A stretch of DNA of 64,000 nt from Armatimonadota bacterium. Its GTDB lineage: Bacteria; Armatimonadota; Fimbriimonadia; Fimbriimonadales; Fimbriimonadaceae. The notes under the pieces were generated by a model. It was given only the letters and a program-made list of their open reading frames with translations. It ran no database searches and was not told the origin of the DNA. Location: contig JAEURN010000011.1 in the NCBI GenBank assembly GCA_016789105.1, positions 1-64,000 of the forward strand, given 5' to 3'. This document shows, piece after piece, positions 1 to 64,000 of this stretch. The translations under genes were made by a program, and so were the position numbers. Numbering within the stretch: position 1 is the first letter of the stretch; each line of letters begins with the position of its first letter.

Positions 1-702
1 ACCCTGTCCGGGGAGATGGCAGTAATCGGCAAACTCTCATGGGTCGCAGAGTTGGCAACGATCCCTGAAGACGTTCGCCAGACCTTTGAAGAGCTTGAGT
101 CTATGGGTAAGACTGTTTTTGTTCTTCAGACAGGCGTGAACCACGCTGTGCTCGCCGTTTCCGACGTGGTTGGAGATTATAGTGCTGAGGCTATTCAGCT
201 GCTGAAACAAATTGGTGTGGAGCCAGTCATGGTGACTGGGGACAACCTCAGGGCCGCTGCTGCCGTTGCGAATCAAGTAGGAGTTGAGCGAGTGGAAGCT
301 CAGGTGCTACCTCAAGATAAAGCCGAATTCGTCCGCAAATACCAAGTCGCAGGCCGCGTGGGCATGGTGGGAGACGGAATCAACGATGCGCCAGCCCTGG
401 CCCAAGCTGACCTTGGTATAGCGATGGGCCAAGGGACGGATGTTGCAATGGAGACCGCTGGAGTAACCCTTCTTCGATCAGATCTTCGCGGCGTCGCGCA
501 GTCTATCCGCCTTGCACGCGCTACCCTTTCAACAATCAAGTGGAACCTGTTTTGGGCATTCGTCTACAACGTCGTTATGATCCCCCTGGCGGCCCTGGGC
601 CTTCTCAGCCCAATGTTGGCAGCTGGTGCGATGGCGTTCAGCAGCGTTTCGGTCATCCTAAACTCATTGAGACTTCGCAGCTTTGATGGACGAACCGCTT
701 AG
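1..702 (+). CDS. C-terminal part of a heavy-metal (copper-type) P-type ATPase, 5' end outside window
   Basis: The reading frame is open from base 1, so the gene starts upstream of the window. What remains is the end of the P domain and the last membrane segments of a P1B-type ATPase. Visible are the TGDN motif (about residue 80 of the fragment), the hinge motif VGDGINDAPAL with its Mg-binding aspartates, and GTDVAMETAG. A hydrophobic C-terminus follows with two membrane helices and the NSLRLR ending common in CopA proteins. It would export a metal cation, most likely Cu(I), from the cytoplasm. The ion-selective CPC motif is not in the window, so the substrate is inferred from family resemblance. 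No functional link to the nitrate genes downstream is visible. Confidence 0.9.
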   Translation, partial: TLSGEMAVIGKLSWVAELATIPEDVRQTFEELESMGKTVFVLQTGVNHAVLAVSDVVGDYSAEAIQLLKQIGVEPVMVTGDNLRAAAAVANQVGVERVEAQVLPQDKAEFVRKYQVAGRVGMVGDGINDAPALAQADLGIAMGQGTDVAMETAGVTLLRSDLRGVAQSIRLARATLSTIKWNLFWAFVYNVVMIPLAALGLLSPMLAAGAMAFSSVSVILNSLRLRSFDGRTA

Positions 703-777
703 GTTGCCGTGTGGTCGCGGTTAGAACTGAGCTTTACCGATTTCGCTAATTGAGAATGGCTAGAGGGTCTCGCCCCA

Positions 778-844
778 GGTCTCTCCTAGGTCTCTCAAAC
801 AGATTTGAGAGACCTGCTTGCCTTGAACTCACGCACTTAGGTTC
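778..844. repeat. Left-flank repeat block with a perfect 12-bp inverted repeat
   Basis: GGTCTCTCC occurs at 778-786 and ACTTAGGTTC at 835-844. The same two words recur in the same order and with nearly the same spacing at 18916-18924 and 18971-18980, just beyond the other end of the nitrate island. Inside the left copy, 788-799 and 804-815 form a perfect 12-bp inverted repeat with loop CAGA. I see no coding potential in 703-889. The inverted repeat may end transcription of the ATPase gene, although no T-run follows, or it may be a recombination site. Confidence 0.5.
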
Positions 845-889
845 GAAAATGAGGAGTACACCCTCCGCACCACAGAGGGCGTTAATCTC

Positions 890-1930
890 TCAGCCAACGA
901 ACGACCGATCTTCCATCGCTGCCAGTTGGTTGATGGCGATGAGTTTGCGCTTCTCGGCAGGCGAAAGATCTTGATGGTCGCCAAAGTCCACGCCGACTTC
1001 CTTCATCACCTCGACCAGATCATCGTGATGCAGCTTGGACTGGTACTCGTCTCCCGAGCGAACGCAAACTGCCTTGGGACCTTCTATTCCGGCTTCCTTG
1101 TAATAAGCAACCCCAAGCTGAGCCGGACGCTGAATCACGTGAAACAGCTTTCCGAACGGCATCCAAAGCAGCAGAATGATTACCGTGAAGGCGTGCAGCA
1201 GCGAGATAAAGCTAAAGTGGGCCCCACCCATCAGCTTGTAGCTAGCCGTGATCATCAGCCCCGTGATGGAAACGGCGAAAAGCAAAACGAGCGGAATCAA
1301 GTCGTTTTCAATGGACTGGACGGCATGGGCCCCGTGCTGGAAAACGCGCCGATGCATCGCAAGGCCTATCCCCCCGAGAACGAGAAAAGCGCTGATGTTG
1401 AGGCCGTTAAAGAGGAGCCATCCAACGACGCTGTTCGGGTCGAACGAAAACTGAGGAATGCTCATGAATTCGACCTGATAGTTGTATCCATCCGGTGCGA
1501 CGCCAAACTGAATCCAACCCCAGCTCAACGGAAAGGTAATCGCAAAAGCGATCAAGCAACCCCATGCCATGCCCATATGGGCGAGCCACCGAGTTGTGCT
1601 TCGCTTTCCGATGAACTTCTGGAGGACTATGTTGTAGATGAGCAAGCCGACAAGCTTGAAGATGTTCCGAACGAGCTTCTTGGGCTCCACAAAGAGCTTC
1701 CATGACGCAACGAAGTACCGCCATGTGGCTGGTCGCTGAATCCACATCAAATATCGGTAGGCAAACGCGAATGCGGCAAAAATGGTCGCTGCTGTATAAG
1801 CCGCCAGCGGCGAATCAAATCGCGTGAGCTTGCCCGAACCGAAGTAGATTGCTACTAGGAGTCCGAGTGAACAAATCAAGCCACCGGTGATCGCGATGGG
1901 GAGTGGATTTTTGGGGGGACTTTTGGTCAT
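890..1930 (-). CDS. NarI/DsrM-like membrane cytochrome b subunit
   Basis: A protein of about 346 residues with five to six hydrophobic helices and a soluble C-terminal tail of about 70 residues. Histidines lie in or next to helices (the RWLAHMGMAW, AMHRR, SLLHAF and GKLFHVIQRP regions), as expected for a two-haem quinol-oxidising cytochrome of the NarI/HdrE/DsrM type. The ATG at 1930 shares its A with the stop of the upstream CMD-family gene, so the two are translationally coupled. The operon begins just below the regulatory palindrome at 2281-2298, like the other nitrate genes. The likely role is to pass electrons from quinol to the nitrate-reductase Fe-S subunits. The family call rests on topology and histidines only. 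Confidence 0.7.
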   Translation of the reverse strand: MTKSPPKNPLPIAITGGLICSLGLLVAIYFGSGKLTRFDSPLAAYTAATIFAAFAFAYRYLMWIQRPATWRYFVASWKLFVEPKKLVRNIFKLVGLLIYNIVLQKFIGKRSTTRWLAHMGMAWGCLIAFAITFPLSWGWIQFGVAPDGYNYQVEFMSIPQFSFDPNSVVGWLLFNGLNISAFLVLGGIGLAMHRRVFQHGAHAVQSIENDLIPLVLLFAVSITGLMITASYKLMGGAHFSFISLLHAFTVIILLLWMPFGKLFHVIQRPAQLGVAYYKEAGIEGPKAVCVRSGDEYQSKLHHDDLVEVMKEVGVDFGDHQDLSPAEKRKLIAINQLAAMEDRSFVG

Positions 1931-2247
1931 CACTTATCCTCTTCGAGTACGGAGTCAATCCAGCTTAGGCAAGCCATCATATGCGGGAATCCCAACGTCG
2001 GCGCGGCGAGCAAAGCAGCATGGCGCAACTCCTCAACGGTCGCTCCAGCTTGGAGGGCCTTGTGAGCATGGCTCTTTGCCCCCCCTTCGAGACGGGCTCC
2101 GAAAGACATCGCGAGTTTCATGAGGCATCGGGTCTTTTCGTCGAGCGGGCCCGCGGTTGCTACTGCTTCCCCATAGGTCTCGTAGGCTTTCCCGACCTCA
2201 GGAAAGTCTTCAAAGAACCGAACATACCGTTTTGGCAACCGTGCCAT
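1930..2247 (-). CDS. Carboxymuconolactone decarboxylase (CMD/AhpD-like) family protein
   Basis: A 105-residue protein with the CMD helical pattern: LDEKTRCLMKLAMSFGARLEG, SHAHKALQAGATVEELRHAALLA, then a hydrophobic TLGFPHMMACLSWI segment. The CxxC pair used by AhpD-type peroxidatic members is absent, so a redox-disulphide role is unlikely. The ATG at 2247 is preferred over an in-frame TTG at 2253. The hexamer CATACT (2260-2255 on this strand) puts the predicted transcript start at 2248, exactly 41.5 bases from the centre of the 2281-2298 palindrome. It is cotranscribed with the downstream cytochrome b gene. The substrate is unknown. Confidence 0.75.
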   Translation of the reverse strand: MARLPKRYVRFFEDFPEVGKAYETYGEAVATAGPLDEKTRCLMKLAMSFGARLEGGAKSHAHKALQAGATVEELRHAALLAAPTLGFPHMMACLSWIDSVLEEDK

Positions 2248-2257
2248 AGTCAAGAGT

Positions 2258-2866
2258 ATGGAAGGCCAGGTGGGGGCGCACTATGATATCGATCATGCTG
2301 ACCAGTCTTCCGTCTTGTTGACCGGAGGGGCAAGCCGCCGGATGGGCTTCAATAAGGCTTTGATTTCGATGGGAGGCGAGCCGCTTGCCGTCCGGTTAGC
2401 CCGAATTCTGCGGGAAGCAGGCTGGGAACCCACGATCTTGGGTCGCGCCCCTGTCGATGGATACCGGTTTCATCCTGATGATGAGATCGAGCTCGGGCCA
2501 CTCACGGCAATTCGCGCATTCGTCCCGACCAGCCATCTTGTCTTCGTGCTTTCGTGCGATGTGCCCCTTTTTGACGGGGCCGTCGCGAGGGCTCTCAAAT
2601 CCTGTCTCGGCGAGAAAGAAGCAGCGATTCCCTCTATCAACGGTCGATTGCAACCTTTGTGCGGAGTTTATCGTCGTTCTGCCTGGGAGAAAATATGCGA
2701 TGTTGATTCGCCCAGAATCATGGATTGGGTGAAGGCTTTGGACGTGCAAATCGTCAACGAATCGGACTTACTCCGGCTTGGGGTTCAGCCCGATTGGTGT
2801 AGAGGAGTCAATACACCATTAGAACTAAAGACCTTGCTGGATTCTGCAAGTCGTCCTGACAAGTAG
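2258..2866 (+). CDS. mobA: Molybdenum cofactor guanylyltransferase MobA
   Basis: This enzyme transfers GMP from GTP to molybdopterin, giving the bis-MGD cofactor used by Nas/Nap-type enzymes such as the one at 12853. The protein has the nucleotidyltransferase signature LLTGGASRRMGFNKAL near the N-terminus. It also has the metal-binding CDVPLF segment and the QPLCGVYRR region. At 202 residues it is normal for the family. The ATG at 2258 gives an N-terminal extension of about 18 residues. It is supported by CATAGT at 2245-2250, which would start the message one base before the ATG. One regulatory palindrome lies inside the first codons and probably serves the divergent operon. Confidence 0.9.
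   Translation: MEGQVGAHYDIDHADQSSVLLTGGASRRMGFNKALISMGGEPLAVRLARILREAGWEPTILGRAPVDGYRFHPDDEIELGPLTAIRAFVPTSHLVFVLSCDVPLFDGAVARALKSCLGEKEAAIPSINGRLQPLCGVYRRSAWEKICDVDSPRIMDWVKALDVQIVNESDLLRLGVQPDWCRGVNTPLELKTLLDSASRPDK
2281..2298. promoter_or_regulatory. Island palindrome 1, CTATGA-N6-TCATGC
   Basis: Core half-sites ATGA and TCAT are separated by six bases, centre 2289.5. The centre is 41.5 bases from the predicted leftward transcript start at 2248, one base before the ATG of the CMD gene. It is one of seven matching sites in the island and a candidate binding site of the Crp/Fnr protein at 18137-18838. It also overlaps the first codons of mobA, where a bound regulator could interfere with rightward transcription. 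Confidence 0.7.
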
Positions 2867-2926
2867 AGAGTGTGCTATCAAATCGCTTGAACTCGTTGGC
2901 TGCACCAAAATCGCTCCGAGTGATTT

Positions 2927-4300
2927 TCAGCAAGTTGCGGAGTAAGTTGGGTTCCTCCGAAACAGGAAACGAAGCATAACCGTAGCCCAAATGCCGAGAC
3001 CGAGCAATTCGACGAAACCGGTCCAGCCCATCGGGGCGAAGGCAGAGCGATTCAAGTCCGTGATAATTTCCAATCCGACCCTTGCCGCATTGCCCACGTT
3101 AAGCAGAATAAAGACGCTCCACAGAGCGGGAACCTTTCGCTCATCCAGCTTCAGCATTTTCGTGACCAAGTGGTAGCCCACCGCCACGATCATTTGCGAA
3201 ATGAATCCCACCGTGACCGCATGGCGGATCGCACCGGTGTAGGCGTGCGAAAACGGAGCGCCTATCGCCCGCAAATGCAGGGGTTCCAAGATCAGAAGCG
3301 CGCCAGCAATTAGCAACCAGGCAAATGCAGAGCGGATGAACTTTTGACAGGGATTGGCATGGCGCACGAGGCTGAAGACACCCAAAGAAAGGGTCATTGC
3401 CCCCGCCCCTAGAGCCAACAGAACGCCGCCGAGCCGAAACCACAAATCTGTGCCCGGCAAAAGTTCGGACTGAAAATACACGTTCCAACCGACCACTCGG
3501 GCGACCAGCCCACTCGACCAGAGTCCGAATGCAGCAAGGCCCCAACCTGAATCAGCGGCTCGGAAACCAAGGCATCCGGGGAACTTGCTCGCCGCGACGC
3601 CAAATATCATCATCGCCACGAAGCCCAAAAATTGTAGTTCCCGAAGGGGCGTGAGCCATTGGGCGACAAAAGCAATCGACGCCTCTCGGCTCGGCTGGTG
3701 ACTAAGCGCAAATGCAATTGGCTCGGCAAGGGAGACCAGGAGCAAGCACCCCAAGGAGGCGAACACAAACGCCGTCGGCCACGTGAGGGGTTCCGCCTTC
3801 CGGTATCGGTTAGCGCCGATGTTGTACAAAAACAACGCCACGGCGACAATCTGTAGGCTTGCGGAGGCTAGCCCTAACCAGAGCCAGCGTGAGGCATCTT
3901 GCTGGGCGAGAGGTTCGGCTACGAATCGCAGCGCAATACCGGTTCCCATGCTGCCTAGAGCCCACCAGGCGATCTTATGGAACGTCGCGCTCTTGGCGAG
4001 CGTGGTTCCGTGCTGTTGCATGGCAAACCCCATGACAAAAAAGCCGACCCACCCAAAGAGCTGCGAGTTGGCATGGGCCAAGACGTAGGGGGTCCAGAGA
4101 GACGCCGTATAGCTTCCTTGACGAGCAATGCCCATTAAAGCAATCGCCCCGAGCAGACAACCCACCGTAAGCACGGTGATGATGCCGCTCACAAAGAAGG
4201 GGCGGTACACCTGGGTTTCCGCGCGATCCGTGCCCGACTTGGCGACGGGAATCGTCGAACGCATCGGAAGCAGAGTCAACGAGGACCGATCTTTGATCAT
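2927..4300 (-). CDS. nnrS: NnrS family membrane protein
   Basis: A 457-residue protein with about 12 predicted membrane helices. The N-terminal part has VLAHANSQLFGWVGFFVMGF, the histidine-containing motif typical of NnrS. A conserved HAVTVGFISQMIVAVGYH-type segment comes later. NnrS proteins are haem/copper membrane proteins associated with denitrification regulons and protection from nitrosative stress, so it fits an organism that meets nitrite-derived NO. No nitrite or NO reductase gene is present in the window. The start at 4300 is supported by GATAAT at 4313-4308, which places the transcript start at 4301, exactly 41.5 bases from the centre of the 4334-4351 palindrome. Confidence 0.8.
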   Translation of the reverse strand: MIKDRSSLTLLPMRSTIPVAKSGTDRAETQVYRPFFVSGIITVLTVGCLLGAIALMGIARQGSYTASLWTPYVLAHANSQLFGWVGFFVMGFAMQQHGTTLAKSATFHKIAWWALGSMGTGIALRFVAEPLAQQDASRWLWLGLASASLQIVAVALFLYNIGANRYRKAEPLTWPTAFVFASLGCLLLVSLAEPIAFALSHQPSREASIAFVAQWLTPLRELQFLGFVAMMIFGVAASKFPGCLGFRAADSGWGLAAFGLWSSGLVARVVGWNVYFQSELLPGTDLWFRLGGVLLALGAGAMTLSLGVFSLVRHANPCQKFIRSAFAWLLIAGALLILEPLHLRAIGAPFSHAYTGAIRHAVTVGFISQMIVAVGYHLVTKMLKLDERKVPALWSVFILLNVGNAARVGLEIITDLNRSAFAPMGWTGFVELLGLGIWATVMLRFLFRRNPTYSATC

Positions 4301-4333
4301 GTTTCCTATTATCGAAGGCTTAGCCCAAGGCCA

Positions 4334-4351
4334 CCATGATGGGCGTCATAC
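4334..4351. promoter_or_regulatory. Island palindrome 2, CCATGA-N6-TCATAC
   Basis: Centre 4342.5, in front of the NnrS-like gene. A GATAAT hexamer on the minus strand (4313-4308) predicts transcript start 4301, which puts the palindrome at -41.5. This is the standard position for class II activation by Crp/Fnr proteins. Confidence 0.75.
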
Positions 4352-4371
4352 CGGGAGCGGCCGCTAGAGGG

Positions 4372-5703
4372 CTAGCAGGGTATTTCAGCCCCTTTTCGGG
4401 AGTAGTACCACCAGTTCAGGCCGATATTGATCACGTAGAAAATGGCAAGGCCCATGAAGAACGGGGCCGCATTGCGGCCCGATCCGAGCACCGCGCCGAG
4501 AGTCAGGCTGAAAGCGAACGGCCCATAGGCCGCAATCGCGGAAGTCCATCCGATGACGCCCCCAGCCTGGCGCGGCGGGAAAATCATGGGGATTTGTTTG
4601 AACGTGCTCGCATTTCCAATGCCGCTAAAGAAGAAGATGCCGAGCATGAGCCATAGGAAGCCGCTCCAACTGGCCATTGAGCTTGGATTCGCAAAGGGCA
4701 GAATCGCGATACTGCATGCCAGCATTCCGATCCCGCTGACTATCGTCACCTTTGCCCCTCCAACTTTGTCTGCGACTGGCCCTGCGGCAGCGCGGACTCC
4801 AGCACCAACCAGCGGCCCCAAAAACGCAAAGGCCAACGGATCAGGTGCGCCATCGAATCCACCGTAGAGTTGCTTGATCATTAGCGGAAATGCAGCTGCT
4901 AGGCCACTAAACGACCCGAAGGTCATGACGTAGAGTGACGTCATGACCCACGTGTGCTTTTCCTTGAAGATATCGAGTTGCTCCTTGAAGCTTGCCTGAA
5001 CCGGCACGTCCCGAAGACCAAACCAAGCGACCACCGCACCCAAGAGCACAAGCGGCACCCAAATCAACGCACCGTTCTGAAGATAGATGTTGCTGGTCGC
5101 CCCGGTTTTGGGGTTCGTCAGAGTTTGCGAACTTCCCAGAAGGGCGATCCCAATGATGGCGGGGATAAGAAATTGGGCAATGCTCACGCCAAAGTTGCCG
5201 ATCCCCGCTTGAATCCCGAGCGCCGTCCCCAACTTGGATTTTGGGAAGAACAACGATGTGCTCGGCATAAATGAACTGAAGTTGCCCCCACCCAAACCGG
5301 CGAGAAAGGCCAAAACCAAAAAGGTCGAGAGCGGAGTCTGGGGGTTCATGACCGCAAACCCCCAACCCACGCAGGGGATCGCCAAGAGAAGCGTCGATAC
5401 ACTCACGGTCTTGCGCGTTCCAAAAATGGGGATGAGAAAAGTGTGGACGATGCGCAAGGTCCCAGCCGCGAGGCCAGGCATGGCGGTCAGCCAGAACAGT
5501 TCGTGCGGTGCAAACTTGAAGCCGATGCCGGAGAGCTTCACGACTAGAGCGCTCACCATGAACCAGGTGGAGAAGCTGAGGAGAAGGCAGAACGTGGTGA
5601 TCCACAGCGTCCGCCATGCGACCGTCTTCGCGGTTGACTCCCAAAAGGAAGGGTCATTGGGTTGCCATTCTTGAGCGTTCGGCGCGTCGGTTGGTGTATT
5701 CAT
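4372..5703 (-). CDS. narK: NarK-type nitrate/nitrite transporter (MFS), copy 1
   Basis: A 443-residue major facilitator protein with about 12 membrane helices. It carries the two glycine-rich nitrate signature regions: AFLAGLGGGNFSSFMPSTSLFFP in the N-terminal half and FFFSGIGNASTFKQIPMIFP in the C-terminal half. The longer frame starting at 5769 would overlap the regulatory palindrome, and the ATG at 5703 gives a normal cytoplasmic tail. With a transcript start at 5721 (GAAAAT at 5733-5728) there is an 18-base leader, so this is the only island gene of the set that is clearly not leaderless. It probably exchanges nitrate for nitrite or imports nitrate with protons. Confidence 0.88.
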   Translation of the reverse strand: MNTPTDAPNAQEWQPNDPSFWESTAKTVAWRTLWITTFCLLLSFSTWFMVSALVVKLSGIGFKFAPHELFWLTAMPGLAAGTLRIVHTFLIPIFGTRKTVSVSTLLLAIPCVGWGFAVMNPQTPLSTFLVLAFLAGLGGGNFSSFMPSTSLFFPKSKLGTALGIQAGIGNFGVSIAQFLIPAIIGIALLGSSQTLTNPKTGATSNIYLQNGALIWVPLVLLGAVVAWFGLRDVPVQASFKEQLDIFKEKHTWVMTSLYVMTFGSFSGLAAAFPLMIKQLYGGFDGAPDPLAFAFLGPLVGAGVRAAAGPVADKVGGAKVTIVSGIGMLACSIAILPFANPSSMASWSGFLWLMLGIFFFSGIGNASTFKQIPMIFPPRQAGGVIGWTSAIAAYGPFAFSLTLGAVLGSGRNAAPFFMGLAIFYVINIGLNWWYYSRKGAEIPC

Positions 5704-5753
5704 GAGTCGGACTCGTTGCCTTTCCTCATTTTCGATGACCCGCAAAAGACGCG

Positions 5754-5771
5754 CTATGATGCCTGTCATAG
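5754..5771. promoter_or_regulatory. Island palindrome 3, CTATGA-N6-TCATAG
   Basis: A perfect 6+6 inverted repeat with spacer TGCCTG, centre 5762.5, upstream of the narK gene that starts at 5703. A GAAAAT hexamer (5733-5728, minus strand) predicts start 5721, again 41.5 bases from the centre. Confidence 0.8.
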
Positions 5772-5817
5772 AATCTCAGATTCCAAGCGGGTTTGTTGAG
5801 CGCGCTAGAACGACGGT

Positions 5818-7305
5818 CTATTCCGTAGCCGGAGCTCGCTTTGCCATCTTAAGGATCGTGACGTGCATCCAAACAAGGCAAACAATGCTAATGAGTGCGA
5901 GGAGCAGCCAGCAAGAGGTCCAGAGTCCGGTCAGTTTCAGCAGATAGCCAAAGAGAATGGGGCACACAAATCCGCCGAGTCCGCCGATGACTCCAACGAT
6001 TCCACCCACGACGCCGACGTCATTCGGAAAATAGTCGGGAATGTGGCGATACACGGCGGCCTTACCGATCCCCATCATGATTCCCGCCAAGAAAACGATC
6101 GCAGTAAACACCCACACATTGGCCTGAAAATAGACGTGAGTCACACCACGGGCGAGCAACTCGCGCTTCTTCACCTTTTGGCCCACTTCCACTATCGGCT
6201 CTTGCCACGACCGACTTCGGGGGAGGATGATCGTACCCTCTGAAAGACTCGAACCCTTGCTCGACAGGGTCTGCGTCGAGCCCCGAGCAGTCTTGAGAGC
6301 ATACGACTTGTCATCGATTTGAACCCGATCTTGACCGACCTGAGTCACGGTTCCGGCTCGTTCAGCCAGAACTCCTTCCCCTGGGGACATGATATCCATG
6401 CGTGGCGCGATTACGAGTGCGAACAAAACCACGCAACTTGCCAGCACCCAGTACATCGTGGCCCGGGCTCCAAATCTATCGCTCATCCACCCTCCGAGCG
6501 CACGAACCAAACCGCTCGGAAGGCTAAAAATGCTCGCCATGAGACCCGCCATGGCGAGGCTCATTCCATAGACGCTGAGATAGTAAGGTACGAGCCACTG
6601 AGCCAGTGCGACGAACGCCCCAAACACCAAAAAGTAGTAAGCGCCAAATCGCCAAACTCGAACGGACTTGAGAGGGGCAAGCATGGTGCGGATCGTCTTT
6701 TGGCTCGCTCCTTCTGTGACCCTGTTCTTCGTTAAGAGCGCAAACAGGATCGTCATCCCAAATAGGCATGCCGCATAAATCAGGGGCAAGGTTCGCCACC
6801 CTTCCAATTGGTTGCCCTCCTGAGTGAGCATTTGCAGTGTGAGCGGAGCCAGCAGCGTGGTCAGCGCCGAGCCTGCGTTTCCAACGCCGAAGATTCCGAG
6901 TGCGGTCCCTTGTTTTTCCTTGGGAAAGAACACGGACGTGTAGGCGATCCCAACTGCGAAAGCTGCTCCGCTCATTCCGAAAATGAGTCCCGAGATCACA
7001 AGATGGGCGAACGTAGTTGCGAAGCTCACTGATGCAACTCCGGCGGTCGCAAGTAGCATCACGCCGATGTAGACCGGCTTGCCCCCAAAACGGTCCGTGA
7101 GTAGCCCGACCGGCAACCGCATGATCGACCCCGTGAGAATGGGGACACCTAGGAGCCAACCGAGTTGTTCTTTAGATATTGGGAAGACCTGCTTATCGGC
7201 CAAAAAAGCCCCCAGCACACCGTACATCGTCCAGACGGCAAAGCACACAGTGAAGGCGATCGTGTTGAGAATGAGCATGCGGTTGGCAAGGGCTCGATCT
7301 GGCAT
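5818..7305 (-). CDS. narK: NarK-type nitrate/nitrite transporter (MFS) with an extra soluble insert, copy 2
   Basis: A 495-residue MFS protein, about 60-90 residues longer than usual. The first nitrate signature is GMSGAAFAVGIAYTSVFFPKEKQG at about 110-133. The second is GIGKAAVYRHIPDYFP in the C-terminal half. Residues about 303-392 form a hydrophilic, beta-rich insert between two membrane helices, with features such as TVTQVGQDRVQIDDKSYAL and PIVEVGQKVKKRELLARGV that resemble small barrel or lipoyl-like folds. The sequence reads straight through, so this is not a frameshift. The start at 7305 has CATAAC at -12 to -7 and lies 41.5 bases from the shared 7338-7355 palindrome. It is divergent from the cofactor operon. 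Confidence 0.88.
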   Translation of the reverse strand: MPDRALANRMLILNTIAFTVCFAVWTMYGVLGAFLADKQVFPISKEQLGWLLGVPILTGSIMRLPVGLLTDRFGGKPVYIGVMLLATAGVASVSFATTFAHLVISGLIFGMSGAAFAVGIAYTSVFFPKEKQGTALGIFGVGNAGSALTTLLAPLTLQMLTQEGNQLEGWRTLPLIYAACLFGMTILFALLTKNRVTEGASQKTIRTMLAPLKSVRVWRFGAYYFLVFGAFVALAQWLVPYYLSVYGMSLAMAGLMASIFSLPSGLVRALGGWMSDRFGARATMYWVLASCVVLFALVIAPRMDIMSPGEGVLAERAGTVTQVGQDRVQIDDKSYALKTARGSTQTLSSKGSSLSEGTIILPRSRSWQEPIVEVGQKVKKRELLARGVTHVYFQANVWVFTAIVFLAGIMMGIGKAAVYRHIPDYFPNDVGVVGGIVGVIGGLGGFVCPILFGYLLKLTGLWTSCWLLLALISIVCLVWMHVTILKMAKRAPATE

Positions 7306-7337
7306 GACTCAGTTATGGCCTGCACTCTCGGCGAGGT

Positions 7338-7355
7338 TTATGATGGATATCATGG
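7338..7355. promoter_or_regulatory. Island palindrome 4 (shared divergent site), TTATGA-N6-TCATGG
   Basis: Centre 7346.5. It lies exactly midway between the start codon of the leftward narK (7305) and the GTG start of the rightward moaA (7388), 41.5 bases from each. -10-like hexamers CATAAC (leftward) and CACAAT (rightward) precede both starts at -12 to -7. One bound dimer could therefore act at both promoters. Confidence 0.8.
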
Positions 7356-7387
7356 TTCTATGCGGCGGCTTACGGCACAATTCAGCC

Positions 7388-8377
7388 GTGACCCATGCGG
7401 ACCTGCTGACAGACCGGTTTGGTCGATTCCACGGCTACCTGCGGGTGTCGATCACGGATCGATGCAACTTTCGTTGCGTCTACTGCATGCCCGAAGAAGG
7501 CGTGGCCTGGCAACCGCGCGCAGAAATTTTGAGCTTTGAGGAGATTGAGCGGTTGGCTCGGTTTTTCGTTGAGCGTGGCGTGCGGAAGATTCGGCTTACC
7601 GGCGGCGAACCAACCCTCCGTAAGGGCTACCTTAACCTCATAGAAGCAATTGCCGCCATCCCGGGCCTAAAACAGCTTGCTCTCACAACCAATGGAACCC
7701 GCTTGGCCCAAGACGCGGCTGCGCTCAAGGCGGTGGGGTTGACAAGTGTCAACGTGAGTCTTGATACCCTCCGCCCAGATCGCTTCGTTGAGATCACGCG
7801 GCGCAACGAGTTGCCTAGGGTTCTTAGGGGAATTGAGACCGCTCAAGCGGCGGGGCTTGAGACGAAGATCAACGTGGTGGTCCTTCCCGGGGTCAATGAG
7901 GATGAGATCATCCACTTCGGCGAGTTTGCCTGCAAGCACAGCCTTACTGTGCGATTCATTGAGTTCATGCCATTTCTGGACAACAGTTGGAGCGCAGAGC
8001 GGGTCGTCTCCTCGACAGAGATTCGGACCCGGCTCTTGGACCGATTTGCTCTTCGACCCTTGGCCCCTGGGGATTCGGATGTTGCACGAGAGTACGCAAT
8101 CGACGGCTCTGATGGGCGAGTCGCCTTCGTCTCAAGCGTCACCGAGAGTTTTTGCTCAGGCTGCAATCGGCTCCGCCTGACGGCAGACGGCCAACTCAAA
8201 TCGTGCCTTTTCTTACCGCCAAGCGTCTCGTTGCGGGACTTGATTCGAAAAGGAGCTTCAGACGAAGAACTGGAGACCGCCGTGAGACAATGCCTCGATG
8301 GCAAGTGGAGCGCCCATCCACCGATGCGAAACTGGGCTCAACGAGATAACTTAACCATGGTGCAAATCGGCGGATGA
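7388..8377 (+). CDS. moaA: GTP 3',8-cyclase MoaA (radical SAM)
   Basis: MoaA catalyses the first step of molybdenum-cofactor synthesis, rearranging GTP with two 4Fe-4S clusters. The radical-SAM motif CNFRCVYC (Cys 26, 30 and 33) is near the N-terminus. The second-cluster motif CSGCNRLRLTADGQLKSC is near the C-terminus. Of the possible starts, GTG at 7388 gives MTHADLLTDRFGRFHGYLR, the normal MoaA N-terminus, and a 329-residue protein. It also lies 41.5 bases from the centre of palindrome 4 with CACAAT at 7376-7381. It heads a tightly packed cofactor operon in which most genes overlap the next by four bases. Confidence 0.93.
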   Translation: MTHADLLTDRFGRFHGYLRVSITDRCNFRCVYCMPEEGVAWQPRAEILSFEEIERLARFFVERGVRKIRLTGGEPTLRKGYLNLIEAIAAIPGLKQLALTTNGTRLAQDAAALKAVGLTSVNVSLDTLRPDRFVEITRRNELPRVLRGIETAQAAGLETKINVVVLPGVNEDEIIHFGEFACKHSLTVRFIEFMPFLDNSWSAERVVSSTEIRTRLLDRFALRPLAPGDSDVAREYAIDGSDGRVAFVSSVTESFCSGCNRLRLTADGQLKSCLFLPPSVSLRDLIRKGASDEELETAVRQCLDGKWSAHPPMRNWAQRDNLTMVQIGG

Positions 8378-9276
8378 GAGACGTTTCCTTTAAGAACACG
8401 ACCAAGCGAACGGCGTTCGCTCGCGCTGAACTCACGGCGAGCGCGGAGACGATCCGCCGGGTCCAGAATGGCGACACGCCCAAGGGGGACCCGGTTCCCG
8501 TCGCCAAAGTGGCAGCAATTCAGGCGACGAAGAAGACAACCGAGTGGATTCCTTACTGCCACAACATCCCGATTGAGCATGTGCGGGTTGACTTTGAGTT
8601 CCTAGAAGACCGGATCGCGGTCGAGGTCTTCGTTGTTTCCGTCGCCAAGACCGGGGTCGAAATGGAGGCCATGACTGGGGCTGCTGCCGCGGTGCTCACC
8701 CTCTACGACATGCTGAAAATGATCGACGACGACATGGAAATCGTCGGCGTTCGCCTGCTCTCAAAGACGGGCGGGAAGAGCGACTTGCCCAAACGAAACG
8801 GCTGGAGCGCGCAAGTCCTAGTGATGTCAGATCGAGCACATCGCGGCGAGTACGAAGACCGAAGCGGCCCGATTCTTGAAAGGGCGCTCGATGCTCACGG
8901 TGCAGGCTCAGTCTCCATCATGGTCTTGCCAGATGAATCGGATTCGTTGGCCAACGAGGTTCGCACCGCCTCTGAAAGTGGTGTCTCGATCCTCATCATC
9001 ACAGGGGGCACGGGAGTTGGCCCGCGTGATATCACCCCCGATACAGTCGAGCCGCTCCTCGAAAAAAGCCTCCCCGGTGTGGTCGCGGCATACCAATCTT
9101 ACAGCCACTCACGGCTACCAACCGCCATGCTGGCCCGGCCCTTAGCCGGGATCATCGGACAGACCGTTGTGCTGGTCGTTCCGGGCAGTCCGGGAGCTTG
9201 CGAGGATGCCATGGCTTGTCTTATGCCGAGCCTCTTGCATGTTCATTCGATGCTCGCTGGGGAGGGCCACCCATGA
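8374..9276 (+). CDS. moaC: MoaC-MoaB/Mog bifunctional fusion
   Basis: A 300-residue fusion. Residues 1 to about 140 are MoaC (cyclic pyranopterin monophosphate synthase), with WIPYCHNIPIEHV and KTGVEMEAMTGAAAAVLTLYDM. Residues about 143-300 are a MoaB/MogA domain (molybdopterin adenylyltransferase fold), with the phosphate-binding ITGGTGVGPRDITPD motif and LVVPGSPGACEDAM. MoaC-MoaB fusions are known in several bacterial groups. The ATG overlaps the moaA stop in an ATGA. Having both activities in one chain links early ring closure to late adenylation. Confidence 0.92.
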   Translation: MRDVSFKNTTKRTAFARAELTASAETIRRVQNGDTPKGDPVPVAKVAAIQATKKTTEWIPYCHNIPIEHVRVDFEFLEDRIAVEVFVVSVAKTGVEMEAMTGAAAAVLTLYDMLKMIDDDMEIVGVRLLSKTGGKSDLPKRNGWSAQVLVMSDRAHRGEYEDRSGPILERALDAHGAGSVSIMVLPDESDSLANEVRTASESGVSILIITGGTGVGPRDITPDTVEPLLEKSLPGVVAAYQSYSHSRLPTAMLARPLAGIIGQTVVLVVPGSPGACEDAMACLMPSLLHVHSMLAGEGHP

Positions 9277-10433
9277 TTTCGGTCGAGGAAGCGCTCTCCA
9301 TCATTCGCGAACATCGACAAAACCCACCCAAAGAGCGAGTAGAGTTGGGTCGCGCACTGGGGAGAGTTCTAGCTCAGGATATCGTGTCCCCGCTTGATTT
9401 CCCGCTGTTTGATAACTCTGCGATGGACGGATTCGCGGTCGGCAGTCCGGAGGGGCCCTGGGAGATCATAGGTGAGATTACAGCGGGGGCCTCAACTCCG
9501 GTGATACTTCAGCCTTGCGAAGCCGCACGCATCTTCACGGGGGCCCCAGTCCCGAGTCGGACCTACGGCATCATTCCGCAAGAGGATGCCACCGTGCTAG
9601 AAGGCTTGCTGGTGGGAACGGTTCGAAAAGGCGGACATATCCGGTGTCAGGCTGAAGAGGCTCCGGCGGGTTACCTCGTTGCACAACGGGGAGCGACCAT
9701 AACACCACCCCACCTAGCCGCGTTTGCGAGTTGCGGACTAGAAGTCATTGAGGTGCGCAGTCTGCCGAGGGTCACTGTCCTGAGTACCGGAAATGAAGTT
9801 GTGCCCCCAGGACAGGCGCTTCAATTCGGCCAGATCTTCAACTCTAATGCGACCGCCCTCTCTTCAGTTTTGGCCCTGAGAGGCATCCGCGCAGAATTCA
9901 GGCATGCCAAAGACTCTGGTGCAGAACTGTGCTACCAAATCCGGGAATCGATGAAGAGTAGTGATCTTTTGATTACGACCGGCGGGATTTCGGTCGGGGC
10001 TTACGATCTTGTTCATTCGGCGATAGAAGAGATGGATTTCCAAGTGAAGTTCCACGGCGTCGCCGTGAAGCCGGGCAAGCCCATCGCCTTCGGAGTGCGT
10101 GACGATGGGAAATCTTGGTTCGGGTTACCTGGCAATCCTTTATCGACATGGGTTGGTTACCTCGTGTTTGTCAGCACTTGGCTGGGTGACGAATCACCCG
10201 GTGAACCGAGGCCGGTTGCCTGCAACTTTGACCGCAAACCCGGCCGAGAGGAGTTTCTGCCTGCTAAACGACTGCCGAGCGGAGAAGTTACCATCCAAAA
10301 TATTGTGGGTTCACACGCGAACTTTGGTCTTCTGGAATGCGAAGGGCTTGTACGGGTTAGCCCTGAAGCGAGTGCATTAGCCCAGGGGGATCTTATTGAT
10401 TTCCTTCCTTTTCCGTGGAGCCGGAATTCATGA
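9273..10433 (+). CDS. moeA: Molybdopterin molybdenumtransferase MoeA
   Basis: MoeA inserts molybdate into adenylated molybdopterin. The 386-residue protein has PLFDNSAMDGFAV near residue 50, ARIFTGAPVP near 90, LSTGNEVVPPG in the linker to domain III, and TTGGISVGAYDLV plus LPGNPLS in the Mog-like domain. The frame is open further upstream, but ATG 9273 overlaps the previous stop as ATGA and gives the standard N-terminus MISVEEALSII. It is central in the cofactor operon. Confidence 0.92.
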   Translation: MISVEEALSIIREHRQNPPKERVELGRALGRVLAQDIVSPLDFPLFDNSAMDGFAVGSPEGPWEIIGEITAGASTPVILQPCEAARIFTGAPVPSRTYGIIPQEDATVLEGLLVGTVRKGGHIRCQAEEAPAGYLVAQRGATITPPHLAAFASCGLEVIEVRSLPRVTVLSTGNEVVPPGQALQFGQIFNSNATALSSVLALRGIRAEFRHAKDSGAELCYQIRESMKSSDLLITTGGISVGAYDLVHSAIEEMDFQVKFHGVAVKPGKPIAFGVRDDGKSWFGLPGNPLSTWVGYLVFVSTWLGDESPGEPRPVACNFDRKPGREEFLPAKRLPSGEVTIQNIVGSHANFGLLECEGLVRVSPEASALAQGDLIDFLPFPWSRNS

Positions 10434-10672
10434 AGACCGTCACGATCCGCTATTTCGCCGTCCTAAGAGAACGACGTGAGCTCGCGGTTGAACAGGTAGC
10501 GACGCGTTGCGAGACGGTTGGCGAGCTCGTGGAGTCGCTGATCGCCGAGCACCGACTCGGGCTCCCCCCAGCGCTGATTCGCGTCGCCATCGACAGTGAG
10601 TTCGTCGATCCGGCTAACCCATTGCGAGAAGGTTGCGAGCTTGTTTTAATTCCTCCGGTGGCAGGCGGATGA
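10430..10672 (+). CDS. moaD: Molybdopterin synthase small subunit MoaD
   Basis: An 80-residue ubiquitin-like sulphur carrier ending in PPVAGG. The terminal Gly-Gly is adenylated by the MoeB domain and thiocarboxylated to give sulphur for the dithiolene. The ATG at 10430 overlaps the moeA stop (ATGA), and the stop overlaps the start of the next gene. The length and the YFAVLRERR segment are typical. Confidence 0.92.
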   Translation: MKTVTIRYFAVLRERRELAVEQVATRCETVGELVESLIAEHRLGLPPALIRVAIDSEFVDPANPLREGCELVLIPPVAGG

Positions 10673-12075
10673 AGTTCTCACTAAGCGATACGCCAATAGC
10701 TCCTGAGCCGATGGCCCATGATTCAGCGGGCGGGTTTGTAGTTTTTGAGGGCAAGGTCCGAAATCACGCCGACGGTCAAGACGTGGTGGCGCTGGAATAC
10801 GAGGCTTTCCCCGAGATGGCCCTCTCCCAGGGTGAGGCGCTTGTTCGAGAGGCCATTGATCGCTTTGAACTTCTGGAGGCGAGGGTTATTCACAGGGTCG
10901 GCAAACTCGCCATCGGAGATACTGCAGTAGTGGTTCAAACGGCCTCTGCCCATCGGCGAGAGGCGTTTGAAGCCTGCGAGTGGATCATGGATCAGCTCAA
11001 ATGGCGGGTCCCCATATGGAAACGAGAAACATACGCTAGCGGGGTCGTCGAGTGGGTTGTCCCCGGTCAGGCCACGACTAGCCCCTTGGACGATGCAATG
11101 TTTGCCCGACAAATGCGGCTTCCCGAGGTCGGAGCTGAGGGTCAGACCGCACTCGCTGGAGCGAGGGTGCTGCTGGTCGGGGTTGGGGGTCTGGCGGCGG
11201 GATGTCTTCCTTCCCTGGTGGGATCAGGGATTGGGACGCTCGGCCTGGTGGACCCCGATCTGGTTGAACTTTCGAATATTCATCGCCAAACCCTGTTTGC
11301 CGCCTCCGATATCGGACGCATGAAGGTCGAGCGGGCCGCGGTATTCGCGCGTCGTCTCCGGCCCCAACTGTCGGTTCAGACGTTTCCCGTGCACCTCGCC
11401 GAAGCCAATGCCGAACAACTCGTCTCCAGTTACGACTGGATCGTGGACGGAACCGATTCCTTGAGCACCAAGCTCCTGCTCGACCGAGTTTGCCAGAGCC
11501 TCGGTCGCCCCCTGGTCACCGCCAGCGTCCACCAGTTTGAGGGCCAACTGATGTCGATTCGGCCCGGAGGACCGTGCCTAGCCGATCTGTTTCCGGAACC
11601 TCCTCCCGACCATTGCGTTGGAACCTGCGCCCAATCCGGAGTGCTTGGCGTTGTGCCCTCGCTGATGGGGGTTCTACAAGCAAACGAAGTCATCAAAGGC
11701 ATCCTTGGATTACCGGTCTTGGACGACAAGTTGCTCTTGTTTGATTTCCGCACCTTAGAAGCAACCACGATCCGTCGCACGTCCTCCGGTGAACGCAGTT
11801 CCGTGGGCATCATTTGGGATGTTGACGCGGCCTCGATCAATCTTGAAAACTTCGATCTGGTGGATATTCGGGTCCCAGGTGAAACTCCAGAGCTCACACG
11901 GCCCCATCATAGAGTGCTCATGGCGGAATGCTACGAGGTCGAATGGCAACGACCTACTTTGTTCGTTTGCGCCTCCGGAAGGCGTAGTTACCGCCTAGTC
12001 GCCGACCTCAGGGCACGGGGTGTTCGCGACGTCTTCTCGCTCCAAGGAGGAGTCGAGTATTTTGAACGTGATTGA
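10669..12075 (+). CDS. moaE: MoaE-MoeB/ThiF-rhodanese triple fusion
   Basis: A 468-residue protein with three domains. Residues 1-133 are MoaE, the large subunit of molybdopterin synthase, with VPIWKRE and catalytic-type Lys118. Residues 140 to about 370 are an E1-like MoeB domain with GVGGLA at 171-176 and the SNIHRQTLF region. Residues about 380-468 are a rhodanese with CASGRRS (Cys434). The chain could activate MoaD, load it with sulphur and use it. The zinc site of E. coli MoeB (two CxxC pairs) is incomplete: only Cys303 remains of the first pair and the second is missing. Four-base overlap with moaD. The full triple architecture is unusual to my knowledge. Confidence 0.88.
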   Translation: MKFSLSDTPIAPEPMAHDSAGGFVVFEGKVRNHADGQDVVALEYEAFPEMALSQGEALVREAIDRFELLEARVIHRVGKLAIGDTAVVVQTASAHRREAFEACEWIMDQLKWRVPIWKRETYASGVVEWVVPGQATTSPLDDAMFARQMRLPEVGAEGQTALAGARVLLVGVGGLAAGCLPSLVGSGIGTLGLVDPDLVELSNIHRQTLFAASDIGRMKVERAAVFARRLRPQLSVQTFPVHLAEANAEQLVSSYDWIVDGTDSLSTKLLLDRVCQSLGRPLVTASVHQFEGQLMSIRPGGPCLADLFPEPPPDHCVGTCAQSGVLGVVPSLMGVLQANEVIKGILGLPVLDDKLLLFDFRTLEATTIRRTSSGERSSVGIIWDVDAASINLENFDLVDIRVPGETPELTRPHHRVLMAECYEVEWQRPTLFVCASGRRSYRLVADLRARGVRDVFSLQGGVEYFERD

Positions 12076-12808
12076 GCCTTGGCTCTTTATAGGGGTCTTC
12101 GCCGTGGCCCTTGGCTACAGTATGGTCGGCCATGGCGGAGCCTCTGGATACTTGGCTCTGCTTGCATTCACCGCGATTCCAAGCGCGGTTGGGGCCACTA
12201 CAGCGCTCGTTCTCAATGTCGTTGTCGCGGGCATCACCCTGGTGGTTTTTGGTCGAGCGAAGCATTTTGATTGGAATCTCGCGTGGCCGCTCTTGCTGGG
12301 TTCGGTTCCCTTTGCCTTCTTGGGGGGTCGCCTCAAGTTTGAGAATCGAACCCAAGATCTCGTTCTTGCCGTGGTGCTTCTTTACGCCGCCGGAGTGCTG
12401 ATCTTCAGCGTCCCCGCGAAAGACGGCGAGAGCCAACTACCTGTTCGCCCTATCCTCATGGGGTCCGGGGCTGGCATTGGTTTCTTGAGCGGGCTTGTCG
12501 GGGTCGGCGGAGGGATTTTTTTGTCTCCGCTGATGATCCTGAATCGGTGGGCGCAGCCGCACAAAGTGGCAGCCCTCTCGACGGGGTTCATTTTCGCGAA
12601 CTCGTTGGCCGGTCTCTCGGCTCGACCCTTTGATCTCCTTCGAGAAAGCCTGAGCCTCTGGCCGCTGATCACCGTTGGCATTCTTGGAGCAATCGGTGGC
12701 AGCTTCCTCGGAGCCCATCGAGTATCAAGTCTTGCCCTTCGGCGAGCGCTGGGATTGGTTTTGCTACTTGCCGTGGGCAAGCTGCTCCAGAAGGGATTGG
12801 GGCTATGA
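12062..12808 (+). CDS. TauE/SafE (TSUP) family membrane permease
   Basis: A 248-residue protein with about eight membrane helices and the two TSUP repeats (GYSMVGHGGASGYLALL and GFLSGLVGVGGGIFLSPLMIL). TSUP members carry sulphur-containing or organic anions. The AAGGAGG at 12044-12050, 11 bases ahead, favours the TTG at 12062 over the GTG at 12068. It overlaps the end of the moaE fusion and is thus the last gene of the cofactor operon. In this setting it might export sulphite or handle another oxyanion, but no substrate can be read from the sequence. Its last codons overlap palindrome 5. Confidence 0.8.
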   Translation: MNVIEPWLFIGVFAVALGYSMVGHGGASGYLALLAFTAIPSAVGATTALVLNVVVAGITLVVFGRAKHFDWNLAWPLLLGSVPFAFLGGRLKFENRTQDLVLAVVLLYAAGVLIFSVPAKDGESQLPVRPILMGSGAGIGFLSGLVGVGGGIFLSPLMILNRWAQPHKVAALSTGFIFANSLAGLSARPFDLLRESLSLWPLITVGILGAIGGSFLGAHRVSSLALRRALGLVLLLAVGKLLQKGLGL

Positions 12809-12820
12809 CGCTTGTCATAG
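12803..12820. promoter_or_regulatory. Island palindrome 5, CTATGA-N6-TCATAG
   Basis: A perfect 6+6 inverted repeat with spacer CGCTTG, centre 12811.5. It is 41.5 bases from the ATG of the molybdoenzyme at 12853, with TAAACT at 12841-12846 as the -10. The message would begin with the start codon. Confidence 0.82.
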
Positions 12821-12852
12821 CGGCAACACCCCAGCGAGACTAAACTTCAGAT

Positions 12853-15036
12853 ATGGCTAAGCCCCCTGTCTCAATCGAGAAGCTGATCGAAGAATTCGGT
12901 CCGCACCCCGCCTACACGCCTCCCGGCGGTTGGGTGGGCAGGGATGATCCCGACAAGCTGGTGAAGACGCACTGTTGCTTCTGCGGTATGCAATGCGGGA
13001 TCCAGTTAAAGGTCAAAAAAGACCAAGTCATCGGATTCGAACCTTGGGAAGAATTTCCGTTTAACAAGGGCAAACTCTGCCCTAAGGGCGTCAAGCGATA
13101 CCTACAAGGAGGCCACCCTGATCGACTGCTCAACCCGATGAAAAACGTGCCGGGCCAAGGATTCATCTCGATCTCTTGGGAGGAAGCGTTCAGCACCACC
13201 ATCAAGGCTATCCAGGACGTTCAGGCTAAATACGGCAATGACTCCGTAGCCTTTCTCTCCGGCGTTTCTCTCACCAATGAAAAGAGTTATCTGATTGGAA
13301 AATTCGCACGACTCGGATTGCAGACCGCCAACCTCGACTACAACGGGCGTTTGTGCATGGTCAGCGCCGGAGCCGGAAACAAGAAGGCGTTCGGGCTTGA
13401 CCGTGCCTCAAACAGTTGGGAAGACATCGTTCACGCCGAAGTGATTCTCCTTGCCGGAACGAACGTCGCCGAGTGTTCCCCCATCACGACCGACTACATT
13501 TGGCGAGCCCGGGATCGCGGCGCGAAACTGATCGTGATCGATCCCCGCGTGACGCCCATCGCCCGCACCTGCGATCTACACCTCCCGGTGCTCCCGGGGA
13601 CGGATTCGGCGCTGCTGTTGGGCATCCTGCGGGTTCTCATTGAAGAAGGCCTGACGAACGAAGCGTTCATCGCCGAACACACTTCGGGCTGGGAAGAAAC
13701 CAAGGCGGCGGCCCTTGCGCTCCCACTAGAGGAGTCCAGCCGCATTAGCGGAATTAAGGTCGAAGACATTGTTCGAGCCGGAAAAATGTGGGGCGAAGCG
13801 AAGACCAGCTTCCTGATGCACGCCCGAGGGATCGAGCACAGTTCCAAAGGCGTGGACAATGTGGTTAGCTGCATCAACCTCGTTCTTGCCACCGGACGGA
13901 TCGGGCGCAAAGGCTGCGGATACGCAACTATCACAGGCCAAGGCAATGGTCAAGGAGGGCGCGAACACGGCCACAAATGCGACCAACTCCCCGGCAACCG
14001 GGATATCTCGAACCCTGCCCACCGTGAGTACATCTGCTCGGTATGGGGCTGCACCGATGAAGAACTCCCCGGCAAGGGTTACACCGCGCCCGAGATCATG
14101 GAAATGATCCATGCCGGAGAGATCAAAGCCCTCATCTCCATTTGCTTTAATCCGCTGGTCTCCTTGCCTGATTCCAACTTTACGCGCGAAGCCCTCAACA
14201 AACTGGATCACTACACGGCTATAGACTTCTTTTTGAACGAGACTGCTCACCACGCCGACATCGTAATGGCGGGATCGCTTCATGAAGAGGAGGATGGAAC
14301 CAGCACCAGCGCCGAAGGCCGGGTGATTCGGATCAAGAAGGCGGTGAACCCCCCCGGAAATGCGAAAGCCGACACCGACATCATTCTGGAACTCGCGCTG
14401 CGACTCGGACGAAGCAAGTTCTTCGACCACTTCAAGACGTCGGAGGACATCTTCAATGAGCTGCGAGTGGCCAGTAAGGGTGGCACGGCCGATTACTTCG
14501 GCATCACCTATGAACGCATCGAGAACGAGCTGGGCGTCTTTTGGCCCTGCCCCGAAATTGGCCACCCAGGCACCCCTCGCCTGTGGGAGGACCTGAAGTT
14601 CAAGACCTCCGACGGCAAAGCGCACTTCAACGCCGTCACTTATCGGCCGCCGCTGGAAGAACCGGATGACGAGTATCCCGTGGTTCTGACGACCGGGCGC
14701 GTTGTGTCGCACTATCTGAGCGGAACCCAAACCCGACGGATCGGGGCGTTGGTCGATCTCTGTTCCGATCCCTACGTGGAGATTCACCCGACGTTGGCCG
14801 CAAAATACGGCATCGCCGACAAGGACTGGATGCGCGTAACTAGTCGGCGGGGCGAAGTCGTCCTTCAGGCTAAAGTGGTCACCACGATTCGCCCGGATAC
14901 CATCTTTATCCCGTACCACTGGCCGGGGCGTAAGGCGGCAAATAACCTCACCATCCGCTCCTACGATCCCGTCAGTGGCATCCCTGAATACAAACGGGCC
15001 TGTGTGAAGATCGAGAAGTCTGAGCCGCCGCAATGA
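12853..15036 (+). CDS. Nas/Nap-type molybdopterin oxidoreductase, probable nitrate reductase catalytic subunit
   Basis: A 727-residue bis-MGD enzyme. The N-terminal 4Fe-4S site is Cys41, 44, 48 and 76 (CxxCxxxC, then KLCPKG). NGRLCMVSA supplies Cys168 as the predicted Mo ligand, which places it with Nap/Nas enzymes rather than NarG (Asp) or DMSO reductase (Ser). The C-terminal dinucleotide-binding domain starts near 605 with VVLTTGRVVSHYLSGTQTR. There is no Tat signal, so it acts in the cytoplasm. No NAD-binding or flavin domain is attached, so electrons must come from partners, probably the Fe-S and Rieske proteins at 15722-16831. NarK transporters nearby argue for nitrate as substrate, but formate or another oxyanion cannot be excluded from sequence alone. 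Confidence 0.85.
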   Translation: MAKPPVSIEKLIEEFGPHPAYTPPGGWVGRDDPDKLVKTHCCFCGMQCGIQLKVKKDQVIGFEPWEEFPFNKGKLCPKGVKRYLQGGHPDRLLNPMKNVPGQGFISISWEEAFSTTIKAIQDVQAKYGNDSVAFLSGVSLTNEKSYLIGKFARLGLQTANLDYNGRLCMVSAGAGNKKAFGLDRASNSWEDIVHAEVILLAGTNVAECSPITTDYIWRARDRGAKLIVIDPRVTPIARTCDLHLPVLPGTDSALLLGILRVLIEEGLTNEAFIAEHTSGWEETKAAALALPLEESSRISGIKVEDIVRAGKMWGEAKTSFLMHARGIEHSSKGVDNVVSCINLVLATGRIGRKGCGYATITGQGNGQGGREHGHKCDQLPGNRDISNPAHREYICSVWGCTDEELPGKGYTAPEIMEMIHAGEIKALISICFNPLVSLPDSNFTREALNKLDHYTAIDFFLNETAHHADIVMAGSLHEEEDGTSTSAEGRVIRIKKAVNPPGNAKADTDIILELALRLGRSKFFDHFKTSEDIFNELRVASKGGTADYFGITYERIENELGVFWPCPEIGHPGTPRLWEDLKFKTSDGKAHFNAVTYRPPLEEPDDEYPVVLTTGRVVSHYLSGTQTRRIGALVDLCSDPYVEIHPTLAAKYGIADKDWMRVTSRRGEVVLQAKVVTTIRPDTIFIPYHWPGRKAANNLTIRSYDPVSGIPEYKRACVKIEKSEPPQ

Positions 15037-15485
15037 AACGGGCCTTTGCGCTGGAACCATTCTCTCGGGATCACAATGACGGCCTGCACCTCGCTCGGAC
15101 GCTTAAAGAGGAGCGTCCGGCCGCTCCCGCACTAGCTCGCGAGGCTTGGGAGGGGGAGCTTGCCGACCACTTTGCCGAAGAGGAGCGACTCCTCGGCCCG
15201 CTGGCCGGTGAAGACTCCGCACGGATGCACGAGGAACACCGCCTGATCGAACAGCTTATTGAGGAGCTACCGAGCTCTTGCCTGGCCTTGGGGAAAGCTC
15301 TCGAAGATCACATTCGCTGGGAAGAGCGGGTGTTGTTTCCAGCGATTGAATCCCGCATCACCCCCGATGAGGAGGCTAACTTGGCTCAGGAAGCTCTCAA
15401 AATGGAGCATCGCCGGTGGGAGACCTGCCCAAGCCGGGCCGAAATCGTGCAGCGACGGCTCGCTCGCCTTCAATCAAAGTACTGA
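15033..15485 (+). CDS. Hemerythrin-like (HHE) di-iron protein
   Basis: A 150-residue helical protein with spaced His/Glu motifs: SRDHNDG (His14), DHFAEEERLL, MHEEHRLIEQLIEEL and DHIRWEERVLFPAIE. This is the four-helix hemerythrin pattern that binds a di-iron centre. It starts inside the stop of the nitrate reductase gene (ATGA overlap), so the two are made together. Hemerythrins of this type bind O2 or NO or help repair Fe-S clusters. Next to a cytoplasmic nitrate reductase, a role in NO handling or cluster protection is a reasonable inference. Confidence 0.85.
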   Translation: MKRAFALEPFSRDHNDGLHLARTLKEERPAAPALAREAWEGELADHFAEEERLLGPLAGEDSARMHEEHRLIEQLIEELPSSCLALGKALEDHIRWEERVLFPAIESRITPDEEANLAQEALKMEHRRWETCPSRAEIVQRRLARLQSKY

Positions 15486-15488
15486 CGA

Positions 15489-15722
15489 TTACTGCATCTT
15501 CATCAGCCGATTTACTCCGGCGAACATCCAAATATTGATGCCGAGAAGCAAGAAGCTGAATGCCGAGGCTTGAATCACCATCACGGTCTTTCCGGCTAGG
15601 ATGTTTTCGAGCACCATCACAAACAGCCACAGCTGGATGAGAAACAAGATCAACGCAAACAGCAAAAACCCGACGAAGACGACTGCTTTTTGGCGACGGC
15701 GATGGAATTGCGGCGTGTTCAC
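15489..15722 (-). CDS. Small two-helix membrane protein of the nitrate reductase operon
   Basis: 77 residues with two clear membrane helices (about residues 13-37 and 45-68) and a basic N-terminus. The GTG start shares one base with the Rieske stop, so it is translationally coupled. No family recognised. Position as third gene after the Fe-S and Rieske genes suggests a membrane anchor or assembly subunit of the same complex. It converges on the hemerythrin gene with a 3-base gap. Confidence 0.7.
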   Translation of the reverse strand: MNTPQFHRRRQKAVVFVGFLLFALILFLIQLWLFVMVLENILAGKTVMVIQASAFSFLLLGINIWMFAGVNRLMKMQ

Positions 15723-16219
15723 TAGTGGTCACCTTTGATTGCACCAGTCGCCCAAATCTCGCTACCACGAACTTCGATCTTAACTTGGGGAAGGGGGTGC
15801 GGCGGCGGACCTTGAACCACGCTACCGTCTTCCAAGGAAAAAGCACCGTTGTGGCATGGGCAGTAAAGGAGCTCACGCTCGTTCTTGACTTCGTACTCCA
15901 CGGGGCAAGAAAGGTGAGTGCACCGCCGTTTGAAGGCGACGAATTCGCCGTCCTGCTTCCTGACGAGAATGCACAGATCACCTGGTCGTGGGTAGCTGAA
16001 AGCCAGGGCGGAACCGGGCTTCAAATCTTCAGTCGAGCATATCTTTGCGGCCTCAAACTTGATTTCCTCCCTCGGAATTTGGGCGTAAGCCGCCAGTGCC
16101 GCCGTGCCAACCGCTACACCACCACTGGCTAACGTGAGAAACTTGAAGAACTCACGGCGGGTCACAAAGTGGTCGTCTTCCCACTCAATCGGAAAATCTT
16201 CTTTCAGCTTGTCGTTCAT
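15722..16219 (-). CDS. Rieske 2Fe-2S protein with Tat-type anchor
   Basis: A 165-residue protein. Residues about 20-46 hold a twin-arginine motif (TRREFFKF) followed by a hydrophobic stretch, as in Rieske proteins held by an uncleaved Tat signal anchor. The cluster motifs are CTHLSC and CPCHNGAF, so all four ligands (two Cys, two His) and the disulphide cysteines are present. It is in an operon with the four-cluster Fe-S protein 6 bases upstream. It could draw electrons from quinol together with the cytochrome b at 890-1930, as in archaeal nitrate reductases that contain Rieske subunits. Alternatively it belongs to a separate quinol oxidase. Confidence 0.88.
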   Translation of the reverse strand: MNDKLKEDFPIEWEDDHFVTRREFFKFLTLASGGVAVGTAALAAYAQIPREEIKFEAAKICSTEDLKPGSALAFSYPRPGDLCILVRKQDGEFVAFKRRCTHLSCPVEYEVKNERELLYCPCHNGAFSLEDGSVVQGPPPHPLPQVKIEVRGSEIWATGAIKGDH

Positions 16220-16225
16220 GTTAGA

Positions 16226-16831
16226 TTATCGCTCCACTTGTCGCACGGCGGTCAAAAGGTCAGATCGACGAACGACCGCATCAGGTTTAACCGTGAGTTG
16301 TTTTGTTCCTCGGGGCATCATCAGGTGAACCTTGGTAGTAATCTTCTTATTGCCAAATATAAACTCGTTGATCGGGGTTCCTGAGCGTTCGGCGGCGAGT
16401 TCTTCGGGCGTCCCGTAGAACAAAGCACCGGATGGGCATACGGTAGCGCACATGGGTTTGAGTCCGATGGAAGTGCGGTCGTAGCACATGTCGCACTTCA
16501 TCATCTGGTCCACCTCAACGTCGTACTTGGGCACTCCGAATGGGCAAGCGAACAGGCAATTCGTGCACCCGATACAGCGCGGCTTGAGCGAGCTTTGAAC
16601 CACTCCATCGGGCGTCTTTTTGATGGCATCCGCTGGGCACACCATCGCGCAGGCGGGCTCGTCGCAATGCATGCAGATGATCGGCGTCGTCTGAACGGTA
16701 TCGGCGCGCTGTACTTGCTCCAAGTGGATCATCGAAACGCCCGGGTGGGTGTCGCACTCGGCGCACGCCTGAACGCAGGCGTTGCAACCGATGCACCGGC
16801 TTGGGTCTATGTAGAACTGCCGCTCACTCAC
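16226..16831 (-). CDS. Four-cluster 4Fe-4S ferredoxin subunit (NrfC/PsrB/DmsB-like)
   Basis: A 201-residue electron-transfer subunit with four cysteine groups: [35 protein letters not shown] and CDMCYDR...CATVC. This is the usual ferredoxin partner of molybdopterin enzymes. GTG at 16831 (protein [13 protein letters not shown]) is preferred over GTG 16837. It fits a -10-like AACCAT at 16844-16839 and a transcript start at 16832, 41.5 bases from palindrome 6. No signal peptide, so it is cytoplasmic like the catalytic subunit at 12853. It is first in the operon with the Rieske and small membrane proteins. Confidence 0.9.
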
Positions 16832-16864
16832 AACCACTATGGTTGCACGCAGAGCAACCGCCCA

Positions 16865-16882
16865 CCATGATATCCATCATAA
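16865..16882. promoter_or_regulatory. Island palindrome 6, CCATGA-N6-TCATAA
   Basis: Centre 16873.5, serving the leftward Fe-S/Rieske operon. A predicted transcript start at 16832 puts it at -41.5. The -10 candidate (AACCAT) is the weakest of the set. Confidence 0.7.
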
Positions 16883-16914
16883 AGCCGGGTGGCTCGCTCT
16901 TCCCATCACTCCAC

Positions 16915-16932
16915 ATATGACCAATATCATAG
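16915..16932. promoter_or_regulatory. Island palindrome 7, ATATGA-N6-TCATAG
   Basis: Centre 16923.5, 41.5 bases from the ATG of the porin-like gene at 16965. AAAGAT at 16953-16958 is the -10 candidate. It lies 50 bases from palindrome 6, which controls the divergent operon. Confidence 0.75.
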
Positions 16933-16964
16933 GAATCCAAGAAGCAGTCAGCAAAGATTAACTT

Positions 16965-18134
16965 ATGCCGATCCCTTTGGACAACTTCGACAGTCGCGAC
17001 ATTCAAATTCAGCCAATACTGGAGTTTCGAGCCCGGTATGAGCGGCGTATCGACGCGGACTTTCAACCTGACCGGCGTGATAATCGAAGCAACCTGTTGC
17101 TCAGAGGACGAGTCGGTCTGCAATTGAGCAAAGACGGTGTCACGGGCAGAATCGTGTACCAACACGCGAGCTCACTCAACTGGTTCCCCGCCGGCAACGG
17201 TATTGCGATCCGAAGCGATCTCCTTGAAGCCAACGTCAGCTTCAAGAATGGAGCGACCACCTACACACTAGGGCGGCAACGTTTCGGGTTGGGCAATCGA
17301 AGGCTCATCGGCGAACTCGATTGGAACAATATCGCCAACGCGTTCGAAGGCCTAAAAGTTGAGGACCGGACTTGGACCTTCTTCCTGATGCGTGCCGGCG
17401 TATTGCCAACTCCCTCGAAGAACTTAGTTTTGTCGGGAGTCACCTTCAAGATGGCGTCCAACACGACGGCATTCATCATCAAAGTTGATGATGCAAAGGG
17501 GGTAGCTCAGACTCGGTATACGCTTTCGAATGAGGGAACGTTGAAGCCGAATGCGCAATCGACCTTAAGCTATCAAATCGGCTTCCAGGCGGGTCATCAG
17601 GACGGGAAAAGTGTGCAGGCTTGGGCGGCGAATGGAAGGTTCGGAATGGATATCGCGCCAAAGGTGGAGGCGTACGGCGATGTCAACATCGCCAGCGGCG
17701 GCAGTAGCAACCGGGTCAACTCCACTTTTGATCAGCTTTATCCCACCGGGCATGATCGGCTCGGATTGATGGACACGACAGGATGGGAGAACATTATCTC
17801 TGCGACCGCGGGACTGAAGTTCAAACCAAGTGCCGATTCGTCGCTCCGGCTCAGTTACACGTGGTTGCAGCTTTACGACAAGCGTGACGCTTGGTATGGA
17901 GTAGGCGGAGCGATTAATGCCTTCGGCGCAACGCTCTATAGAGACCCAACCGGGAACGCAGGTCGCGATATTGGGCAGGAAATCAGTCTAGACTACTCGT
18001 CGACGTTGGCCAATGGCTTCACCATGAGTACTGGCGCTGGAGTCTTTCTTCCAGGCCGATTTGTGAAGTCCATCGGCGGAGGCAGATCGGGAAATCAGAC
18101 CTTCGGCTACTTCATGCTCGGTTGGAAATTCTGA
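16965..18134 (+). CDS. Porin-like outer-membrane beta-barrel protein (alginate-export-like), no visible signal peptide
   Basis: A 389-residue protein made of alternating amphipathic strands, such as LEFRARYERRIDADFQ, LLLRGRVGLQLSKDG and TYTLGRQRFGLGNRRL. It ends in an aromatic GYFMLGWKF, as outer-membrane barrels do. It resembles alginate-export/porin proteins found with anion-uptake genes, so an outer-membrane path for nitrate is a plausible role. Oddly, the protein begins directly at the barrel: the ATG is preceded by an in-frame stop two codons upstream (TAA at 16959-16961) and no signal peptide is present. Either the true N-terminus is lost, or export differs. Convergent with the regulator, 2 bases apart. 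Confidence 0.65.
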   Translation: MPIPLDNFDSRDIQIQPILEFRARYERRIDADFQPDRRDNRSNLLLRGRVGLQLSKDGVTGRIVYQHASSLNWFPAGNGIAIRSDLLEANVSFKNGATTYTLGRQRFGLGNRRLIGELDWNNIANAFEGLKVEDRTWTFFLMRAGVLPTPSKNLVLSGVTFKMASNTTAFIIKVDDAKGVAQTRYTLSNEGTLKPNAQSTLSYQIGFQAGHQDGKSVQAWAANGRFGMDIAPKVEAYGDVNIASGGSSNRVNSTFDQLYPTGHDRLGLMDTTGWENIISATAGLKFKPSADSSLRLSYTWLQLYDKRDAWYGVGGAINAFGATLYRDPTGNAGRDIGQEISLDYSSTLANGFTMSTGAGVFLPGRFVKSIGGGRSGNQTFGYFMLGWKF

Positions 18135-18136
18135 AC

Positions 18137-18838
18137 CTACCGTACGGCCTGAAGCAGTTTTTCCAGGTCTTTCACAAGAATGTGGCGCGCTTGGGTTTCA
18201 ATCCACTCTTGCTTCTGCCAGCGGCTAATGATACGGATCGTGGACTCCACGGTCGTACCAGCGAGCTCAGCGATTTCTTGCCTCGTGAGAGGAACGTCCA
18301 ACAAAAGCCCCTCGGGGAGTTCACGCCCAAACGACCGCGTGAGTACGAGAAGCACCGCCGCGACGCGTTGCTCAACTGTCCCTACTGAAAGGTGGGCGAT
18401 GAGGTCGAATGACTGTCTTAGCCGGTGCGTAGTGCGCTTGAAAACCTGTTCTTTCAAAACGACGTTCTTCTCATAGACCGGTAAAAAGCCTGCCTTCGGC
18501 ACTTTGAGATACCAGGTTCCGGTGATCGCTTTGGCTGACTGCGGGCACCCTGTGCCATCGATGGCCCCTAACAAACCGAACACGTGACCTGGACCCATGA
18601 TTTCGGTCGTGATCTCCTGATGGCTTGGCCCCACTGTGGTCATCTTGATGAAACCAGTACCAACGACGCCAAAAAAAGAGACACTGCTACCGCTAAGCCA
18701 AATCGTCTCGCCCTTCTCGGCATGTGCCATCCGAGAGTTCACCACAAGCTCCCCGACCTGTTCATCCGTAAGGCCTCCCAGCAACGTGCTGCTCAAGAAG
18801 ACTTCCCGGCGTGACGGTGCTTCGACTTGCTCAGACAT
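18137..18838 (-). CDS. Crp/Fnr family transcription regulator, probable master regulator of the nitrate island
   Basis: A 233-residue protein. The cyclic-nucleotide-type sensor domain (about 15-125) has no Fnr-like N-terminal cysteine cluster; Cys98 is the only cysteine. A dimer helix follows, and the winged helix is at about 155-233. The recognition helix reads TTVESTIRIISR. Glu198 and Arg202 occupy the positions of Glu181/Arg185 in CRP, which read the GA of the half-site, while Val197 replaces the Arg that reads G in TGTGA. That fits the TATGA half-sites found seven times in the island. ATG 18838 has CAAACT at -12 to -7. No palindrome is seen before its own gene. The signal (NO, nitrate or redox) is unknown. 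Confidence 0.88.
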   Translation of the reverse strand: MSEQVEAPSRREVFLSSTLLGGLTDEQVGELVVNSRMAHAEKGETIWLSGSSVSFFGVVGTGFIKMTTVGPSHQEITTEIMGPGHVFGLLGAIDGTGCPQSAKAITGTWYLKVPKAGFLPVYEKNVVLKEQVFKRTTHRLRQSFDLIAHLSVGTVEQRVAAVLLVLTRSFGRELPEGLLLDVPLTRQEIAELAGTTVESTIRIISRWQKQEWIETQARHILVKDLEKLLQAVR

Positions 18839-18915
18839 GGAATGAGTTTGGCAGATTAGTCAAGCGCATATTCAGACCACATTGCCGAAATTGAGCTCAT
18901 ATCTTGTCTCTCCAA

Positions 18916-18980
18916 GGTCTCTCCAACGCGGTGGAAAACTGTGGACGCTCAGGTTCAAACGCGGACATCGACTTAGGTTC
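18916..18980. repeat. Right-flank repeat block of the nitrate island
   Basis: GGTCTCTCC at 18916-18924 and ACTTAGGTTC at 18971-18980 repeat the two words at 778-786 and 835-844 in the same orientation, separated by 46 bases here and 48 there. A second partial GTCTCTCC lies at 18906. The sequence between the words is not alike. It may be the scar of cassette insertion. No gene is visible between 18839 and 19095. Confidence 0.4.
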
Positions 18981-19017
18981 ATTGAACCTGAAAAATGTCA
19001 GTCCTAAGGAGGGCGTC

Positions 19018-19045
19018 GGGGGTTCGATTCCCTCCGGGGCCGCCA
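19018..19045 (+). other. 3' end of a tRNA gene (T-arm, acceptor strand, CCA) without its 5' half; candidate attachment site
   Basis: 19018-19034 reads as a T-arm (GGGGG, loop TTCGATT, CCCTC). It is followed by acceptor strand CGGGGCC, discriminator G and an encoded CCA. A matching 5' acceptor (GGCCCCG) is not found upstream, so only the last 28 bases of a tRNA are present. Such 3' fragments are typical of attachment sites left by islands that integrate into tRNA genes. The acceptor and G discriminator would suit tRNA-Glu or a similar species. Confidence 0.6.
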
Positions 19046-19095
19046 AGAATCTCTGTTCGAGACGCTATCTTCGACATCAGCCGGTTAGTTCAAAC

Positions 19096-19470
19096 TTAAT
19101 GATCGCTTTTGGCCGCGATTCGATCATCGTAACTGATCCGATGTTGCTCCACATTTTCAAAATTTTCGAGTGCCCAACGACATAGCATTTGCAGTGGCGG
19201 CACAACGCTCTGCCCCAGATTGGTGAGCTCATACTCAGTATGAGGTGGAACGACTGGAAAAACTGTCCGCCGCACAAAGCCGTCGCGCTCCATCCGGCGC
19301 AATGTTTGAGTGAGTACTTTCTTCGAAACATTGGGGATAGCGCGCTGCAAACCCGAGAAGCGTTGCTTACCGTTCATGAGTGCATGCACAACCACAACAA
19401 ACCAGTGGTCACTCACGACGGCGAGGGCCTTTTGTGCCCCGAGCTGGGTATTTTCCTGAGTGTTTCTCAT
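19096..19470 (-). CDS. HxlR family winged-helix regulator
   Basis: A 124-residue protein with the HxlR core: SDHWFVVVVHALMNGKQRFSGLQRAI, KVLTQTLRRMERDGFVRR and the wing YELTNLGQSVVPPL. The frame continues upstream to 19545 but ATG 19470 gives the normal N-terminus and is preceded by an AGAGG-type ribosome site. TATAGT at about 19492-19487 could be its -10. Two GGTAAC words flank the ATG and may form an operator. It is divergent from the DJ-1/PfpI operon, which it probably controls, as HxlR proteins often regulate adjacent detoxification genes in response to reactive aldehydes. Confidence 0.85.
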   Translation of the reverse strand: MRNTQENTQLGAQKALAVVSDHWFVVVVHALMNGKQRFSGLQRAIPNVSKKVLTQTLRRMERDGFVRRTVFPVVPPHTEYELTNLGQSVVPPLQMLCRWALENFENVEQHRISYDDRIAAKSDH

Positions 19471-19526
19471 GGTAACCTCTAGGTAACTATAGACAGAATA
19501 ATACCCTACTATGTCAATGTGGGCGT

Positions 19527-20297
19527 ATGTCACTTCGTGATCCAAACGCAGTTTCCAAGCTACGCCCCAAGCGCATTGCCATTGTCATCTCGAATCCTGC
19601 GGTCTCCACGACCACAGGTTGGCCGGTGGGCTTTTGGTGGAGCGAATTAACCCACCCTTACTATGAGTTCACCGAGCAAGGGTACGAGGTGGAAGTGTTC
19701 AGCGTGACCGGGGGCAAATGCGAAGCAGATGCGATGAGCGACCCGCGCGATGCAAGCGGCTACTCGGCGACGGACCTCATCTCCATGGGATTCATCGCAA
19801 CTCCAACGCTGTCGGCACTCGTGGAAAAAACGCGTCCGGTCGACGAAATCGACGTGAACCGGTTTGACGCGATCGTTGTGGCGGGCGGGCAAGCCCCAAT
19901 GTTCACTTTCGAGTCCGCGACCGGCCTGCATATGAAATTTGCCGAGTTTTACGAATCGGGCAAGGTCACCTGTGCCCTGTGCCACGGAACAGCGATTCTG
20001 CGATACGCGCGATTGTCGAACGGCGAACTCTTGGTCAAAGGCAAGACGGTAACCGGATTCGCCAACGTGGAAGAAGACTTCGCCGACAACGCGGTGTGGG
20101 AATACGGCCTGCTTCCGCGGGACAAGCACGTTATGCCTTGGCGAATCGAAGATGTCCTGAAAAACCTTGGCGCGAACTACGTGCAGGTTGGCTTGTGGCG
20201 GTCGTTTGCGGTGCGTGACGGCAATCTCGTCACCGGCCAGCAGAATTTTTCCGGTGCCGAAACAGCGCGCATGGTCATCCGCGCGTTGGGGGAATGA
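19527..20297 (+). CDS. DJ-1/PfpI family protein (class I glutamine amidotransferase-like)
   Basis: A 256-residue alpha/beta protein. The nucleophile elbow is CALCHGTAIL with the Cys typical of DJ-1/PfpI and Hsp31-type proteins. An earlier DAIVVAGGQAPMF strand-loop is also conserved. Members act as glyoxalase-like or deglycase enzymes and chaperones, but the exact reaction cannot be read here. It is first in an operon with a hydrolase and an NADP-dependent oxidoreductase, divergent from the HxlR regulator. This combination suggests handling of reactive carbonyl or electrophilic compounds. Confidence 0.85.
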   Translation: MSLRDPNAVSKLRPKRIAIVISNPAVSTTTGWPVGFWWSELTHPYYEFTEQGYEVEVFSVTGGKCEADAMSDPRDASGYSATDLISMGFIATPTLSALVEKTRPVDEIDVNRFDAIVVAGGQAPMFTFESATGLHMKFAEFYESGKVTCALCHGTAILRYARLSNGELLVKGKTVTGFANVEEDFADNAVWEYGLLPRDKHVMPWRIEDVLKNLGANYVQVGLWRSFAVRDGNLVTGQQNFSGAETARMVIRALGE

Positions 20298-20298
20298 C

Positions 20299-21006
20299 AT
20301 GATGATGAGATTTATCTTCGTGCACGGTTCTTGGATGAACGAGAAATGCTGGGCTCCTGTCCGCTCGCTGCTCGAAGCGCAGGGTTGCGAGACGGTGGCA
20401 GTCAACCTGCCTGGACATGGACATGATGAAACTCCGCTGAGCGCACTCACCTTTGCGAGCTATACGGATGCGGTGCGCGCCGCGTTGACGAGCCCGTCTG
20501 TGCTTGTCGGGCACAGCATGGCTGGTACCGTGATCAGCCAAGTCGCAGAGCTTGCACCCAAAAGGATCCAATCGCTCATCTATGTTGCGGCTTACCTGTT
20601 GAAGAGCGGACAGACGCTGAATGAACTCGCACAATCCGATGCTGACTCTGGTGTCGGCCCGGCGATGCGCCCGGCACCCGACTGGAGCACGTTGGATTTG
20701 GACGAACCAAGCCGTTCCCCGCTGTTCTTCCACGATGTTGACCCTTTGGTCGCCGAGCCGTTTTTGGCCCAGTGGCGAGCCGAGCCAGTTGCTCCTCTTG
20801 GCACGCCCATACAGTTGGGTGATGCCTATGCGGGCGTCCCTCGTTGGTATGTGCGAACCGAGCTGGATCGGGTAATCAGTCCTTCCATGCAAGCGCAGAT
20901 GCTTGAAGCAACCCCTTGCAAACAACGCTCGTTGCCCACCGGTCACTTGCCAATGCTTGCGCAACCCAAAGCGCTTGCCGACATTTTGCTGGAGGCGACA
21001 AAGTGA
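20299..21006 (+). CDS. Alpha/beta-hydrolase
   Basis: A 235-residue hydrolase. FVHGSWMNEKCW provides the oxyanion-hole HG motif, VGHSMAG holds the catalytic serine, and the C-terminal TGHLPMLAQP holds the catalytic histidine. It resembles the EstC/salicylate-esterase-like group of small esterases. It starts one base after the DJ-1 stop and overlaps the next gene by 4 bases (GTGA), so it is cotranscribed. Three consecutive ATG codons occur at the start (20299, 20302, 20305); the first is chosen. Confidence 0.85.
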   Translation: MMMRFIFVHGSWMNEKCWAPVRSLLEAQGCETVAVNLPGHGHDETPLSALTFASYTDAVRAALTSPSVLVGHSMAGTVISQVAELAPKRIQSLIYVAAYLLKSGQTLNELAQSDADSGVGPAMRPAPDWSTLDLDEPSRSPLFFHDVDPLVAEPFLAQWRAEPVAPLGTPIQLGDAYAGVPRWYVRTELDRVISPSMQAQMLEATPCKQRSLPTGHLPMLAQPKALADILLEATK

Positions 21007-21596
21007 AGATCGGCGTCATTGGCAGAGGCAACGTTGGCAATACCTTGGGGGGTCGCTTTGCCGAAGCGGGCTATCAAGTGATGTACGGCGTGAAGTCTCC
21101 AGTCCAAGGCGATGAGCAATCGGTGGAGGTGGTGGCGCAATGGGCCGACATGATTGTTCTGAGCGTGCCCGCAACCGCAATCACAGCGGAGTTCTTTAGG
21201 GGCGAGGGGTGGCAAGGAAAAATTGTGGTGGATGCCACAAACCCGATAGCACCGGGCTTTGATGGCCTCGATTGGGGCGATGAGCATTCGTGGGGCGAGC
21301 GGGTGGCGCGACTTTTACCAGATTCGCACGTGGTCAAGGCCTTTAACACTGTCGGATTCAATGTCATGGAGAATCCAAAATTTGGCGGGAAGTCGGCAAC
21401 GATGCTGGTCGCCGGCGACGATGCCGAATCAAAGCGTCTCGTTATTGAGGCAGCGGCTGCGATCGGCTTTTCGCCCGAGGACGCCGGGCCCCTCACCCAG
21501 GCTCGATGGCTGGAGGCATTCGCTTGGCTTTGGATTTCAATGGCCGTGAAATTTGGCCATGGGCGAGAGATGGCGTTTTTGTTCGCAAGACGGTAG
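21003..21596 (+). CDS. NADP-dependent oxidoreductase of the F420-reductase-like (NADPH-binding) family
   Basis: A 197-residue Rossmann protein starting at GTG 21003 inside the previous stop. The nucleotide motif is IGVIGRGNVGNTLG. VVDATNPIAPG and VVKAFNTVGFNVMENP are the conserved segments of the family that includes F420H2:NADP oxidoreductase and many F420-independent homologues. It is the last gene in the HxlR-linked operon. The specific substrate is unknown. Confidence 0.85.
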   Translation: MKIGVIGRGNVGNTLGGRFAEAGYQVMYGVKSPVQGDEQSVEVVAQWADMIVLSVPATAITAEFFRGEGWQGKIVVDATNPIAPGFDGLDWGDEHSWGERVARLLPDSHVVKAFNTVGFNVMENPKFGGKSATMLVAGDDAESKRLVIEAAAAIGFSPEDAGPLTQARWLEAFAWLWISMAVKFGHGREMAFLFARR

Positions 21597-21840
21597 ATGA
21601 GGCATCGCCTGACATGCTGTCAGAGTGCCGCTCATCTCCTTTTAGTGTCCCGTTCATCTAAGAGCGGTTCGCCGAGAAACTAACAACGGATAAGGAATCA
21701 CCACCGAGAATGACCTGCTTCTCTCCTCTAGTGGTCTGCTATCACCCACAGGTTTTGAAAGACTTCCATATACGACCGTGGGTTCAGCGAGGTGGATTCC
21801 ACGCTCTTCGCCTTTGTCCAAAAGTTAGGTCAAGAGTTTC

Positions 21841-21860
21841 GGCCCCATCCGGGGCCGCCA
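21841..21860 (+). other. tRNA acceptor-stem-like remnant (GGCCCC...GGGGCCGCCA)
   Basis: GGCCCC at 21841-21846 pairs with GGGGCC at 21851-21856 and is followed by G and CCA, that is, an acceptor stem without a tRNA body. The 14 bases TCCGGGGCCGCCAA at 21848-21861 are identical to 19033-19046, where the same tRNA 3' end occurs. The 2.8-kb HxlR/DJ-1 segment is thus bracketed by direct repeats. The rest of 21597-21901 shows no gene. Coincidence of a short GC-rich hairpin is possible. Confidence 0.45.
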
Positions 21861-21901
21861 ATCGCATTACCTTGCAAGCGAGGCTAGATTTTGGAAGGCC
21901 T

Positions 21902-22345
21902 CTACAAAAACCTAACTGTGGCGGAATACCCTTCCGGTTCCTCACAAGTGGTGAGCTCCCATCCGTTTGCCCGGGCCACTTCTCGGCAGATCCGCAGGCC
22001 AAGGCCGTTGCCAGCCGGCCCGTCCCCTTGATGGATGGCGTTCTGGATGACCAGCTCCGGGCCAGCCCCCGAGTGGCTGACGGAGACAGAGACGTTGGTT
22101 CCTTCGGGGCAATGCCGAAAGGCGTTTTCAAGCAGGTTCCGCACCAGTAGGACAAGGTGCTCTCGGTTGGCGAGGATTACAATTCCTGGGACGGAATCGA
22201 GTTGGAGCCGGATCGACTTCAACTCCGTCAGCGGTTGCAGCCCAACCAGCGTGTCATCGAATACTGACCGGAGATCGGCCTGCCCGCGGGGTGCCCGGGG
22301 CAAATACCGCAAAGGCCCTCGGCGGCAAACCGTTCAAGTTCTAAA
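21902..22345 (-). pseudogene. Remnant of a sensor histidine kinase (HATPase domain only, frameshifted)
   Basis: The intact frame (21902-22312, TTG start) encodes 136 residues. It has the N box NLLENAFRHCPEG and the G2-like box GNGLGLRICREVARANG of a histidine-kinase ATPase domain. The G1 region is weak and the membrane sensor and phospho-acceptor His domain are missing. Just upstream, the sequence that would continue the coiled coil (ELERFAAEGL) is in another frame, so a frameshift near 22312 is likely. It is a truncated relic at the junction between the tRNA-remnant zone and the protease locus. Confidence 0.65.
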
Positions 22346-22357
22346 ACTAAGGACACC

Positions 22358-22386
22358 GGCTAGCCTTGGAACCGCCAAGGTTAGCC
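22358..22386. repeat. 12-bp inverted repeat hairpin
   Basis: 22358-22369 and 22375-22386 form a 12-bp stem with one G-T pair and loop AACCG. It lies between the kinase remnant and the sigma-like gene. No T-run follows on either strand, so an intrinsic terminator is doubtful. It may be a remnant of a mobile palindrome. Confidence 0.4.
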
Positions 22387-22560
22387 CAACCGGTTTCTGA
22401 TCAGAGCCAAAGGGTTTGATGGCCGGCAAGCTCCTGCGCACCCAACTTGCTTTTGCATTCTTCAAGTTGTTTGTCGCAGGCAGGGAGCGCGCGAATCGCA
22501 CGCCCCGCATTGCAGACGGGTTCCCGCATATGATATTGTTCGAACAGGGGTTGGCTACCT

Positions 22561-23676
22561 ATGTGGTTTTCACTGGATCAGGTCGATGGACGGTACGCCC
22601 CGCCGTTGCGGATCCGGGCCGGCATGTTCGGAGACCTTGACCGGCGCTATTTGCGCCGATCCGAAGAATTGGGCGACATTTTCTACCGGCTCCACTTTGC
22701 GTTGATCGAGAAGCTGAGTCAGAGCGGGTTCAACAATAGCGAAAAAGGTGAGTTCGCTATGAAGGAAGCAACCTATAGCTGTTGGGTGCCGGTTCACCGG
22801 ATGCGGTTTTGGGATGAGAAGGATGCGCCTGACCCCAAGCCAAAGCCGATTTCAAACATGGATGCCTTCATCCGGACACGGTGCGCCTATGCCCGCATCA
22901 AGGCTTACCGGAAATTCTCCCCGAACTATTCGTCGGTGGATAAAAAGCTCCGGGAAATCGTGGCCGCCAGCCCTCGGATCGAATCCACGCCACCGGAAGG
23001 CAAATCGCCTGGCTTGGTTTTTGCTTCCCAAAGTTTCCCCTCCGGATTGCCGAAGCCGGGGCGGTTCAGTCCCGTCTTGGCCGGTTGGATCGGCAAACCA
23101 GAAACTCTTGCCAGCGCCTTCCCGGGCGACCCCGTCCCCAGCGAAAACCTGGTTTGTTCTGTGCTGGCCGAGGCCGGCGGGTGCATGGCCATCCCCACGC
23201 TTGTCGGGTTGCTTGCGGCCGCCTTTCCTGGCATCGAACTGCCGAAGACGGTTTCTGCGGACGCCGAGTCGCCCGGCCAGGAAGGGATCCAAGGCGGGCT
23301 CTCTGCCGATGCACTCGCGATCTTGAGGGCCGAATACGAGATGGTGAAACGCGGGTTCGGACGTCTGAACATTGACGAACTCCGTGTTTTGTATCTCAGC
23401 GTGCCCGAAGGGCAGTCCGGCTGCCCCGCCGAATTCGCCATCGCCTCCGATCAGGAATCAATTGGCAGCCTGGCGGAACTGTTGGATGTTACGGAAGATC
23501 AGGTCCGAGCCTGGTTGGATCAGATCCTGCTCGTCCGCCAAGGACCCGGGGTGACAGGCATGAATGCGGCTTTTGTCGGGAATTTGCTGGGCATCTCCCC
23601 TGGCCTGGTGACTTCGAGGCTCAAAGAGGCCCGGAACAAGCTACGGAGGATTGAAAACCTCGGGGCGAGACCTTAA
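22561..23676 (+). CDS. Sigma-70 region-4-like DNA-binding protein (candidate sigma factor)
   Basis: 371 residues. The last 40 residues (AAFVGNLLGISPGLVTSRLKEARNKLRRIE) match the second half of sigma-70 region 4. An earlier SIGSLAELLDVTEDQVRAWLDQIL is a second, similar helix-turn-helix. The N-terminal 200 residues do not show a convincing region 2, so this may be a divergent sigma factor or only a sigma-like regulator. It is followed after 5 bases by a membrane anti-sigma-like gene, the classical arrangement of an ECF pair. ATG 22561 is the first start; ATG 22759 would give a shorter form. Upstream TATGAT (22529-22534) could be a -10. Confidence 0.55.
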   Translation: MWFSLDQVDGRYAPPLRIRAGMFGDLDRRYLRRSEELGDIFYRLHFALIEKLSQSGFNNSEKGEFAMKEATYSCWVPVHRMRFWDEKDAPDPKPKPISNMDAFIRTRCAYARIKAYRKFSPNYSSVDKKLREIVAASPRIESTPPEGKSPGLVFASQSFPSGLPKPGRFSPVLAGWIGKPETLASAFPGDPVPSENLVCSVLAEAGGCMAIPTLVGLLAAAFPGIELPKTVSADAESPGQEGIQGGLSADALAILRAEYEMVKRGFGRLNIDELRVLYLSVPEGQSGCPAEFAIASDQESIGSLAELLDVTEDQVRAWLDQILLVRQGPGVTGMNAAFVGNLLGISPGLVTSRLKEARNKLRRIENLGARP

Positions 23677-23681
23677 CTTGT

Positions 23682-24614
23682 ATGGATACACCTAAAAAAC
23701 CCCTCGGCAAATCGGATGCGTTGGCCTTTCTCCGGGCCCTCGACCCCCCGGCAGGGGACATCCCGATGGAATTCACGGCCGAGCAATTGGAGGATTATGC
23801 CCATGGCCGGGCGGATCACGAAACGAACCAGCTGATCGAAGCCGCCCGCGCTTTGGATCCCCAAATAGACGAAGAGGTCCGGGTTTTGCAGGGCGAATTG
23901 CAGCTGATCCCGGAAGCCCAGGCGGCGGCCCCCATCGCCCGCAACCCTTGGAAGGCCGCCACGTTCGCGTTTGGGGCGGCGGCGTGTGCCTTGGCCGCAT
24001 TGGCGGCCGTCAACTTGGCATCCCGACCAAAAGAGGTGGCCCAGCTCGGCGGGTCTTCAATCATCGAAATGGGCGGCAAAACCTATGCAATGGCCGAACT
24101 GAGCCAGTCGGCCGTTGCGGCGCTGGCCAATGGGGCGATCACCGCTGGCGAGAACTGGGTCAAAGTCTCACCCCCCGGAATTGCCAGGGGTTCGGATGAA
24201 TTCGCCATCTCGACCCCGACGGACACGACATTGGAGGGATCCGTGTTTTCCCTAGAGTTCCAAGCCCCCGATGACGTCCATAAGGTTTCGGTATCGGTCC
24301 GCGGTCCACAGTCCATCGATGCCGCAGTTGACTCCGGGAAGTTCCAGGCCGGGCTTGCCCCCGGCCTCTATACGGTTCGGATCCAGGGCGAGGCCGACAA
24401 CGGGCAGATCGTAAGCAGCGAGTTTAGAATCCGGATCATGGACGACGCCGAGCGAACCGAATATGAACGCGAGCTCGCCGGCGCGTCAAACCCCATCGAC
24501 CGGCTCATCGTTTACGCCAATCACGGAGTCCGCCACGAGTTTGACCGCACGCGGGCCGCCTTGGGCAAATCGGCACCCGATATCACGTTCTCCCCGACGG
24601 GCGGATCCCGTTGA
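23682..24614 (+). CDS. Membrane protein with anti-sigma-like N-terminus
   Basis: 310 residues. Residues about 31-72 (FTAEQLEDYAHGRADHETNQL, then a helical stretch) have the shape of the cytoplasmic anti-sigma domain found in zinc-finger-like anti-sigma factors, without the Cys/His zinc ligands. A membrane helix spans about 92-113, and about 195 residues follow outside, including a beta-rich segment (VHKVSVSVRGPQSIDAAV) that looks like a sandwich fold. It follows the sigma-like gene by 5 bases. It probably sequesters that protein at the membrane until cleaved. The caspase-like gene starts 31 bases downstream. Confidence 0.55.
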   Translation: MDTPKKPLGKSDALAFLRALDPPAGDIPMEFTAEQLEDYAHGRADHETNQLIEAARALDPQIDEEVRVLQGELQLIPEAQAAAPIARNPWKAATFAFGAAACALAALAAVNLASRPKEVAQLGGSSIIEMGGKTYAMAELSQSAVAALANGAITAGENWVKVSPPGIARGSDEFAISTPTDTTLEGSVFSLEFQAPDDVHKVSVSVRGPQSIDAAVDSGKFQAGLAPGLYTVRIQGEADNGQIVSSEFRIRIMDDAERTEYERELAGASNPIDRLIVYANHGVRHEFDRTRAALGKSAPDITFSPTGGSR

Positions 24615-24645
24615 CCCTGACCAGACAATAGAAGCTAATTTCACC

Positions 24646-25626
24646 ATGACACTCACGACTCTCCTCTCGTTCGCAATCTTGTCGCGCAGTGCCGCAACTC
24701 CGGCAAAGGCGGTTCCCGCCCCAGCGGCCGCAAGCACAACCTATGCGCTGATCTATGGGGTCGGGAACTACCCGAACTTTGTGAATGCCGCCGGCGAAAC
24801 GGTGGTGAACGCCCTGCACGGCCCCCCAAACGACACCGACGACATGCGCAAACTCATCACCCGCGACTACGGGGTACCGGGCTCCAACACCCGGCTGAGA
24901 CTCAATTCCAATGCGACGGCCGACACGTTGATCGCCGATTTGAAGTGGGTCGTCTCCAAGGTCAAGCCAGGGGACACCTTCTTTTTCTACTTCTCGGGTC
25001 ACGGGATTCAGTTGAAGAACGCAGCGGAGCCCGATGGGCTTGATGAGGGGATCGTCCTTTCGGGAGGGCGGTTTGTCGTGGATGACGACATCCGCGGGTT
25101 ACGGGAGGCATTCAACAACGCCGGGGTGAACGTGGTGTTCATCTTCGATTCGTGTTTTTCGGGCGGGCTTTCCCGTGGGCCGTTTGAAGGGTTCTTCCGA
25201 GGGCAAGGAGTCCGGTTCTCCAACCGCTTGATGACCGAAAAGAACAGTGCTCGGCGCCCGACACGCAGAGCGATCGGGGGCGAATCGCACCCCAAGGCCC
25301 TGCCAAAGCAGCAATTGACGGCAAACGGCAAGGGCTACGGACTTATGCTCGAGGCATCTGGCGAAAACCAGAGTTCAGTGGAAGTCGAGGACGAAAACGG
25401 AAAACTCCCGGCCCGTGGGATTTTCACCTGGGTCTTTGCCGAAACTGTCCGACAGAACCCCTCGGCCAGTTTGGGTGCGGTCATGAAGGCGATCCTTAAA
25501 GAGTTTGACGAGGAGGGGATCTCCGATATGCAGCGACCTCAATACGAAACGTTCAACCGGGATGCCACAGGGAGTCCGCTTAGGACTTTGCTCAAACCGC
25601 AAACCACCGCAAACCGGCTCCAATAA
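24646..25626 (+). CDS. Caspase-like cysteine peptidase (family C14), exported
   Basis: 326 residues. An N-terminal hydrophobic stretch (1 to about 22) followed by an Ala/Pro-rich linker suggests a signal peptide or anchor. The caspase fold follows: YGVGNYPNF, the acidic GPPNDTDDMRKLI region, FFYFSGHG with catalytic His119 and FIFDSCFSGG with catalytic Cys170. Metacaspase-type enzymes of this group usually cut after basic residues. ATG 24646 is chosen because the open frame upstream overlaps the anti-sigma gene. It is the third gene of the run with the sigma/anti-sigma-like pair, so cleavage of the anti-sigma protein is an attractive but unproven role. Confidence 0.85.
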   Translation: MTLTTLLSFAILSRSAATPAKAVPAPAAASTTYALIYGVGNYPNFVNAAGETVVNALHGPPNDTDDMRKLITRDYGVPGSNTRLRLNSNATADTLIADLKWVVSKVKPGDTFFFYFSGHGIQLKNAAEPDGLDEGIVLSGGRFVVDDDIRGLREAFNNAGVNVVFIFDSCFSGGLSRGPFEGFFRGQGVRFSNRLMTEKNSARRPTRRAIGGESHPKALPKQQLTANGKGYGLMLEASGENQSSVEVEDENGKLPARGIFTWVFAETVRQNPSASLGAVMKAILKEFDEEGISDMQRPQYETFNRDATGSPLRTLLKPQTTANRLQ

Positions 25627-25681
25627 TATTTTCCCCTGACCGGTTTTCCGGTCGGCTCTCCTAGTGCAAAGGGAAAAGAAC

Positions 25682-26320
25682 ATGGACCCACAGCACATCA
25701 GAGACGAACACGCGGCATACCGGCTGGCAATCCGCAGCCAGTCCTCTCCGGCAGACCTGGCAACCTGGCATTCGGTTGGAAACTGGCTGGTTCCCCAAGC
25801 CAAAGACTTGATCGACCCATCTGGCCAACCGCTCGACACAGGAGTCGAGTGGCGCGAGTACGGAAAGATCTTGGATCCCCTTGGTTATTGCGACGCGACC
25901 CTGCTCACGGCCGACATGGGGTTCAAGGCGGTTGCCTGCTTCAACCGAATGGGACGATTGAGTTCCGTCACTACATTCGACCATGGGTCGCGGACGGCGG
26001 TTGTCGTGGGCGGGGATGCCGAGGCCATCGCGTTGGCCTCGATAGACGACCGGCGAGCCAACGCCTCCTTTGTAGGCATGAAGGGAGGGCTGCTCGGCCA
26101 AGTCACCCAAGAGTTTGGCGATGGCCGGATGTCCGTCCGGAAAGTGCAGGGCCGGCAAGAAGATTTCTCGGCAATCCGGCGCGACCGCCATCTCATATTC
26201 TTTTCGGGCGGATTGCGGCTCGGATCGGTGGAGTTTGCGAATCGGGTCAGCCCGGCGGATTGCCTCCTGGCATCCAGGTTTGCGCTTTCGGTTGCGGCCG
26301 GGGATCCGAAGGTGGTTTGA
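25682..26320 (+). CDS. Unknown protein in the caspase operon
   Basis: 212 residues, no signal peptide and no family recognised. The sequence is mixed alpha/beta, with a strand-rich centre (GFKAVACFNRMGRLSSVTTF, AVVVGGDAEAIALASIDD). ATG 25682 follows a GGGAAAAGAA stretch. It lies 55 bases after the caspase gene in the same direction and may be its partner or substrate. A frameless homology search found nothing by eye. Confidence 0.55.
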   Translation: MDPQHIRDEHAAYRLAIRSQSSPADLATWHSVGNWLVPQAKDLIDPSGQPLDTGVEWREYGKILDPLGYCDATLLTADMGFKAVACFNRMGRLSSVTTFDHGSRTAVVVGGDAEAIALASIDDRRANASFVGMKGGLLGQVTQEFGDGRMSVRKVQGRQEDFSAIRRDRHLIFFSGGLRLGSVEFANRVSPADCLLASRFALSVAAGDPKVV

Positions 26321-26337
26321 AGGTGGCGACGGCAACC

Positions 26338-26574
26338 ATGGAACCGGTCGTGATCGAAATCGGTCGCCGGGAGCTGCTGGAGACGTTTGACCAGTTGATC
26401 CAATGCGGGCCAGAATGGGCATTCACCCGCGAGCACTCATTGGACTTCCTCGACGCCGTGCAGTCGGCCCTTTGCGGCTTGGATCCGTACCAGCCGGCCT
26501 CATGGCGAATCCGGGCGACCCCCGAATTCGCCATGCTTCTCAAAGGAATGGGGCTGGGCCGCCTAGCGGCTTAG
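26338..26574 (+). CDS. Small unknown protein, 78 residues
   Basis: Begins 17 bases after the previous stop with ATG 26338 (an in-frame GTG at 26323 is possible). Composition is helical and acidic (RRELLETFDQLIQ, REHSLDFLDAVQSAL), soluble, no cysteine motif. Its last 12 bases overlap the end of the convergent caspase-like gene. No function recognised. Codon use and operon position support it as real. Confidence 0.5.
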   Translation: MEPVVIEIGRRELLETFDQLIQCGPEWAFTREHSLDFLDAVQSALCGLDPYQPASWRIRATPEFAMLLKGMGLGRLAA

Positions 26575-28722
26575 AAGCCAATAGGTCGCGGTGGCCACAC
26601 CCCAATCTTGAAGGCGGTCTGCAGGCCCCCGGTCGGCGGTCGCTTCGCCGCCGTTCATGATCTGGTTGAGCAGATCCTCGGCGGCAGAGCCATCGGCCCC
26701 CCGGACACCGGCACTCACCAGGCGGGAAAAGTCGAAGTCCTTTTCATTGGCGATGACCTTGATGGATTCCGTCCCCCCTTTGCCGAAGGCCGGGCTTGGG
26801 TTGACCAATCGGAGTGCGGCCGGATCGGCAAGGGCCTGCTGCTCGGTTAGGAGCCTCCCCCGCAACCCCAGGTAGGTCCAGCCCGACCATTGATCCCGTT
26901 CGATCTGGATGGGGGTCGCCGCATACGACTCTCCGCTGCCATCTGTCGGCGCGCGGAATGGGAAGACCGCTTTGACGCTGTGGTCTTGGTCAACTGCAAG
27001 AGCTGAAATGTACACGCGGGAGTGCTTAGCAAAGAATTGGCCGGGGATGTGGTCGGTTTCAAGTTTTTCAGCTTCCGGATTCGCCCGCACGCGCACGGCA
27101 ATACAAAAAACGGAATCCGGGCCAATCCTTCCCTTGAGCGCCTCCCCGGCCAGCAAGCCTGTCGCCCTCATGGCGCTCCCTTGGAATTCGCCTTTATCCC
27201 TTTGACTCGGGGTGAAATTCGTGGTGACCGGCACCAACTTGATTTCGACGTTGAAGGATGGGATCCCCGCCATGTCGAGATTCCGGACAAGGTCGCCATG
27301 GGCGACGCACCGGATCAAGTCTGCCGTGGCCATCTGGACATCTTTGAGCGGTTTGAGCATGACCGTTGCCCCGTTTTTTGAAACGATCTCCAGGTAGCCG
27401 GAACTCGTGTCATAGCGGAATTGGTAGTCGGAGGGTTTGCCAGGGGGGATGATGGCGATCAAGGGATTTCCCACGAGCTTGGATTGGTTGTCCCAATCAA
27501 GTGCCTGGGCGGTGGCCAGGTCGGCGGGGCCGATTTTGACGACCCGGGCTCCGACGGAATCGACGACCCTGGCCGAAAGATCGTCATGGGTTGGGGGCGG
27601 GGCCTCACTACCCAACGGTTTGAGTTGGGTGAAGTCGGCAAAGCACAGCCCTGCCTCCAGCTCTTGTTTGTAACCTTTGCCGTCGGTGACCAAAAACCGC
27701 ATTCCGGGGCGGATCCCCTGCAATTGGCCGACAGGGATGAACGGCAAATCCGGGTTGTATTCGACATCAGCCGAAAAAGCCTTGAACCTTTTGCGGTAGG
27801 TGGAGAGTTTGCCTTGCCCCGCCCGGGCCGGATCCTGCTTGGGGAAGAAGACGGGAAAATTCCAACTCTGCGCGGCGATTTGCCCGCCAAAAAGGGGCCG
27901 GTCGACGGCACCCCGGACCTCCGGTTCGCGGGTGGACCGGGTTTGCATGGCGACGCCGTTCAGGAGGGTTTCGAAATCGCGGTAGGTGATTCCGGCGGAA
28001 ATGCGGGGGCCGAGTTTGAGTAGCGAATAGGCGAGCGGCCCCATGGATTGCCCATCTTCATCTTGGACTTCGGAAACTGGTTGGAATTGGTTACCTGCCG
28101 AGACGTAGACGAATTCCTTCGGGTCGCCCAAGGGTGGCAGAGCGAGGCGCTCGGGGTTTGGTTTGGTGACTTTGGCGACCAATTCGCGGGTCCGTCCGCC
28201 GGATCGGTCGGCCGCCCCGGAATAGCAGCAATCGAGGAAGATTGTGGCGTCGGTCACACCAGCTGGGAGCCGGCTGAATTCGACCCTCAACTCGCGGGTC
28301 AGGATGAGAGAATCGGAATCGATCTCGCCCGTGGCAAGCTTGCGGAGTTTGGGCGGAACGATGGCTCCGATGGTCTCCGGCCCGCTTCCGGTGGGGATCG
28401 CCAAGCCATGGCCACCCCACCACAGCACGACGACGTTACCGGGCTTGGCGCCAGCGACCAGCCAATTCCGGACTTCGCCCAATATTGAGTCCCGATCCAT
28501 CTTGGAACTGTCATTGACGACTTTGATCTCGTCTTCGGGGACTCCTAACCTCTCCCGGAAAAAGTCGTGCACCCTCTCCACGTCCTTTGCGGCGCTGAGA
28601 TCCTGGCCGGGAAACTGTGGGTACTTCCCCGCCCCGATCAAAAGGATTCTGTAGTGGTGGGGGGGGGCTTCTGGGCGAGGTGCCGCCAGCAAAACCGAAC
28701 TTAAAATTAGGGCGTTCAACAT
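26563..28722 (-). CDS. Large secreted caspase-like peptidase with C-terminal DUF4384-like region
   Basis: 719 residues from ATG 28722 (the open frame reaches 28821 but the signal peptide MLNALILSSVLLAAPRPEA starts here). The caspase fold spans about 24-260, with VVLWWGGHGLAI (His105) and IFLDCCYSGAA (Cys166 aligned to the catalytic Cys). Residues about 300-719 are a long beta-rich region. It resembles DUF4384-type domains that accompany bacterial caspases and is probably for binding or regulation. It is divergent from the ClpP-like gene and convergent with the small gene at 26338. The family call is strong; the substrate is unknown. Confidence 0.82.
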   Translation of the reverse strand: MLNALILSSVLLAAPRPEAPPHHYRILLIGAGKYPQFPGQDLSAAKDVERVHDFFRERLGVPEDEIKVVNDSSKMDRDSILGEVRNWLVAGAKPGNVVVLWWGGHGLAIPTGSGPETIGAIVPPKLRKLATGEIDSDSLILTRELRVEFSRLPAGVTDATIFLDCCYSGAADRSGGRTRELVAKVTKPNPERLALPPLGDPKEFVYVSAGNQFQPVSEVQDEDGQSMGPLAYSLLKLGPRISAGITYRDFETLLNGVAMQTRSTREPEVRGAVDRPLFGGQIAAQSWNFPVFFPKQDPARAGQGKLSTYRKRFKAFSADVEYNPDLPFIPVGQLQGIRPGMRFLVTDGKGYKQELEAGLCFADFTQLKPLGSEAPPPTHDDLSARVVDSVGARVVKIGPADLATAQALDWDNQSKLVGNPLIAIIPPGKPSDYQFRYDTSSGYLEIVSKNGATVMLKPLKDVQMATADLIRCVAHGDLVRNLDMAGIPSFNVEIKLVPVTTNFTPSQRDKGEFQGSAMRATGLLAGEALKGRIGPDSVFCIAVRVRANPEAEKLETDHIPGQFFAKHSRVYISALAVDQDHSVKAVFPFRAPTDGSGESYAATPIQIERDQWSGWTYLGLRGRLLTEQQALADPAALRLVNPSPAFGKGGTESIKVIANEKDFDFSRLVSAGVRGADGSAAEDLLNQIMNGGEATADRGPADRLQDWGVATATYWLLSR

Positions 28723-28813
28723 TTTTCTAAATCTTCCCCTGAGTGGTGGGGGCCTTGGTTCCATTGCTGTTGTCGGCCGCAAGAAAAGGGGCCACAAAGA
28801 GCAGGACAAGGAT

Positions 28814-29401
28814 ATGGACAACTTTACTCACAGCATTCGACGCTTCGCAACGCTCGCCGTTGCCGCATTGGCCGCCACCGCCGCCTTTGCCGGGACCTTT
28901 AAGGACATTTCCAATGAGGACACCCCGGATGGCGAACGCTGGATCCAATACACCGGCACTGTCGCCAACAGCGACCTGAAAACCTACGAGAAGCTCCTCC
29001 GTGGCGATGAAACCATCGTCTTGGTCATGAGCTCGGGGGGCGGGGATTTTTATGCCGGGATCGCTCTTGGCAAAATGACTCGCAAATATCGCGACATGGT
29101 GCAGATCTTGGTGGATAAGGCCTATTCCGCCGCGGCCCTGTGGACCCTGGGCGACGACGACTACGATTGGTTGGACGACGACGCCGAACTGGGCTTCCAC
29201 TTGCCCTACATCTATGCCCAGAACGCGACGGCTGGGACTGACCAAAAGATCGGATACGCGATGGGGCGGTATCTGGAAGATGTGATGGGCCGGGATGAAG
29301 CCGATACATTCATGGATGTCTTGGGCCAAATCCGGGACGAGCATGGCAAGTTCGCGATGCTTTGCTTTGCCCCGGACAAAGACCCGTACATCAAGGAATA
29401 G
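28814..29401 (+). CDS. Exported ClpP/crotonase-fold serine peptidase-like protein
   Basis: 195 residues with a signal peptide (about 1-26, ending AAFAG). The mature part follows the ClpP fold: VLVMSSGGGDFYAGIALGKM (oxyanion-hole loop) and VDKAYSAAALW with Ser105 at the nucleophile position. GFHLPY supplies His129, 24 residues later; in ClpP the Ser-His spacing is 25. No ATPase partner can act outside the cytoplasm, so it would work alone or as a membrane-side peptidase like SppA/NfeD-type proteins. An AAGGA precedes the ATG. A strong terminator follows. Confidence 0.7.
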   Translation: MDNFTHSIRRFATLAVAALAATAAFAGTFKDISNEDTPDGERWIQYTGTVANSDLKTYEKLLRGDETIVLVMSSGGGDFYAGIALGKMTRKYRDMVQILVDKAYSAAALWTLGDDDYDWLDDDAELGFHLPYIYAQNATAGTDQKIGYAMGRYLEDVMGRDEADTFMDVLGQIRDEHGKFAMLCFAPDKDPYIKE

Positions 29402-29426
29402 CCCCCCAATCGGACGCGCTCTCGCC

Positions 29427-29461
29427 AGGTGCCTTTGAGGAAACTCAAAGGCACCTTTTTT
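29427..29461 (+). terminator. Intrinsic terminator of the ClpP-like gene
   Basis: A perfect 13-bp stem (29427-29439 with 29444-29456) and GAAA loop, followed by five or more T. It starts 25 bases after the stop codon. Confidence 0.9.
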
Positions 29462-29883
29462 GCATTAGACTTCCAAGTTTTTTACCGACCTGGGATGACC
29501 GGACCGATCGAGTCGGATGGGCTGGCCCTGGATCGGCCTTTGGTTGCGGAACCCATTGCGTGGACAAGCTCAGGCGGCCTCCCGGGAAGGAAAACCTGAT
29601 GCAAGTTGCCGAGGAGGTGTCAAGAGCCTCCCTTGCGTCAAGCCCGAGCCCTGCCAGAGTGGAATAGCCGGTCTCACTCCCGATGAAGGCCAAGTACATC
29701 CAGGGCGCATTGAATTTCCTGAAATCTGGTGTCGCCGAGGCCGGCACACTCCCCTAGAAACCGAGGGTTCGAGCCTCTGGCCCCATTCGACCGAGAGCCT
29801 ATTGTGTGAGATCCGTCCGGGATCCCCAGCCCTAGTCGGCGGACATCCGAATGTCCGCCGGGAGATGGGGCTCCACCAACAGA
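29462..29883. other. Non-coding stretch of about 420 bases with hairpins and a T-arm-like motif
   Basis: No gene with recognisable protein features. The region holds a 10-bp perfect hairpin (CGGCGGACAT, loop CCGA, 29838-29861) and a T-arm-like GAGGGTTCGAGCCTC near 29762-29776 without a cloverleaf. It also has a 24-codon frame at 29683-29757 (MKAKYIQGALNF...). The 3' part ends in GGGGCTCCACCA but has no matching 5' acceptor. It may encode a structured RNA or be a tRNA-derived relic. I could not match it to tmRNA, RNase P or SRP RNA landmarks. Confidence 0.35.
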
Positions 29884-29913
29884 AAAGCCCCCGCCGGAGA
29901 TGGCGGGGGCTTT
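29884..29913 (-). terminator. Terminator of the 29927-30751 gene
   Basis: A hairpin with arms GCCCCCGCC/GGCGGGGGC flanked by AAA and TTT. On the minus strand it ends in TTTTCT, 14 bases after the stop codon. Confidence 0.85.
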
Positions 29914-29926
29914 GGGTGACCTTTGA

Positions 29927-30751
29927 TTAGAGCTTGGGCATTTTGAGGCCCGCGTAGGCATAGATGTCGGCCCTTTGGGCGTTACGGGCATCGCTCGCCA
30001 CAACGACCGGACGCACGACCGTGACAATGAAGTGCCCCTCCGAAGTCTTGTTGGAATGCACACCGCCGACCCCGGCGACCGTGACATCGAACCCGGATTG
30101 CGGGCGGTTGGCGGTGATTTCGACCCGGAGGCCGACCACAGAGACGGTTTTGGTCACCATCCAGCTCTCGTGCCTTCTGAGCCCGGCAAAGGGTAAGTAC
30201 GGATCGAGTTGGCTTTGTTGAAACGCCTGGGCGAGATACCTCATCCCGGCAGGTTGGAATTCTTGGACGGAAACGTCGTCCCAGCTGAGTTTGACGGTCA
30301 GGTTGTTGGCATCCCCGGCGCTGACCCGGATCCCCAAGCTCGACGTGACCACTTTGAAGACCCCCTGGAACTCTCCTTGCGACATGTTGGCGCGGCTGAA
30401 TTCAACGCTCCCCGCACCAAACCGATAAGTGGAGACCAATTGCCGGGAAACCGCTTCCCGGACCGGGAGGGACAGGGCGGCGAGGGAGCTGACCGTGTCG
30501 GCTTCGAGCTCGTCGGTGCGGTAGTCGCTCTCGTGCCTGGGAAGCGGCCAATGCCCGAGCCGGCTATAGCGGCGGAATTGGCCGGGTTGGATGGTCGAGA
30601 GCAAGTCGTCAAGGGTGCGCATCCCGCGGATTTTCCCGTAGGGGTCTTGGATCCGGTCGATGACCACTTGGGCAAAGTTTGCCTGAGCCGAAGAGGCGGC
30701 CAAAACTGCCAAAACGGCGGCCGCTGCTTTTGTATGGATTAATGTTTTCAT
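29927..30751 (-). CDS. Secreted protein of unknown function
   Basis: 274 residues from ATG 30751, with a clear signal peptide ending AASSAQA. No domain recognised. The mature part has an N-terminal helical half and a strand-rich C-terminal half (SLGIRVSAGDANNLTVKLSW, SVVGLRVEITANRPQSGFDV). The organisation suggests a small beta-sandwich. No cysteines in the mature chain except none near the termini. It is flanked by the ClpP-like and TPR-CHAT genes, so it could be a substrate or partner, but nothing direct shows that. Confidence 0.65.
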   Translation of the reverse strand: MKTLIHTKAAAAVLAVLAASSAQANFAQVVIDRIQDPYGKIRGMRTLDDLLSTIQPGQFRRYSRLGHWPLPRHESDYRTDELEADTVSSLAALSLPVREAVSRQLVSTYRFGAGSVEFSRANMSQGEFQGVFKVVTSSLGIRVSAGDANNLTVKLSWDDVSVQEFQPAGMRYLAQAFQQSQLDPYLPFAGLRRHESWMVTKTVSVVGLRVEITANRPQSGFDVTVAGVGGVHSNKTSEGHFIVTVVRPVVVASDARNAQRADIYAYAGLKMPKL

Positions 30752-30870
30752 GGGTGTCCCTGTGCCGCAGAAATCGTGTGCGGCCAAGAAGTCATGAACC
30801 GCGATCTTGCTGGCTCAGGGGGTGGATTGCGGATTTGGAACTTCAACCGCCCTGTTCAAACAGCGGAAAG

Positions 30871-30896
30871 CCCCGGCCGGATGTTCCGGACCGGGG
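30871..30896 (-). terminator. Probable terminator of the Tyr/Gly-rich peptide gene
   Basis: CCCCGG/CCGGGG plus inner CCGG/CCGG pairing with loop AACAT on the minus strand, followed by CTTTCC. The T-run is short, so confidence is limited. The 30752-31085 stretch otherwise holds no gene I can support. Confidence 0.4.
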
Positions 30897-31085
30897 CGGG
30901 GCATGGGGGTAGAAGGCTCACCTGCCCGGCGTGGACAGGGGGATTTGGCCGTTGCGTCCCATGGCCGCTGGCAAATAGATCCGTGCGAGGTCGGGTTGTT
31001 CGTCGATTCGAAAGTTGTGCATAGCATTCTGTGGTGGTCGGTGGGGGGCTGGGTGGCTCCCAACCCCCCGATGGTGCCCATGTCG

Positions 31086-31217
31086 TTACCAGGGCTTGTA
31101 GTCTTCGCGGTATCCCCAAGTGGGATAGAGCTTGTTGTCGTAGCCGTAGCCGGTGTAACCGCCACGGTCGTTGACCCAGCCGAAGCCGCCGCCGCCATAA
31201 GGATTCTCTGTGTACAT
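31086..31217 (-). CDS. 43-residue Tyr/Gly/Trp-rich peptide
   Basis: Starts at ATG 31217 with an AAAGGAG ribosome site 12 bases upstream. Sequence begins MYTENPYGGGGFGWVND and continues with GYTGYGYD-type repeats, ending in REDYKPW. It has eight tyrosines and three tryptophans in 43 residues, no signal peptide and no cysteine. Such low-complexity aromatic peptides occur as structural or phase-separating proteins and as substrates of modifying enzymes, but none is adjacent. It is divergent from the TPR-CHAT gene, 176 bases apart. The start signal and codon composition support a real gene. Confidence 0.5.
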   Translation of the reverse strand: MYTENPYGGGGFGWVNDRGGYTGYGYDNKLYPTWGYREDYKPW

Positions 31218-31393
31218 GTTTCTGTGTTTCTCCTTTCCGGGTGACCCTCTCCCGTGCACCCGACACCACTCTGAGAACCGTTGGAAATTCTGCCCAGGGG
31301 GCTTTTTGAAAAAAAACTTTCGAGACGGCGGCTCGTCCAAACTGTGCCGGCCCACGACACCGGCATAATATCTTTGACTTGTGAAGGCTGCCG

Positions 31394-34300
31394 ATGGCAC
31401 TTTGTACCGCTACGTTATTGTTCGTTGTTTTGGCCTCTGCCCCCAACCAGGCGGAACCCATCGTTCTTGGTTTTGCCCGTGCGGGCAACCCCTTTGAGCG
31501 GAGGATCTCCGATGCGTTGAAGAACCCCCAGACGGCCCTGCGCGATTTAGACGCTGTCATCCGCGAGGCTTCCCGATCCGAGGACACCGAGGCGCAATCG
31601 GTTGCCTTCTTTTGGCGGGGCAGCCTTCTAGCGGAATCCGGCCAACTTGGCGACTCGGCCCTTGAGTTTGGAGAGGCCATCCGGCTGCTTGCAAACAGCA
31701 GCAACCCCAAACTGGCCGCCCGGTCCTATCTGGGCCGAGGGGTTGTTTGGCACCGGGCGGGGAAAGATCAGCCCGCCATCGCCGATCTCAGCGCGGCGGC
31801 CGGGCTCTGGGAAACATTGAAGGACAACCGATCGCTGGCTGAGTCCTTCCTTTGGCTGGCCGCGGCCGAGTCCAATTCTAGCAAGCCCGGTTGGCAGGCG
31901 ACTTTGGGTCGTTGCGAATTACTGGCGCAGTCGGTCAAAGACAACCGGATCCTTGTGGGGGCCAGCCGGGTGAAGGCAACGAACTCCCTGATGCGGCAAG
32001 ACTGGCCCAACTGCCGCCGGTTTGCCCGGCAAGGGCTTTCGCGCTCGGAATCAGGAGATTTCTGGAAGCAAGACCGGGCCGAGTGCAAACGCCTGTTGGC
32101 TTGGGGTGAGTTCCGCGAATCGCCTCCGGGACACGTTTTGGATTTGGCCCGGGACGCGCGCAAAGATTTCGAATTGGCCCAATCCGACCACCCGTTCCCC
32201 GAAGTCATTGAAAAGGGCAAAGGGGAATGCAGCTATTTGGCGGCGGCTGCCCTGGTCGATATGCGTATGTGGGATGCGGCCAAAGCAGAGCTTGCGAATT
32301 GGAAGCTGCCGGACTTCGGCCGCCGCCTGTTGGTCTATATCGCGGCCGGCACCGGCGACATCAAACTTGCCCTCGACTTGTTAAAGAGCGGGGAGATCCC
32401 CGGCGACCCTATCCCGGTCTATCTTGAGACCTGCAAAATCCTGTATGGCCAATCCGATTACCGCGGGCTGGATGCCGTGACTGCCTTTGGCCTTAGGGAG
32501 CTTGCCGGGAACGACTCGTTGGACGCCCGCCGGGGGCGCGGGATCCTTTTGGATTACTCCGGATTGGCCGGAGCCAGCGAGGGCGATTACACCCGGGCGG
32601 AAGCCTCGTTTTCGGCCTCCATCGCTTTGCTCATGCCGTCCGATCCCGGGGGCAACGGCGTCCAAATCCCCGTGGCCGGGCCGCGCTCCCTGGCCTTGAT
32701 GCATTTGGGCCAGATGTACGCCCTGATCGGACAAAAATCAAAGGCCCTGGCGCAGATTCCGCTTGGGCTGGCGGCAGCGGCTGAAGCCGAAGAAGATGCT
32801 GGCAAATCACCGGATTCCGTTGCTTTTCTCCCTGAGGCCCTTTTCAACCAGGGCTCGATCCTGTTGGATTGCGGACGGACGGAAGAAGCGCTCAAATCGC
32901 TGGACCGTGCAGCAACGCTTTTTCAGGGGCGGGATATGCGGCTGGAGATGCTCAAGTGCGAACACAGCCGTGGCAACGCCCTTCTCCGTCTCGGCCGAAC
33001 TAATGAGGCAATCAAGGCTTTGCGGAGTTCTTTGGGAAGGGACGACGACCCGGTCAGTGCCGAATCCCGGGCCGTGCGTCAGACCAACCTGGCCCAGGCT
33101 CTCATGGAATCTGGGCGAACCGAGGAAGCCCGCCGGCTTTTGTCCCAAGCCCTCCCCATCGTCGAAGGATCGGGCGATGTGGCGAACATCTCGCTGATCC
33201 GGCTCATGGTCGGCCGCAGTCTGTGGATGGGCGGCGAAAAGGCGGCGGCAATCCTTTTCGGCAAGGCCGCATTGGCTTCTTTGCAGCAGATGAAGGAAGG
33301 GACCAAAGGCATTGACCCCAAGGCCCAAACAGTTTTCATCGTCGAGATGTCGGAGCGGTTCCGCGAGGTTGCCCGATGGCTTTGTGACCAGAACCGGGTG
33401 CCAGAAGCGGAAGAAGTGCTCTACGCCCTCAAAGCGGAGCAATTCGGGAGCGCGGCGGGAGAACGCTCTTCCGCCTCCGAAAAGATCAGCCTGACCCCAA
33501 AGGAATCCGCTTGGATGAAGAAGTTCCAAGACCTGGGAACCCCGGTTCTGGCCATTGCCCGGGAGTATTCCGACCTGAGGGCCGTTGCCGAAAAGACCGA
33601 AGGCCAACGCAAACGGCTTGCCGAGTTGGAACAACTGCTCGACCAAGCCAGTTCGGCCTTCAATGAGTTCCAAAGAGGGGCGATGGCCGAGTTCGGAAAG
33701 TTGAAACTAGGCGAAGACCAAGCCTTGGCAGCCATTGAGCGCTCCAAGAAGCAGGCCCAGAAACTGGCCGGGTTACCTGGCCGCCCCGCCATCATCTACC
33801 CCTTCTTGACGGCAGACGGGGTCAGCTTGATCGTTGCCACGCCTTCCGGAAGTGTGGTGAAAAGGCCGGCCCAGCCGCTCACGGCCCAGGAGTTCAACTT
33901 GGCCGTACTCAACTTCCGTGTGTGCTTGCGGCTCCCCCAGGCGGATCCAACCCCCTATGCCAAGGTGCTCTACGATCAGCTTGTCGCCCCGATGGATGCC
34001 GAGTTGAAAGCCGGCGGGATCGACACTCTGATGTGGATGATGGAAGGCCAGATCCAGTTAGTCCCGGTCGCCGCGCTGGTCAACCCGACGACTGGCCGTT
34101 ACCTTGTCGAAGAGCATCCGCTTTCCCTGCTGTGCTACAAGGATGGCGACACGGGCCGTTTGTCGGAGCCCGGGAGCAAAACCTGGCGCGGGGCGTCGTT
34201 CGGGGTCTCGTTGGATTCCCGAGTTGGCGACGAGACGTTCTCTGCTTTGCCGGGGGTTCAGGGCGAGCTGGCGGGTTTCCACCAGTTGGTTCCGGGGGAT

Positions 34301-34921
34301 CCGCCAGTCGTGGATGCCCAGTTCGACGAAAGCTCATTGACGGGCTCGCTTGTGCCGGGCACGAATGTTTTACACATCGCCACCCATTTTCAGTTCAAGC
34401 GGGGGTCGATCAATGAATCGTTCCTGCTGCTGGGGCAATCCAAAACCCTGACGGTTTCGGCCCTGAAGGACAAGCGGGACGGCCTGTTTTCGACCATCGA
34501 CCTTTTGGTTTTGTCGGCGTGTCAGACGGCGGTTCCGGAGCGGGATCGGGCGGCGGATGCCGATGGCATCCCCTTCGACACGGTTGCTTCGGTTGCCGAA
34601 TCAAAAGGTGCCGCTTCTGTTTTGGCGACCTTGTGGAAGGTGTTTGACAAAAGCACGTCGGCCTTCATGCTCAGCTTTTACCGCTTGCGCAACGAGCACC
34701 CAGAACTAACAAAGGCCCAACTGATCCGGCAATCGCAGATTGACATGATCGAAGGGCGGATCACGCCGGCCACCGGCGAGCGGGTTTCTGAAGGCGGCGG
34801 GCAGAGGAGCGAGGGCAATGAAGAGCCGATGCCGGAACTCCCAAAGTGGCCATCGGGGCGGCCCGCCTATTCGCACCCCTATTATTGGGCGCCGTTCGTG
34901 TTGTTTGGCAATTGGCGGTGA
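31394..34921 (+). CDS. TPR-CHAT protease-like protein (caspase fold), exported
   Basis: 1,175 residues. A possible signal peptide (1-22) is followed by TPR-like helical repeats from about 60 to 640, including EEALKSLDRAATLFQGRD and NEAIKALRSSLGRDD. A coiled-coil stretch lies near 720-800. The CHAT domain spans about 830-1175, with VLHIATH (His998) and LVLSACQTAV (Cys1043) as the His-Cys pair and the final YWAPFVLFGNW motif typical of CHAT. CHAT proteins are caspase relatives. TPR-CHAT enzymes act in type III-E CRISPR systems and in other signalling contexts. No CRISPR array or Cas gene is seen nearby. TAATAT at 31366-31371 is a likely -10. Confidence 0.85.
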   Translation: MALCTATLLFVVLASAPNQAEPIVLGFARAGNPFERRISDALKNPQTALRDLDAVIREASRSEDTEAQSVAFFWRGSLLAESGQLGDSALEFGEAIRLLANSSNPKLAARSYLGRGVVWHRAGKDQPAIADLSAAAGLWETLKDNRSLAESFLWLAAAESNSSKPGWQATLGRCELLAQSVKDNRILVGASRVKATNSLMRQDWPNCRRFARQGLSRSESGDFWKQDRAECKRLLAWGEFRESPPGHVLDLARDARKDFELAQSDHPFPEVIEKGKGECSYLAAAALVDMRMWDAAKAELANWKLPDFGRRLLVYIAAGTGDIKLALDLLKSGEIPGDPIPVYLETCKILYGQSDYRGLDAVTAFGLRELAGNDSLDARRGRGILLDYSGLAGASEGDYTRAEASFSASIALLMPSDPGGNGVQIPVAGPRSLALMHLGQMYALIGQKSKALAQIPLGLAAAAEAEEDAGKSPDSVAFLPEALFNQGSILLDCGRTEEALKSLDRAATLFQGRDMRLEMLKCEHSRGNALLRLGRTNEAIKALRSSLGRDDDPVSAESRAVRQTNLAQALMESGRTEEARRLLSQALPIVEGSGDVANISLIRLMVGRSLWMGGEKAAAILFGKAALASLQQMKEGTKGIDPKAQTVFIVEMSERFREVARWLCDQNRVPEAEEVLYALKAEQFGSAAGERSSASEKISLTPKESAWMKKFQDLGTPVLAIAREYSDLRAVAEKTEGQRKRLAELEQLLDQASSAFNEFQRGAMAEFGKLKLGEDQALAAIERSKKQAQKLAGLPGRPAIIYPFLTADGVSLIVATPSGSVVKRPAQPLTAQEFNLAVLNFRVCLRLPQADPTPYAKVLYDQLVAPMDAELKAGGIDTLMWMMEGQIQLVPVAALVNPTTGRYLVEEHPLSLLCYKDGDTGRLSEPGSKTWRGASFGVSLDSRVGDETFSALPGVQGELAGFHQLVPGDPPVVDAQFDESSLTGSLVPGTNVLHIATHFQFKRGSINESFLLLGQSKTLTVSALKDKRDGLFSTIDLLVLSACQTAVPERDRAADADGIPFDTVASVAESKGAASVLATLWKVFDKSTSAFMLSFYRLRNEHPELTKAQLIRQSQIDMIEGRITPATGERVSEGGGQRSEGNEEPMPELPKWPSGRPAYSHPYYWAPFVLFGNWR

Positions 34922-35026
34922 TCCGGGATCTCCCCCGCAGAAAGCCACGGTTCCCCGCGGCATCCTATTTGTAAGTTTTGTTTGGCTACCTTTTAATGTT
35001 TCAAGGTGTTGCGACATAATCCGCAA

Positions 35027-37594
35027 ATGGAACATCTGACCGGCGCGGATTGCAATGTCGCTGCGCGAATTTCCCGTCAGCGCGACATCCGGCCCCTGTT
35101 GAAGTCGGCCCTCGCCCTCCTCGTTGCCGGTTCGACGATGCCTTCTGCGGCGCTTTCGACAACGGGCTGGATGGGCGGGACGGCGCCGTATCTCCAGTTC
35201 CCGGCCAATTCGCATATGTGGGGGGCGCTGCCAACCCCGGTGGGCAGTTCCAATGGTTTTGTGGCTTTTCCGCCAGCGACCGCCCCGTTCAATGGAATCA
35301 GTTACAAGGTTGAGCCGATCGCGACCGAAGGGGGCCGCCCGAACGGGCCGACGGGGTTCACGACCTACCTCCTCGATTCGGGAGGCTACGTTTTTGGTTG
35401 CGGGATTGACGACGGGATGTTGGGCAACCAATATCCATCCGGGTTCGGGGGAACCGGCGGCACGCTGAAACCCGTGATGATGCCCAATGGCACGAGCCCG
35501 GTCAGCGACGTGATCGCCATTGCCTCGTCGGCCAAGAACACGACCACCAATTCGCTTTGCACGTTTTATATGCTGAAGGTTGACGGCACCGTTGCCCTTT
35601 GCGCCAACCAAACCGGCAATGCCGTGTTCAACGGGACACTGAGTGGCAAGTTCGGGGTGACGACATTGATGGCGAATCCGAGCGGGGCGCCGTTCCGGGA
35701 TGTCAAAGCCATCACCTCGACCGGCAGCACTCTCGTGATGCTCAAGACCGATGGGACGGTCTGGTTGGCGGGCAACACGACGGGATTCAATGTCTCCGGC
35801 CCGGCGGGATACCCGCAGCAATTGCGCCATACCAACAACGCCAACATCGTCAACATCAAGGGCATCGCCGCGGGATTCACCCACATCGTGCTCTTGGCGT
35901 CTTCTGGCAATGTCGCCTGCATCGGCCGCAATGACAACGGTGCCATTGGGGGCACGGCAAAAGTGGGGTGGGATGCCAACATCACGACCTCGGCTACCGG
36001 CACGCTGGCCAAGGTCAAAAAGGTGGAGGCCACCCAGTCCAATTGCTTTGCCTTGATGTCCGACGGGCAAGTGTTCGCCTGGGGATTGGATCACTACGGC
36101 ACCGGAGCATCCAACGGATTGCTCGGCACAAACGCGGTTCTTTCGACCGACCCCAACATCTCACCCAAGCCGTATTACCAATCCAAGGCCAAAGCCATTC
36201 CCGGCCTTTCCAACGTGGTGGATATTTGGTCTTCTGTCCACACAATGTATGCGATTTTGGCCGACGGCACCATCCGCGTTTGGGGGGACAAAATGTATCT
36301 TCCAGCTTCGACCGGGTCATCTGGTTTTTCGAGCCCCTGGCAGTTCACCTCCCATCCGACACGGACGAGCGGGGTTCTTTCCGGTTCTGGTGGCGGCGCC
36401 GGCCTGCTGATCCAGGGGACGGGCCGGCCGCAGGCCTGGGGCCGAAACAAAGAAGGGCAAGCGGGCACCGGCGGAACCATTCAGGCGTTGGCGACCCCAA
36501 CGGTCACGGCAACCCCGGTCAAATTGCAGACGCTACCGTTCCCGTTGCAATTGAAACACATTGCGGGCGGCCAATTCCACTCGGTTGGTATCGGCGCGAA
36601 CGGGATGCTGTTCACCGTTGGCGGCGAGAACGCCAACCAAGCCCTTGGCAACGGCCCCAATATTCAATCTTCCTCGACCTGGAACTACGCAACGGGCCAG
36701 ACAAGCCAAGGTGTGTGGATCGATGCTGACGTCGAAGGGGCTACGACCTATGCCCTGCGTTCAAACGGGAAGCTTTATGGATTTGGGCTCGACCCCTTGC
36801 GATCCAATCCGGCGAACCCTCCTGCAGTGCATAGCCTGACCCAGCTGACACTGCCCCCTGCCCTCAATTCGATGGGCGTGATCTCTGTGAAAGCCGGGGC
36901 CGAAGCCACTCTGGCGTTGTCATCCGACGGGACGGTTTGGGCCTTGGGTGGAGACACCCATGGTGAAAAGGGCGACGGCCCCGGCAACCCGACCGGTTCG
37001 GGTTGGTCCCAGGTAAAGCTGGCAAATGGCAACGTGATGAACATGGCCATTGCCATCGACATTGCTGGGCACACCGCCTATGCCTTGCTATCGAGCGGAC
37101 AGGTAATGGCCTGGGGGGCCAACCAAGAGGGCCAATGTGGCAACGGGGCCGCGGGCGCGGATCAGGACTATCCGGCGGCCAGCGGGGCAACGAGCGTGAA
37201 AATGATCTCGGCCGGGACAAGCCCCAACAACACTGCTGCTGGGCATTGCGTTTATTTGACTGGCAAAGGGAATGTGTTTATTTCGGGTTCGAATCTGCTT
37301 GGCCAGTTGGGCAACGGCACCGCTTCTGCAACGGGGAGCGCGGTTCCCCAGCAAGTCGTTCAAATTCCTTCCATCAAAGAGATTTCGGCCGGGTTGGGGT
37401 TCACAACCGCCCTCACGGCGGGCGGCATGGTCTATGCGTGGGGCAACAACAGCCAGCAAATGATCGGCTTCAACTCCACGGTGTCCGCCCAGCCGAGCCC
37501 GGTTCCGGTTTCTTCTGGGCTGGGGGTGCGGTATTACCGGCTCGGGATTGGGTCGGATCGCGCAACGGCGTTCGCGTTCACGTCCAGCAATTGA
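35027..37594 (+). CDS. RCC1-type beta-propeller repeat protein, secreted
   Basis: 855 residues from ATG 35027 (GTG 35006 would add seven). Residues up to about 43 look like a signal peptide (LLKSALALLVAGSTMPSAALS). The rest is repeats with the RCC1 pattern, a DG-x-V-x-A-W-G core: DGQVFAWGLDHYG, DGTIRVWGDK, GMVYAWGNNS and GQVMAWGANQEGQCGNG, with at least ten units. This should fold as one or two seven-bladed propellers. Bacterial members are usually cell-surface or extracellular binding proteins. It follows the TPR-CHAT gene in the same direction, about 105 bases on, so they may be cotranscribed. Confidence 0.8.
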   Translation: MEHLTGADCNVAARISRQRDIRPLLKSALALLVAGSTMPSAALSTTGWMGGTAPYLQFPANSHMWGALPTPVGSSNGFVAFPPATAPFNGISYKVEPIATEGGRPNGPTGFTTYLLDSGGYVFGCGIDDGMLGNQYPSGFGGTGGTLKPVMMPNGTSPVSDVIAIASSAKNTTTNSLCTFYMLKVDGTVALCANQTGNAVFNGTLSGKFGVTTLMANPSGAPFRDVKAITSTGSTLVMLKTDGTVWLAGNTTGFNVSGPAGYPQQLRHTNNANIVNIKGIAAGFTHIVLLASSGNVACIGRNDNGAIGGTAKVGWDANITTSATGTLAKVKKVEATQSNCFALMSDGQVFAWGLDHYGTGASNGLLGTNAVLSTDPNISPKPYYQSKAKAIPGLSNVVDIWSSVHTMYAILADGTIRVWGDKMYLPASTGSSGFSSPWQFTSHPTRTSGVLSGSGGGAGLLIQGTGRPQAWGRNKEGQAGTGGTIQALATPTVTATPVKLQTLPFPLQLKHIAGGQFHSVGIGANGMLFTVGGENANQALGNGPNIQSSSTWNYATGQTSQGVWIDADVEGATTYALRSNGKLYGFGLDPLRSNPANPPAVHSLTQLTLPPALNSMGVISVKAGAEATLALSSDGTVWALGGDTHGEKGDGPGNPTGSGWSQVKLANGNVMNMAIAIDIAGHTAYALLSSGQVMAWGANQEGQCGNGAAGADQDYPAASGATSVKMISAGTSPNNTAAGHCVYLTGKGNVFISGSNLLGQLGNGTASATGSAVPQQVVQIPSIKEISAGLGFTTALTAGGMVYAWGNNSQQMIGFNSTVSAQPSPVPVSSGLGVRYYRLGIGSDRATAFAFTSSN

Positions 37595-37749
37595 TGCCAG
37601 GAGGATGTGGCGGGTTGGCCGGTTCGGGAACCGCATTTCGCAGACGGGGAGCCGCGGGGTTTGTAGAATCCCTTCCGGGCGGCCATCGGAAATAGTGGGA
37701 ATGCTCTTCTTTTTGGCGGGCAAACCCCGCGTTCTTGGATGTGAAATCT

Positions 37750-37825
<76 letters not shown>

Positions 37826-37879
37826 ACGAGCCCGTAAGGATACCCCAATCAATCCCGACAGGGTCTAATATCAGGGACG

Positions 37880-38404
37880 ATGACCATGATCCGGCCCGCT
37901 GCGATTCAAGACCACCCTGCCATCCAACGGGTCGTCCGGGACGCTTATCGCGAGTTCAGCTTTGGGTTCGAGCCCGAAGGTTACAACCGCGACCTGTTCG
38001 AGATCCAATCCCACTATGCCGCCCCAAACGCCTTTTGGGTGGCCGAATCCGATGGCCAAATCCTGGGGTGCATCGGAATCGAGATCTTCCCGACCCACCC
38101 CGGCAAAATGGGTCAACTCCAGGAAGTCGGGGGGCAAATTCGCGTTGCGGGAGCAGATTGCGAGTTGGTCCGGCTCTATCTGGACAAAGAAGCAAGGGGG
38201 CGGGGAATCGGCCGCCGGTTGGCCGAAACGTGTATCGGCTATGCGCGGGAAAACAACTGCCAGGCTATGGAAATCTGGTCGGACAAGGTGCTTGCCAACG
38301 CCCACAAGCTTTATCAGGCCTTAGGGGCAGAGATTTTGGGCGAAAGGCTCTGCCCCCCGCCCGACGAAACCCCGGAATGGGGGATGCTGATCCGGCTGCG
38401 CTAG
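37880..38404 (+). CDS. GNAT family N-acetyltransferase
   Basis: 174 residues with the acetyl-CoA-binding motif VRLYLDKEARGRGIGRRLAE (RGxGxG/R near residue 110). A GNAT fold runs from MIRPAAIQDHPAI to the final MLIRL. The substrate is unknown. TAATAT at 37866-37871 would start the message two bases before the ATG. The stop overlaps the convergent PEP-CTERM gene by 4 bases. Confidence 0.88.
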   Translation: MTMIRPAAIQDHPAIQRVVRDAYREFSFGFEPEGYNRDLFEIQSHYAAPNAFWVAESDGQILGCIGIEIFPTHPGKMGQLQEVGGQIRVAGADCELVRLYLDKEARGRGIGRRLAETCIGYARENNCQAMEIWSDKVLANAHKLYQALGAEILGERLCPPPDETPEWGMLIRLR

Positions 38405-39207
38405 CGGGGTCGCCGTCGCCGCACCAATGCCGCAAGTCCAAAGGCGGCCAAGGCCAAACTCCCTGGCTCGGGCACGGCCGAATAGTCGTGGCCGCTCTGG
38501 GAGCCCAATGTGTAGCCCGGCGTTAGCACCTGGGCATAGGCATGGGCGGAATTGCCGAAATCCAAAGTTGCCGAACCGGTCGAAAACGACTGGGTGTTCC
38601 CCACCTGGGCGTCCAACCGGCCAAACACGTCGTAGTTCTGGCCCCAGCGGTAGGCCACGTCAAAAGTCATGATGCCGCCGTCATATCCAAACGAGACGAC
38701 GTTCCCGTTGGCGATCGTGATGGTGAACTTGGAGCCCAAGAAACCGCCTTCGCTGTTGGACGTGAACGAGAAGAACGAAAAGTTCCTAGCCGCCGTGCCG
38801 ATGGCGGTTGCCGTCCCTGTCACGTTCCAAGTCCACCGGACAAAGATGAAGTTTGAGGTCGGCGCCCCCAGCGGAGTGACGGAATCCAGGAAAAGGCCGG
38901 TGGCCAGGCTGTCCGCTTTTCCACCAGTCCCCAGCATGGAGGCATGGAGCGAACCGATCGAGACCATGTTATTCCCCGTTGCCAGCGAACTGCCGACATT
39001 GGTGCTCAACGATTTGCTGACCGAGCTCACCCCGTCCAATGTTCCAGAATCATAGACGTCGTGGGCCGATTCCGCGATCGTGTCCATGTGCAGCGCCACA
39101 CTAAAGGCTTGCGAGGAAACCGATAGGCAGCCCAGAGCCAAGAGGCTCATTGCCGGTTTGCAAAACGCGCCACAAGACCGCGCTGGGAAATTGATGGTGC
39201 TCCTCAT
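38401..39207 (-). CDS. PEP-CTERM-type exported protein
   Basis: 268 residues from ATG 39207. An N-terminal signal peptide ends near LSVSSQAFS. The C-terminus is VPEPGSLALAAFGLAALVRRRR, a PEP-CTERM sorting tail. The middle is serine/glycine-rich beta structure with no recognisable catalytic motif. PEP-CTERM proteins are sorted to the cell surface or exopolysaccharide by exosortase-like systems; no exosortase gene is in the window. Confidence 0.8.
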   Translation of the reverse strand: MRSTINFPARSCGAFCKPAMSLLALGCLSVSSQAFSVALHMDTIAESAHDVYDSGTLDGVSSVSKSLSTNVGSSLATGNNMVSIGSLHASMLGTGGKADSLATGLFLDSVTPLGAPTSNFIFVRWTWNVTGTATAIGTAARNFSFFSFTSNSEGGFLGSKFTITIANGNVVSFGYDGGIMTFDVAYRWGQNYDVFGRLDAQVGNTQSFSTGSATLDFGNSAHAYAQVLTPGYTLGSQSGHDYSAVPEPGSLALAAFGLAALVRRRRPR

Positions 39208-39313
39208 CTCAACACTTAGTGTATAGGTTTTGCCCAGACAAAACAAGGCAGATCACGCAATCGTTGGAAATGGGGTTGGCCACCGCCGGCGATGGGCAAG
39301 TAGACTGCGCGTG

Positions 39314-39931
39314 ATGTCCTGGGAACAATCGGTGGCAAGGCTCAAGTCCGAAATGGAGGCCAAGCATGCGGCCCGGGAAGAAGCGCTAAAAGCTTCTCGC
39401 TCGCTCATCCAAACCTGCAGCAAATGCATCAAAAACGTCCACCGGCACAGCTTTGCCCAAGCGGCCAATTTGCTGGCCGAGGCTAGGGCCCAAGCGGCCG
39501 AAGCGCGCAAGCAGGTGACCCAGCACCCGGAAATCGAATATGCGGGATACCTTCAAGATGCCGAAAAGGAGCTCGTCGAGGCGGCGGGTTGTCTTGCCCT
39601 TGCCCTCGGCGAACCCCTGCCCAGCTACGAAGATCTGAACGTCAATGCCACCAGTTACCTCAACGGCATGGGCGAGTGCGCCAGCGAAATGCGCCGATTC
39701 GTGTTGGATCAAATGCGTTCCGGAAACTTGGATGAGGCCGAACGCCTTTTGGGCCAGATGGACGCGATCTACGACGACCTGACCACGTTCGATTTCCCAG
39801 ACGGCTTGACGGGCGGCCTGAGGCGGACTTGCGATGCCCTGAGGGCCGTCATCGAACGCACGCGATCCGACCTCACCCTGACAAAAATCCAGCAAAACCT
39901 GATCGACGAGCTCAAACGCGCCCAGCCCTAG
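39314..39931 (+). CDS. Translin family protein
   Basis: 205 residues, all helical. The C-terminal half carries the translin pattern: YLNGMGECASEMRRFVLDQMR, MDAIYDDLTTFDFPDGLTGGLRR and RAVIERTRSDLTLT. Translin/TRAX proteins bind RNA or single-stranded DNA and form octamers; they are common in eukaryotes and archaea and sparse in bacteria. ATG 39314 is chosen because TAGACT at 39301-39306 puts the transcript start one base before it. The 3' end overlaps the convergent esterase gene by 20 bases. Confidence 0.75.
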   Translation: MSWEQSVARLKSEMEAKHAAREEALKASRSLIQTCSKCIKNVHRHSFAQAANLLAEARAQAAEARKQVTQHPEIEYAGYLQDAEKELVEAAGCLALALGEPLPSYEDLNVNATSYLNGMGECASEMRRFVLDQMRSGNLDEAERLLGQMDAIYDDLTTFDFPDGLTGGLRRTCDALRAVIERTRSDLTLTKIQQNLIDELKRAQP

Positions 39932-40766
39932 TCCCGAACAGGAATTGAAGGCAAAAGCCAAACCGTCTTGCCCAGGCCACCTCATTGTGTGCGGCCCGGG
40001 GTTCTTCGTAATAAACAAAGTCGCGGCCCGATTTGAGCCCCTTGGTAACGAGGGCGTCCCTCATCTCACGGGTTGGAAAAACCATGAGCGGGCCTTCCTC
40101 ATCCCCCGCGTCCATCCAAATCCGCAGGTGAGGGACAGATTCCCATCCTCCGACGTTTTTGACCAAAACCTTGTCGTCCCACCAAAAGCTCGGCGACATC
40201 GCTCCAACCAATCCGAATTCGGCCGGGCGTGTCGCGCCGATATGGAATGCCGCGACGCCCCCAAAGCTTGAGCCGACCAAGGCCGTGTGCCCTGGGTCGC
40301 GAGAGACATTGTATTGTTTGGCGATAAACGGTTTGACTTCCGAAACGAGGTAGTCCGCATATTTGTTGGCTTCCCCACCCACTTCGGAACCGTTGAGTTT
40401 GGCCCTGGTGGGCAAATATTCATCGCCACGTTTTAGGCCGCCATTGTCCAGGGCGACGATCACGATTGGCGGGATCAAACCGGATTCAACCATCGCTTGG
40501 GCGGTTTCATCGGCGCGCCACTCTTGGTTGGGGATAAAGCTGGTGGCTCCGTCGAAGACGTTTTGGCCATCCAGCATATAGGCCACGGGATATCCGCCCG
40601 GTTTGCCGGCATCGTAGTGTGGCGGCAACCAAACCCGGATCGTCCGAGAAACCCCAAGGACAGAGCTCGGGATCATTTCGTGGATTCGGACGTCGCCGGT
40701 CAGGCTGGATTTCCGCTCGGGTTGGTCTTGCCCGATCGTGGCAAAGGCGAGGAAGGCCGGGATCAC
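39912..40766 (-). CDS. Secreted esterase of the enterochelin-esterase/Fes-like family
   Basis: 284 residues, GTG start, short hydrophobic N-terminus that may be a signal peptide. Alpha/beta-hydrolase landmarks: YPVAYMLDGQNVFDG, the nucleophile elbow LVGSSFGGVAAFH with catalytic Ser, an Asp in MDAGDEEG, and His in RAAHNEVAW. The natural ester substrate is unknown; relatives act on siderophores or carbohydrate esters. Confidence 0.82.
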   Translation of the reverse strand: MIPAFLAFATIGQDQPERKSSLTGDVRIHEMIPSSVLGVSRTIRVWLPPHYDAGKPGGYPVAYMLDGQNVFDGATSFIPNQEWRADETAQAMVESGLIPPIVIVALDNGGLKRGDEYLPTRAKLNGSEVGGEANKYADYLVSEVKPFIAKQYNVSRDPGHTALVGSSFGGVAAFHIGATRPAEFGLVGAMSPSFWWDDKVLVKNVGGWESVPHLRIWMDAGDEEGPLMVFPTREMRDALVTKGLKSGRDFVYYEEPRAAHNEVAWARRFGFCLQFLFGTRAGRV

Positions 40767-40867
40767 GATTGGGGATGATACATTTGGAATCAGGCGGTTT
40801 GCGCCAAAACCCGGCCAACGGTTGAACGTTTGACTATTGAAACAACACTCAAACCACAGGAGTCCCT

Positions 40868-41548
40868 ATGAAGGCATCACAGACATTCCTCGTTTCTTCC
40901 TTTGCGGTGTTAGCATTTGCCGGTTGCACGGTTGGCCCGTCTGCGGTCATCCACCCAGAGATCCCGACCACCCCGGAACAAGCAAAGCCCGTATCGAAGG
41001 ATCCTCTAGATGCGGCCTCGCACAAGTTGATCATGGCCGCCCAATCGCGGATCGCCCAATTGCCCACCGACGGCGTGTTCGGCATCAGCCGCGTCCCCAC
41101 TTTCCACGGAACCCGGGCTTTGATCGACGAAACGGTCGGCGGCGAGGGCTATGCCGCATACAAACAGTTGGCCGAGAACCATATGGTGCTTTTGGTTTCG
41201 TACGGGCAGTTTGGCGAGAATGGCGTGGCCAAAAGAGTCCGCTACATTCCGATCGACCAGATCAACCCCAGCGGGCGGGAACCGGATCGCCTTGGGGTGG
41301 AGAAGTTTCCGAACTTGGCCCCGGCATCGGCCTCAAAGCTCTGGGCATCCAAGGACGACACCCTCATCGTCCGCTTGCCGGAAAACCCGAAGGTCGTCGT
41401 CGAATTGCAAAAGATCTACTCTGACAATCCCAAGTGCCAAAACTGCCACTCAGAGATCGCCAGCGGCAAACCGATTGGGGTGATCGCCGTCGGCCGCGTG
41501 CCGCTGGGGCTTGCCGTGCCCCCGCCGGCCAACGCGAATGGGGGCTGA
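40868..41548 (+). CDS. Lipoprotein with one c-type haem motif
   Basis: 226 residues with a lipoprotein signal (LAFAGC, Cys at about 19). A single haem-binding CQNCH motif near residue 197 lies inside NPKCQNCHSEIASGKPIG. The spacing and the GVIAVGRVPL that follows resemble DUF3365/haem-PAS-type proteins. AGGAG precedes the ATG. It could carry electrons or sense redox state at the outer face of the inner membrane or the periplasmic side of the outer membrane. Confidence 0.78.
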   Translation: MKASQTFLVSSFAVLAFAGCTVGPSAVIHPEIPTTPEQAKPVSKDPLDAASHKLIMAAQSRIAQLPTDGVFGISRVPTFHGTRALIDETVGGEGYAAYKQLAENHMVLLVSYGQFGENGVAKRVRYIPIDQINPSGREPDRLGVEKFPNLAPASASKLWASKDDTLIVRLPENPKVVVELQKIYSDNPKCQNCHSEIASGKPIGVIAVGRVPLGLAVPPPANANGG

Positions 41549-41568
41549 AAGGGGATAATCCGCAAAGA

Positions 41569-42324
41569 GTGGATCCCGACCCGTTTTCGCTGTTGGCGGG
41601 GCAAAGGCTCCGTCCGACAGGCCGCGCATTGATGAGGCAAAGCTGGTGCGACCTTGCGTTCCTGCACCGCAAAGTCGATCCACAAGACATCCAAGCGCTG
41701 CTTCCAAACGGATTGTCGGTCGACACATTTGATGGATCCGCCTATATCGGGTTGGTTGCCTTTTCCATGCGGGATGTCCGGCTAGAAGGCTTCCCGCCAC
41801 TTCCGGCACACCGCGCATTTTTGGAAACCAACATCCGGACGTACGTCCGTGATGAGGGTGGGCGACCAGGCGTCTGGTTCTTTTCATTGGATTGCGATGA
41901 CCGGCTGAGCGTCCGAGTCGCGCGCCGCTGGTTCGGGCTGAACTATTTGGATGCCTATCTCACCCTTGGCGGGGCGGAAGGCCAGCTCATTTATTCAGGC
42001 GGGCGGCAGGGAGCCCCCGGAGCGGACTATTGGATCCGGTGCCGCCTTTCTGGCACTCCGAGCCCTGCTCCGTTGAACAGCTTGGAGTTTTGGCTTGTCG
42101 AACGCTACACCCTGTTTGCCCTCCGCCGTGGTCGGTTAATCAGCGGGCAGGTATGCCACGATCCGTACCGCATCCAGCCGCTCGCCGTCGAGGAATCCCG
42201 CGAAGGTTTGATCCTGGCGACCACCGGATTGGTAACTGGCCCAGATTGGGATCATGCGGTGTTCTCTCCCGGGGTCGATGTCGAGGTGTTTGGGGCCCGC
42301 CGTGTCAGGGTGGGCGGACAGTGA
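41569..42324 (+). CDS. DUF2071 family protein
   Basis: 251 residues from GTG 41569; TTG 41593 is an alternative. MRQSWCDLAFLHRKVDPQDIQALLP, YIGLVAFSMRDVRL and ETNIRTYVRDEGGRPGVWFFSLD are the diagnostic segments of the family (YqjF-like). Function is not established in the family. Its stop overlaps the next gene as GTGA, so they are coupled. Confidence 0.82.
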   Translation: MDPDPFSLLAGQRLRPTGRALMRQSWCDLAFLHRKVDPQDIQALLPNGLSVDTFDGSAYIGLVAFSMRDVRLEGFPPLPAHRAFLETNIRTYVRDEGGRPGVWFFSLDCDDRLSVRVARRWFGLNYLDAYLTLGGAEGQLIYSGGRQGAPGADYWIRCRLSGTPSPAPLNSLEFWLVERYTLFALRRGRLISGQVCHDPYRIQPLAVEESREGLILATTGLVTGPDWDHAVFSPGVDVEVFGARRVRVGGQ

Positions 42325-43085
42325 GCAAGTTGCCTCCCGGCTTGCCCGAAAGCGTTCAGGATTGGGCTGCCGAACATGATTTCTTGTTTGATAGGGAATT
42401 GAAACCCGGTTATTGCTCGCGGATCTTGTTGGGGGCCGGCAGAATCCTCAAAGTGCCGTTCCAGGGCGAAGAGGCCACAAGCGGGGCCTTGGCTTCGGTG
42501 ACGTTGCAAATGGCAGGTGGCCCCAAGATATACGCCCATGATCAGGCGACGGGGGCACAAATCATGGAGTTCATCCCTGGTGGGCAAAACTTGGCCAAAC
42601 AAACGATTTCGCCGGCAGATGAGGCCCCTTTTATCGGCCTTGCCAAGAAGATGCCCCTGCTCGACCCAACGGGATGCCTTGGGTTGGGCGCCTTTTACAG
42701 CAACCTGCCCGACATTGGCCGGCGGCTGTTAGAAACCTCGCCCGACCCAGTTTTCCTTCATGGCGATCTCCACCATGAGAACATCTTGTTCGACCCCCGG
42801 ATCGGCGCATATCGGCCCATCGACCCGAAAGGGCTCTTTGGCGACCCGAACTATGAATGTGTCGCTTTCCTGAGGAATCCTATCGAAACTCTCCCCGACC
42901 ATCCCGATTTGTATAACTTCACGGTGGGTCGGATTTTGCGGTTGTGCGCCGCTTTGGATCTTGACCCCTTCCGTGTTGCGGCATGGCTTTGGGTGGACCG
43001 GGCCGACGAAGGGAACAGTGCCAGATGGGGAAAGGTTCTGCCCGTCTTCGAATCCGTGATGCGGCACTTCGCACCCAAGCCATAA
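42321..43085 (+). CDS. Aminoglycoside-phosphotransferase-like kinase
   Basis: 254 residues. FLHGDLHHENILFD is the catalytic loop (Asp and Asn), and RPIDPKGLFGDPNYEC is the metal-binding DxG-like segment, as in streptomycin 6-kinase and related APH-fold enzymes. The N-lobe is shorter than usual. The phosphate acceptor is unknown. GTG 42321 overlaps the preceding stop. The sequence of its end (CATAAT) doubles as the -10 of the next gene. Confidence 0.78.
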   Translation: MSKLPPGLPESVQDWAAEHDFLFDRELKPGYCSRILLGAGRILKVPFQGEEATSGALASVTLQMAGGPKIYAHDQATGAQIMEFIPGGQNLAKQTISPADEAPFIGLAKKMPLLDPTGCLGLGAFYSNLPDIGRRLLETSPDPVFLHGDLHHENILFDPRIGAYRPIDPKGLFGDPNYECVAFLRNPIETLPDHPDLYNFTVGRILRLCAALDLDPFRVAAWLWVDRADEGNSARWGKVLPVFESVMRHFAPKP

Positions 43086-43086
43086 T
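43081..43086 (+). promoter_or_regulatory. -10 hexamer CATAAT placing transcription at the start codon of 43093
   Basis: Its last T is seven bases upstream of the A of ATG 43093, so the predicted +1 is the A of the start codon. The hexamer overlaps the stop region of the kinase gene. Confidence 0.5.
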
Positions 43087-43092
43087 TGAACC

Positions 43093-44544
43093 ATGGTTGC
43101 CCTCATTGCGGCCCTTGCCCCCCTGTCGATCCTCATCCAGGGCGGGACGATTATCGATGGGACGGGGGCACCGGGGTTTGTCGGGGATCTGCGGATAGAG
43201 GGTCAACGAATCGTGGCCATTGCCCGCCATTTGGAGCCGTCACCGGACGACCTCGTTGTGCCGGCCCGCGGCCTGGTTGTGGCACCGGGGTTCATCGATG
43301 CCCATTCACATGCCGACCGCGGGATTGGGGACGACCCCTTGGCCGTCAGCCAAGTCACGCAAGGGATCACCACCGCGGTGGTCGGCCAAGACGGAATTTG
43401 GGATAAGCCGGTCAAAGAATCTCTGGCTGAACTGCAGGCCCTGCGGCCGGCGATCAACTTTGCCGCATTTTCTGGCCATGGCGGGATCCGGGCCAAGGTG
43501 ATGGGCGATGATTATAAGCGGGCCGCCACCAATGCCGAAATTGCCGAAATGACAAAGCTGGTGCAGCAAGACATGAAAGACGGGGCATTGGGGCTCAGTT
43601 CTGGCTTGGAATATGACCCTGGCTACTACAGCGACACCAAGGAACTTGTGGCCATGGCCAAGGAGGTCGCGCCATTTGGGGGGCTTTACATCTCCCACAT
43701 GCGCGACGAAGGCGACCGGACATTCGAAGCCATTGCCGAGTTGCGGTCGATTGGTTTGGCAGCGGGCATCCGGTCGCAGATTTCCCACATCAAGCTGGGG
43801 ACGGCGTCCGTTTGGGGCCGGGCAAACGAAGCGGCCGCTTTCACCCAAGATCACCTCGTTTCTGCGGACGTATATCCTTACACCTATTGGCAATCGACCA
43901 TTGCCGCGCTCTCGCCGAGCCGTGATTGGGCCGACCGGCGGATATGGGTCAAAGCCTTGGCCGATGTCGGCGGCCCGGGCAACATCCGGCTGTCCAAATT
44001 CTCTCCCGACCGGAGCTGGGAGGGCAAGACGATTGCCGAGATTTCCAAATCAACCGGCAAAGATGCCATCTCGGTCATCCAAGAAGTCTTGGAACGGACC
44101 AGGGACGGCAGAGGGTCGCAATCGGTTGTTGTGACGGCGATGCAGGAATCAGATTTGGAAGTTTTTGTGAAGGCGCCCCGGATCATGTTCTGCTCCGACG
44201 GCAGCATCGGGGGATCCCACCCGCGCGGCGCGGGCACCTTTCCCCGGATCTTCGCCCAGTTTGTGCGGGGCAAACGGCTCCTGACGATCCAAGAGGCAAT
44301 CCGGAAGATGACATCCCTCACGGCCCGGACATTTGGGCTCCGTGACCGGGGGGAGTTGAAGCCTAACGCCATTGCCGACATCGCCGTCTTCGATCCGGCG
44401 ACGATCCAAGATAGGGCCACTCCGGCCGACCCCAAGCGGCTCAGCCAAGGGATGGCGTTTGTCTTTGTCGGCGGGAGGATGGTGTTGAAATCGGGTCAGC
44501 CGACCGGGGCACGCCCCGGAGTGGCAATCTTGCGCAACCGGTAA
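43093..44544 (+). CDS. N-acyl-D-amino-acid deacylase (D-aminoacylase) family amidohydrolase
   Basis: 483 residues. The amidohydrolase metal motif is PGFIDAHSHADRG. SSGLEYDPGYYSDTKEL, YISHMRDEGDRTFEAI and SQISHIKLG supply further ligands. CSDGSIGGSHPRGAGTFPR is characteristic of the D-aminoacylase subgroup. It begins with a signal-like stretch (MVALIAALAPLSI), though the frame suggests this is the first beta strand. Substrates would be N-acyl-D-amino acids or dipeptides. Confidence 0.88.
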   Translation: MVALIAALAPLSILIQGGTIIDGTGAPGFVGDLRIEGQRIVAIARHLEPSPDDLVVPARGLVVAPGFIDAHSHADRGIGDDPLAVSQVTQGITTAVVGQDGIWDKPVKESLAELQALRPAINFAAFSGHGGIRAKVMGDDYKRAATNAEIAEMTKLVQQDMKDGALGLSSGLEYDPGYYSDTKELVAMAKEVAPFGGLYISHMRDEGDRTFEAIAELRSIGLAAGIRSQISHIKLGTASVWGRANEAAAFTQDHLVSADVYPYTYWQSTIAALSPSRDWADRRIWVKALADVGGPGNIRLSKFSPDRSWEGKTIAEISKSTGKDAISVIQEVLERTRDGRGSQSVVVTAMQESDLEVFVKAPRIMFCSDGSIGGSHPRGAGTFPRIFAQFVRGKRLLTIQEAIRKMTSLTARTFGLRDRGELKPNAIADIAVFDPATIQDRATPADPKRLSQGMAFVFVGGRMVLKSGQPTGARPGVAILRNR

Positions 44545-44572
44545 TTCAATCGGCCTTGCCGGACTACTCGAT

Positions 44573-46291
44573 TTACTTTGCCGAGCCCAAGGTGGTTTCG
44601 TCGCTCCAGGCGAGCCCGCCGCCAACATCGTTTGTTTTGATCCGCGGATACCTGGTATCGAAAGAACCCTTGATCCAGCCGTCCCGCAGCATCGATTCGA
44701 GCGCGGTGAACGAAGTCTGTAGAAGCAGGTTTTTTTGGCCCTGATCAAACGGGGAGTGGTGGACCATTTCGAACATTTTGTTGATGACGCCTTGCAAGGT
44801 GCTGTCGGCCTGGAGCATCGCAAAGATCGGCGGGATCACGTGTGTCAGCGGGAGGATCTTGCCATCCCTTTCGTAGGCTTCAACCTCCTGGACTTCGCCG
44901 TACCCGTAAACGGCGCGCTTGACCTTCTCGGCCCCGTCTAGGTTGAGGTGGACGACATTATACTGTTCAAGAACCGAGTCCACCTCTAAGTCTCGGAGGT
45001 AATGGCGAAAGTTCTTGACGGTCTCCAGGGTGTAGACCCCTGCCCCAAAACGGAGGTCTTCGTCGATGAACCCGCCTTGGGCAATCCAACGCCACGCCTC
45101 TTTGGGGTCAAGGTCCAGGCCGGACTCTTTGGCCAAGACCGATGTGAAATCTTGGAGGTCTTGGAATTGGCCGTTGGAGGTGTACCAAAAATCGGCGAAC
45201 CGGATGTGGTTCCTCAAACGCTTGTGCTGTCGGGCTTCGTACTGCTGTTTTAGCCAATCGGGATCGAATCGGCCCCTTCTCAGTTCAATCGCCGTACAGG
45301 CCGCCTCTTTGGCCGAGACGTGGGTGATAGTGAGCCCGGCGGCGAGGATGGGGTCGGCAAATCCGCCAGCCTCCCCGGCCAAGAACCAGTTGGCTCCGGC
45401 GTGCCGTTTGGAAACAAATGACCAATCTTTGGTCGTGGCGAATTTGCCCTCGCTTTTGGCATTTCGCATCAGATAGGCGATCCGCTCGTCTTCCTTCAGG
45501 GCTTTGGCATAAAGGTCTTCGGGGCGTTGGCCGGTTTTTTTGTAATAGCTGGCGGGGATGATGAGCCCGACGCTGGTGCGGGTGGGCCCCAGGGGGATGA
45601 ACCAGATCCATCCGTAACCGAGCGACATCACCTGGACGAAGGTGCCGCCGACACCGATTTCGGTCGCCCATTCCGCGTTTTGCCAGTAATCCCAAAAGGC
45701 GACGTTTTGCAGGCTGGTGGGTTGTTCGATTTCGATGCCGAGCGTCCGGCGGAGGATGCCCACGTGGCCGCTGCAATCGATGATGCACCCGGCTCTGGCG
45801 GTGGTGCCATCGGAAAGCTCGAGGCTTTCCACCGAGTCCCCTTCGAAATTGACTTTGGCCACGCCGCAACCTTGGAACACTTCGCACCCCAGTTCTTCGG
45901 CGTGGTCGAGGAGGATTTTGTCGTAAATGGCCCGGTCAACTTGGAAGGCCGTCAGGAGCCGTTGGCCTTCGTATTTGGAAGGGCGTTGCTGTTCGACGAA
46001 CCGTTCTTTTTCGATGAATTGGAAGTCCCACAGGTCGCGCGTTTTGCCCCAGCGGAAGGTCGCCCCGATCTTAATCGGGAAGTTGACGGCTTCGACCTTA
46101 TCCCAAACCCCCATCTCCTCCAGGATCGGGCCGATGGCGGGCAGTTGGCTTTCCCCGACGTGGTCACGCGGAAAGACCTCGCGTTCAAAGATCGCGACTT
46201 TGGCGGCCTTGTCGTACTTTTTGACAAGCGCACCGGCGGTTGAACCGGCGGGCCCGCCTCCAATAATGGCGACATCGAATTCCCTCTGCAT
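44573..46291 (-). CDS. FAD-dependent oxidoreductase of the flavin-halogenase/geranylgeranyl-reductase superfamily
   Basis: 572 residues. The FAD motif is AIIGGGPAGSTAGALV at the N-terminus. GYGWIWFIPLG contains the WxWxIP signature of flavin-dependent halogenases. Lys74 (in FPIKIGATF) lies in the region where halogenases keep their catalytic lysine. The C-terminal 150 residues are an extra helical domain. No flavin reductase or biosynthetic gene cluster is adjacent, so halogenation remains a hypothesis; some relatives with this motif are hydroxylases. A TATACT lies 12-17 bases before the ATG. Confidence 0.72.
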   Translation of the reverse strand: MQREFDVAIIGGGPAGSTAGALVKKYDKAAKVAIFEREVFPRDHVGESQLPAIGPILEEMGVWDKVEAVNFPIKIGATFRWGKTRDLWDFQFIEKERFVEQQRPSKYEGQRLLTAFQVDRAIYDKILLDHAEELGCEVFQGCGVAKVNFEGDSVESLELSDGTTARAGCIIDCSGHVGILRRTLGIEIEQPTSLQNVAFWDYWQNAEWATEIGVGGTFVQVMSLGYGWIWFIPLGPTRTSVGLIIPASYYKKTGQRPEDLYAKALKEDERIAYLMRNAKSEGKFATTKDWSFVSKRHAGANWFLAGEAGGFADPILAAGLTITHVSAKEAACTAIELRRGRFDPDWLKQQYEARQHKRLRNHIRFADFWYTSNGQFQDLQDFTSVLAKESGLDLDPKEAWRWIAQGGFIDEDLRFGAGVYTLETVKNFRHYLRDLEVDSVLEQYNVVHLNLDGAEKVKRAVYGYGEVQEVEAYERDGKILPLTHVIPPIFAMLQADSTLQGVINKMFEMVHHSPFDQGQKNLLLQTSFTALESMLRDGWIKGSFDTRYPRIKTNDVGGGLAWSDETTLGSAK

Positions 46292-46415
46292 AGACGGAGA
46301 TTAGTATAGTGGGCAACGGCAATGCCAGCAAGATTTTTTGCTTAATCTTTCCTGTACTCAGTTGACTGCTTCCCCGGTTCCTGGATTTTCGGAATATTCA
46401 CAGCCCGATTCACGC

Positions 46416-46421
46416 CATACT
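46416..46421 (+). promoter_or_regulatory. -10 hexamer CATACT placing transcription at ATG 46428
   Basis: Predicted +1 is exactly the A of the RidA start codon, a leaderless arrangement without a ribosome site. Confidence 0.5.
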
Positions 46422-46427
46422 GCGCGG

Positions 46428-46811
46428 ATGATCCACCCGATCCACCCGCCGGGGTTCCCTGAACCGCGGGGGCACTATTCACCCGCGGTGGTCCACGGCG
46501 GGATAGTTTATGTTTCCGGGCAATTGCCGCTCATTGATGGCGTTCCTTGCTCGGCCGATGTTGCCGCCCAAGCCGGCTTGTGCCTGGAGAGATTGGAGGC
46601 AGTTTTGCAGGCTGCGTTTTCGGACCGTTCCCACGTGCTGAAACTCACCGTTTACATCACCGACCGGAGTTATTGGGATCCCGTCAACCAGGTGTGCCGC
46701 GAATTCTTCGGCGCGCACCGGCCAGCCCGATCCATCATCACATGCGGCCATTTGCACTCCCGGAGCTTGATTGAGGTCGATTGTATCGCCGCGCAAATTG
46801 AAACGCCCTAA
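46428..46811 (+). CDS. RidA/YjgF family protein
   Basis: 127 residues. VYVSGQLPLIDG and the C-terminal PARSIITCGHLHSRSLIEVDCIA follow the RidA fold; the Arg of PARS lies where RidA binds the carboxylate. Family members deaminate reactive enamines and imines. The ATG at 46428 is preferred to the longer frame because of the -10 spacing. The next gene starts 37 bases downstream. Confidence 0.85.
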   Translation: MIHPIHPPGFPEPRGHYSPAVVHGGIVYVSGQLPLIDGVPCSADVAAQAGLCLERLEAVLQAAFSDRSHVLKLTVYITDRSYWDPVNQVCREFFGAHRPARSIITCGHLHSRSLIEVDCIAAQIETP

Positions 46812-46848
46812 TGGCAAGCTGTTCCAAAGTGCAAAGATAGGGGCTCCC

Positions 46849-48618
46849 ATGTCCCAAGCCGGTCTCCCCTGGTTGTGGCAGTTTGCGCGGCCCCACCGTC
46901 CGCGGATCATCCTTGCCACGGTTTACGAAACGCTGGGCAAGGTGATGGATGTTGCGCCGGAGATCCTGATCGGCGTTGCGATCGACGTGATCGTCCAAGG
47001 CAAGCAGTCGCTGTTCGCAACCCTGTTCGGGGTGACCGACCGTTGGCAGCAGTTGCTGATTTTGGCAACTGTCAACCTGCTGGTCTGGATTTTGGAAAGC
47101 ACGTTTGGATACCTCAGTGCCACGGCTTGGCGGAATCTGAGCCAGACGATCGAGCACGAGATCCGGATCAAGTTGTACGCCCACGTGCAGTCGCTGGAGC
47201 TTTCGTGGTTTGAAGACACCACCTCGGGCGGGCTGTTGGCAGTGCTGAACGACGACATCAACCAACTGGAGCGGTTCCTTGATAACGGGGCCTCCAGTTT
47301 CATCCGGCTGTTCTGGAACATCATTTTGGTGGGGGCGGTTTTTGCCGCCAGTTCGTTAGTTGTCACGGCATTGGCGATGATCCCGATCCCGATCATCGTC
47401 TGGGGCAGCGTTTATTACCAAAAGCGCCTCAAACCCCGGTACACCAAGGTGCGGGAGGCGGTTTCCGAGCTCAGCGCCACGCTAAATGCGAACCTTGGCG
47501 GGATTGCCACAATCAAGGCTTTTACGGCCGAGCCTCGCGAAGCCGAGCGGCTTGCCAAGGTTAGCGACGACTACCGCTTGGCGAACCAAGAAGCGATCCG
47601 ATTCAGCGCGGCGTTTGTCCCGCTGATCCGCATGGGGATCTTGACCGGGTTCACCTGCACGCTTGTTGTGGGGGGATGGTTGGCCCTCAACGGACAGTTG
47701 TCAGTGGGTGTTTACAGCGTCCTGGTGTTCATGACGCAGCGGCTTTTGTGGCCCCTCACCGGGCTTGGCGAAACCCTGGACCAATTCCAACGATTTTTGG
47801 CCAGCACGGGGCGCATCGAAGGCTTGCTGGCGACAAGGCCGAAAATGGTCGAAGGAAGTTCGAACTTGCGCAAGCCGGTCAAAGGCGACATCACGATCGA
47901 AAGCGTCAGTTTTGCCTATGTGGAAGGCAACGACGTTTTGAAGGGTGTGGACATGCGCATCCCGGCGGGCGAAACTCATGCTATCGTCGGGGCGACCGGC
48001 TCCGGGAAATCGACGATCATCCGCCTTTTGTTGCGGTTCCACGACCCGGTGGAAGGACGGGTGACCTTGGATGGGGTCGATCTGCGCGACCTCTCCTATG
48101 CGGATTTGCGCGGGGCAATCGGGTTTGTAAGCCAAGACGTGTTTTTGTTCCACGGCACAGTCCGCGAAAACATCGCCTACGGCAAACCGGGGGCGACCCA
48201 GGAAGAAGTGGCCGCTGCGGCCCGTGCCGCCGAAGCCCATGACTTCATCCAGGGTTTGCCAGAAGGGTACGAAACCGTGGTTGGGGAGCGGGGCCAAAAG
48301 CTATCTGGCGGCCAACGCCAGCGCATTTCGCTCGCGCGGGCGATCTTGCGGAACCCAGCGATCCTTGTCCTCGATGAGGCGACTTCGGCTGTGGACAACG
48401 AGACGGAGGCGGCGATCCAACGCTCCCTTTCTGTGGTCACCAAAGGCCGGACAGCGGTGATGATCGCGCACCGGCTCTCCACAATCCGGGATGCCGACCG
48501 CATTTGGGTTTTGGAGGATGGCCGGATCATCGAATCCGGCACCCACGATGCCTTGGTTGCTTCGGGCGGGCTTTATGCGGCGTTGTGGCGGGTCCAGACG
48601 GGCGGCAAGATCCCCTAG
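46849..48618 (+). CDS. ABC exporter, fused membrane and ATPase half-transporter
   Basis: 589 residues: six membrane helices (1 to about 330), then an ATPase domain with Walker A GATGSGKST, a Q-loop, signature LSGGQ, Walker B ILVLDEATS and the H-loop AHRLS. It is of the MsbA/LmrA type and would act as a homodimer exporting a lipid or hydrophobic compound. AGGGG lies about 8 bases before the ATG. No substrate clue from neighbours. Confidence 0.9.
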   Translation: MSQAGLPWLWQFARPHRPRIILATVYETLGKVMDVAPEILIGVAIDVIVQGKQSLFATLFGVTDRWQQLLILATVNLLVWILESTFGYLSATAWRNLSQTIEHEIRIKLYAHVQSLELSWFEDTTSGGLLAVLNDDINQLERFLDNGASSFIRLFWNIILVGAVFAASSLVVTALAMIPIPIIVWGSVYYQKRLKPRYTKVREAVSELSATLNANLGGIATIKAFTAEPREAERLAKVSDDYRLANQEAIRFSAAFVPLIRMGILTGFTCTLVVGGWLALNGQLSVGVYSVLVFMTQRLLWPLTGLGETLDQFQRFLASTGRIEGLLATRPKMVEGSSNLRKPVKGDITIESVSFAYVEGNDVLKGVDMRIPAGETHAIVGATGSGKSTIIRLLLRFHDPVEGRVTLDGVDLRDLSYADLRGAIGFVSQDVFLFHGTVRENIAYGKPGATQEEVAAAARAAEAHDFIQGLPEGYETVVGERGQKLSGGQRQRISLARAILRNPAILVLDEATSAVDNETEAAIQRSLSVVTKGRTAVMIAHRLSTIRDADRIWVLEDGRIIESGTHDALVASGGLYAALWRVQTGGKIP

Positions 48619-48800
48619 ATCCGCGTGGAGGAGTTACCGCACAAAATGGATTTGGAGTCGGCCTGACCAGGTGAATGAGGTGTTCCTGCCAAATCGATCT
48701 AGTCAAGCAATGCAGAAATCCATTGTTCCAATTGGGCAAGCAGGGTGTTCCCTGACCTCCTAATGCCTTGTTAACAAACCGTCATGGTAAAACGCCGGGC

Positions 48801-50357
48801 ATGCTCAGGCGCGACTTTTTGAAAGGGACGGCCGCTCTTGCCGGATCCCTCCCGTTGGCAAATGCGATCTTGGCGGCCCCCCCGGCCGAGGCGCAAACCG
48901 TTGCGAAGGGGCGCGTGACCAACAAAGCGAACGGCAAAGGGATCGCCGGGGTCATGGTGAGCAACGGGCTCAGCACCGTCAAAACCGACTCTGAGGGCCG
49001 ATATGAAATCCCAGTTGGGGACGACACCACTATTTTCGTCATCAAACCCCGAGGATTCGCCCTGCCCCTGGATAGCAACAACCTGCCCCAGCACTTTTAC
49101 CACCACAAGCCGAACGGGTCGCCTGCCACGCGGTACGAAGGGGTTAAGCCCACGGGGAAACTACCGGAGAGCCTCGACTTCGAACTCACACCGCAAAAAG
49201 AGCCAGACCGGTTCAAGATGATTTTGTTTGGGGATCCGCAGCCCCGCAACCGGCAAGAGATCGACTTCATGTCCCACGACGTGATTGAGCAGGTCGTCCG
49301 GGATGAATCGGCGATGGAAGCCTTGTTCGGCCTCAGTTTGGGAGACATCATGTTCGACAACCTGCAGTTTTACGAGGCCTTGAATCAATCGCTGGCCACC
49401 ATCGGAAAGCCTTGGTACAGCACGGTTGGCAACCACGATTTGAACTACGATTCTCCGGACAACGACATGAGCACGGAGACGTTCCGCCGTGTGTATGGCC
49501 ACAACTATTACGCCTTTGAATATGGACCGGTTTTCTTTGTGGTTTTGGACAACGTGTTCTGGGATGGATCCGAAAACGGTTACCACGGCGAGATCCCCTA
49601 TGCGCAATTAGCCTGGCTGAAGGCCGTGCTGAAGAACGTGCCCAAGGAAAAGCTCCTTGTCCTAGCGATGCACATCCCGATCTGGAGCACCGACAACCGC
49701 GAAGAGCTATTCCGGATCATCGAAGACCGGCCATACACCCTTTCGTTCAGCGCGCACACCCATTACCAACGTCATGACTTTTTGGGCGAGAACGATGGTT
49801 GGCGAGGCGAGACCCCCCACCACCATTTGAACCACGCCACGGTCTGCGGCTGCTGGTGGGGCGGCACGCCCGATGAGCGGGGCATCCCCCATGCAACCAT
49901 GTCCGATGGTGCCCCCAACGGGTACAGCATCGTCGAATTTGACAAGACCAAGTACAAAGTAGTTTTCCGCCCCGCCTCCCGGCCCACCCACGAGCAAATG
50001 GCCATCTATCTGCCCGAAGAAATCAGCCTGGGTTCAAGTGCCGATGCCAAGCTCCTGGTCAACGTCTTCGCCGGTTCCCAGGACAGATCCAAGGTGGAGG
50101 CCAGCTTTAATGGCGGCCAGTGGATCCCGGTTCCGAATGCTCCGGGCAAGGATCCTTACATCCAACGATTGAAAGAGTTGGAAGGCCAAGACCCCAAGCC
50201 TTTGGGGAGGCCGATCGCCGGACCGGAAGAAACGCCGCACATGTGGCAAACGCCGTTGCCTAGCAACTTGAAAAAGGGCCTCAACACCGTGGATGTCCGC
50301 ACCATTGATATGTTCGGCCACACATTTGTCGAGCGGCGGACATTCCGGGTCGTTTGA
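48801..50357 (+). CDS. Tat-exported metallophosphoesterase
   Basis: 518 residues. MLRRDFLKGTAALAG is a twin-arginine signal, followed by a short carboxypeptidase-regulatory-like strand region (residues about 36-100). A calcineurin-like catalytic domain follows: FGDPQPR, LGDIMFDN, VGNHDLNYD, MHIPIWS and SAHTHYQ are the metal-ligand motifs in order. A C-terminal beta domain follows. It probably hydrolyses phosphoesters in the periplasm; the substrate is unknown. ATG 48801 is chosen over the longer frame because of the Tat motif. Confidence 0.88.
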   Translation: MLRRDFLKGTAALAGSLPLANAILAAPPAEAQTVAKGRVTNKANGKGIAGVMVSNGLSTVKTDSEGRYEIPVGDDTTIFVIKPRGFALPLDSNNLPQHFYHHKPNGSPATRYEGVKPTGKLPESLDFELTPQKEPDRFKMILFGDPQPRNRQEIDFMSHDVIEQVVRDESAMEALFGLSLGDIMFDNLQFYEALNQSLATIGKPWYSTVGNHDLNYDSPDNDMSTETFRRVYGHNYYAFEYGPVFFVVLDNVFWDGSENGYHGEIPYAQLAWLKAVLKNVPKEKLLVLAMHIPIWSTDNREELFRIIEDRPYTLSFSAHTHYQRHDFLGENDGWRGETPHHHLNHATVCGCWWGGTPDERGIPHATMSDGAPNGYSIVEFDKTKYKVVFRPASRPTHEQMAIYLPEEISLGSSADAKLLVNVFAGSQDRSKVEASFNGGQWIPVPNAPGKDPYIQRLKELEGQDPKPLGRPIAGPEETPHMWQTPLPSNLKKGLNTVDVRTIDMFGHTFVERRTFRVV

Positions 50358-50368
50358 GTCCGGAATAA

Positions 50369-50402
50369 CCCGCCCAACCACCGGCGCAGGTGGTTGGGCG
50401 GG
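50369..50402. terminator. Bidirectional hairpin between convergent genes
   Basis: A perfect 14-bp stem (50369-50382 with 50389-50402), loop GGCGCA, in the 52 bases between two convergent stops. No long T-run. Confidence 0.65.
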
Positions 50403-50409
50403 GCCAACC

Positions 50410-51129
50410 TCACTTGAACTCTTTTGAGAAGTCGTCCCAAAGTTCGTCGGCGGTTTTGCCGGTGAGCTGCTTAAACACCGGCATCGGATCCTTACCTTGC
50501 CGCATCTTAAAATCGAGTGCGGGAACCGTGCGCCGGTCGTATTTCTTTTCGATCCAAGCGAGCCAAACCGCAGTTGTCCGGTAGGCATCGGTGTACTTGG
50601 CTTTAGAAAAATCCGGTTTGGTTCGGCCGGCTGTGGCATGGAGTTCGGGTTCGTAGCGCCACCACCGAGTGTAATCGGCTATGCCTTCCGTCAGCCAACC
50701 GGCATCGATTTCATTTCGGGGGTATTGCTGGACGGCGTGGGTCAGCTCGTGCACCACCATCCCCAGGTCGTCGGGGTGGGCGGTCACCCATTCACCATTG
50801 ATCGTGATCGTCCCGCCGGAACAGTAGGCCGGCACATTCAGCGTTTTTTTGAAGACGAGCATGATCTTGGCCGGAGGTTGGAAGGATTTGCCCGAATGCT
50901 CCTTTGTCACCGGGTCAATGCCATCGGTGGCCAGTAGCTGCGTGAGGGGCCCATACCAGGCTTTGACCAATTCGGCCGCTTTGGCCGCCCATGGTTCGCA
51001 TGCCGGGATGTCCGAACAGTCCGTGACAACCGGTGGGCAAGCCAGGGCGGGAGCCAATGGATAGACAAACTTGTCCAAGTCGGGCTGGGATTGACCAACG
51101 GCGAAGGCAAAGGCGGTGGCGGCGAACAT
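50410..51129 (-). CDS. Basic-secretory-protein-like metallopeptidase, secreted
   Basis: 239 residues with an N-terminal signal-like stretch. VVHELTHAVQQY is a zinc HExxH motif, and GWLTEGIADYTRW downstream carries the third ligand region, matching the bacterial relatives of plant basic secretory proteins. The ending KTADELWDDFSKEF is also typical. Substrate unknown. Confidence 0.8.
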   Translation of the reverse strand: MFAATAFAFAVGQSQPDLDKFVYPLAPALACPPVVTDCSDIPACEPWAAKAAELVKAWYGPLTQLLATDGIDPVTKEHSGKSFQPPAKIMLVFKKTLNVPAYCSGGTITINGEWVTAHPDDLGMVVHELTHAVQQYPRNEIDAGWLTEGIADYTRWWRYEPELHATAGRTKPDFSKAKYTDAYRTTAVWLAWIEKKYDRRTVPALDFKMRQGKDPMPVFKQLTGKTADELWDDFSKEFK

Positions 51130-51207
51130 CGTGCCGAGACTCTACCGGAGTGAACGGCGGCATGTCATTGATTGAAAAAATGGGGCATTGCGGCACTACA
51201 ATCGGCC

Positions 51208-51549
51208 ATGCCCAAAAAATTCTTCGCCACGGTGGCGCTGCTTGCGGTGGCCAATGTGTTCATGAACTTAGCCTGGTACGGCCACCTCAAGTTCAAAGAT
51301 AAACCGATGGCCATTTTCATTTTGGCGAGTTGGGGCATTGCGCTTGTCGAATACTGTTTCCAAGTCCCGGCCAACCGGATGGGTGCTGAGGTCATGTCGG
51401 TGACCCAACTCAAAGTAACGCAGGAACTGCTCAGCATCAGCACGTTTGCCCTTTTCGCCGTTTTCATGTTCAAGGAGAAGCCGACAATGAACCATCTGAT
51501 TTCATTCCTTTTGCTTGTCGGGGCAGCCTACTTTGCAGCAAAAAAATAG
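51208..51549 (+). CDS. DMT-superfamily small membrane protein (DUF486)
   Basis: 113 residues, four membrane helices. NVFMNLAWYGHLKF and SWGIALVEYCFQVPANRMG are the diagnostic segments. The longer frame from 51172 lacks the normal N-terminus; ATG 51208 has TACAAT at 51197-51202, which starts the message within a base of the ATG. Function is not known; small drug/metabolite transporters are related. Confidence 0.85.
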   Translation: MPKKFFATVALLAVANVFMNLAWYGHLKFKDKPMAIFILASWGIALVEYCFQVPANRMGAEVMSVTQLKVTQELLSISTFALFAVFMFKEKPTMNHLISFLLLVGAAYFAAKK

Positions 51550-51574
51550 GCTCCAAGCATCCCTGCTTGGAGCC
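51549..51574 (-). terminator. Terminator of the triple-amidohydrolase gene
   Basis: An 11-bp perfect stem (51549-51559 with 51564-51574); on the minus strand it is followed by TATTTTTTT. It overlaps the stop region of the DUF486 gene. Confidence 0.85.
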
Positions 51575-51585
51575 CCAGCCGCTGG

Positions 51586-54500
51586 TTAGGGCCGCTCGTT
51601 TCGGGTTTGTCCAGGGCGGTTGCCATACTTTTCGTACAGCCGGGTTTGGCGGTTGGTCAGAGAGACTTCCCGGCCCTGGATCCAGGCCCGTTCGACCTTG
51701 GTGCTGATTTCGGTGATCTCCCCGTCGGCCAGGATGACCGTCCCTTCCATCCCGGGTTTGAGGGCCCCGACGCGGCTGTCGATGCCCAGGATTTGGGCAG
51801 GCCAAAGCGTGATGGAACGGGCAGCGTCTTCCCGGTTCAGGCCATAAGCGGCCGACCACCCGGCGATGTCCCGGAGTTGCCGGGTGTCCTGATTCTCATT
51901 CATGGTAAGAGCAAACTTGACCCCGGCTTTGGCAAGCCGTGCGGGCATGCCGTAGTAGTAGTCGAGGGGCTGGTCGGCCCTGGGGATTCCAAACACCGAA
52001 GCGAGGATGACCGGCACTTTTTTGGCGGCAAGCCAATCGGCAATCTCGCCGGCGCCGGTGCACCCATAGAGAAGGATGCGGACATGGTTGTCCTCCGCCC
52101 ATTTCACCGCCGATTTGATGTCGTCGGCCGTGTTAGCCGAGATCATGACGGGGAGCCGCCCTTCGGCGACTTCGAGCATGGCCTCTTGCCGTTGATCCCG
52201 GGCCACCGGTTTCTCTGGCGTTGCTTCGGCCCGCTTTTTGGCATAGTCGCGGGCGTCGTTGATCCTTTGGGTCAGGGCATCCATCCCCGGGGGCGGGGTT
52301 TGATTCTGGCCTTGGCCTTGCCCCCTTCCTTGCCCCGGAGCACCCTGTCCGGCGCGGAATTCCAGGTCAAGTTGGGTTGCGAGCTCAAAGTCGTGGTCAT
52401 GGCCATCCAGCCCATCGTCGCACCGGCAAAGGTTGGAGAGAGCTTCGTGCATATCGCCAAACCGGCCACCTCCCCGCCCGACGGAATACATCAACGCGAC
52501 ACCACCCTGGATGGTGAGGTCCTCCCAGGTATAGCCTTCGGTGTTGATGAGCGCGGCCTGCCCCGGTATCCCTCCCCCACTCGGTTTGACGACGACGGTG
52601 AGGATGCCTTGTTGGCGGGCAACGCCGAGCGTGTCCCATTCGGCATTGATGGTGCGTTCTGCCCGATAGTCGGGATGGAAGTCGCCCCGTTCGCTGCTGT
52701 CGTCACTGGCTGGAACCTGCCCGATTTCGGCCATGCCGAGCCCGGTTGACGGGTCGATCAGGCCGGGGTAGACGTGTTTTCCGGTCCCATCGACGACCTC
52801 GGCGCCTTTGGGGCTGAGCCCCTTGCCGGTCGACGCGATCTTCCCATCGGCCCCAATCAGGATGTCCCCGGTGAACGACTCGCCGGTCATGGGGTGGATG
52901 GTGGCGTTTTGGATTAGGGTCGCCCCACGCGGGTACCGCACGGTTCCCGGTTCGCCAGAGATGTCGGCCAATCCAAACGTCGCCGTGGTCGGACTCATGT
53001 CTTCGTTGGCAGTGTTGGCTTGGGCTCCTCCGCCCGTTGTGAACGGGTTAGAGGGCGTGTTGGATTCCAAGATCTTTTTGGCCGCCAGCAGTTCCTGTTC
53101 CCGTTCGGCCCGCTGTTTGGCATCATTCGCCCGGTCGAACCTCTTGACCCCGTCGACATAGGTTTCCAGGGCGACGGCGTAGATGCTCGTCGGTTCGTGG
53201 CTCCAGACGACGAAATCCGCATCTTTGCCGGCTTCTAAACTTCCCGTCCACTTGTCGATCCCCAGCTGTTTGGCTGGGTTGATGGTGACAAAGCTGAGGG
53301 CCGTTTCGGCATCGACCCCGCCGTACCGCATCGACTTGGCGGCTTCGATGTTCAGGCGTCGGGCATGGTTGTTGCTGTCGCTGTTGACCGAAACAACAAC
53401 TCCCCGCTGGGCCATGAGGGCGGCGTTGTAGGGGATGGCGTCATAAGATTCAAGCTTGAATCCCCACCAATCTGAAAAGGTCGAGCCTCCCACGTTGGCG
53501 GCGGCCATTTCGTCGGCGATTTTGTACCCTTCTAGCACGTGTTGCAGGGTTGCCAGATGCGTCCCAAACTGCTTGCCGATCCGGATGAGCATGAGGAGTT
53601 CATCTTGGCGGTACCCGTGGCTGTGGATCCACCGTTGGCCGCTGGCGATTTCACCCAGGGCCTCTAACTGGAGGTCGCGGTGGGGTTTGACCGTGGTTTT
53701 CCCCGAATTGAAATCCTCCCACGCCTGGTTGTATTCTTTGCCAAGTTGCAAGGCCCTGCGGATGGCTTCTTCAACCCCCATCCTCGTCCGAGGGCGGAAC
53801 GTCAGGAGAGTGGTTCCAACCACCGCACTGCGCGGGGAACCGTCATCTTCGTTGATCGGATTTTGTCCGAGGGCGAACTTGACCCCCTCAGGCGAGCCCT
53901 GGACGTGGTAGTCGTCCGGCCGCAAACCCCACCGCCATTTGACGACGTTGTTTTGGCCGCCGATGGCATTGGCTGAACCATGGAGCTGGTTTGCCCCGAC
54001 CGTCCCGCCGGAAAGCTGCTGGTAGATCGCGGTATCGGTTTGGTTCATGCAGTCGCGGATCCGGCATTCGGCCGTGATCATGTTTGTGGACTCATTGACC
54101 GAACCGAGGATGGCGGTGTGGCTGTGGCAATCCCAAATACCGGGTGAAATGTGTTTGCCTGTCGCATCGACCACCTGGCAACCGTTCGGGGCGCTGAGGT
54201 TTGGCCCGACTTGGACGAGCTTTCCGTCTTTGACCAACACGTCGCAATTGGGGATCGTCCCCCTCGGACCCTCGGTCCAGACTGTGGCATTTTTGTAGAG
54301 CCGGTAGGCCGCCGTTGTTTCGGCGGGAGCAGGGAAAAAGGCGTGGTTGGGAGCCGGCAACTTGAACGGCTCATCCGGCTTCAAGGATTTCGGATCTTTG
54401 GGCTCTGGCTTTTTGAATTCGGCAGCCTTCCCTTCAATGACCGTCTGCATGACTTGGCTCGACGAGTCCAGGATGTCGCCTTGCACAACGGTGAAGCTGG

Positions 54501-55647
54501 CGACCTTGCCTTTTTCCAGAGTCCCGTAGCTATCCGAGATGCCCAGGATCCTTGCCGGCTCGGTGGTGACTGAGGCGAGGGCCGCTTTGCGACTGAGCCC
54601 TCCCCGGACATAGGTGCGCAACCCTTCGAACGGATTGGAAGCCGTTGCGGGCGAATAGGCGAAGGAGATTCCCGCCTTTTCCAACTCGGCCCCTGCCTGC
54701 ACTTCGTTGAAGTACTGCCGGACTCCGGCAAGGCTGACCGAATCAAGGTTGTCCCCGATCCGAGGGGGGACTGGGATCCGGCCCTGCAACAAGACTGGCG
54801 CGCCGGAAGATTTCAGGAGGTCTTTGACGGCGCCGGAATCCGACCGGAACCCATAGACGGGGCTCAGGTTGAATTCATTTGCGATGCGCTGGGCTTGGAA
54901 GTAGCTGGTTTCGGTCAAGTCGTCGAACAGGGCATATTGCTTGCCTTCCAAAACCGGCTTGAGCCTTGTCAGGCCGATATCGTCTCCTCCGCCGTATTCT
55001 TGGGCATCGATCAAAGTCTGCCGGATGACATAGATCACGCCCATCGTGCTGGTTGGGTATCCACCTCCGCCAAAACCACGCCCGGCAAGGCTGAATGAAA
55101 CCAGCGAATCGTCCGTCGCGCCGGCCACGGATTTGGTTCCCGTTTTAGCGATGGCACCGCGCGCGCCGATCAGCCCCCCAGTGGCCTGGATCCGGGCCAA
55201 GCCGTAGCCATACTCGGCCAAAGATTGAAGGCTGTCCGATTCAAATTTTTCGGCAGTGGCGACCGACTTGGCCAGCAAGAAATTGGCCTCCCGGTTAAAT
55301 GGGTCTTTATCGCGTTTGGCCTGCTGGGCTTGGAGTTCCGACACGGAGAGTTGCTGGCCGAACCCACCGGTGGAAGGGGCGGGCGAAACCCCGGCGACAT
55401 TTGTTGCCGTGCCCGGGTGGATGAATGCCGGGTAAACGGTCATCCCTGAAAGGTCTTCGGTTTTGGCACCCGCGGGGGCCTTGACGGATTTGCCGACCTC
55501 GGCGATCCGCCCTCCTTGGACAAGGAGGCTGCCCTTTTCGACAACCTGCCCGGGTGAGACATAGATTCGGGCATTGGTGTAAACGATGACACCTTCTTGC
55601 CCGGCGGTCAAGCCCGCAGAAAGGGCGAGCATCGCGGTGATGAGCAT
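51586..55647 (-). CDS. Triple amidohydrolase-fold fusion protein, secreted
   Basis: 1,353 residues with a signal peptide (LITAMLALSAGLTAGQ). Three imidazolonepropionase/amidohydrolase-like modules follow each other (about 20-430, 450-890, 940-1353). Each starts with a beta-sandwich strand (YTNARIYVSPGQVV, YKNATVWTEGPRG, IQNATIHPMTGESF) and a V...G...PG/PA.I motif. Only the middle module has the metal-binding DCHSH. The first reads YPAFIHPGT and the third YPGLIDPSTG, both without HxH, so they are probably inactive or structural. TATGAT at 55659-55654 puts the transcript start exactly on ATG 55647. Confidence 0.85.
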   Translation of the reverse strand: MLITAMLALSAGLTAGQEGVIVYTNARIYVSPGQVVEKGSLLVQGGRIAEVGKSVKAPAGAKTEDLSGMTVYPAFIHPGTATNVAGVSPAPSTGGFGQQLSVSELQAQQAKRDKDPFNREANFLLAKSVATAEKFESDSLQSLAEYGYGLARIQATGGLIGARGAIAKTGTKSVAGATDDSLVSFSLAGRGFGGGGYPTSTMGVIYVIRQTLIDAQEYGGGDDIGLTRLKPVLEGKQYALFDDLTETSYFQAQRIANEFNLSPVYGFRSDSGAVKDLLKSSGAPVLLQGRIPVPPRIGDNLDSVSLAGVRQYFNEVQAGAELEKAGISFAYSPATASNPFEGLRTYVRGGLSRKAALASVTTEPARILGISDSYGTLEKGKVASFTVVQGDILDSSSQVMQTVIEGKAAEFKKPEPKDPKSLKPDEPFKLPAPNHAFFPAPAETTAAYRLYKNATVWTEGPRGTIPNCDVLVKDGKLVQVGPNLSAPNGCQVVDATGKHISPGIWDCHSHTAILGSVNESTNMITAECRIRDCMNQTDTAIYQQLSGGTVGANQLHGSANAIGGQNNVVKWRWGLRPDDYHVQGSPEGVKFALGQNPINEDDGSPRSAVVGTTLLTFRPRTRMGVEEAIRRALQLGKEYNQAWEDFNSGKTTVKPHRDLQLEALGEIASGQRWIHSHGYRQDELLMLIRIGKQFGTHLATLQHVLEGYKIADEMAAANVGGSTFSDWWGFKLESYDAIPYNAALMAQRGVVVSVNSDSNNHARRLNIEAAKSMRYGGVDAETALSFVTINPAKQLGIDKWTGSLEAGKDADFVVWSHEPTSIYAVALETYVDGVKRFDRANDAKQRAEREQELLAAKKILESNTPSNPFTTGGGAQANTANEDMSPTTATFGLADISGEPGTVRYPRGATLIQNATIHPMTGESFTGDILIGADGKIASTGKGLSPKGAEVVDGTGKHVYPGLIDPSTGLGMAEIGQVPASDDSSERGDFHPDYRAERTINAEWDTLGVARQQGILTVVVKPSGGGIPGQAALINTEGYTWEDLTIQGGVALMYSVGRGGGRFGDMHEALSNLCRCDDGLDGHDHDFELATQLDLEFRAGQGAPGQGRGQGQGQNQTPPPGMDALTQRINDARDYAKKRAEATPEKPVARDQRQEAMLEVAEGRLPVMISANTADDIKSAVKWAEDNHVRILLYGCTGAGEIADWLAAKKVPVILASVFGIPRADQPLDYYYGMPARLAKAGVKFALTMNENQDTRQLRDIAGWSAAYGLNREDAARSITLWPAQILGIDSRVGALKPGMEGTVILADGEITEISTKVERAWIQGREVSLTNRQTRLYEKYGNRPGQTRNERP

Positions 55648-55653
55648 TCCGCC

Positions 55654-55659
55654 ATCATA
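55654..55659 (-). promoter_or_regulatory. -10 hexamer TATGAT for a leaderless start at 55647
   Basis: On the minus strand it occupies -12 to -7 relative to the A of the ATG. It matches the -10 consensus at five of six positions. Confidence 0.55.
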
Positions 55660-55905
55660 CTGAAGCTGAGGCGCGATGTCACCTGGCAGGCACCAAAAAA
55701 ATTGTAGCCTGATGGAAACATTTCATTGAGTTTGCTTTCGAGCGCGATTCAAGCTGTAACGCTTATAGACGAATTGACTCTTCAGGCTTGAGAGCAGTCG
55801 GGCCAAGCCAGGCGGCCTATCGCGGGCTTGTCAACAAATCCATCTCAAATTTCATTTCATTTTCAGAGAATTTGAAAACGGACACCGGCGTCGCCATACT
55901 GGGCT

Positions 55906-56637
55906 ATGCGAACCAGGCATGTCTTTTATCAGAGGGTTGATGGCGATAGTGTCATGCTGATCATTGCCGCCGAGTCGGCAGATTTTCCATTGAAATCCCA
56001 TGGTTATATTGTCCAGGCGGTCTTCCCATTCAAGCAGAATGAAAGGGGTTGGTCGGATCCCGAAGAAGGGGATCGGGTCAACGAGTTAGAAGACAAAGTC
56101 ATCCAAAAGCTGGAAATGCTCGGGATGGTCTACGCCGGCCGAGTCAAAATCCCGGGCGTCGTCTTCTCCTCGTTTTACTCGCCAGAACCGGGGCCCGCCT
56201 CCGTCTCGGTCAGCACGAGTCTCCTGCGCAAAATCGAAGTCGAGTTGACGAGCACGCCCGATCCGGAGTGGGGCTATTACAAGAAATTTTTTGTCCCCAC
56301 CAAATTGGAAAGTTACATAGGCCAATGTGCGCAACTCCATAACCAACTGCGCAAGAACGGCGACGTCTTTTCGATTCCGCGCGAAGTCGATTTCGCCTGC
56401 ATCATGCGCAAGTGGGATAATGTCGGCCCCTTTTTGGCTGAAGCCGCAACGATGGGTTTTGTTTGCCCGACCCCACCGGAAAAATCTGGCAGCAAGGGTG
56501 AGTATTGGTGCGTCTTTGTGCGGACGACATCGATCGAGCCGGAAGTGGTTTGCCAGCTTAGCCTGGACCTGAAGGAAGTTGCCGAAAAATACGGCGGCGA
56601 GTTCGATGGCTGGGCGAGTCCGGTGATGAAGGCCTGA
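55906..56637 (+). CDS. DUF695-RraB-like two-domain protein
   Basis: 243 residues. Residues 1 to about 135 resemble DUF695 (VMLIIAAESADFPLKSHGYI). Residues about 145-243 follow the RraB (regulator of RNase E activity) pattern: ACIMRKWDNVGPFLAEAATMGFVC, a strand-rich middle, and AEKYGGEFDGWASPV. CATACT at 55895-55900 places the transcript start one base from the ATG. An RNA-decay link is only inferred from RraB. Confidence 0.7.
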   Translation: MRTRHVFYQRVDGDSVMLIIAAESADFPLKSHGYIVQAVFPFKQNERGWSDPEEGDRVNELEDKVIQKLEMLGMVYAGRVKIPGVVFSSFYSPEPGPASVSVSTSLLRKIEVELTSTPDPEWGYYKKFFVPTKLESYIGQCAQLHNQLRKNGDVFSIPREVDFACIMRKWDNVGPFLAEAATMGFVCPTPPEKSGSKGEYWCVFVRTTSIEPEVVCQLSLDLKEVAEKYGGEFDGWASPVMKA

Positions 56638-56682
56638 CGGGTCTGCCCGCAATTCCTGAATGGAGTTTTTTTTCCGAAGCTC

Positions 56683-56741
56683 TTGACGGGCGTCCTCTTT
56701 ACCTGTTATTATACCTTTCAGTTAATTAACTAATCAGTTAA
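56683..56741 (+). promoter_or_regulatory. Promoter and candidate ArsR operator
   Basis: TTGACG at 56683-56688 and TATTAT at 56707-56712 are separated by 18 bases. The predicted start at about 56719 is followed by the palindrome AGTTAATTAACT (56720-56731) and another CAGTTAA at 56735-56741, directly before the ArsR start codon. An autoregulatory operator is likely. Confidence 0.7.
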
Positions 56742-57092
56742 ATGACACACGACCACCTCTCCGCCACCTTCTCCGCCCTTGCCGACCCGACTCGGCGGGC
56801 GATCCTGGCGCGCCTCACCACAGGCGAGTGCACGGTGAACGAGTTGGCGGCCCCCTTCGACATCACGCTCCCGGCCATCACCAAGCACCTCAAGGTGCTG
56901 GAGGGCGCGGGGCTGATCGAGCGGTCGCGGCAGGCGCAATACCGGCCGTGCCGGCTCAACCCGGAGCCCTTGCAAGCGGCCAACCAATACATCGAGACGT
57001 ACCGGCGGTTTTGGGAGGAATCTTTCGACCGCCTAGACGCCTACCTCAAGGAATTGCAAGGGCAGGAAAACAGAGACGAGGACATTGAATGA
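56742..57092 (+). CDS. ArsR/SmtB family regulator (SdpR-like)
   Basis: 116 residues: the winged-helix core is SALADPTRRAILARLTTGECTVNELAAPF followed by LPAITKHLKVLEGAGLIERSR. The metal-binding CxC of metal sensors is absent, so it belongs to the group that accompanies AHSA1/SRPBCC genes. Four-base overlap with the next gene. It probably represses its own operon through the AGTTAA repeats upstream. Confidence 0.88.
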   Translation: MTHDHLSATFSALADPTRRAILARLTTGECTVNELAAPFDITLPAITKHLKVLEGAGLIERSRQAQYRPCRLNPEPLQAANQYIETYRRFWEESFDRLDAYLKELQGQENRDEDIE

Positions 57093-57577
57093 CAAGGACC
57101 AACAAGTTAGAAATCACCCTACCGAACGATACCGAGATCCATTTGGAGCGCCGGTTCGACTTCCCCGCCGCCTTGGTCTACCAAGCCTTTGCCGACCACG
57201 AAAACCACAAGCATTGGCTGGGTTGCGGCCTTGGCACCGTATTGGAATCCACTGGCAAGCCCGAGGTCGGGGCGCCGTGGCATTTCCGCATGGATATGGG
57301 CGAAATGGGGCAGTTCCATTGTTTTGGCCAGTGCTTGGAGGCGATTCCTCACGAGAAGTTCGTGCGGACGTTCATCTACGATGTGCCGGTGATCCGGGAG
57401 AACGCCGCCGTCGAAAGCGCGACCTTTACGGAAGAGGACGGCAAAACTGTCTTCCGGGTCGTGGTGCGGCACTTGAACAAAGAAAACCGTGATGGCCACC
57501 TCAATTCCGGCATGGAACGCGGAGCCTCGGCCAGTTACGACGCGCTGGAAGATTATTTGAGGGGACACGGCCAGTGA
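57089..57577 (+). CDS. AHSA1/SRPBCC domain protein, copy 1
   Basis: 162 residues. ERRFDFPAALVYQAFADHENHKHWLG is the start of an SRPBCC fold; the C-terminal SGMERGASASYDALEDYL helix is typical. START-like proteins bind hydrophobic ligands or act with Hsp90-like partners. ATG 57089 overlaps the ArsR stop. It is the first of three related genes. Confidence 0.85.
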   Translation: MTRTNKLEITLPNDTEIHLERRFDFPAALVYQAFADHENHKHWLGCGLGTVLESTGKPEVGAPWHFRMDMGEMGQFHCFGQCLEAIPHEKFVRTFIYDVPVIRENAAVESATFTEEDGKTVFRVVVRHLNKENRDGHLNSGMERGASASYDALEDYLRGHGQ

Positions 57578-58014
57578 CCCGTGACAAAGTTCAAATCATC
57601 CGGGAGTTCGCCTTCCCGGTCAAGACGGTTTACCAAGCCTTTACCGATCAATCCATCCTCAAACATTGGTTGGCACCAGATGGGTTCACGTGCCCCGATG
57701 TGGTGTTCGACCTCCAAATCGGGGGCCGCACCCACACCCGATTCCGCGATGCCGACGGGAATGACTCGACGAGTGAGGGTGTTTTCACCCAAGTCGTCCC
57801 GAACTCCTTTGTGGCCTATGATTTTGAGGTCCGTTACCTCGGCTACCATCTTGAAAACTTGACGACAGAAATCACCTTTGAACCGACAGAAGCCGGCACG
57901 AAAGTGACGGTGGAGCTCTACCTGGCAAACCCCGACTTTGCCGAAGGGAGCCAAACCGGTTGGAACCAATCCATGGATAACCTGGAACGACTGCTTGGAA
58001 AAAACAATGACTGA
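57574..58014 (+). CDS. AHSA1/SRPBCC domain protein, copy 2
   Basis: 146 residues, GTG start overlapping the previous stop by 4 bases. REFAFPVKTVYQAFTDQSILKHWLAPDG and QTGWNQSMDNLERLL mark the fold. Only distantly similar to copies 1 and 3, so old divergence rather than recent duplication is likely. Confidence 0.85.
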   Translation: MTRDKVQIIREFAFPVKTVYQAFTDQSILKHWLAPDGFTCPDVVFDLQIGGRTHTRFRDADGNDSTSEGVFTQVVPNSFVAYDFEVRYLGYHLENLTTEITFEPTEAGTKVTVELYLANPDFAEGSQTGWNQSMDNLERLLGKNND

Positions 58015-58504
58015 CTTGCAACCCGTATTCCGAATCGAGCGCACCTTTGCCTCTCCCCGCAAAACCGTATGGGCATGCTTCACCGAGCCAGATCACATGG
58101 CCAAGTGGTTCAGCCCGGCCGGTTGCCACACGGTGTTTTTGCACAGCGACCTGCAACCCGGCGGCTACAACCACGTCCGCATGGATAGCCCAGAAGGCAC
58201 GGTGTGGCACGGCAAATACACATTTGTGGAAGTCGACCCGATGGACAAGCTAGTTTATGTCAACTCGTTTGCCGATGCGGATGGCAACTTGATCCACCAC
58301 CCGATGGCCCCGACTTGGCCGCTGAAGTTGCTCACCACCATCTTGTTTGAGGATTTGGGCGACAAGACCCGGATTTTGCTCACTTGGGAGCCGATGGATG
58401 CCTCTGCTGAAGAGGTGGCAACTTTTGCCCAGGGCCTGGAAAGCTGCCACAACGGTTGGACGGGGACGTTTGACAATCTCGATGGCTATCTGAATTCTCT
58501 TTGA
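58007..58504 (+). CDS. AHSA1/SRPBCC domain protein, copy 3
   Basis: 165 residues, ATG 58007 overlapping copy 2 by 8 bases. ERTFASPRKTVWACFTEPDHMAKWF and ESCHNGWTGTFDNLDGYL are the family segments. Last gene of the ArsR operon. Confidence 0.85.
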   Translation: MTDLQPVFRIERTFASPRKTVWACFTEPDHMAKWFSPAGCHTVFLHSDLQPGGYNHVRMDSPEGTVWHGKYTFVEVDPMDKLVYVNSFADADGNLIHHPMAPTWPLKLLTTILFEDLGDKTRILLTWEPMDASAEEVATFAQGLESCHNGWTGTFDNLDGYLNSL

Positions 58505-58507
58505 CCG

Positions 58508-58527
58508 GCGCCCAAATTGGGCGCTTT
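58508..58527 (+). terminator. Weak terminator of the ArsR/AHSA1 operon
   Basis: GCGCCC-AAATT-GGGCGC followed by TTT, four bases after the last stop codon. Confidence 0.55.
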
Positions 58528-58541
58528 ACCAGGATTTTGAT

Positions 58542-58569
58542 GAATTCCACCCTTATCAGGGTGGAATTC
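58542..58569. repeat. 11-bp inverted repeat upstream of the PEP-CTERM peptidase gene
   Basis: GAATTCCACCC and GGGTGGAATTC with a 6-base loop TTATCA. It lies 62 bases before the ATG at 58632 and just upstream of a TATAGT -10 candidate, so it may be an operator as well as a hairpin. Confidence 0.5.
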
Positions 58570-58631
58570 AGTTATAGTGGATCGGGTCAGGATCCGGTTT
58601 TGCGGTTTCTGCCCATGACGGAAAGGAAATA

Positions 58632-59324
58632 ATGAAGACCAAGGCCCTCCTCCTGCTCATCGCCACGGTGGCGGTTTCTGTTGCCCAAGCGGCCCCGACC
58701 CTTTTTGTGACGATCAAGCCGATCCTGGTGGCCAACACCGACGGCTCCAACCTCTCGCCGGATCTGCGCTACGTCCAGTATGCGAACAAGATTTACGCCC
58801 AGGCCGACATCCAGTTCAACTTCCTGGCGCCGGTTGTTGTCAACAACACCACGTTGAACAACTGGGACATCAACAACAACTCGCTGTTCAGCTTGGCGGG
58901 CAACGGGGCCAGCACCGATCCGCTGACCATTAACGCCTGGTTTGTCGACACTGTAACCGGATCCAGCGTTTACGGGTTCGCCCAATCCATCGGCGCGCGC
59001 AACATGGTGATGGACACGACGAACATCGCCGGCTATTCGGCTTTGGGCCGCGTGGACACTTTCTCCCACGAGCTCGGCCACTGTCTGGGTTTGGCGCACA
59101 CCAGCGTCAGCAACCACCTGATCTGCAGCGGCGGTCTCCGCGACATCCCGCAGACGTTGGGTGATGTTGCCCCCGATGGCCAGAACCTCGACTTGCTGAC
59201 GACCTCGCAAATTGCCACGGTGCGAAGCAGCCAATATGCGCAGGCGGTTCCGGAACCGGTTTCTATGGTGGCTTTGGTTGCCGGCGCGGCCGTGCTCGCA
59301 CGCCGCCGCCGCCGTTCGGCCTGA
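58632..59324 (+). CDS. Exported zinc metalloprotease-like PEP-CTERM protein
   Basis: 230 residues. Signal peptide 1-20 (ending AQA). The zinc motif HELGHCLGLAHT (HExxHxxGxxH) of metzincin-type peptidases is centred near residue 150. The C-terminus is VPEPVSMVALVAGAAVLARRRRR, a PEP-CTERM sorting tail. AAAGGA precedes the ATG. It is probably a cell-surface peptidase; its small catalytic domain would make it a short metzincin. Confidence 0.85.
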   Translation: MKTKALLLLIATVAVSVAQAAPTLFVTIKPILVANTDGSNLSPDLRYVQYANKIYAQADIQFNFLAPVVVNNTTLNNWDINNNSLFSLAGNGASTDPLTINAWFVDTVTGSSVYGFAQSIGARNMVMDTTNIAGYSALGRVDTFSHELGHCLGLAHTSVSNHLICSGGLRDIPQTLGDVAPDGQNLDLLTTSQIATVRSSQYAQAVPEPVSMVALVAGAAVLARRRRRSA

Positions 59325-59341
59325 CGGTCTGACAACCTCTC

Positions 59342-59370
59342 AAAAGCCCAGCCAAAGGCTGGGCTTTTTT
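59342..59370 (+). terminator. Intrinsic terminator
   Basis: A 12-bp stem AAAAGCCCAGCC/GGCTGGGCTTTT with AAA loop and trailing T. It sits between convergent genes and could act in both directions. Confidence 0.9.
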
Positions 59371-59373
59371 GCG

Positions 59374-59949
59374 TTACTTTTCGGTTGGTTGCGGAGCGGC
59401 AGCATCTTCCGCGGGCATCCTGGCTAGGTCTGGTTCGGCCACCGGCGCGGCGGCTACCACCGGGGTTTGGGGCGGCGTGCCCACGGCAAAGTACCGGATG
59501 CAAAAACTCACCGTGACTAAGGCCAACATCAGTCCCACCGTGGCGACCCAGGCGATTTTCCTTTTGGACTCCCGCTCCTGATTGTATTGGGCCGACAATG
59601 CGTCCAGCATCGCGTCGGCGTCACGATCCCGTTGCGATTTTGGTTCAGCCCCGAGTGTCGCCCCGAGTTGGGCGAATCGCTCATCATGGTCTTGCAGGCG
59701 GCGTTCGATGGCCGAAACGCGTCGGCCAAACAATTCCTGCCAAGTCGTCCCCCGGATATCGGCCAGGATGCGTCCGGCCACTTCCGGTGTTGCGCCGGAT
59801 GCTTCGCAAATTGCCGAGAGGGTCGGGGCCCCTGAAATCTCTTGAACGGCAAGCCGCTGCAACAGGATCCGGGCTTCTTCTTCAGAAACCCTCTCATCCA
59901 GGACTGGCCCCCACTCGGGCCCAAAGGAGTGCTCAAACCCCGTCGGCAC
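59374..59949 (-). CDS. Unknown membrane-anchored protein
   Basis: 191 residues, GTG start. The N-terminal part (about 1-125) is helical and charged, with possible coiled coil (AIERRLQDHDERFAQLG). One membrane helix lies near 133-155 and an Ala/Pro-rich tail follows. No family recognised. TATAAA at -11 to -6 supports a near-leaderless start. It is divergent from the stalk-domain protein at 60027. Confidence 0.6.
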   Translation of the reverse strand: MPTGFEHSFGPEWGPVLDERVSEEEARILLQRLAVQEISGAPTLSAICEASGATPEVAGRILADIRGTTWQELFGRRVSAIERRLQDHDERFAQLGATLGAEPKSQRDRDADAMLDALSAQYNQERESKRKIAWVATVGLMLALVTVSFCIRYFAVGTPPQTPVVAAAPVAEPDLARMPAEDAAAPQPTEK

Positions 59950-60014
59950 TGCCTTTTATACCGCTGCCAACTTCCACGGGTTGCCAAAAATTCCACGAAT
60001 GGCAACAGCGGCAC

Positions 60015-60020
60015 TATACT
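60015..60020 (+). promoter_or_regulatory. -10 hexamer TATACT for a leaderless GTG start at 60027
   Basis: It occupies -12 to -7 before the G of the GTG and matches the -10 consensus at five of six positions. Confidence 0.55.
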
Positions 60021-60026
60021 GGGATT

Positions 60027-60692
60027 GTGAAAAGCCGCACCGTCATCGTGCTCGGCCTGTGTGCCGCCGCCTGTTGCTTCGCCGCCCAAACCGCCACCCG
60101 GCTCGTGATCAACGGCAAGGAAGTCAAAGAAGCCCCAAAAGTGATCAACGGGGCCACCTACATCCCGGTCAGCGCACTCAAAGCCGCGGGGGCGACGGTG
60201 AGCACGGCCAACAACACCATGACGATTAATTTCCCTCAAAACGGCGGGGCGAACCAAATGGTGGCTCTTGAAGGGGGGATGAACGAATGGCTGTTCAACG
60301 GGATCTGGCGATTCCGGGTGACCGGGGTCAAGCCGCTGGATGGCGACCGGCCCGGCTGGGTGGTCTCCACCGAATTGAGGAATGGCACCAATGCCCAAAA
60401 CATCGCGCTGGATGGGACCGGCTTCCAAAGCGTCGAGTTGGTGATGGCCGACCAAAACATTTTGAAACAGCCCTACAACATCACCGATTTCAACCGGCCG
60501 GTGGGTCAGGCAGGTTCGATCATCACCGACCTGGTCTATTACGATGACGAGGGCGGCGGCCGAAAACCCGTCAAATTGATCGTGCGGATCACTCCGGACC
60601 AGTACACCAAAGACTTCCTCAAATCCGTGAAGTTGGGCTATACGGTGCCCGACCCGAGCTTCCGGATCAATTTGAAAGCTGACGCGAACTAA
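60027..60692 (+). CDS. Secreted protein with copper-amine-oxidase-N-like stalk domain
   Basis: 221 residues from GTG 60027. Signal peptide (about 1-20). Residues about 25-70 (LVINGKEVKEAPKVINGATYIPVSALKAAGA) match the small stalk domain found at the N-terminus of copper amine oxidases and many surface proteins. The remaining 150 residues are beta-rich with no catalytic motif. Role unknown, possibly surface-bound. Confidence 0.7.
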   Translation: MKSRTVIVLGLCAAACCFAAQTATRLVINGKEVKEAPKVINGATYIPVSALKAAGATVSTANNTMTINFPQNGGANQMVALEGGMNEWLFNGIWRFRVTGVKPLDGDRPGWVVSTELRNGTNAQNIALDGTGFQSVELVMADQNILKQPYNITDFNRPVGQAGSIITDLVYYDDEGGGRKPVKLIVRITPDQYTKDFLKSVKLGYTVPDPSFRINLKADAN

Positions 60693-60718
60693 ACCACCTC
60701 CACGTGACTTAGAGAAGA

Positions 60719-61093
60719 ATGGATATGGCTCGATTCCAACCGGACTCCTGGTCTCCGAATGCGATGGAACGCAAGTGCCTGGCCCAACTCGATTCTGCTG
60801 AAAACTGGGAGCAAATCCTGAAACGGCGGAAGCCGGCAGAATCAGAACGGCTCGATTGGCGGCCGTTTGGCCGGATCTTCTTGTTCAACTGGGTTTTCTT
60901 TGCTGTGGCCTTGGCGTTCCTGTTAGTTGCCGCGGCGGCGGGGGCGGCCGGCGTGGAATCCTTGACGGATTTCAAATGGGAGATCAGTGGCTTTGTGGTG
61001 GCCGGGGCGGCAGTGACGGCTGCCTACACCACAAACCTTTACCGCCGGTCGTGGAACCGCCGGGCCATGCAGCTGGCAGTTCAAATGGAATAG
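60719..61093 (+). CDS. Small membrane protein of unknown function
   Basis: 124 residues with two hydrophobic segments (about 57-80 and 86-105). It starts MDMARFQPDSW and ends with a basic region (LYRRSWNRRAMQ). No family recognised. Confidence 0.55.
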   Translation: MDMARFQPDSWSPNAMERKCLAQLDSAENWEQILKRRKPAESERLDWRPFGRIFLFNWVFFAVALAFLLVAAAAGAAGVESLTDFKWEISGFVVAGAAVTAAYTTNLYRRSWNRRAMQLAVQME

Positions 61094-61131
61094 GTTTGCC
61101 AAGTGCTTGGCACCTGGCAAACCGCCGCAAT

Positions 61132-61737
61132 TCAATATTTGACGCTGCAGCCATAGGGCCGGGTTGTCTTGATAGAGACTTCCTTGCCACTAACGGCTTC
61201 GCCATAGGCTCGGAGCACGTAGTTCTCGGCCTTTGAAGTTTCTTCCCGGCTAGCGTTAGGCATGTTGTCGATCGCGCCATTGTAGAGGACTTCGCCTTGC
61301 GGGGAGATCAGAACCATCTGCGGTGTGGTTTTGGCCCCGTAGGCCCGGCCGACTTTGCCATCGTGGTCTAGGAGGATGTGGGAGACCGCGCCCTTTTCGG
61401 ACTTCATGACCTCATCGGCCCGTGGGCCATCCACGTTGCCCTGCTTGCCGGCGGCCGACGAGTTGATGGAAAGCCATACGACGCCTTTTTCCGTCAGCTG
61501 ACGCTGCAGCGATTGCATGTTTCCGGAATCGTAATGCCGCCGGACGATCGGGCACTGGTAGTTCCACCATTCAAGGACAACATATTTGCCCTTGAATTGG
61601 CTAAGTGAAATGGTTGCCCCTTTTGAATCGGCAAGGGAGAAGGCGGGGGCCTCCCCGAGCGTGGACGGCTGGGAAAGAGCGTGGCCGAAAACGACGGCAG
61701 TGGCGATGATCGCGGTTGCAAGAGTGTGTCTGATCAT
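61132..61737 (-). CDS. Secreted thioredoxin-fold (AhpC/TSA-like) protein
   Basis: 201 residues with a signal peptide. VVLEWWNYQCPIVRRHY is the position of the active-site loop, but only one cysteine (peroxiredoxin-like) is present instead of CxxC. GAKTTPQMVLIS has the cis-Pro of the fold. Two more cysteine-containing residues lie at the C-terminus (PYGCSVKY). A redox or peroxide role is inferred from the fold. It lies 20 bases from the DsbD-like gene in the same direction. Confidence 0.82.
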   Translation of the reverse strand: MIRHTLATAIIATAVVFGHALSQPSTLGEAPAFSLADSKGATISLSQFKGKYVVLEWWNYQCPIVRRHYDSGNMQSLQRQLTEKGVVWLSINSSAAGKQGNVDGPRADEVMKSEKGAVSHILLDHDGKVGRAYGAKTTPQMVLISPQGEVLYNGAIDNMPNASREETSKAENYVLRAYGEAVSGKEVSIKTTRPYGCSVKY

Positions 61738-61757
61738 GTTTTTGTCCTGTTGTTGTC

Positions 61758-62564
61758 CTAGTTGCCCTGAATGGGTTGGATCGGCAAATCGACCACAAAT
61801 GCTTTGGATTCCCCGACCTTGGTCTCATAGGTGAGGATGCCCCGCAGACGTTCGGCCAGCATTAGGCTGGAAACGGGCATCTTGAGGCGCAGCGTGGATG
61901 TGTTGCCGTTGGACGTCCGTTCCTGGGGTGCGCCGCATTCGACGTCTCGATAGTCGTCGGCAAAGAAGAAGGCAGAAGAGACTCCAGGATCGTTGATCAC
62001 AAGATCGAATCCGTCCACCCTGGGCCATGCCTTAACCAGGAAGTCAGGCATCCTTTTAGGGGCAGTCGCGGCAAAATCCTTGAGGGAGGCCATCCCGGCA
62101 GGATCCGCCTCAGACATCGCCCCAACTTTGACCTGGGTGGCGAGTTCCGCACTACCGAGGACGCAGGTTTCGACGCACGCGAGCCATTTGACCTTAGCCC
62201 GGATGGCGGCCACCTCTCCGGGACGGGATTCTTCTGGCACCGTCAACCAGGTGCGCAAAACAAGCTGCCGCTCAAAGGCATAGGAGACGATTCCTTCGGA
62301 TTCCAAACGTTTAGGGACGGGGAAATCCGGGGGCGAGGCTTGCCATCCCTTGGGAAGTTCCCAATCAATCTGGGTCGGCACTCCGGAATCCCCTGGATTC
62401 TTCCAGTAAACGTGCCAGGGTTCAGGGATCTTGAGCACGATGAGGGCCGCCACCCGATCACCAGGCATGGCAGTGCGGTGGGAGACCAATAGACTGCTTT
62501 TGATATCGGGCCCGACTTGTGAACCCATCACAAGTCCCGCAAGGGCTAAGGCCACCGGTGTCAT
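61758..62564 (-). CDS. DsbD-alpha-like secreted protein
   Basis: 268 residues, short signal peptide. PWHVYWKNPGDSGVPTQIDW is the hallmark of the N-terminal domain of DsbD/ScsB, and KWLACVETCVLG holds the two cysteines that receive electrons in that family. The membrane and thioredoxin domains of DsbD are missing. With the thioredoxin-fold neighbour it could form a periplasmic redox pair, but the electron source is unknown. Confidence 0.82.
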   Translation of the reverse strand: MTPVALALAGLVMGSQVGPDIKSSLLVSHRTAMPGDRVAALIVLKIPEPWHVYWKNPGDSGVPTQIDWELPKGWQASPPDFPVPKRLESEGIVSYAFERQLVLRTWLTVPEESRPGEVAAIRAKVKWLACVETCVLGSAELATQVKVGAMSEADPAGMASLKDFAATAPKRMPDFLVKAWPRVDGFDLVINDPGVSSAFFFADDYRDVECGAPQERTSNGNTSTLRLKMPVSSLMLAERLRGILTYETKVGESKAFVVDLPIQPIQGN

Positions 62565-62617
62565 AGCAGTCCTAACGGTTCACTAGGGGTCAAAGTTCGC
62601 TAAGTTTTCCCAAATCC

Positions 62618-63373
62618 TTACTGTTTTTTATGCTCTTTAAAGAATGTAACAATCCACTTTGTCTCATCGGCAAAGTAACTATGGTCGCCCTGATGGGTCA
62701 CAAACACGACATCCCCCTTTTCGGATTTGAAAAGCTCGGCGCCGGCAACCCCGTTCCACGATGCAGGGTCTTTGGTGCAGCCGTTGATCTGCTTCAACCG
62801 GGCAACGGTCGCCTGCTGCCCCCGGTATTTGACAAGGGGGTCGTTGACCCCCCCGATGTGGATGACAGGACAAGGTTGCAATTTGGCCCCGCCTTGGAAT
62901 CCGCCCGCGCTCACGCCGATTGCCGCAAAAACCTGGGGCCGGGCTGCACAAATCGTATAGGTAAACCCACCGCCGTTGGAATGGCCCATAGCGTAAATCT
63001 GATGGGGATCGATCTGCTCGTGTGACTGGACGTATTTCAGCGCAGCGTCAAAAAACTTGACATCCCGGTCTTCCATCGCACCTGGGCCCTGTTGCCATCC
63101 ATTCTTCTTCCCTTCCGGGTCGGTGAGCTGCCCCGGGGTCGGCAATCCCTGCAGATAAACAACCACGGCCTCTGGCCACACTTCCTCGATTCCAAAACTG
63201 CGCCTGGCTGAGTTCATGGTTCCGCCGTGTCCGTGGAACCCGAAGACCAGGGGGGCTGGGCCAGAGCCCTTTGCCGGTTTCAGGTAGATCCCTTGGCGCT
63301 CGACGCCATCGACTTCCACTTTGATCGGCTGGACAGTTTCTAAGAGCAGGGCGGATGCGAAGGCAGCAACCAT
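62618..63373 (-). CDS. PHB-depolymerase/LpqC-like esterase
   Basis: 251 residues. VFGFHGHGGTMNS has the HG oxyanion motif, AMGHSNGGGFTY the catalytic Ser, a catalytic Asp in GGVNDPLVKY, and HQGDHSYF the His. The N-terminal segment is a likely signal peptide. Bacterial relatives hydrolyse feruloyl and polyester substrates. Confidence 0.85.
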   Translation of the reverse strand: MVAAFASALLLETVQPIKVEVDGVERQGIYLKPAKGSGPAPLVFGFHGHGGTMNSARRSFGIEEVWPEAVVVYLQGLPTPGQLTDPEGKKNGWQQGPGAMEDRDVKFFDAALKYVQSHEQIDPHQIYAMGHSNGGGFTYTICAARPQVFAAIGVSAGGFQGGAKLQPCPVIHIGGVNDPLVKYRGQQATVARLKQINGCTKDPASWNGVAGAELFKSEKGDVVFVTHQGDHSYFADETKWIVTFFKEHKKQ

Positions 63374-63404
63374 GCCGGATGGGACGGTCGGGCGGGCTGC
63401 TGGT

Positions 63405-64000
63405 TCAACTCAGGATGCGGGTGGCGAACCAAAACAGGCCGACCAGCCCAATGCCGGCGGATGCGGCCACCAAAAACCGGTTCGTAGCCAGGGGTTTCTT
63501 CTGGAGCGCGGCCAAGACAATTGGGACTGCGGCCATGATGATGAGCGCCTGCCCGAACTCAACCCCGATGTTGAACGAGACAAGCGCGGTAGCCAAGGCG
63601 CCACCCTTAAGGCCGAGGCTGGATAGTGTTTCGGCAAATCCGAATCCATGGATCAATCCGAAGGCAAAGGCGATCCAAGGCCGCCATCCCGCCGAAGCCG
63701 CCCGCTTGTCTTCGTCGATCCGGGAGTGCCGGATGTTTTCAACCGCCACCGCCACAATCGAAAGGGCGATGAGTGGTTCCACGACGCGCGGGTTGGAATG
63801 GAAGACCCCCAAGGCCACCAAAGTGAGCGTGATGCTGTGGGCCAGAGTGAATGCCGTGACAATTTTGAGGAGCGACTTGACCGAGCCGCCGATCAACACC
63901 AAGCCCAGGACGAAAAGGATGTGGTCGGGCCCGCTAAGGATATGGCCGATGCCTTGCGAGAGGAATGCCAAGGCCCGTTCAGCAAAGCCGGGAACCGACC
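63405..64000 (-). CDS. HupE/UreJ family membrane protein, 5' end outside window
   Basis: The frame runs to the last base of the window; a TTG at 63971 exists but the preceding residues (FAERALAFLSQGIGHILSGPDHILFVLG) continue the family pattern, so the gene starts beyond 64000. The HupE signature GxxHILxGxDHxLFVLGL, several helices and the second GLIHGFGFAETL are visible. Members may import nickel or cobalt or handle metals for hydrogenase/urease; no such enzyme is in the window. Confidence 0.8.
   Translation of the reverse strand, partial: SVPGFAERALAFLSQGIGHILSGPDHILFVLGLVLIGGSVKSLLKIVTAFTLAHSITLTLVALGVFHSNPRVVEPLIALSIVAVAVENIRHSRIDEDKRAASAGWRPWIAFAFGLIHGFGFAETLSSLGLKGGALATALVSFNIGVEFGQALIIMAAVPIVLAALQKKPLATNRFLVAASAGIGLVGLFWFATRILS

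Follow-up and report, generated by a model that had tools for sequence, protein, structure and literature searches.

Why a candidate sigma factor and a membrane protein resembling a sigma factor inhibitor should be encoded together with several caspase-fold proteases is the question raised by this locus, which occupies positions 22561 to 34921 of the window (the whole 64,000-nucleotide stretch of DNA that was analysed) on contig C11 of a 2.75-Mb host genome. To our knowledge, most prokaryotic CHAT and caspase-like proteases are without a known substrate. A sequence-only reading had listed a sigma and anti-sigma-like pair, two caspases, an exported ClpP-like protein and a TPR-CHAT protease, and had suggested that one of the caspase-fold enzymes might cut the anti-sigma protein. 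In our analysis all of these features were present, as follows.

22561..23676, + strand: putative divergent sigma-70-family factor, 371 aa (fold search, family profile)
23682..24614, + strand: predicted single-pass anti-sigma-type membrane protein, 310 aa (held-out profile, hydropathy, model, zf-HC2 orthologues)
24646..25626, + strand: peptidase C14 caspase fold (caspase 1), 326 aa, His119/Cys170, hydrophobic leader (Pfam, aligned dyad)
25682..26320, + strand: 212-aa protein, no family match in Pfam and NCBIfam scans (gene model)
26563..28722, - strand: C14 caspase fold with a long C-terminal extension (caspase 2), 719 aa, His105/Cys166, hydrophobic leader (Pfam)
28814..29401, + strand: putative exported ClpP-like protein, 195 aa, Ser105/His129 (NCBIfam Clp_rel_HeadMat at 1.9e-4, below threshold)
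29927..30751, - strand: 274-aa protein, hydrophobic leader, no family match in Pfam and NCBIfam scans (gene model)
31394..34921, + strand: TPR-CHAT protease, 1175 aa, His998/Cys1043, hydrophobic leader (Pfam CHAT PF12770 at 4.2e-43, plus TPR)

The first two genes are separated by a gap of 5 bp, with both reading frames intact and adjacent, and the caspase 1 gene begins 31 bp past the anti-sigma gene on the same strand. The gene adjacent to the anti-sigma gene is thus a caspase instead of the CHAT protease, which lies ~7 kb away. The 25682 and 29927 proteins, which matched no family, are candidate members of the locus at most. Just upstream of the sigma gene there is a lone histidine-kinase ATPase fragment (21902-22312, - strand), perhaps left over from a two-component system, and the CHAT gene is followed by a gene for an 855-aa RCC1-repeat protein (35027-37594). 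The locus had been described as devoid of a CRISPR array and of Cas genes, and this held: a search at 18-40 kb revealed no tandem-repeat array, and no Cas match was obtained among the ten proteins scanned (22.5-37.6 kb).

The 22561 product taken singly gave marginal scores in Pfam (0.006) and NCBIfam (0.003), under the curated cut-offs, and a single-sequence search with it against 100 relatives retrieved only itself. Its family was entered through synteny instead. Searches with the CHAT and caspase proteins led to three relatives (G011, G070 and G068) in which a protein of similar size precedes an anti-sigma-like protein, and a four-member profile of these proteins and the window copy then retrieved the family throughout the phylum. 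A scan of the genome collection extended the family to Acidobacteriota and to one MAG labelled Acidimicrobiia. All 19 of the family members scanned matched the sigma70-ECF model TIGR02937 (best 2.2e-11), and 12 of the 19 matched Sigma70_r2. When the profile was built without the window sigma, it retrieved this protein at E 2e-8 (826 proteins), showing that its membership of the family is not circular. Since the single-protein scores were only marginal, the sigma assignment rests on the family, the held-out profile and the predicted fold. Members of this family (~350 aa, sigma2 and sigma4 being separated by a long insert) are weak against public models when scored singly and are thus easily overlooked in annotation.

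The structure model of the window sigma had a mean pLDDT of 75. A Foldseek search of the PDB with this model returned sigma factors in all of the best 48 rows, none of them reaching E 0.001, and the whole-chain rmsd was poor because sigma2 and sigma4 are set apart. Taken separately, modelled residues 34-151 superposed on SigW (5wur) with 2.3 Å over 78 residues, and residues 257-367 on the sigma4 region of SigD (3vfz) with 1.7 Å over 62 residues. The layout given by the model is a sigma2 region (~34-120), an insert of ~130 residues and a sigma4 region (~250-367); part of the insert (residues ~179-222) showed a weak likeness to the N-terminal domain of RNA polymerase delta (E 0.026). ECF (group IV) factors are recognized by a compact sigma2-sigma4 arrangement with a short linker, which the window protein does not have. 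As its insert is longer than in ECF factors, we did not file it as a standard ECF factor, notwithstanding a putative ECF-like way of working. The protein is also extremely divergent, with a best identity of 18% and a branch length of 5.3, and its activity could have been lost through divergence. In a maximum-likelihood tree it fell on a very long branch where it is not placeable, and gains of the caspases are not countable from that tree. Taken together, the modelled fold, the family-wide matches and the held-out profile bear out the candidate sigma factor, and indicate that the 22561 product is probably a sigma-70-type factor with sigma2 and sigma4 regions.

Hydropathy analysis of the 23682 product revealed one hydrophobic segment only, at residues 92-110. 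This predicted transmembrane segment is preceded by a cytoplasmic head (~30-80) and followed by an outer FnIII/Ig-like domain (170-256), detected by structure modelling and fold search, and a short helical tail. The orthologues are built in a similar way, a zf-HC2 finger and one transmembrane segment being followed by an FnIII/Ig-like domain with a short TPR-like tail behind it; zf-HC2 exceeded the curated cut-off in four Armatimonadota orthologues, and 11 of the 13 aligned members have it. Among the closely packed acidobacterial trios, L143 and L145 are examples in which the zinc finger is retained. The window copy is without the His, Cys and Cys ligands of the HxxxCxxC zinc motif, and these ligands were also lost in the G068 and G070 copies. 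When the window copy and its three nearest relatives were left out of the profile, it still detected the window head at E 1.3e-7, and the gene order and topology are those of the zf-HC2 class, that is, a gene beside sigma, a single transmembrane segment and an N-terminal head. The anti-sigma-like head first noticed in the letters of the window was borne out, and the protein appears to be kin of the zf-HC2 membrane anti-sigma class, minus the class motif.

The three proteases with caspase folds were clear by comparison with public models. Pfam C14 (PF00656) matched caspase 1 at 8.5e-17 and caspase 2 at 2.6e-6, both above the cut-off, and the three His-Cys dyads of the caspases and the CHAT protein, unchanged on recomputation, aligned with those of homologues and were intact in the aligned members. 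Most of the CHAT and C14 products, in the window as well as in relatives, start with hydrophobic leaders as judged by hydropathy only, some of them without a positively charged start. Given such leaders, the CHAT protein and the caspases would share a side of the membrane with the outer domain of the anti-sigma protein. For the ClpP-like protein, Ser105 and His129 were found where they had been placed, and both residues are conserved in four homologues together with a glycine-rich loop, but its inclusion in the set did not extend to relatives. Its match to Clp_rel_HeadMat was 21 bits against a cut-off of 120, and no match for it was obtained in the PDB. Homologues from four other genera (L159-L162) are encoded on contigs separate from the sigma/CHAT loci, and we therefore rejected this gene as a conserved member of the module.

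Co-occurrence of sigma, anti-sigma and caspase genes in relatives had been named as the check on the whole proposal. In Armatimonadota, an anti-sigma gene follows the sigma gene in 27 of the 32 loci with a visible next gene, and outside this phylum it does so in every assessable locus. Of 33 Armatimonadota genomes, 14 have a CHAT gene no more than 5 kb from sigma, against 0.16 expected (nominal P 9e-25, related genomes not being independent), and in 11 of those 14 genomes the sigma-adjacent CHAT gene is the genome's sole one. On contigs from other phyla, mostly Acidobacteriota, CHAT was found beside the sigma/anti-sigma pair in 10 cases out of 17, and several of the remaining seven contigs stop at a contig edge. 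A C14 caspase is within 5 kb of sigma in only five of the 33 genomes (0.09 expected), namely the window's own genome (G000), G011, G068, G070 and G154; in the last four the pair is accompanied by caspases and in most of them also by CHAT. These frequencies suggest that the core consists of sigma, anti-sigma and CHAT, with caspases added in a subset, so that the expected co-occurrence was obtained for the pair with CHAT but to a much smaller extent for the pair with C14. The order CHAT-sigma-anti-sigma is seen in many Armatimonadota, with reading frames that touch or overlap in L114 and L117, while the order in Acidobacteriota is sigma-anti-sigma with a convergent CHAT gene. Sigma-linked homologues of the window CHAT protein itself were found in G070 and others, and no Cas gene was recognized beside the trio in the relatives. 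Because gene order is kept across phyla, the association is more than chance. Thus there is strong comparative support for co-conservation of the putative sigma/anti-sigma pair with TPR-CHAT in Armatimonadota, Acidobacteriota and one actinobacterial MAG.

Individual loci showed further arrangements. In L114 (8747-9253) and L117 (a 177-aa gene), a canonical ECF sigma is encoded between the large sigma and the zinc-finger anti-sigma protein, which makes the sigma/anti-sigma pairing at these two loci uncertain. Another family of the phylum has a further protease-rich sigma locus, L111 (G154:C182), in which a subtilase-like protein and a C14 caspase are encoded alongside CHAT, sigma and anti-sigma. 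In L067 (15170-17104, G011) the gene immediately after anti-sigma encodes a TPR-containing M48 metallopeptidase. In L066 (8900-13716, G019) the top homologue of the window's CHAT protein is encoded tail to tail with a caspase-2 homologue, and sigma and anti-sigma genes are missing there. On another contig of the window's own genome (L074, G000:C3 ~115.5-120.5 kb), the gene for a small exported C14 caspase precedes that for a ~1300-aa protein with a C-terminal C14 domain; a C14 pair of this type, seen also in L072, recurs in at least two genomes.

The genomic setting of the window locus is itself variable. No DNA match to the interval from 19046 to ~37728, which contains the whole cluster and the RCC1-repeat gene, was found in the seven congeners searched, showing that the cluster is strain-variable. 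On the right the interval is bounded by a tRNA-Lys gene, and on the left by a copied 3' half of tRNA-Arg(CCT), with which a ~140-bp element (18906-19045) ends. The tRNA-Asn called by ARAGORN at 18946-19045 was rejected, as its 3' end is this tRNA-Arg(CCT) copy. In congeners each genome has several copies of the ~140-bp element after the intact tRNA-Arg, on its downstream side (G006:C1, L163-L165; G003, L167; and G002:C19, L168 and L169), an arrangement reminiscent of tRNA-targeted islands arrayed in tandem. No integrase was recognized.

How the conserved parts could work together is suggested by their predicted topology. The cytoplasmic head of the single-pass anti-sigma protein would hold the divergent sigma-70 factor, with the FnIII-like part outside the inner membrane. 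The exported caspase-fold proteases would be activated by a signal, for which the TPR repeats or the anti-sigma tail might be the binding site, and TPR-CHAT, in this lineage also the C14 caspases, would cut the outer part of the anti-sigma protein; the clipped protein would then be degraded, the sigma freed and its target genes turned on. The anti-sigma protein as substrate, its release of sigma on cleavage, the signal and the regulon are what we infer from this arrangement. A cut on the outer side is favoured since the sigma-linked exported CHAT would be on the FnIII side. Two features of the window count against the scheme at this particular locus, namely the distance of the CHAT gene, with a caspase adjacent instead, and the extreme divergence of the window sigma. 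The failure to find a promoter motif common to sigma and CHAT genes, the leaders that begin without a positive charge and the uncertain pairing in L114 and L117 also weigh against it. On balance, we consider a membrane-crossing switch, in which an exported CHAT or caspase cleaves the anti-sigma protein and releases sigma, to be a serious possibility that stops just short of being probable.

The same neighbourhoods could also arise if the proteases were outputs of the sigma factor. The anti-sigma protein would sense envelope stress itself or via general proteases, and the freed sigma would induce the CHAT, caspase and ClpP-like genes, whose products would break down damaged or foreign protein or contribute to killing of the cell. 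Co-expression is indeed suggested by the several families in which CHAT and sigma seem to form an operon, and the change of protease type from locus to locus (C14; subtilase-like in L111; M48 in L067) fits exchangeable effectors. However, CHAT is the one protease type retained from phylum to phylum as the others vary, a pattern more in keeping with a fixed partner, and no shared promoter motif scoring above shuffled sequences emerged upstream of the sigma and CHAT genes, a result that speaks neither for nor against autoregulation. We therefore hold this explanation to be possible but somewhat doubtful. It is unlikely, on the other hand, that the window genes are mere neighbours in a strain-variable island, with a divergent sigma that may be decaying and caspases engaged in an unrelated secreted function, while the ancestral trio holds elsewhere. 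The lack of a DNA match in the congeners, the very long branch of the window sigma and the joint occurrence of CHAT and caspase-2 homologues without sigma in G019 would all agree with such an accident, but the intact frames 5 bp apart, the caspase gene following closely on the same strand and the pairs accompanied by caspases in four other genomes are against it.

A further explanation comes from type III-E CRISPR systems, in which Csx29 cleaves Csx30, the inhibitor of CASP-sigma (PMC10028731). The locus could be a guided system of this kind that has lost its array and keeps its Cas components elsewhere in the genome, as TPR-CHAT, a sigma inhibitor and a sigma factor occur in one locus just as in the Csx29 circuit. 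Type III-E is defined by a Cas7-11 effector and an array together with TPR-CHAT, of which the effector was missing among the ten proteins and the array at 18-40 kb, and we rejected the assignment on these grounds. The export leader of the CHAT protein, the membrane zf-HC2-type nature of the inhibitor and the relatives, in which no Cas gene was recognized alongside the trios, point the same way and make such an origin highly improbable. The comparison with type III-E drawn in the sequence-only reading, given no Cas gene among the ten proteins scanned and a CHAT protein that appears exported, holds as an analogy only.

The preferred explanation, a cut on the outer side of the anti-sigma protein by an exported caspase-fold protease, has a precedent in regulated proteolysis, where DegS cuts RseA. 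In common with the DegS/RseA/sigmaE pathway are a membrane anti-sigma protein with a cytoplasmic head and an outer domain, and an outer protease as the proposed trigger; in the present system caspase-fold proteases rather than a PDZ serine protease lie beside the sigma gene, the sigma factor is larger and the cut is only proposed. A sigma factor with nearby CHAT and subtilase genes and proposed proteolytic control has been described for ECF54 (PMC8999054, section 3.3). By that description the two are set apart, ECF54 being controlled without an anti-sigma factor, whereas one is nearly always present here. EACC2-caspase neighbourhoods hold ECF sigma genes and TPR proteins (PMC8195603) and thus likewise combine caspase domains with a sigma factor, but the loci described here have a membrane anti-sigma protein and CHAT instead, and no EACC module was above the cut-off at the window locus (NF047832, ~33 bits against 140). 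In the open-access literature we found no paper on a trio of sigma, zf-HC2 anti-sigma and exported CHAT. Among the nearest known systems is also that of Csx29, Csx30 and CASP-sigma, with which the locus shares a TPR-CHAT protease encoded alongside a sigma factor and an inhibitor of it; the locus differs in having no Cas7-11 or guide (ten proteins scanned), in a CHAT protein with a leader rather than a cytoplasmic one, and in an inhibitor that is single-pass membrane zf-HC2 kin and not Csx30. We suggest tentatively, as an idea that may well prove wrong, that these loci are a counterpart of the Csx29-Csx30-sigma circuit that works in the envelope without CRISPR and is widespread in Acidobacteriota and Armatimonadota, with exported caspase-fold proteases (CHAT, in some lineages joined by C14 caspases) cutting a membrane anti-sigma protein and so releasing a distinct, large sigma-70 class. 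If so, the CRISPR circuit would be one case of a general theme of caspase-controlled sigma factors, and the conserved membrane sigma inhibitor next door would provide a concrete candidate substrate for a large group of exported proteases.

Follow-up and report, generated by a model that had tools for sequence, protein, structure and literature searches.

The window analysed here is the whole 64,000-nucleotide stretch of contig JAEURN010000011.1, from an Armatimonadota bacterium of the Fimbriimonadaceae. Its minus strand carries an open reading frame (ORF), with the same coordinates as in the original prediction, in which the following features were located:

51586..55647, minus strand: three-module amidohydrolase ORF (1353 aa, ATG start)
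55600..55647, minus strand: probable export leader, residues 1-16, a hydrophobic stretch with no K/R ahead
54412..55596, minus strand: module M1, residues 18-412, without metal ligands, predicted full barrel and composite sandwich
55006..55059, minus strand: M1 signature Y197-P198...R209-Q210...D214, each residue in 60/60 M1
53113..54327, minus strand: module M2, residues 441-845, active-type amidohydrolase
54118..54126, minus strand: H508-x-H510, strand 1 metal ligands, 79/79 M2
53878..53880, minus strand: K590, proposed bridging lysine, 79/79 M2
53617..53619, minus strand: H677, proposed strand 5 ligand, 79/79 M2
53539..53541, minus strand: H703, proposed strand 6 ligand, 79/79 M2
53377..53379, minus strand: D757, proposed strand 8 catalytic aspartate, 79/79 M2
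51613..52947, minus strand: module M3, residues 901-1345, without metal ligands, predicted full barrel and composite sandwich
52690..52737, minus strand: M3 signature G971, E974, D983, E986, following the site where HxH was lost, in 65, 62, 65 and 63 of 65 M3

The original prediction of three amidohydrolase modules in one protein was borne out by profile-profile alignment, in which M1, M2 and M3 proved mutually homologous over almost their full length (E 3.9e-54 for M1-M2, 5.6e-74 for M1-M3 and 2e-67 for M2-M3). As had also been predicted, a start motif occurs three times, as YPAFIHPG (residues 72-79), SPGIWDCHSH (501-510) and YPGLIDP (960-966), and HxH is restricted to the second of these. 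Since the three modules are homologous over nearly their whole length, a chance repetition of the motif was ruled out. A search for further copies in the same genome matched once, to the gene itself.

At the superfamily level, the whole protein scored 105.5 bits against PF01979 (gathering threshold 25) and 104.1 bits against PF07969 (29.7). Both M1 (34.7 and 36.2 bits, respectively) and M2 (61.0 and 54.9) were above gathering on their own; M3 fell under it (19.1 and 26.5), yet aligns with M2 near full length at the E-value given above. Narrower families were not matched: the whole protein reached 99.3 bits against imidazolonepropionase TIGR01224 (cut-off 298.15) and 95.2 bits against Xaa-Pro dipeptidase NF051886 (cut-off 500), with the single modules also under both cut-offs, and 63.3 bits against dihydroorotase TIGR00857 (cut-off 279.05; M1 28.7, M2 30.5, M3 unlisted). 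M2 matched the Thermotoga maritima amidohydrolase 3ooq in full-length sequence (E 1.4e-47) and in predicted fold (Z 43.8 with rmsd 2.0 over 368 residues and Z 44.3 with rmsd 1.9 over 372, at 34% identity), which places it among the 3ooq-like enzymes.

The modules were modelled in pairs with AlphaFold2, giving a pLDDT of 92.3 and a pTM of 0.92 for M1-M2 and a pLDDT of 88.9 and a pTM of 0.89 for M2-M3, the pTM bearing indirectly on the module interface. The structure match lists of these two-module models were taken up by matches to M2 and are uninformative on the folds of M1 and M3. Besides the window, the folding alignments contained hand-picked rows (94 of 107 in A2, 68 of 101 in A3); M1-only rows were left out of A3, their last 66 or so residues having been misaligned onto M2 in A1 (92 of 101 rows, not folded).

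For the ligand counts, segments covering at least 80% of a module profile were collected (99 for M2, 72 for M1 and 84 for M3) and near-identical copies were dropped, leaving 79, 60 and 65, respectively. The catalytic amidohydrolase ligand set of HxH, K, H, H and D is complete in M2, and all six residues (H508, H510, K590, H677, H703 and D757) are kept in 79/79 distinct relatives. From its sequence, M2 would thus fit a binuclear metal site, with K590 in the place of what we take, from the anatomy of the superfamily, to be the carboxylated bridging lysine of strand 4.

The outer modules gave a different picture. HxH is present in 0/60 M1 and 0/65 M3, and the other likely ligands, K590, H677, H703 and D757, are likewise confined to M2. 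At the six aligned positions, the residue of M2 is shared at none, one or two by 50/60, 9/60 and 1/60 M1 and by 45/65, 16/65 and 4/65 M3, respectively, so that no M1 or M3 exceeds two of six; the M3 counterpart of K590 is uncertain in this comparison, as its alignment position lies inside an insert predicted with low confidence (residues 1059-1120). The residues at the former ligand positions vary in both modules. Relatives with intact ligands in all modules, named beforehand as the observation that would speak against pseudo-enzymes, were sought among the 60 M1 and 65 M3 and none was found, since HxH is missing from every one of them. No His or Cys column is conserved at 85% or more in M1 (n=60) or M3 (n=65), which leaves no sign of another metal site of the usual type. 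The two modules conserve residues of their own: in M1, Y197 and P198 directly precede a predicted helix that contains R209, Q210 and D214, and in M3, E986 aligns with E519 of M2, a position that is E in 78/79 M2.

M1 and M3 evolve under purifying selection. In seven close pairs, dN/dS was 0.03-0.11 for M1 (five pairs usable), 0.014-0.10 for M2 and 0.017-0.20 for M3. Together with the ligand loss conserved in 60 M1 and 65 M3, this supports the prediction that the outer modules are pseudo-enzymes. In the phylogeny, the split between M1 plus M3 and M2 plus single-domain enzymes received an ultrafast bootstrap of 99, and the M1 group one of 100. M3 is not one clade, 7/56 members in one tree and 5/22 in the tree with the split of 99 standing outside the main M3 group. 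In other Armatimonadota, eight or nine modules of this kind follow one another in tandem, one or two of them intact. When these runs were added to a FastTree tree, intact and broken sites were interleaved, and in this unrooted tree the trio's own M1 and M3 continued to share one side, except for the M3 of L099. A single ligand loss is thus supported by the sequence trees for the trio and not for the wider family.

The dead copies are conserved among related proteins of several phyla, in some as separate genes. Among 80 distinct loci, 24 encode a fused M1-M2-M3, 16 M1 separate from M2-M3, 13 M2 and M3 as separate ORFs, 11 M1-M2 separate from M3 and 4 other arrangements; a further 12 have M1-M2, with M3 absent within the stretch examined. 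Wherever more than one module ORF is present (43 loci), all ORFs lie on one strand and overlap or are at most 115 bases apart, with ORFs defined stop to stop. As 13/80 loci carry M2 and M3 without M1, M1 is not required everywhere and was ruled out as a universal partner. Within the same order, all three modules were found in 39/61 genomes and M2 without the others in 0/61, in a tally made by eye; these figures rest on the 61 genomes, a wider list in which at least 96/201 genomes matched, weak generic matches included, having been left uncounted. In one genome, G041, M3 still co-occurs with M1-M2, though some 1.75 Mb of contig separate the two. The trio is absent from two of seven relatives of the same genus (G001 and G002) and is therefore dispensable in the lineage. 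Single-domain relatives with all six ligands in Bacillota and Actinomycetota (L108-L111, 4/4) indicate that the fold can do without partners in some lineages. The M3 genes of Hymenobacter and Qipengyuania have no metal centre and are titled 'amidohydrolase' or 'amidohydrolase family protein', a warning that such records bear enzyme names.

The original prediction of a secreted protein stands as likely: the leader is hydrophobic and has no preceding K/R, but it was called by a simple hydropathy rule with no control, which falls short of proof. A hydropathy of at least 1.6 near the start was seen in 12/14 separate M1, 12/17 M2-M3 and 18/24 separate M3 ORFs, counted by eye, uncontrolled and with a post hoc cut-off. 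Four neighbours scanned in the window gave Metallophos, BSP, DMT_6 and RraB/DUF695. Clustering of the flanking ORFs of 37 loci and the window yielded no substrate clue from conserved neighbours in the 14 largest clusters inspected. The largest of these were taken to be the module genes seen antisense or in another frame; one, from five loci, takes in the ABC transporter of the window, and one, from five acidobacterial loci, is presumably dihydropteroate synthase, judging by motif. In a single case, in Qipengyuania, a peptide transporter lies ahead of an M2 and M3 gene pair.

We consider it probable that the protein is an exported 3ooq-related amidohydrolase, complexed with two pseudoenzyme paralogues by which M2 would be stabilised or shaped. 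It would be the fused form of a conserved three-part amidohydrolase complex, in which catalysis would fall to M2 alone: as a 3ooq-type hydrolase with a binuclear metal centre, it would split a C-N bond in a small substrate, probably outside the cytoplasm. The outer modules descend from a copy of this enzyme without ligands and would be retained as pseudoenzymes; they may dock onto M2, which would need them to be stable, to assemble or to shape its substrate pocket. The anatomy, the ligand pattern, the descent, the linkage and co-occurrence of the modules and the purifying selection are observed, whereas folds and packing are predicted, and export, catalysis by M2 and its need for M1 and M3 are inferred. 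That the dead copies are conserved in several phyla, at times as separate genes, points to them as partners that M2 requires, and the scaffold role proposed in the original prediction gained indirect support from gene fission and fusion, all-or-none co-occurrence in the order and the confident two-module models. A broader version, an ancient hetero-oligomer in which metal-less paralogues are obligatory assembly or pocket partners and which expanded to the eight- or nine-module runs with one or two live copies, is possible but more tentative.

Substrate presentation, the other role first proposed, in which the empty barrels of M1 and M3 hold a substrate or effector and feed M2, appears unlikely. 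The barrels are predicted to be complete, and M3 keeps the acidic E974, D983 and E986 shortly past its lost HxH, the last aligned with E519 of M2; however, the ligand positions themselves vary in both modules, and the invariant M1 signature sits at or in one predicted helix away from them. The same acidic residues of M3, with Y197, R209, Q210 and D214 of M1, could alternatively serve another reaction, metal-independent or differently liganded, which we regard as very improbable given the lack of a conserved His or Cys column.

Mere membership in a shared pathway, with physically independent modules fused or adjacent, would explain why M3 is encoded away from M1-M2 in several genomes of the f2 family, but a separate step for ligand-less modules is not evident and both two-module models are confident, so we hold it to be quite improbable. 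Hardly credible is that M1 and M3 are functionless, decaying remnants of gene duplication. They do have fewer columns that reach 85% conservation (M1 36, M3 37, M2 94), and the frame is broken within M3 in L008/L032 and in L056; against this stand a dN/dS far under 1, which makes pseudogene decay unlikely, the invariant residues, the full predicted folds and the persistence of M1 and M3 as genes of their own across many record titles.

The varied fission and fusion states across bacteria amount to a natural construct series for working out how an inactive copy serves an active one. In open PMC full texts, we found no description of amidohydrolase assemblies made mostly of pseudoenzymes, nor a paper on 3OOQ/TM0814, TM0814 being presumably the gene name of 3ooq. 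This Thermotoga enzyme resembles M2 in fold and sequence, with the same ligands in the alignment as read by eye, but is a single module where three are found here. The single-domain proteins of Bacillota and Actinomycetota are closely related to the module family and have intact sites, again with one module each; all three module profiles hit every one of them, that of M2 scoring best. CRMP/dihydropyrimidinase-related proteins, which gave weak PDB sequence matches, have the amidohydrolase fold without enzyme activity and are stand-alone eukaryotic adaptors, not fused to an active copy, unlike M1 and M3. Another inactive relative, pseudo-dihydroorotase, has as its partner a transcarbamoylase of another fold. 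In the Pseudomonas aeruginosa ATCase, this inactive dihydroorotase homologue is required for the activity and assembly of the active enzyme, as described in PMC7053772. By analogy, M1 and M3 may play a comparable part, with the difference that the partner here would be an active paralogue of the same fold, joined by two pseudo-modules that can be fused with it into one chain.

The open reading frame (ORF) under study encodes three amidohydrolase modules, M1, M2 and M3, and several amidohydrolase stretches were recognized along the protein with Pfam:

51586-55647, minus strand, three-module amidohydrolase ORF, 1353 aa

No second copy of the three-module gene was found in its own genome (2.75 Mb; gene on contig 11). 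With module borders set at residues 18-412 (M1), 441-845 (M2) and 901-1345 (M3), the aligned family profiles matched one another over almost the entire module length (E 3.9e-54 for M1-M2, 5.6e-74 for M1-M3 and 2e-67 for M2-M3). The order of strands and helices was similar in the three modules in AlphaFold2 models of residues 18-885 (M1-M2; pLDDT 92.3, pTM 0.92) and 441-1350 (M2-M3; pLDDT 88.9, pTM 0.89). In this predicted fold and packing, pTM values of 0.92 and 0.89 would require a defined relative placement of the modules within each pair. Leaders identified by a hydropathy rule suggest that the protein is exported.

Residues H508, H510, K590, H677, H703 and D757 of M2 fit the binuclear amidohydrolase ligand set, their proposed roles being those suggested by superfamily anatomy. 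M2 is close in sequence (E 1.4e-47) and fold (Z 43.8 with rmsd 2.0 over 368 residues in one comparison, Z 44.3 with rmsd 1.9 over 372 residues in the other) to 3ooq, a single-module amidohydrolase of Thermotoga maritima. Sufficiently complete segments of relatives numbered 99 for M2, 72 for M1 and 84 for M3, and 79, 60 and 65 after removal of near-identical copies. The original prediction, that only the middle module carries the HxH metal ligands, was borne out and the loss is conserved in relatives: all six residues were kept in 79/79 M2, and the HxH motif (H508-x-H510) was absent from 60/60 M1 and 65/65 M3; therefore, no case with intact ligands in all modules occurred in these sets. At the six aligned positions, no ligand was retained in 50 M1 sequences, one in nine and two in one; for M3 the corresponding counts were 45, 16 and four.

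Conservation at ≥85% was observed in 36 columns of M1, 94 of M2 and 37 of M3. Nine columns of M1 were invariant in 60/60, including Y197, P198, R209, Q210 and D214, which lie within one predicted helix or just before it; among the M3 sequences, G971 and D983 were kept in 65/65, E986 in 63/65 and E974 in 62/65. For seven close-relative pairs with all three modules (M2 identity 80-99.9%; the same three loci lie behind three pairs), dN/dS ranged over 0.03-0.11 in M1, where saturated dS made two pairs unusable, 0.014-0.10 in M2 and 0.017-0.20 in M3; several of the dS values were above 1 and are approximate. The ligand-less modules M1 and M3 are, by these sequence measures, maintained.

The modules are fused or split in different ways among relatives (L001-L084, 80 distinct loci):

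M1-M2-M3 fused, 24/80 loci
M1 separate from fused M2-M3, 16/80
M2 and M3 separate, no M1, 13/80
M1-M2 fused, M3 absent from the fetched stretch, 12/80
M1-M2 fused, M3 separate, 11/80
M2-M3 fused, followed by separate M1, 1/80 (L035)
M2 alone, at a contig edge, 1/80 (L042)
gene interrupted inside M3, 2/80 (L008, L056)

Where a locus held more than one module ORF (43 loci), the ORFs, delimited from stop to stop, shared a strand and overlapped or were ≤115 bases apart. Record titles from one set of these loci named Armatimonadetes, Planctomycetota, Acidobacteria, Pedosphaera, Ignavibacteriales, Cyanaurora, proteobacteria and Actinomycetes, although certain titles of metagenome-assembled genomes are doubtful (e.g., L060, titled Bifidobacterium breve). 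In Hymenobacter (L105) all three modules were matched, with M1-M2 spread over several frames. In Armatimonadetes bacterium Uphvl-Ar1 a frame change breaks the three-module gene inside M3 (L008 467-4491; L032 5983-10007, CP021423), either a sequencing error or a real break.

Among 61 genomes of the same order, read by eye, 39 carried all three modules and none carried M2 without M1 and M3; the other 22 comprised one with M3 only (G060, 81% complete), four with weak generic matches only and 17 with none. Of the seven genomes from the same genus, two (G001, G002) did not contain the trio. M3 lay apart from M1-M2 in several genomes of family f2 (in G041 at ~358261 and ~2113073 of one contig). M1 is sometimes missing outside the order: three genomes with separate M2 and M3, searched whole (G249, G250, G251), gave no strong M1 match.

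Head-to-tail runs of related modules were also present in other Armatimonadota families, with a module order similar by eye among the three longest:

L112 1-11000 and L120 100-1491, eight modules and a ninth, full ligand set in 1/8 (L112)
L113 1-10000, eight modules on a 10.4 kb contig, full set in 2/8
L115 1-11722, nine modules, full set in 1/9

Shorter contig-end stretches had the full set in 0/3 (L114) and 1/3 (L116) modules. Partly broken sites also occur among wider-family modules (HYKHHD, HSKYLD, HHKRGD), and therefore ligands were lost repeatedly in the wider family.

In a FastTree tree of 151 modules, M1 formed one clade (45/45), as did M2 but for one paralogue (45/46) and 49/56 M3. 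In an IQ-TREE tree of 70 of those, support was 100 for M1, 84 for M2 and 99 for the split of M1 and M3 from M2 and single-domain enzymes, and 17/22 M3 formed a clade. All four single-domain enzymes, from Bacillota and Actinomycetota, had the six ligands. For the trio, the simplest history is that an intact enzyme was duplicated, one copy lost its site, and the dead copy was duplicated again, giving M1; wider family members blur this picture, and long-branch attraction could be involved. A second, divergent pair of separate M2 (with ligands) and M3 (without HxH) was seen in an Armatimonadota genome (L099 89-2784).

No substrate clue was found in the flanking genes, including four window neighbours searched with Pfam. 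Two genes of the window were recorded in passing:

48768-50357, plus strand, calcineurin-like phosphoesterase with MetallophosN and MetallophosC domains (Pfam), N terminus twin-arginine-like by eye
55906-56637, plus strand, single protein with DUF695 and RraB domains

In Qipengyuania citrea (L107 3111-7600) a peptide MFS transporter gene precedes the adjacent M2 and M3 genes, which might point to a peptide-like substrate.

We infer that M2 would hydrolyse some small C-N substrate, and that M1 and M3 are probably docked pseudoenzymes needed by M2 for assembly, stability or its pocket. No earlier description of the three-module form was found in the open-access papers searched. The arrangement is real, well conserved and known in kind, as a pseudoenzyme with an enzyme: the P. 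aeruginosa ATCase depends for its activity on an inactive dihydroorotase-like chain (PMC7053772), a precedent for an inactive enzyme-like chain required by its active partner.
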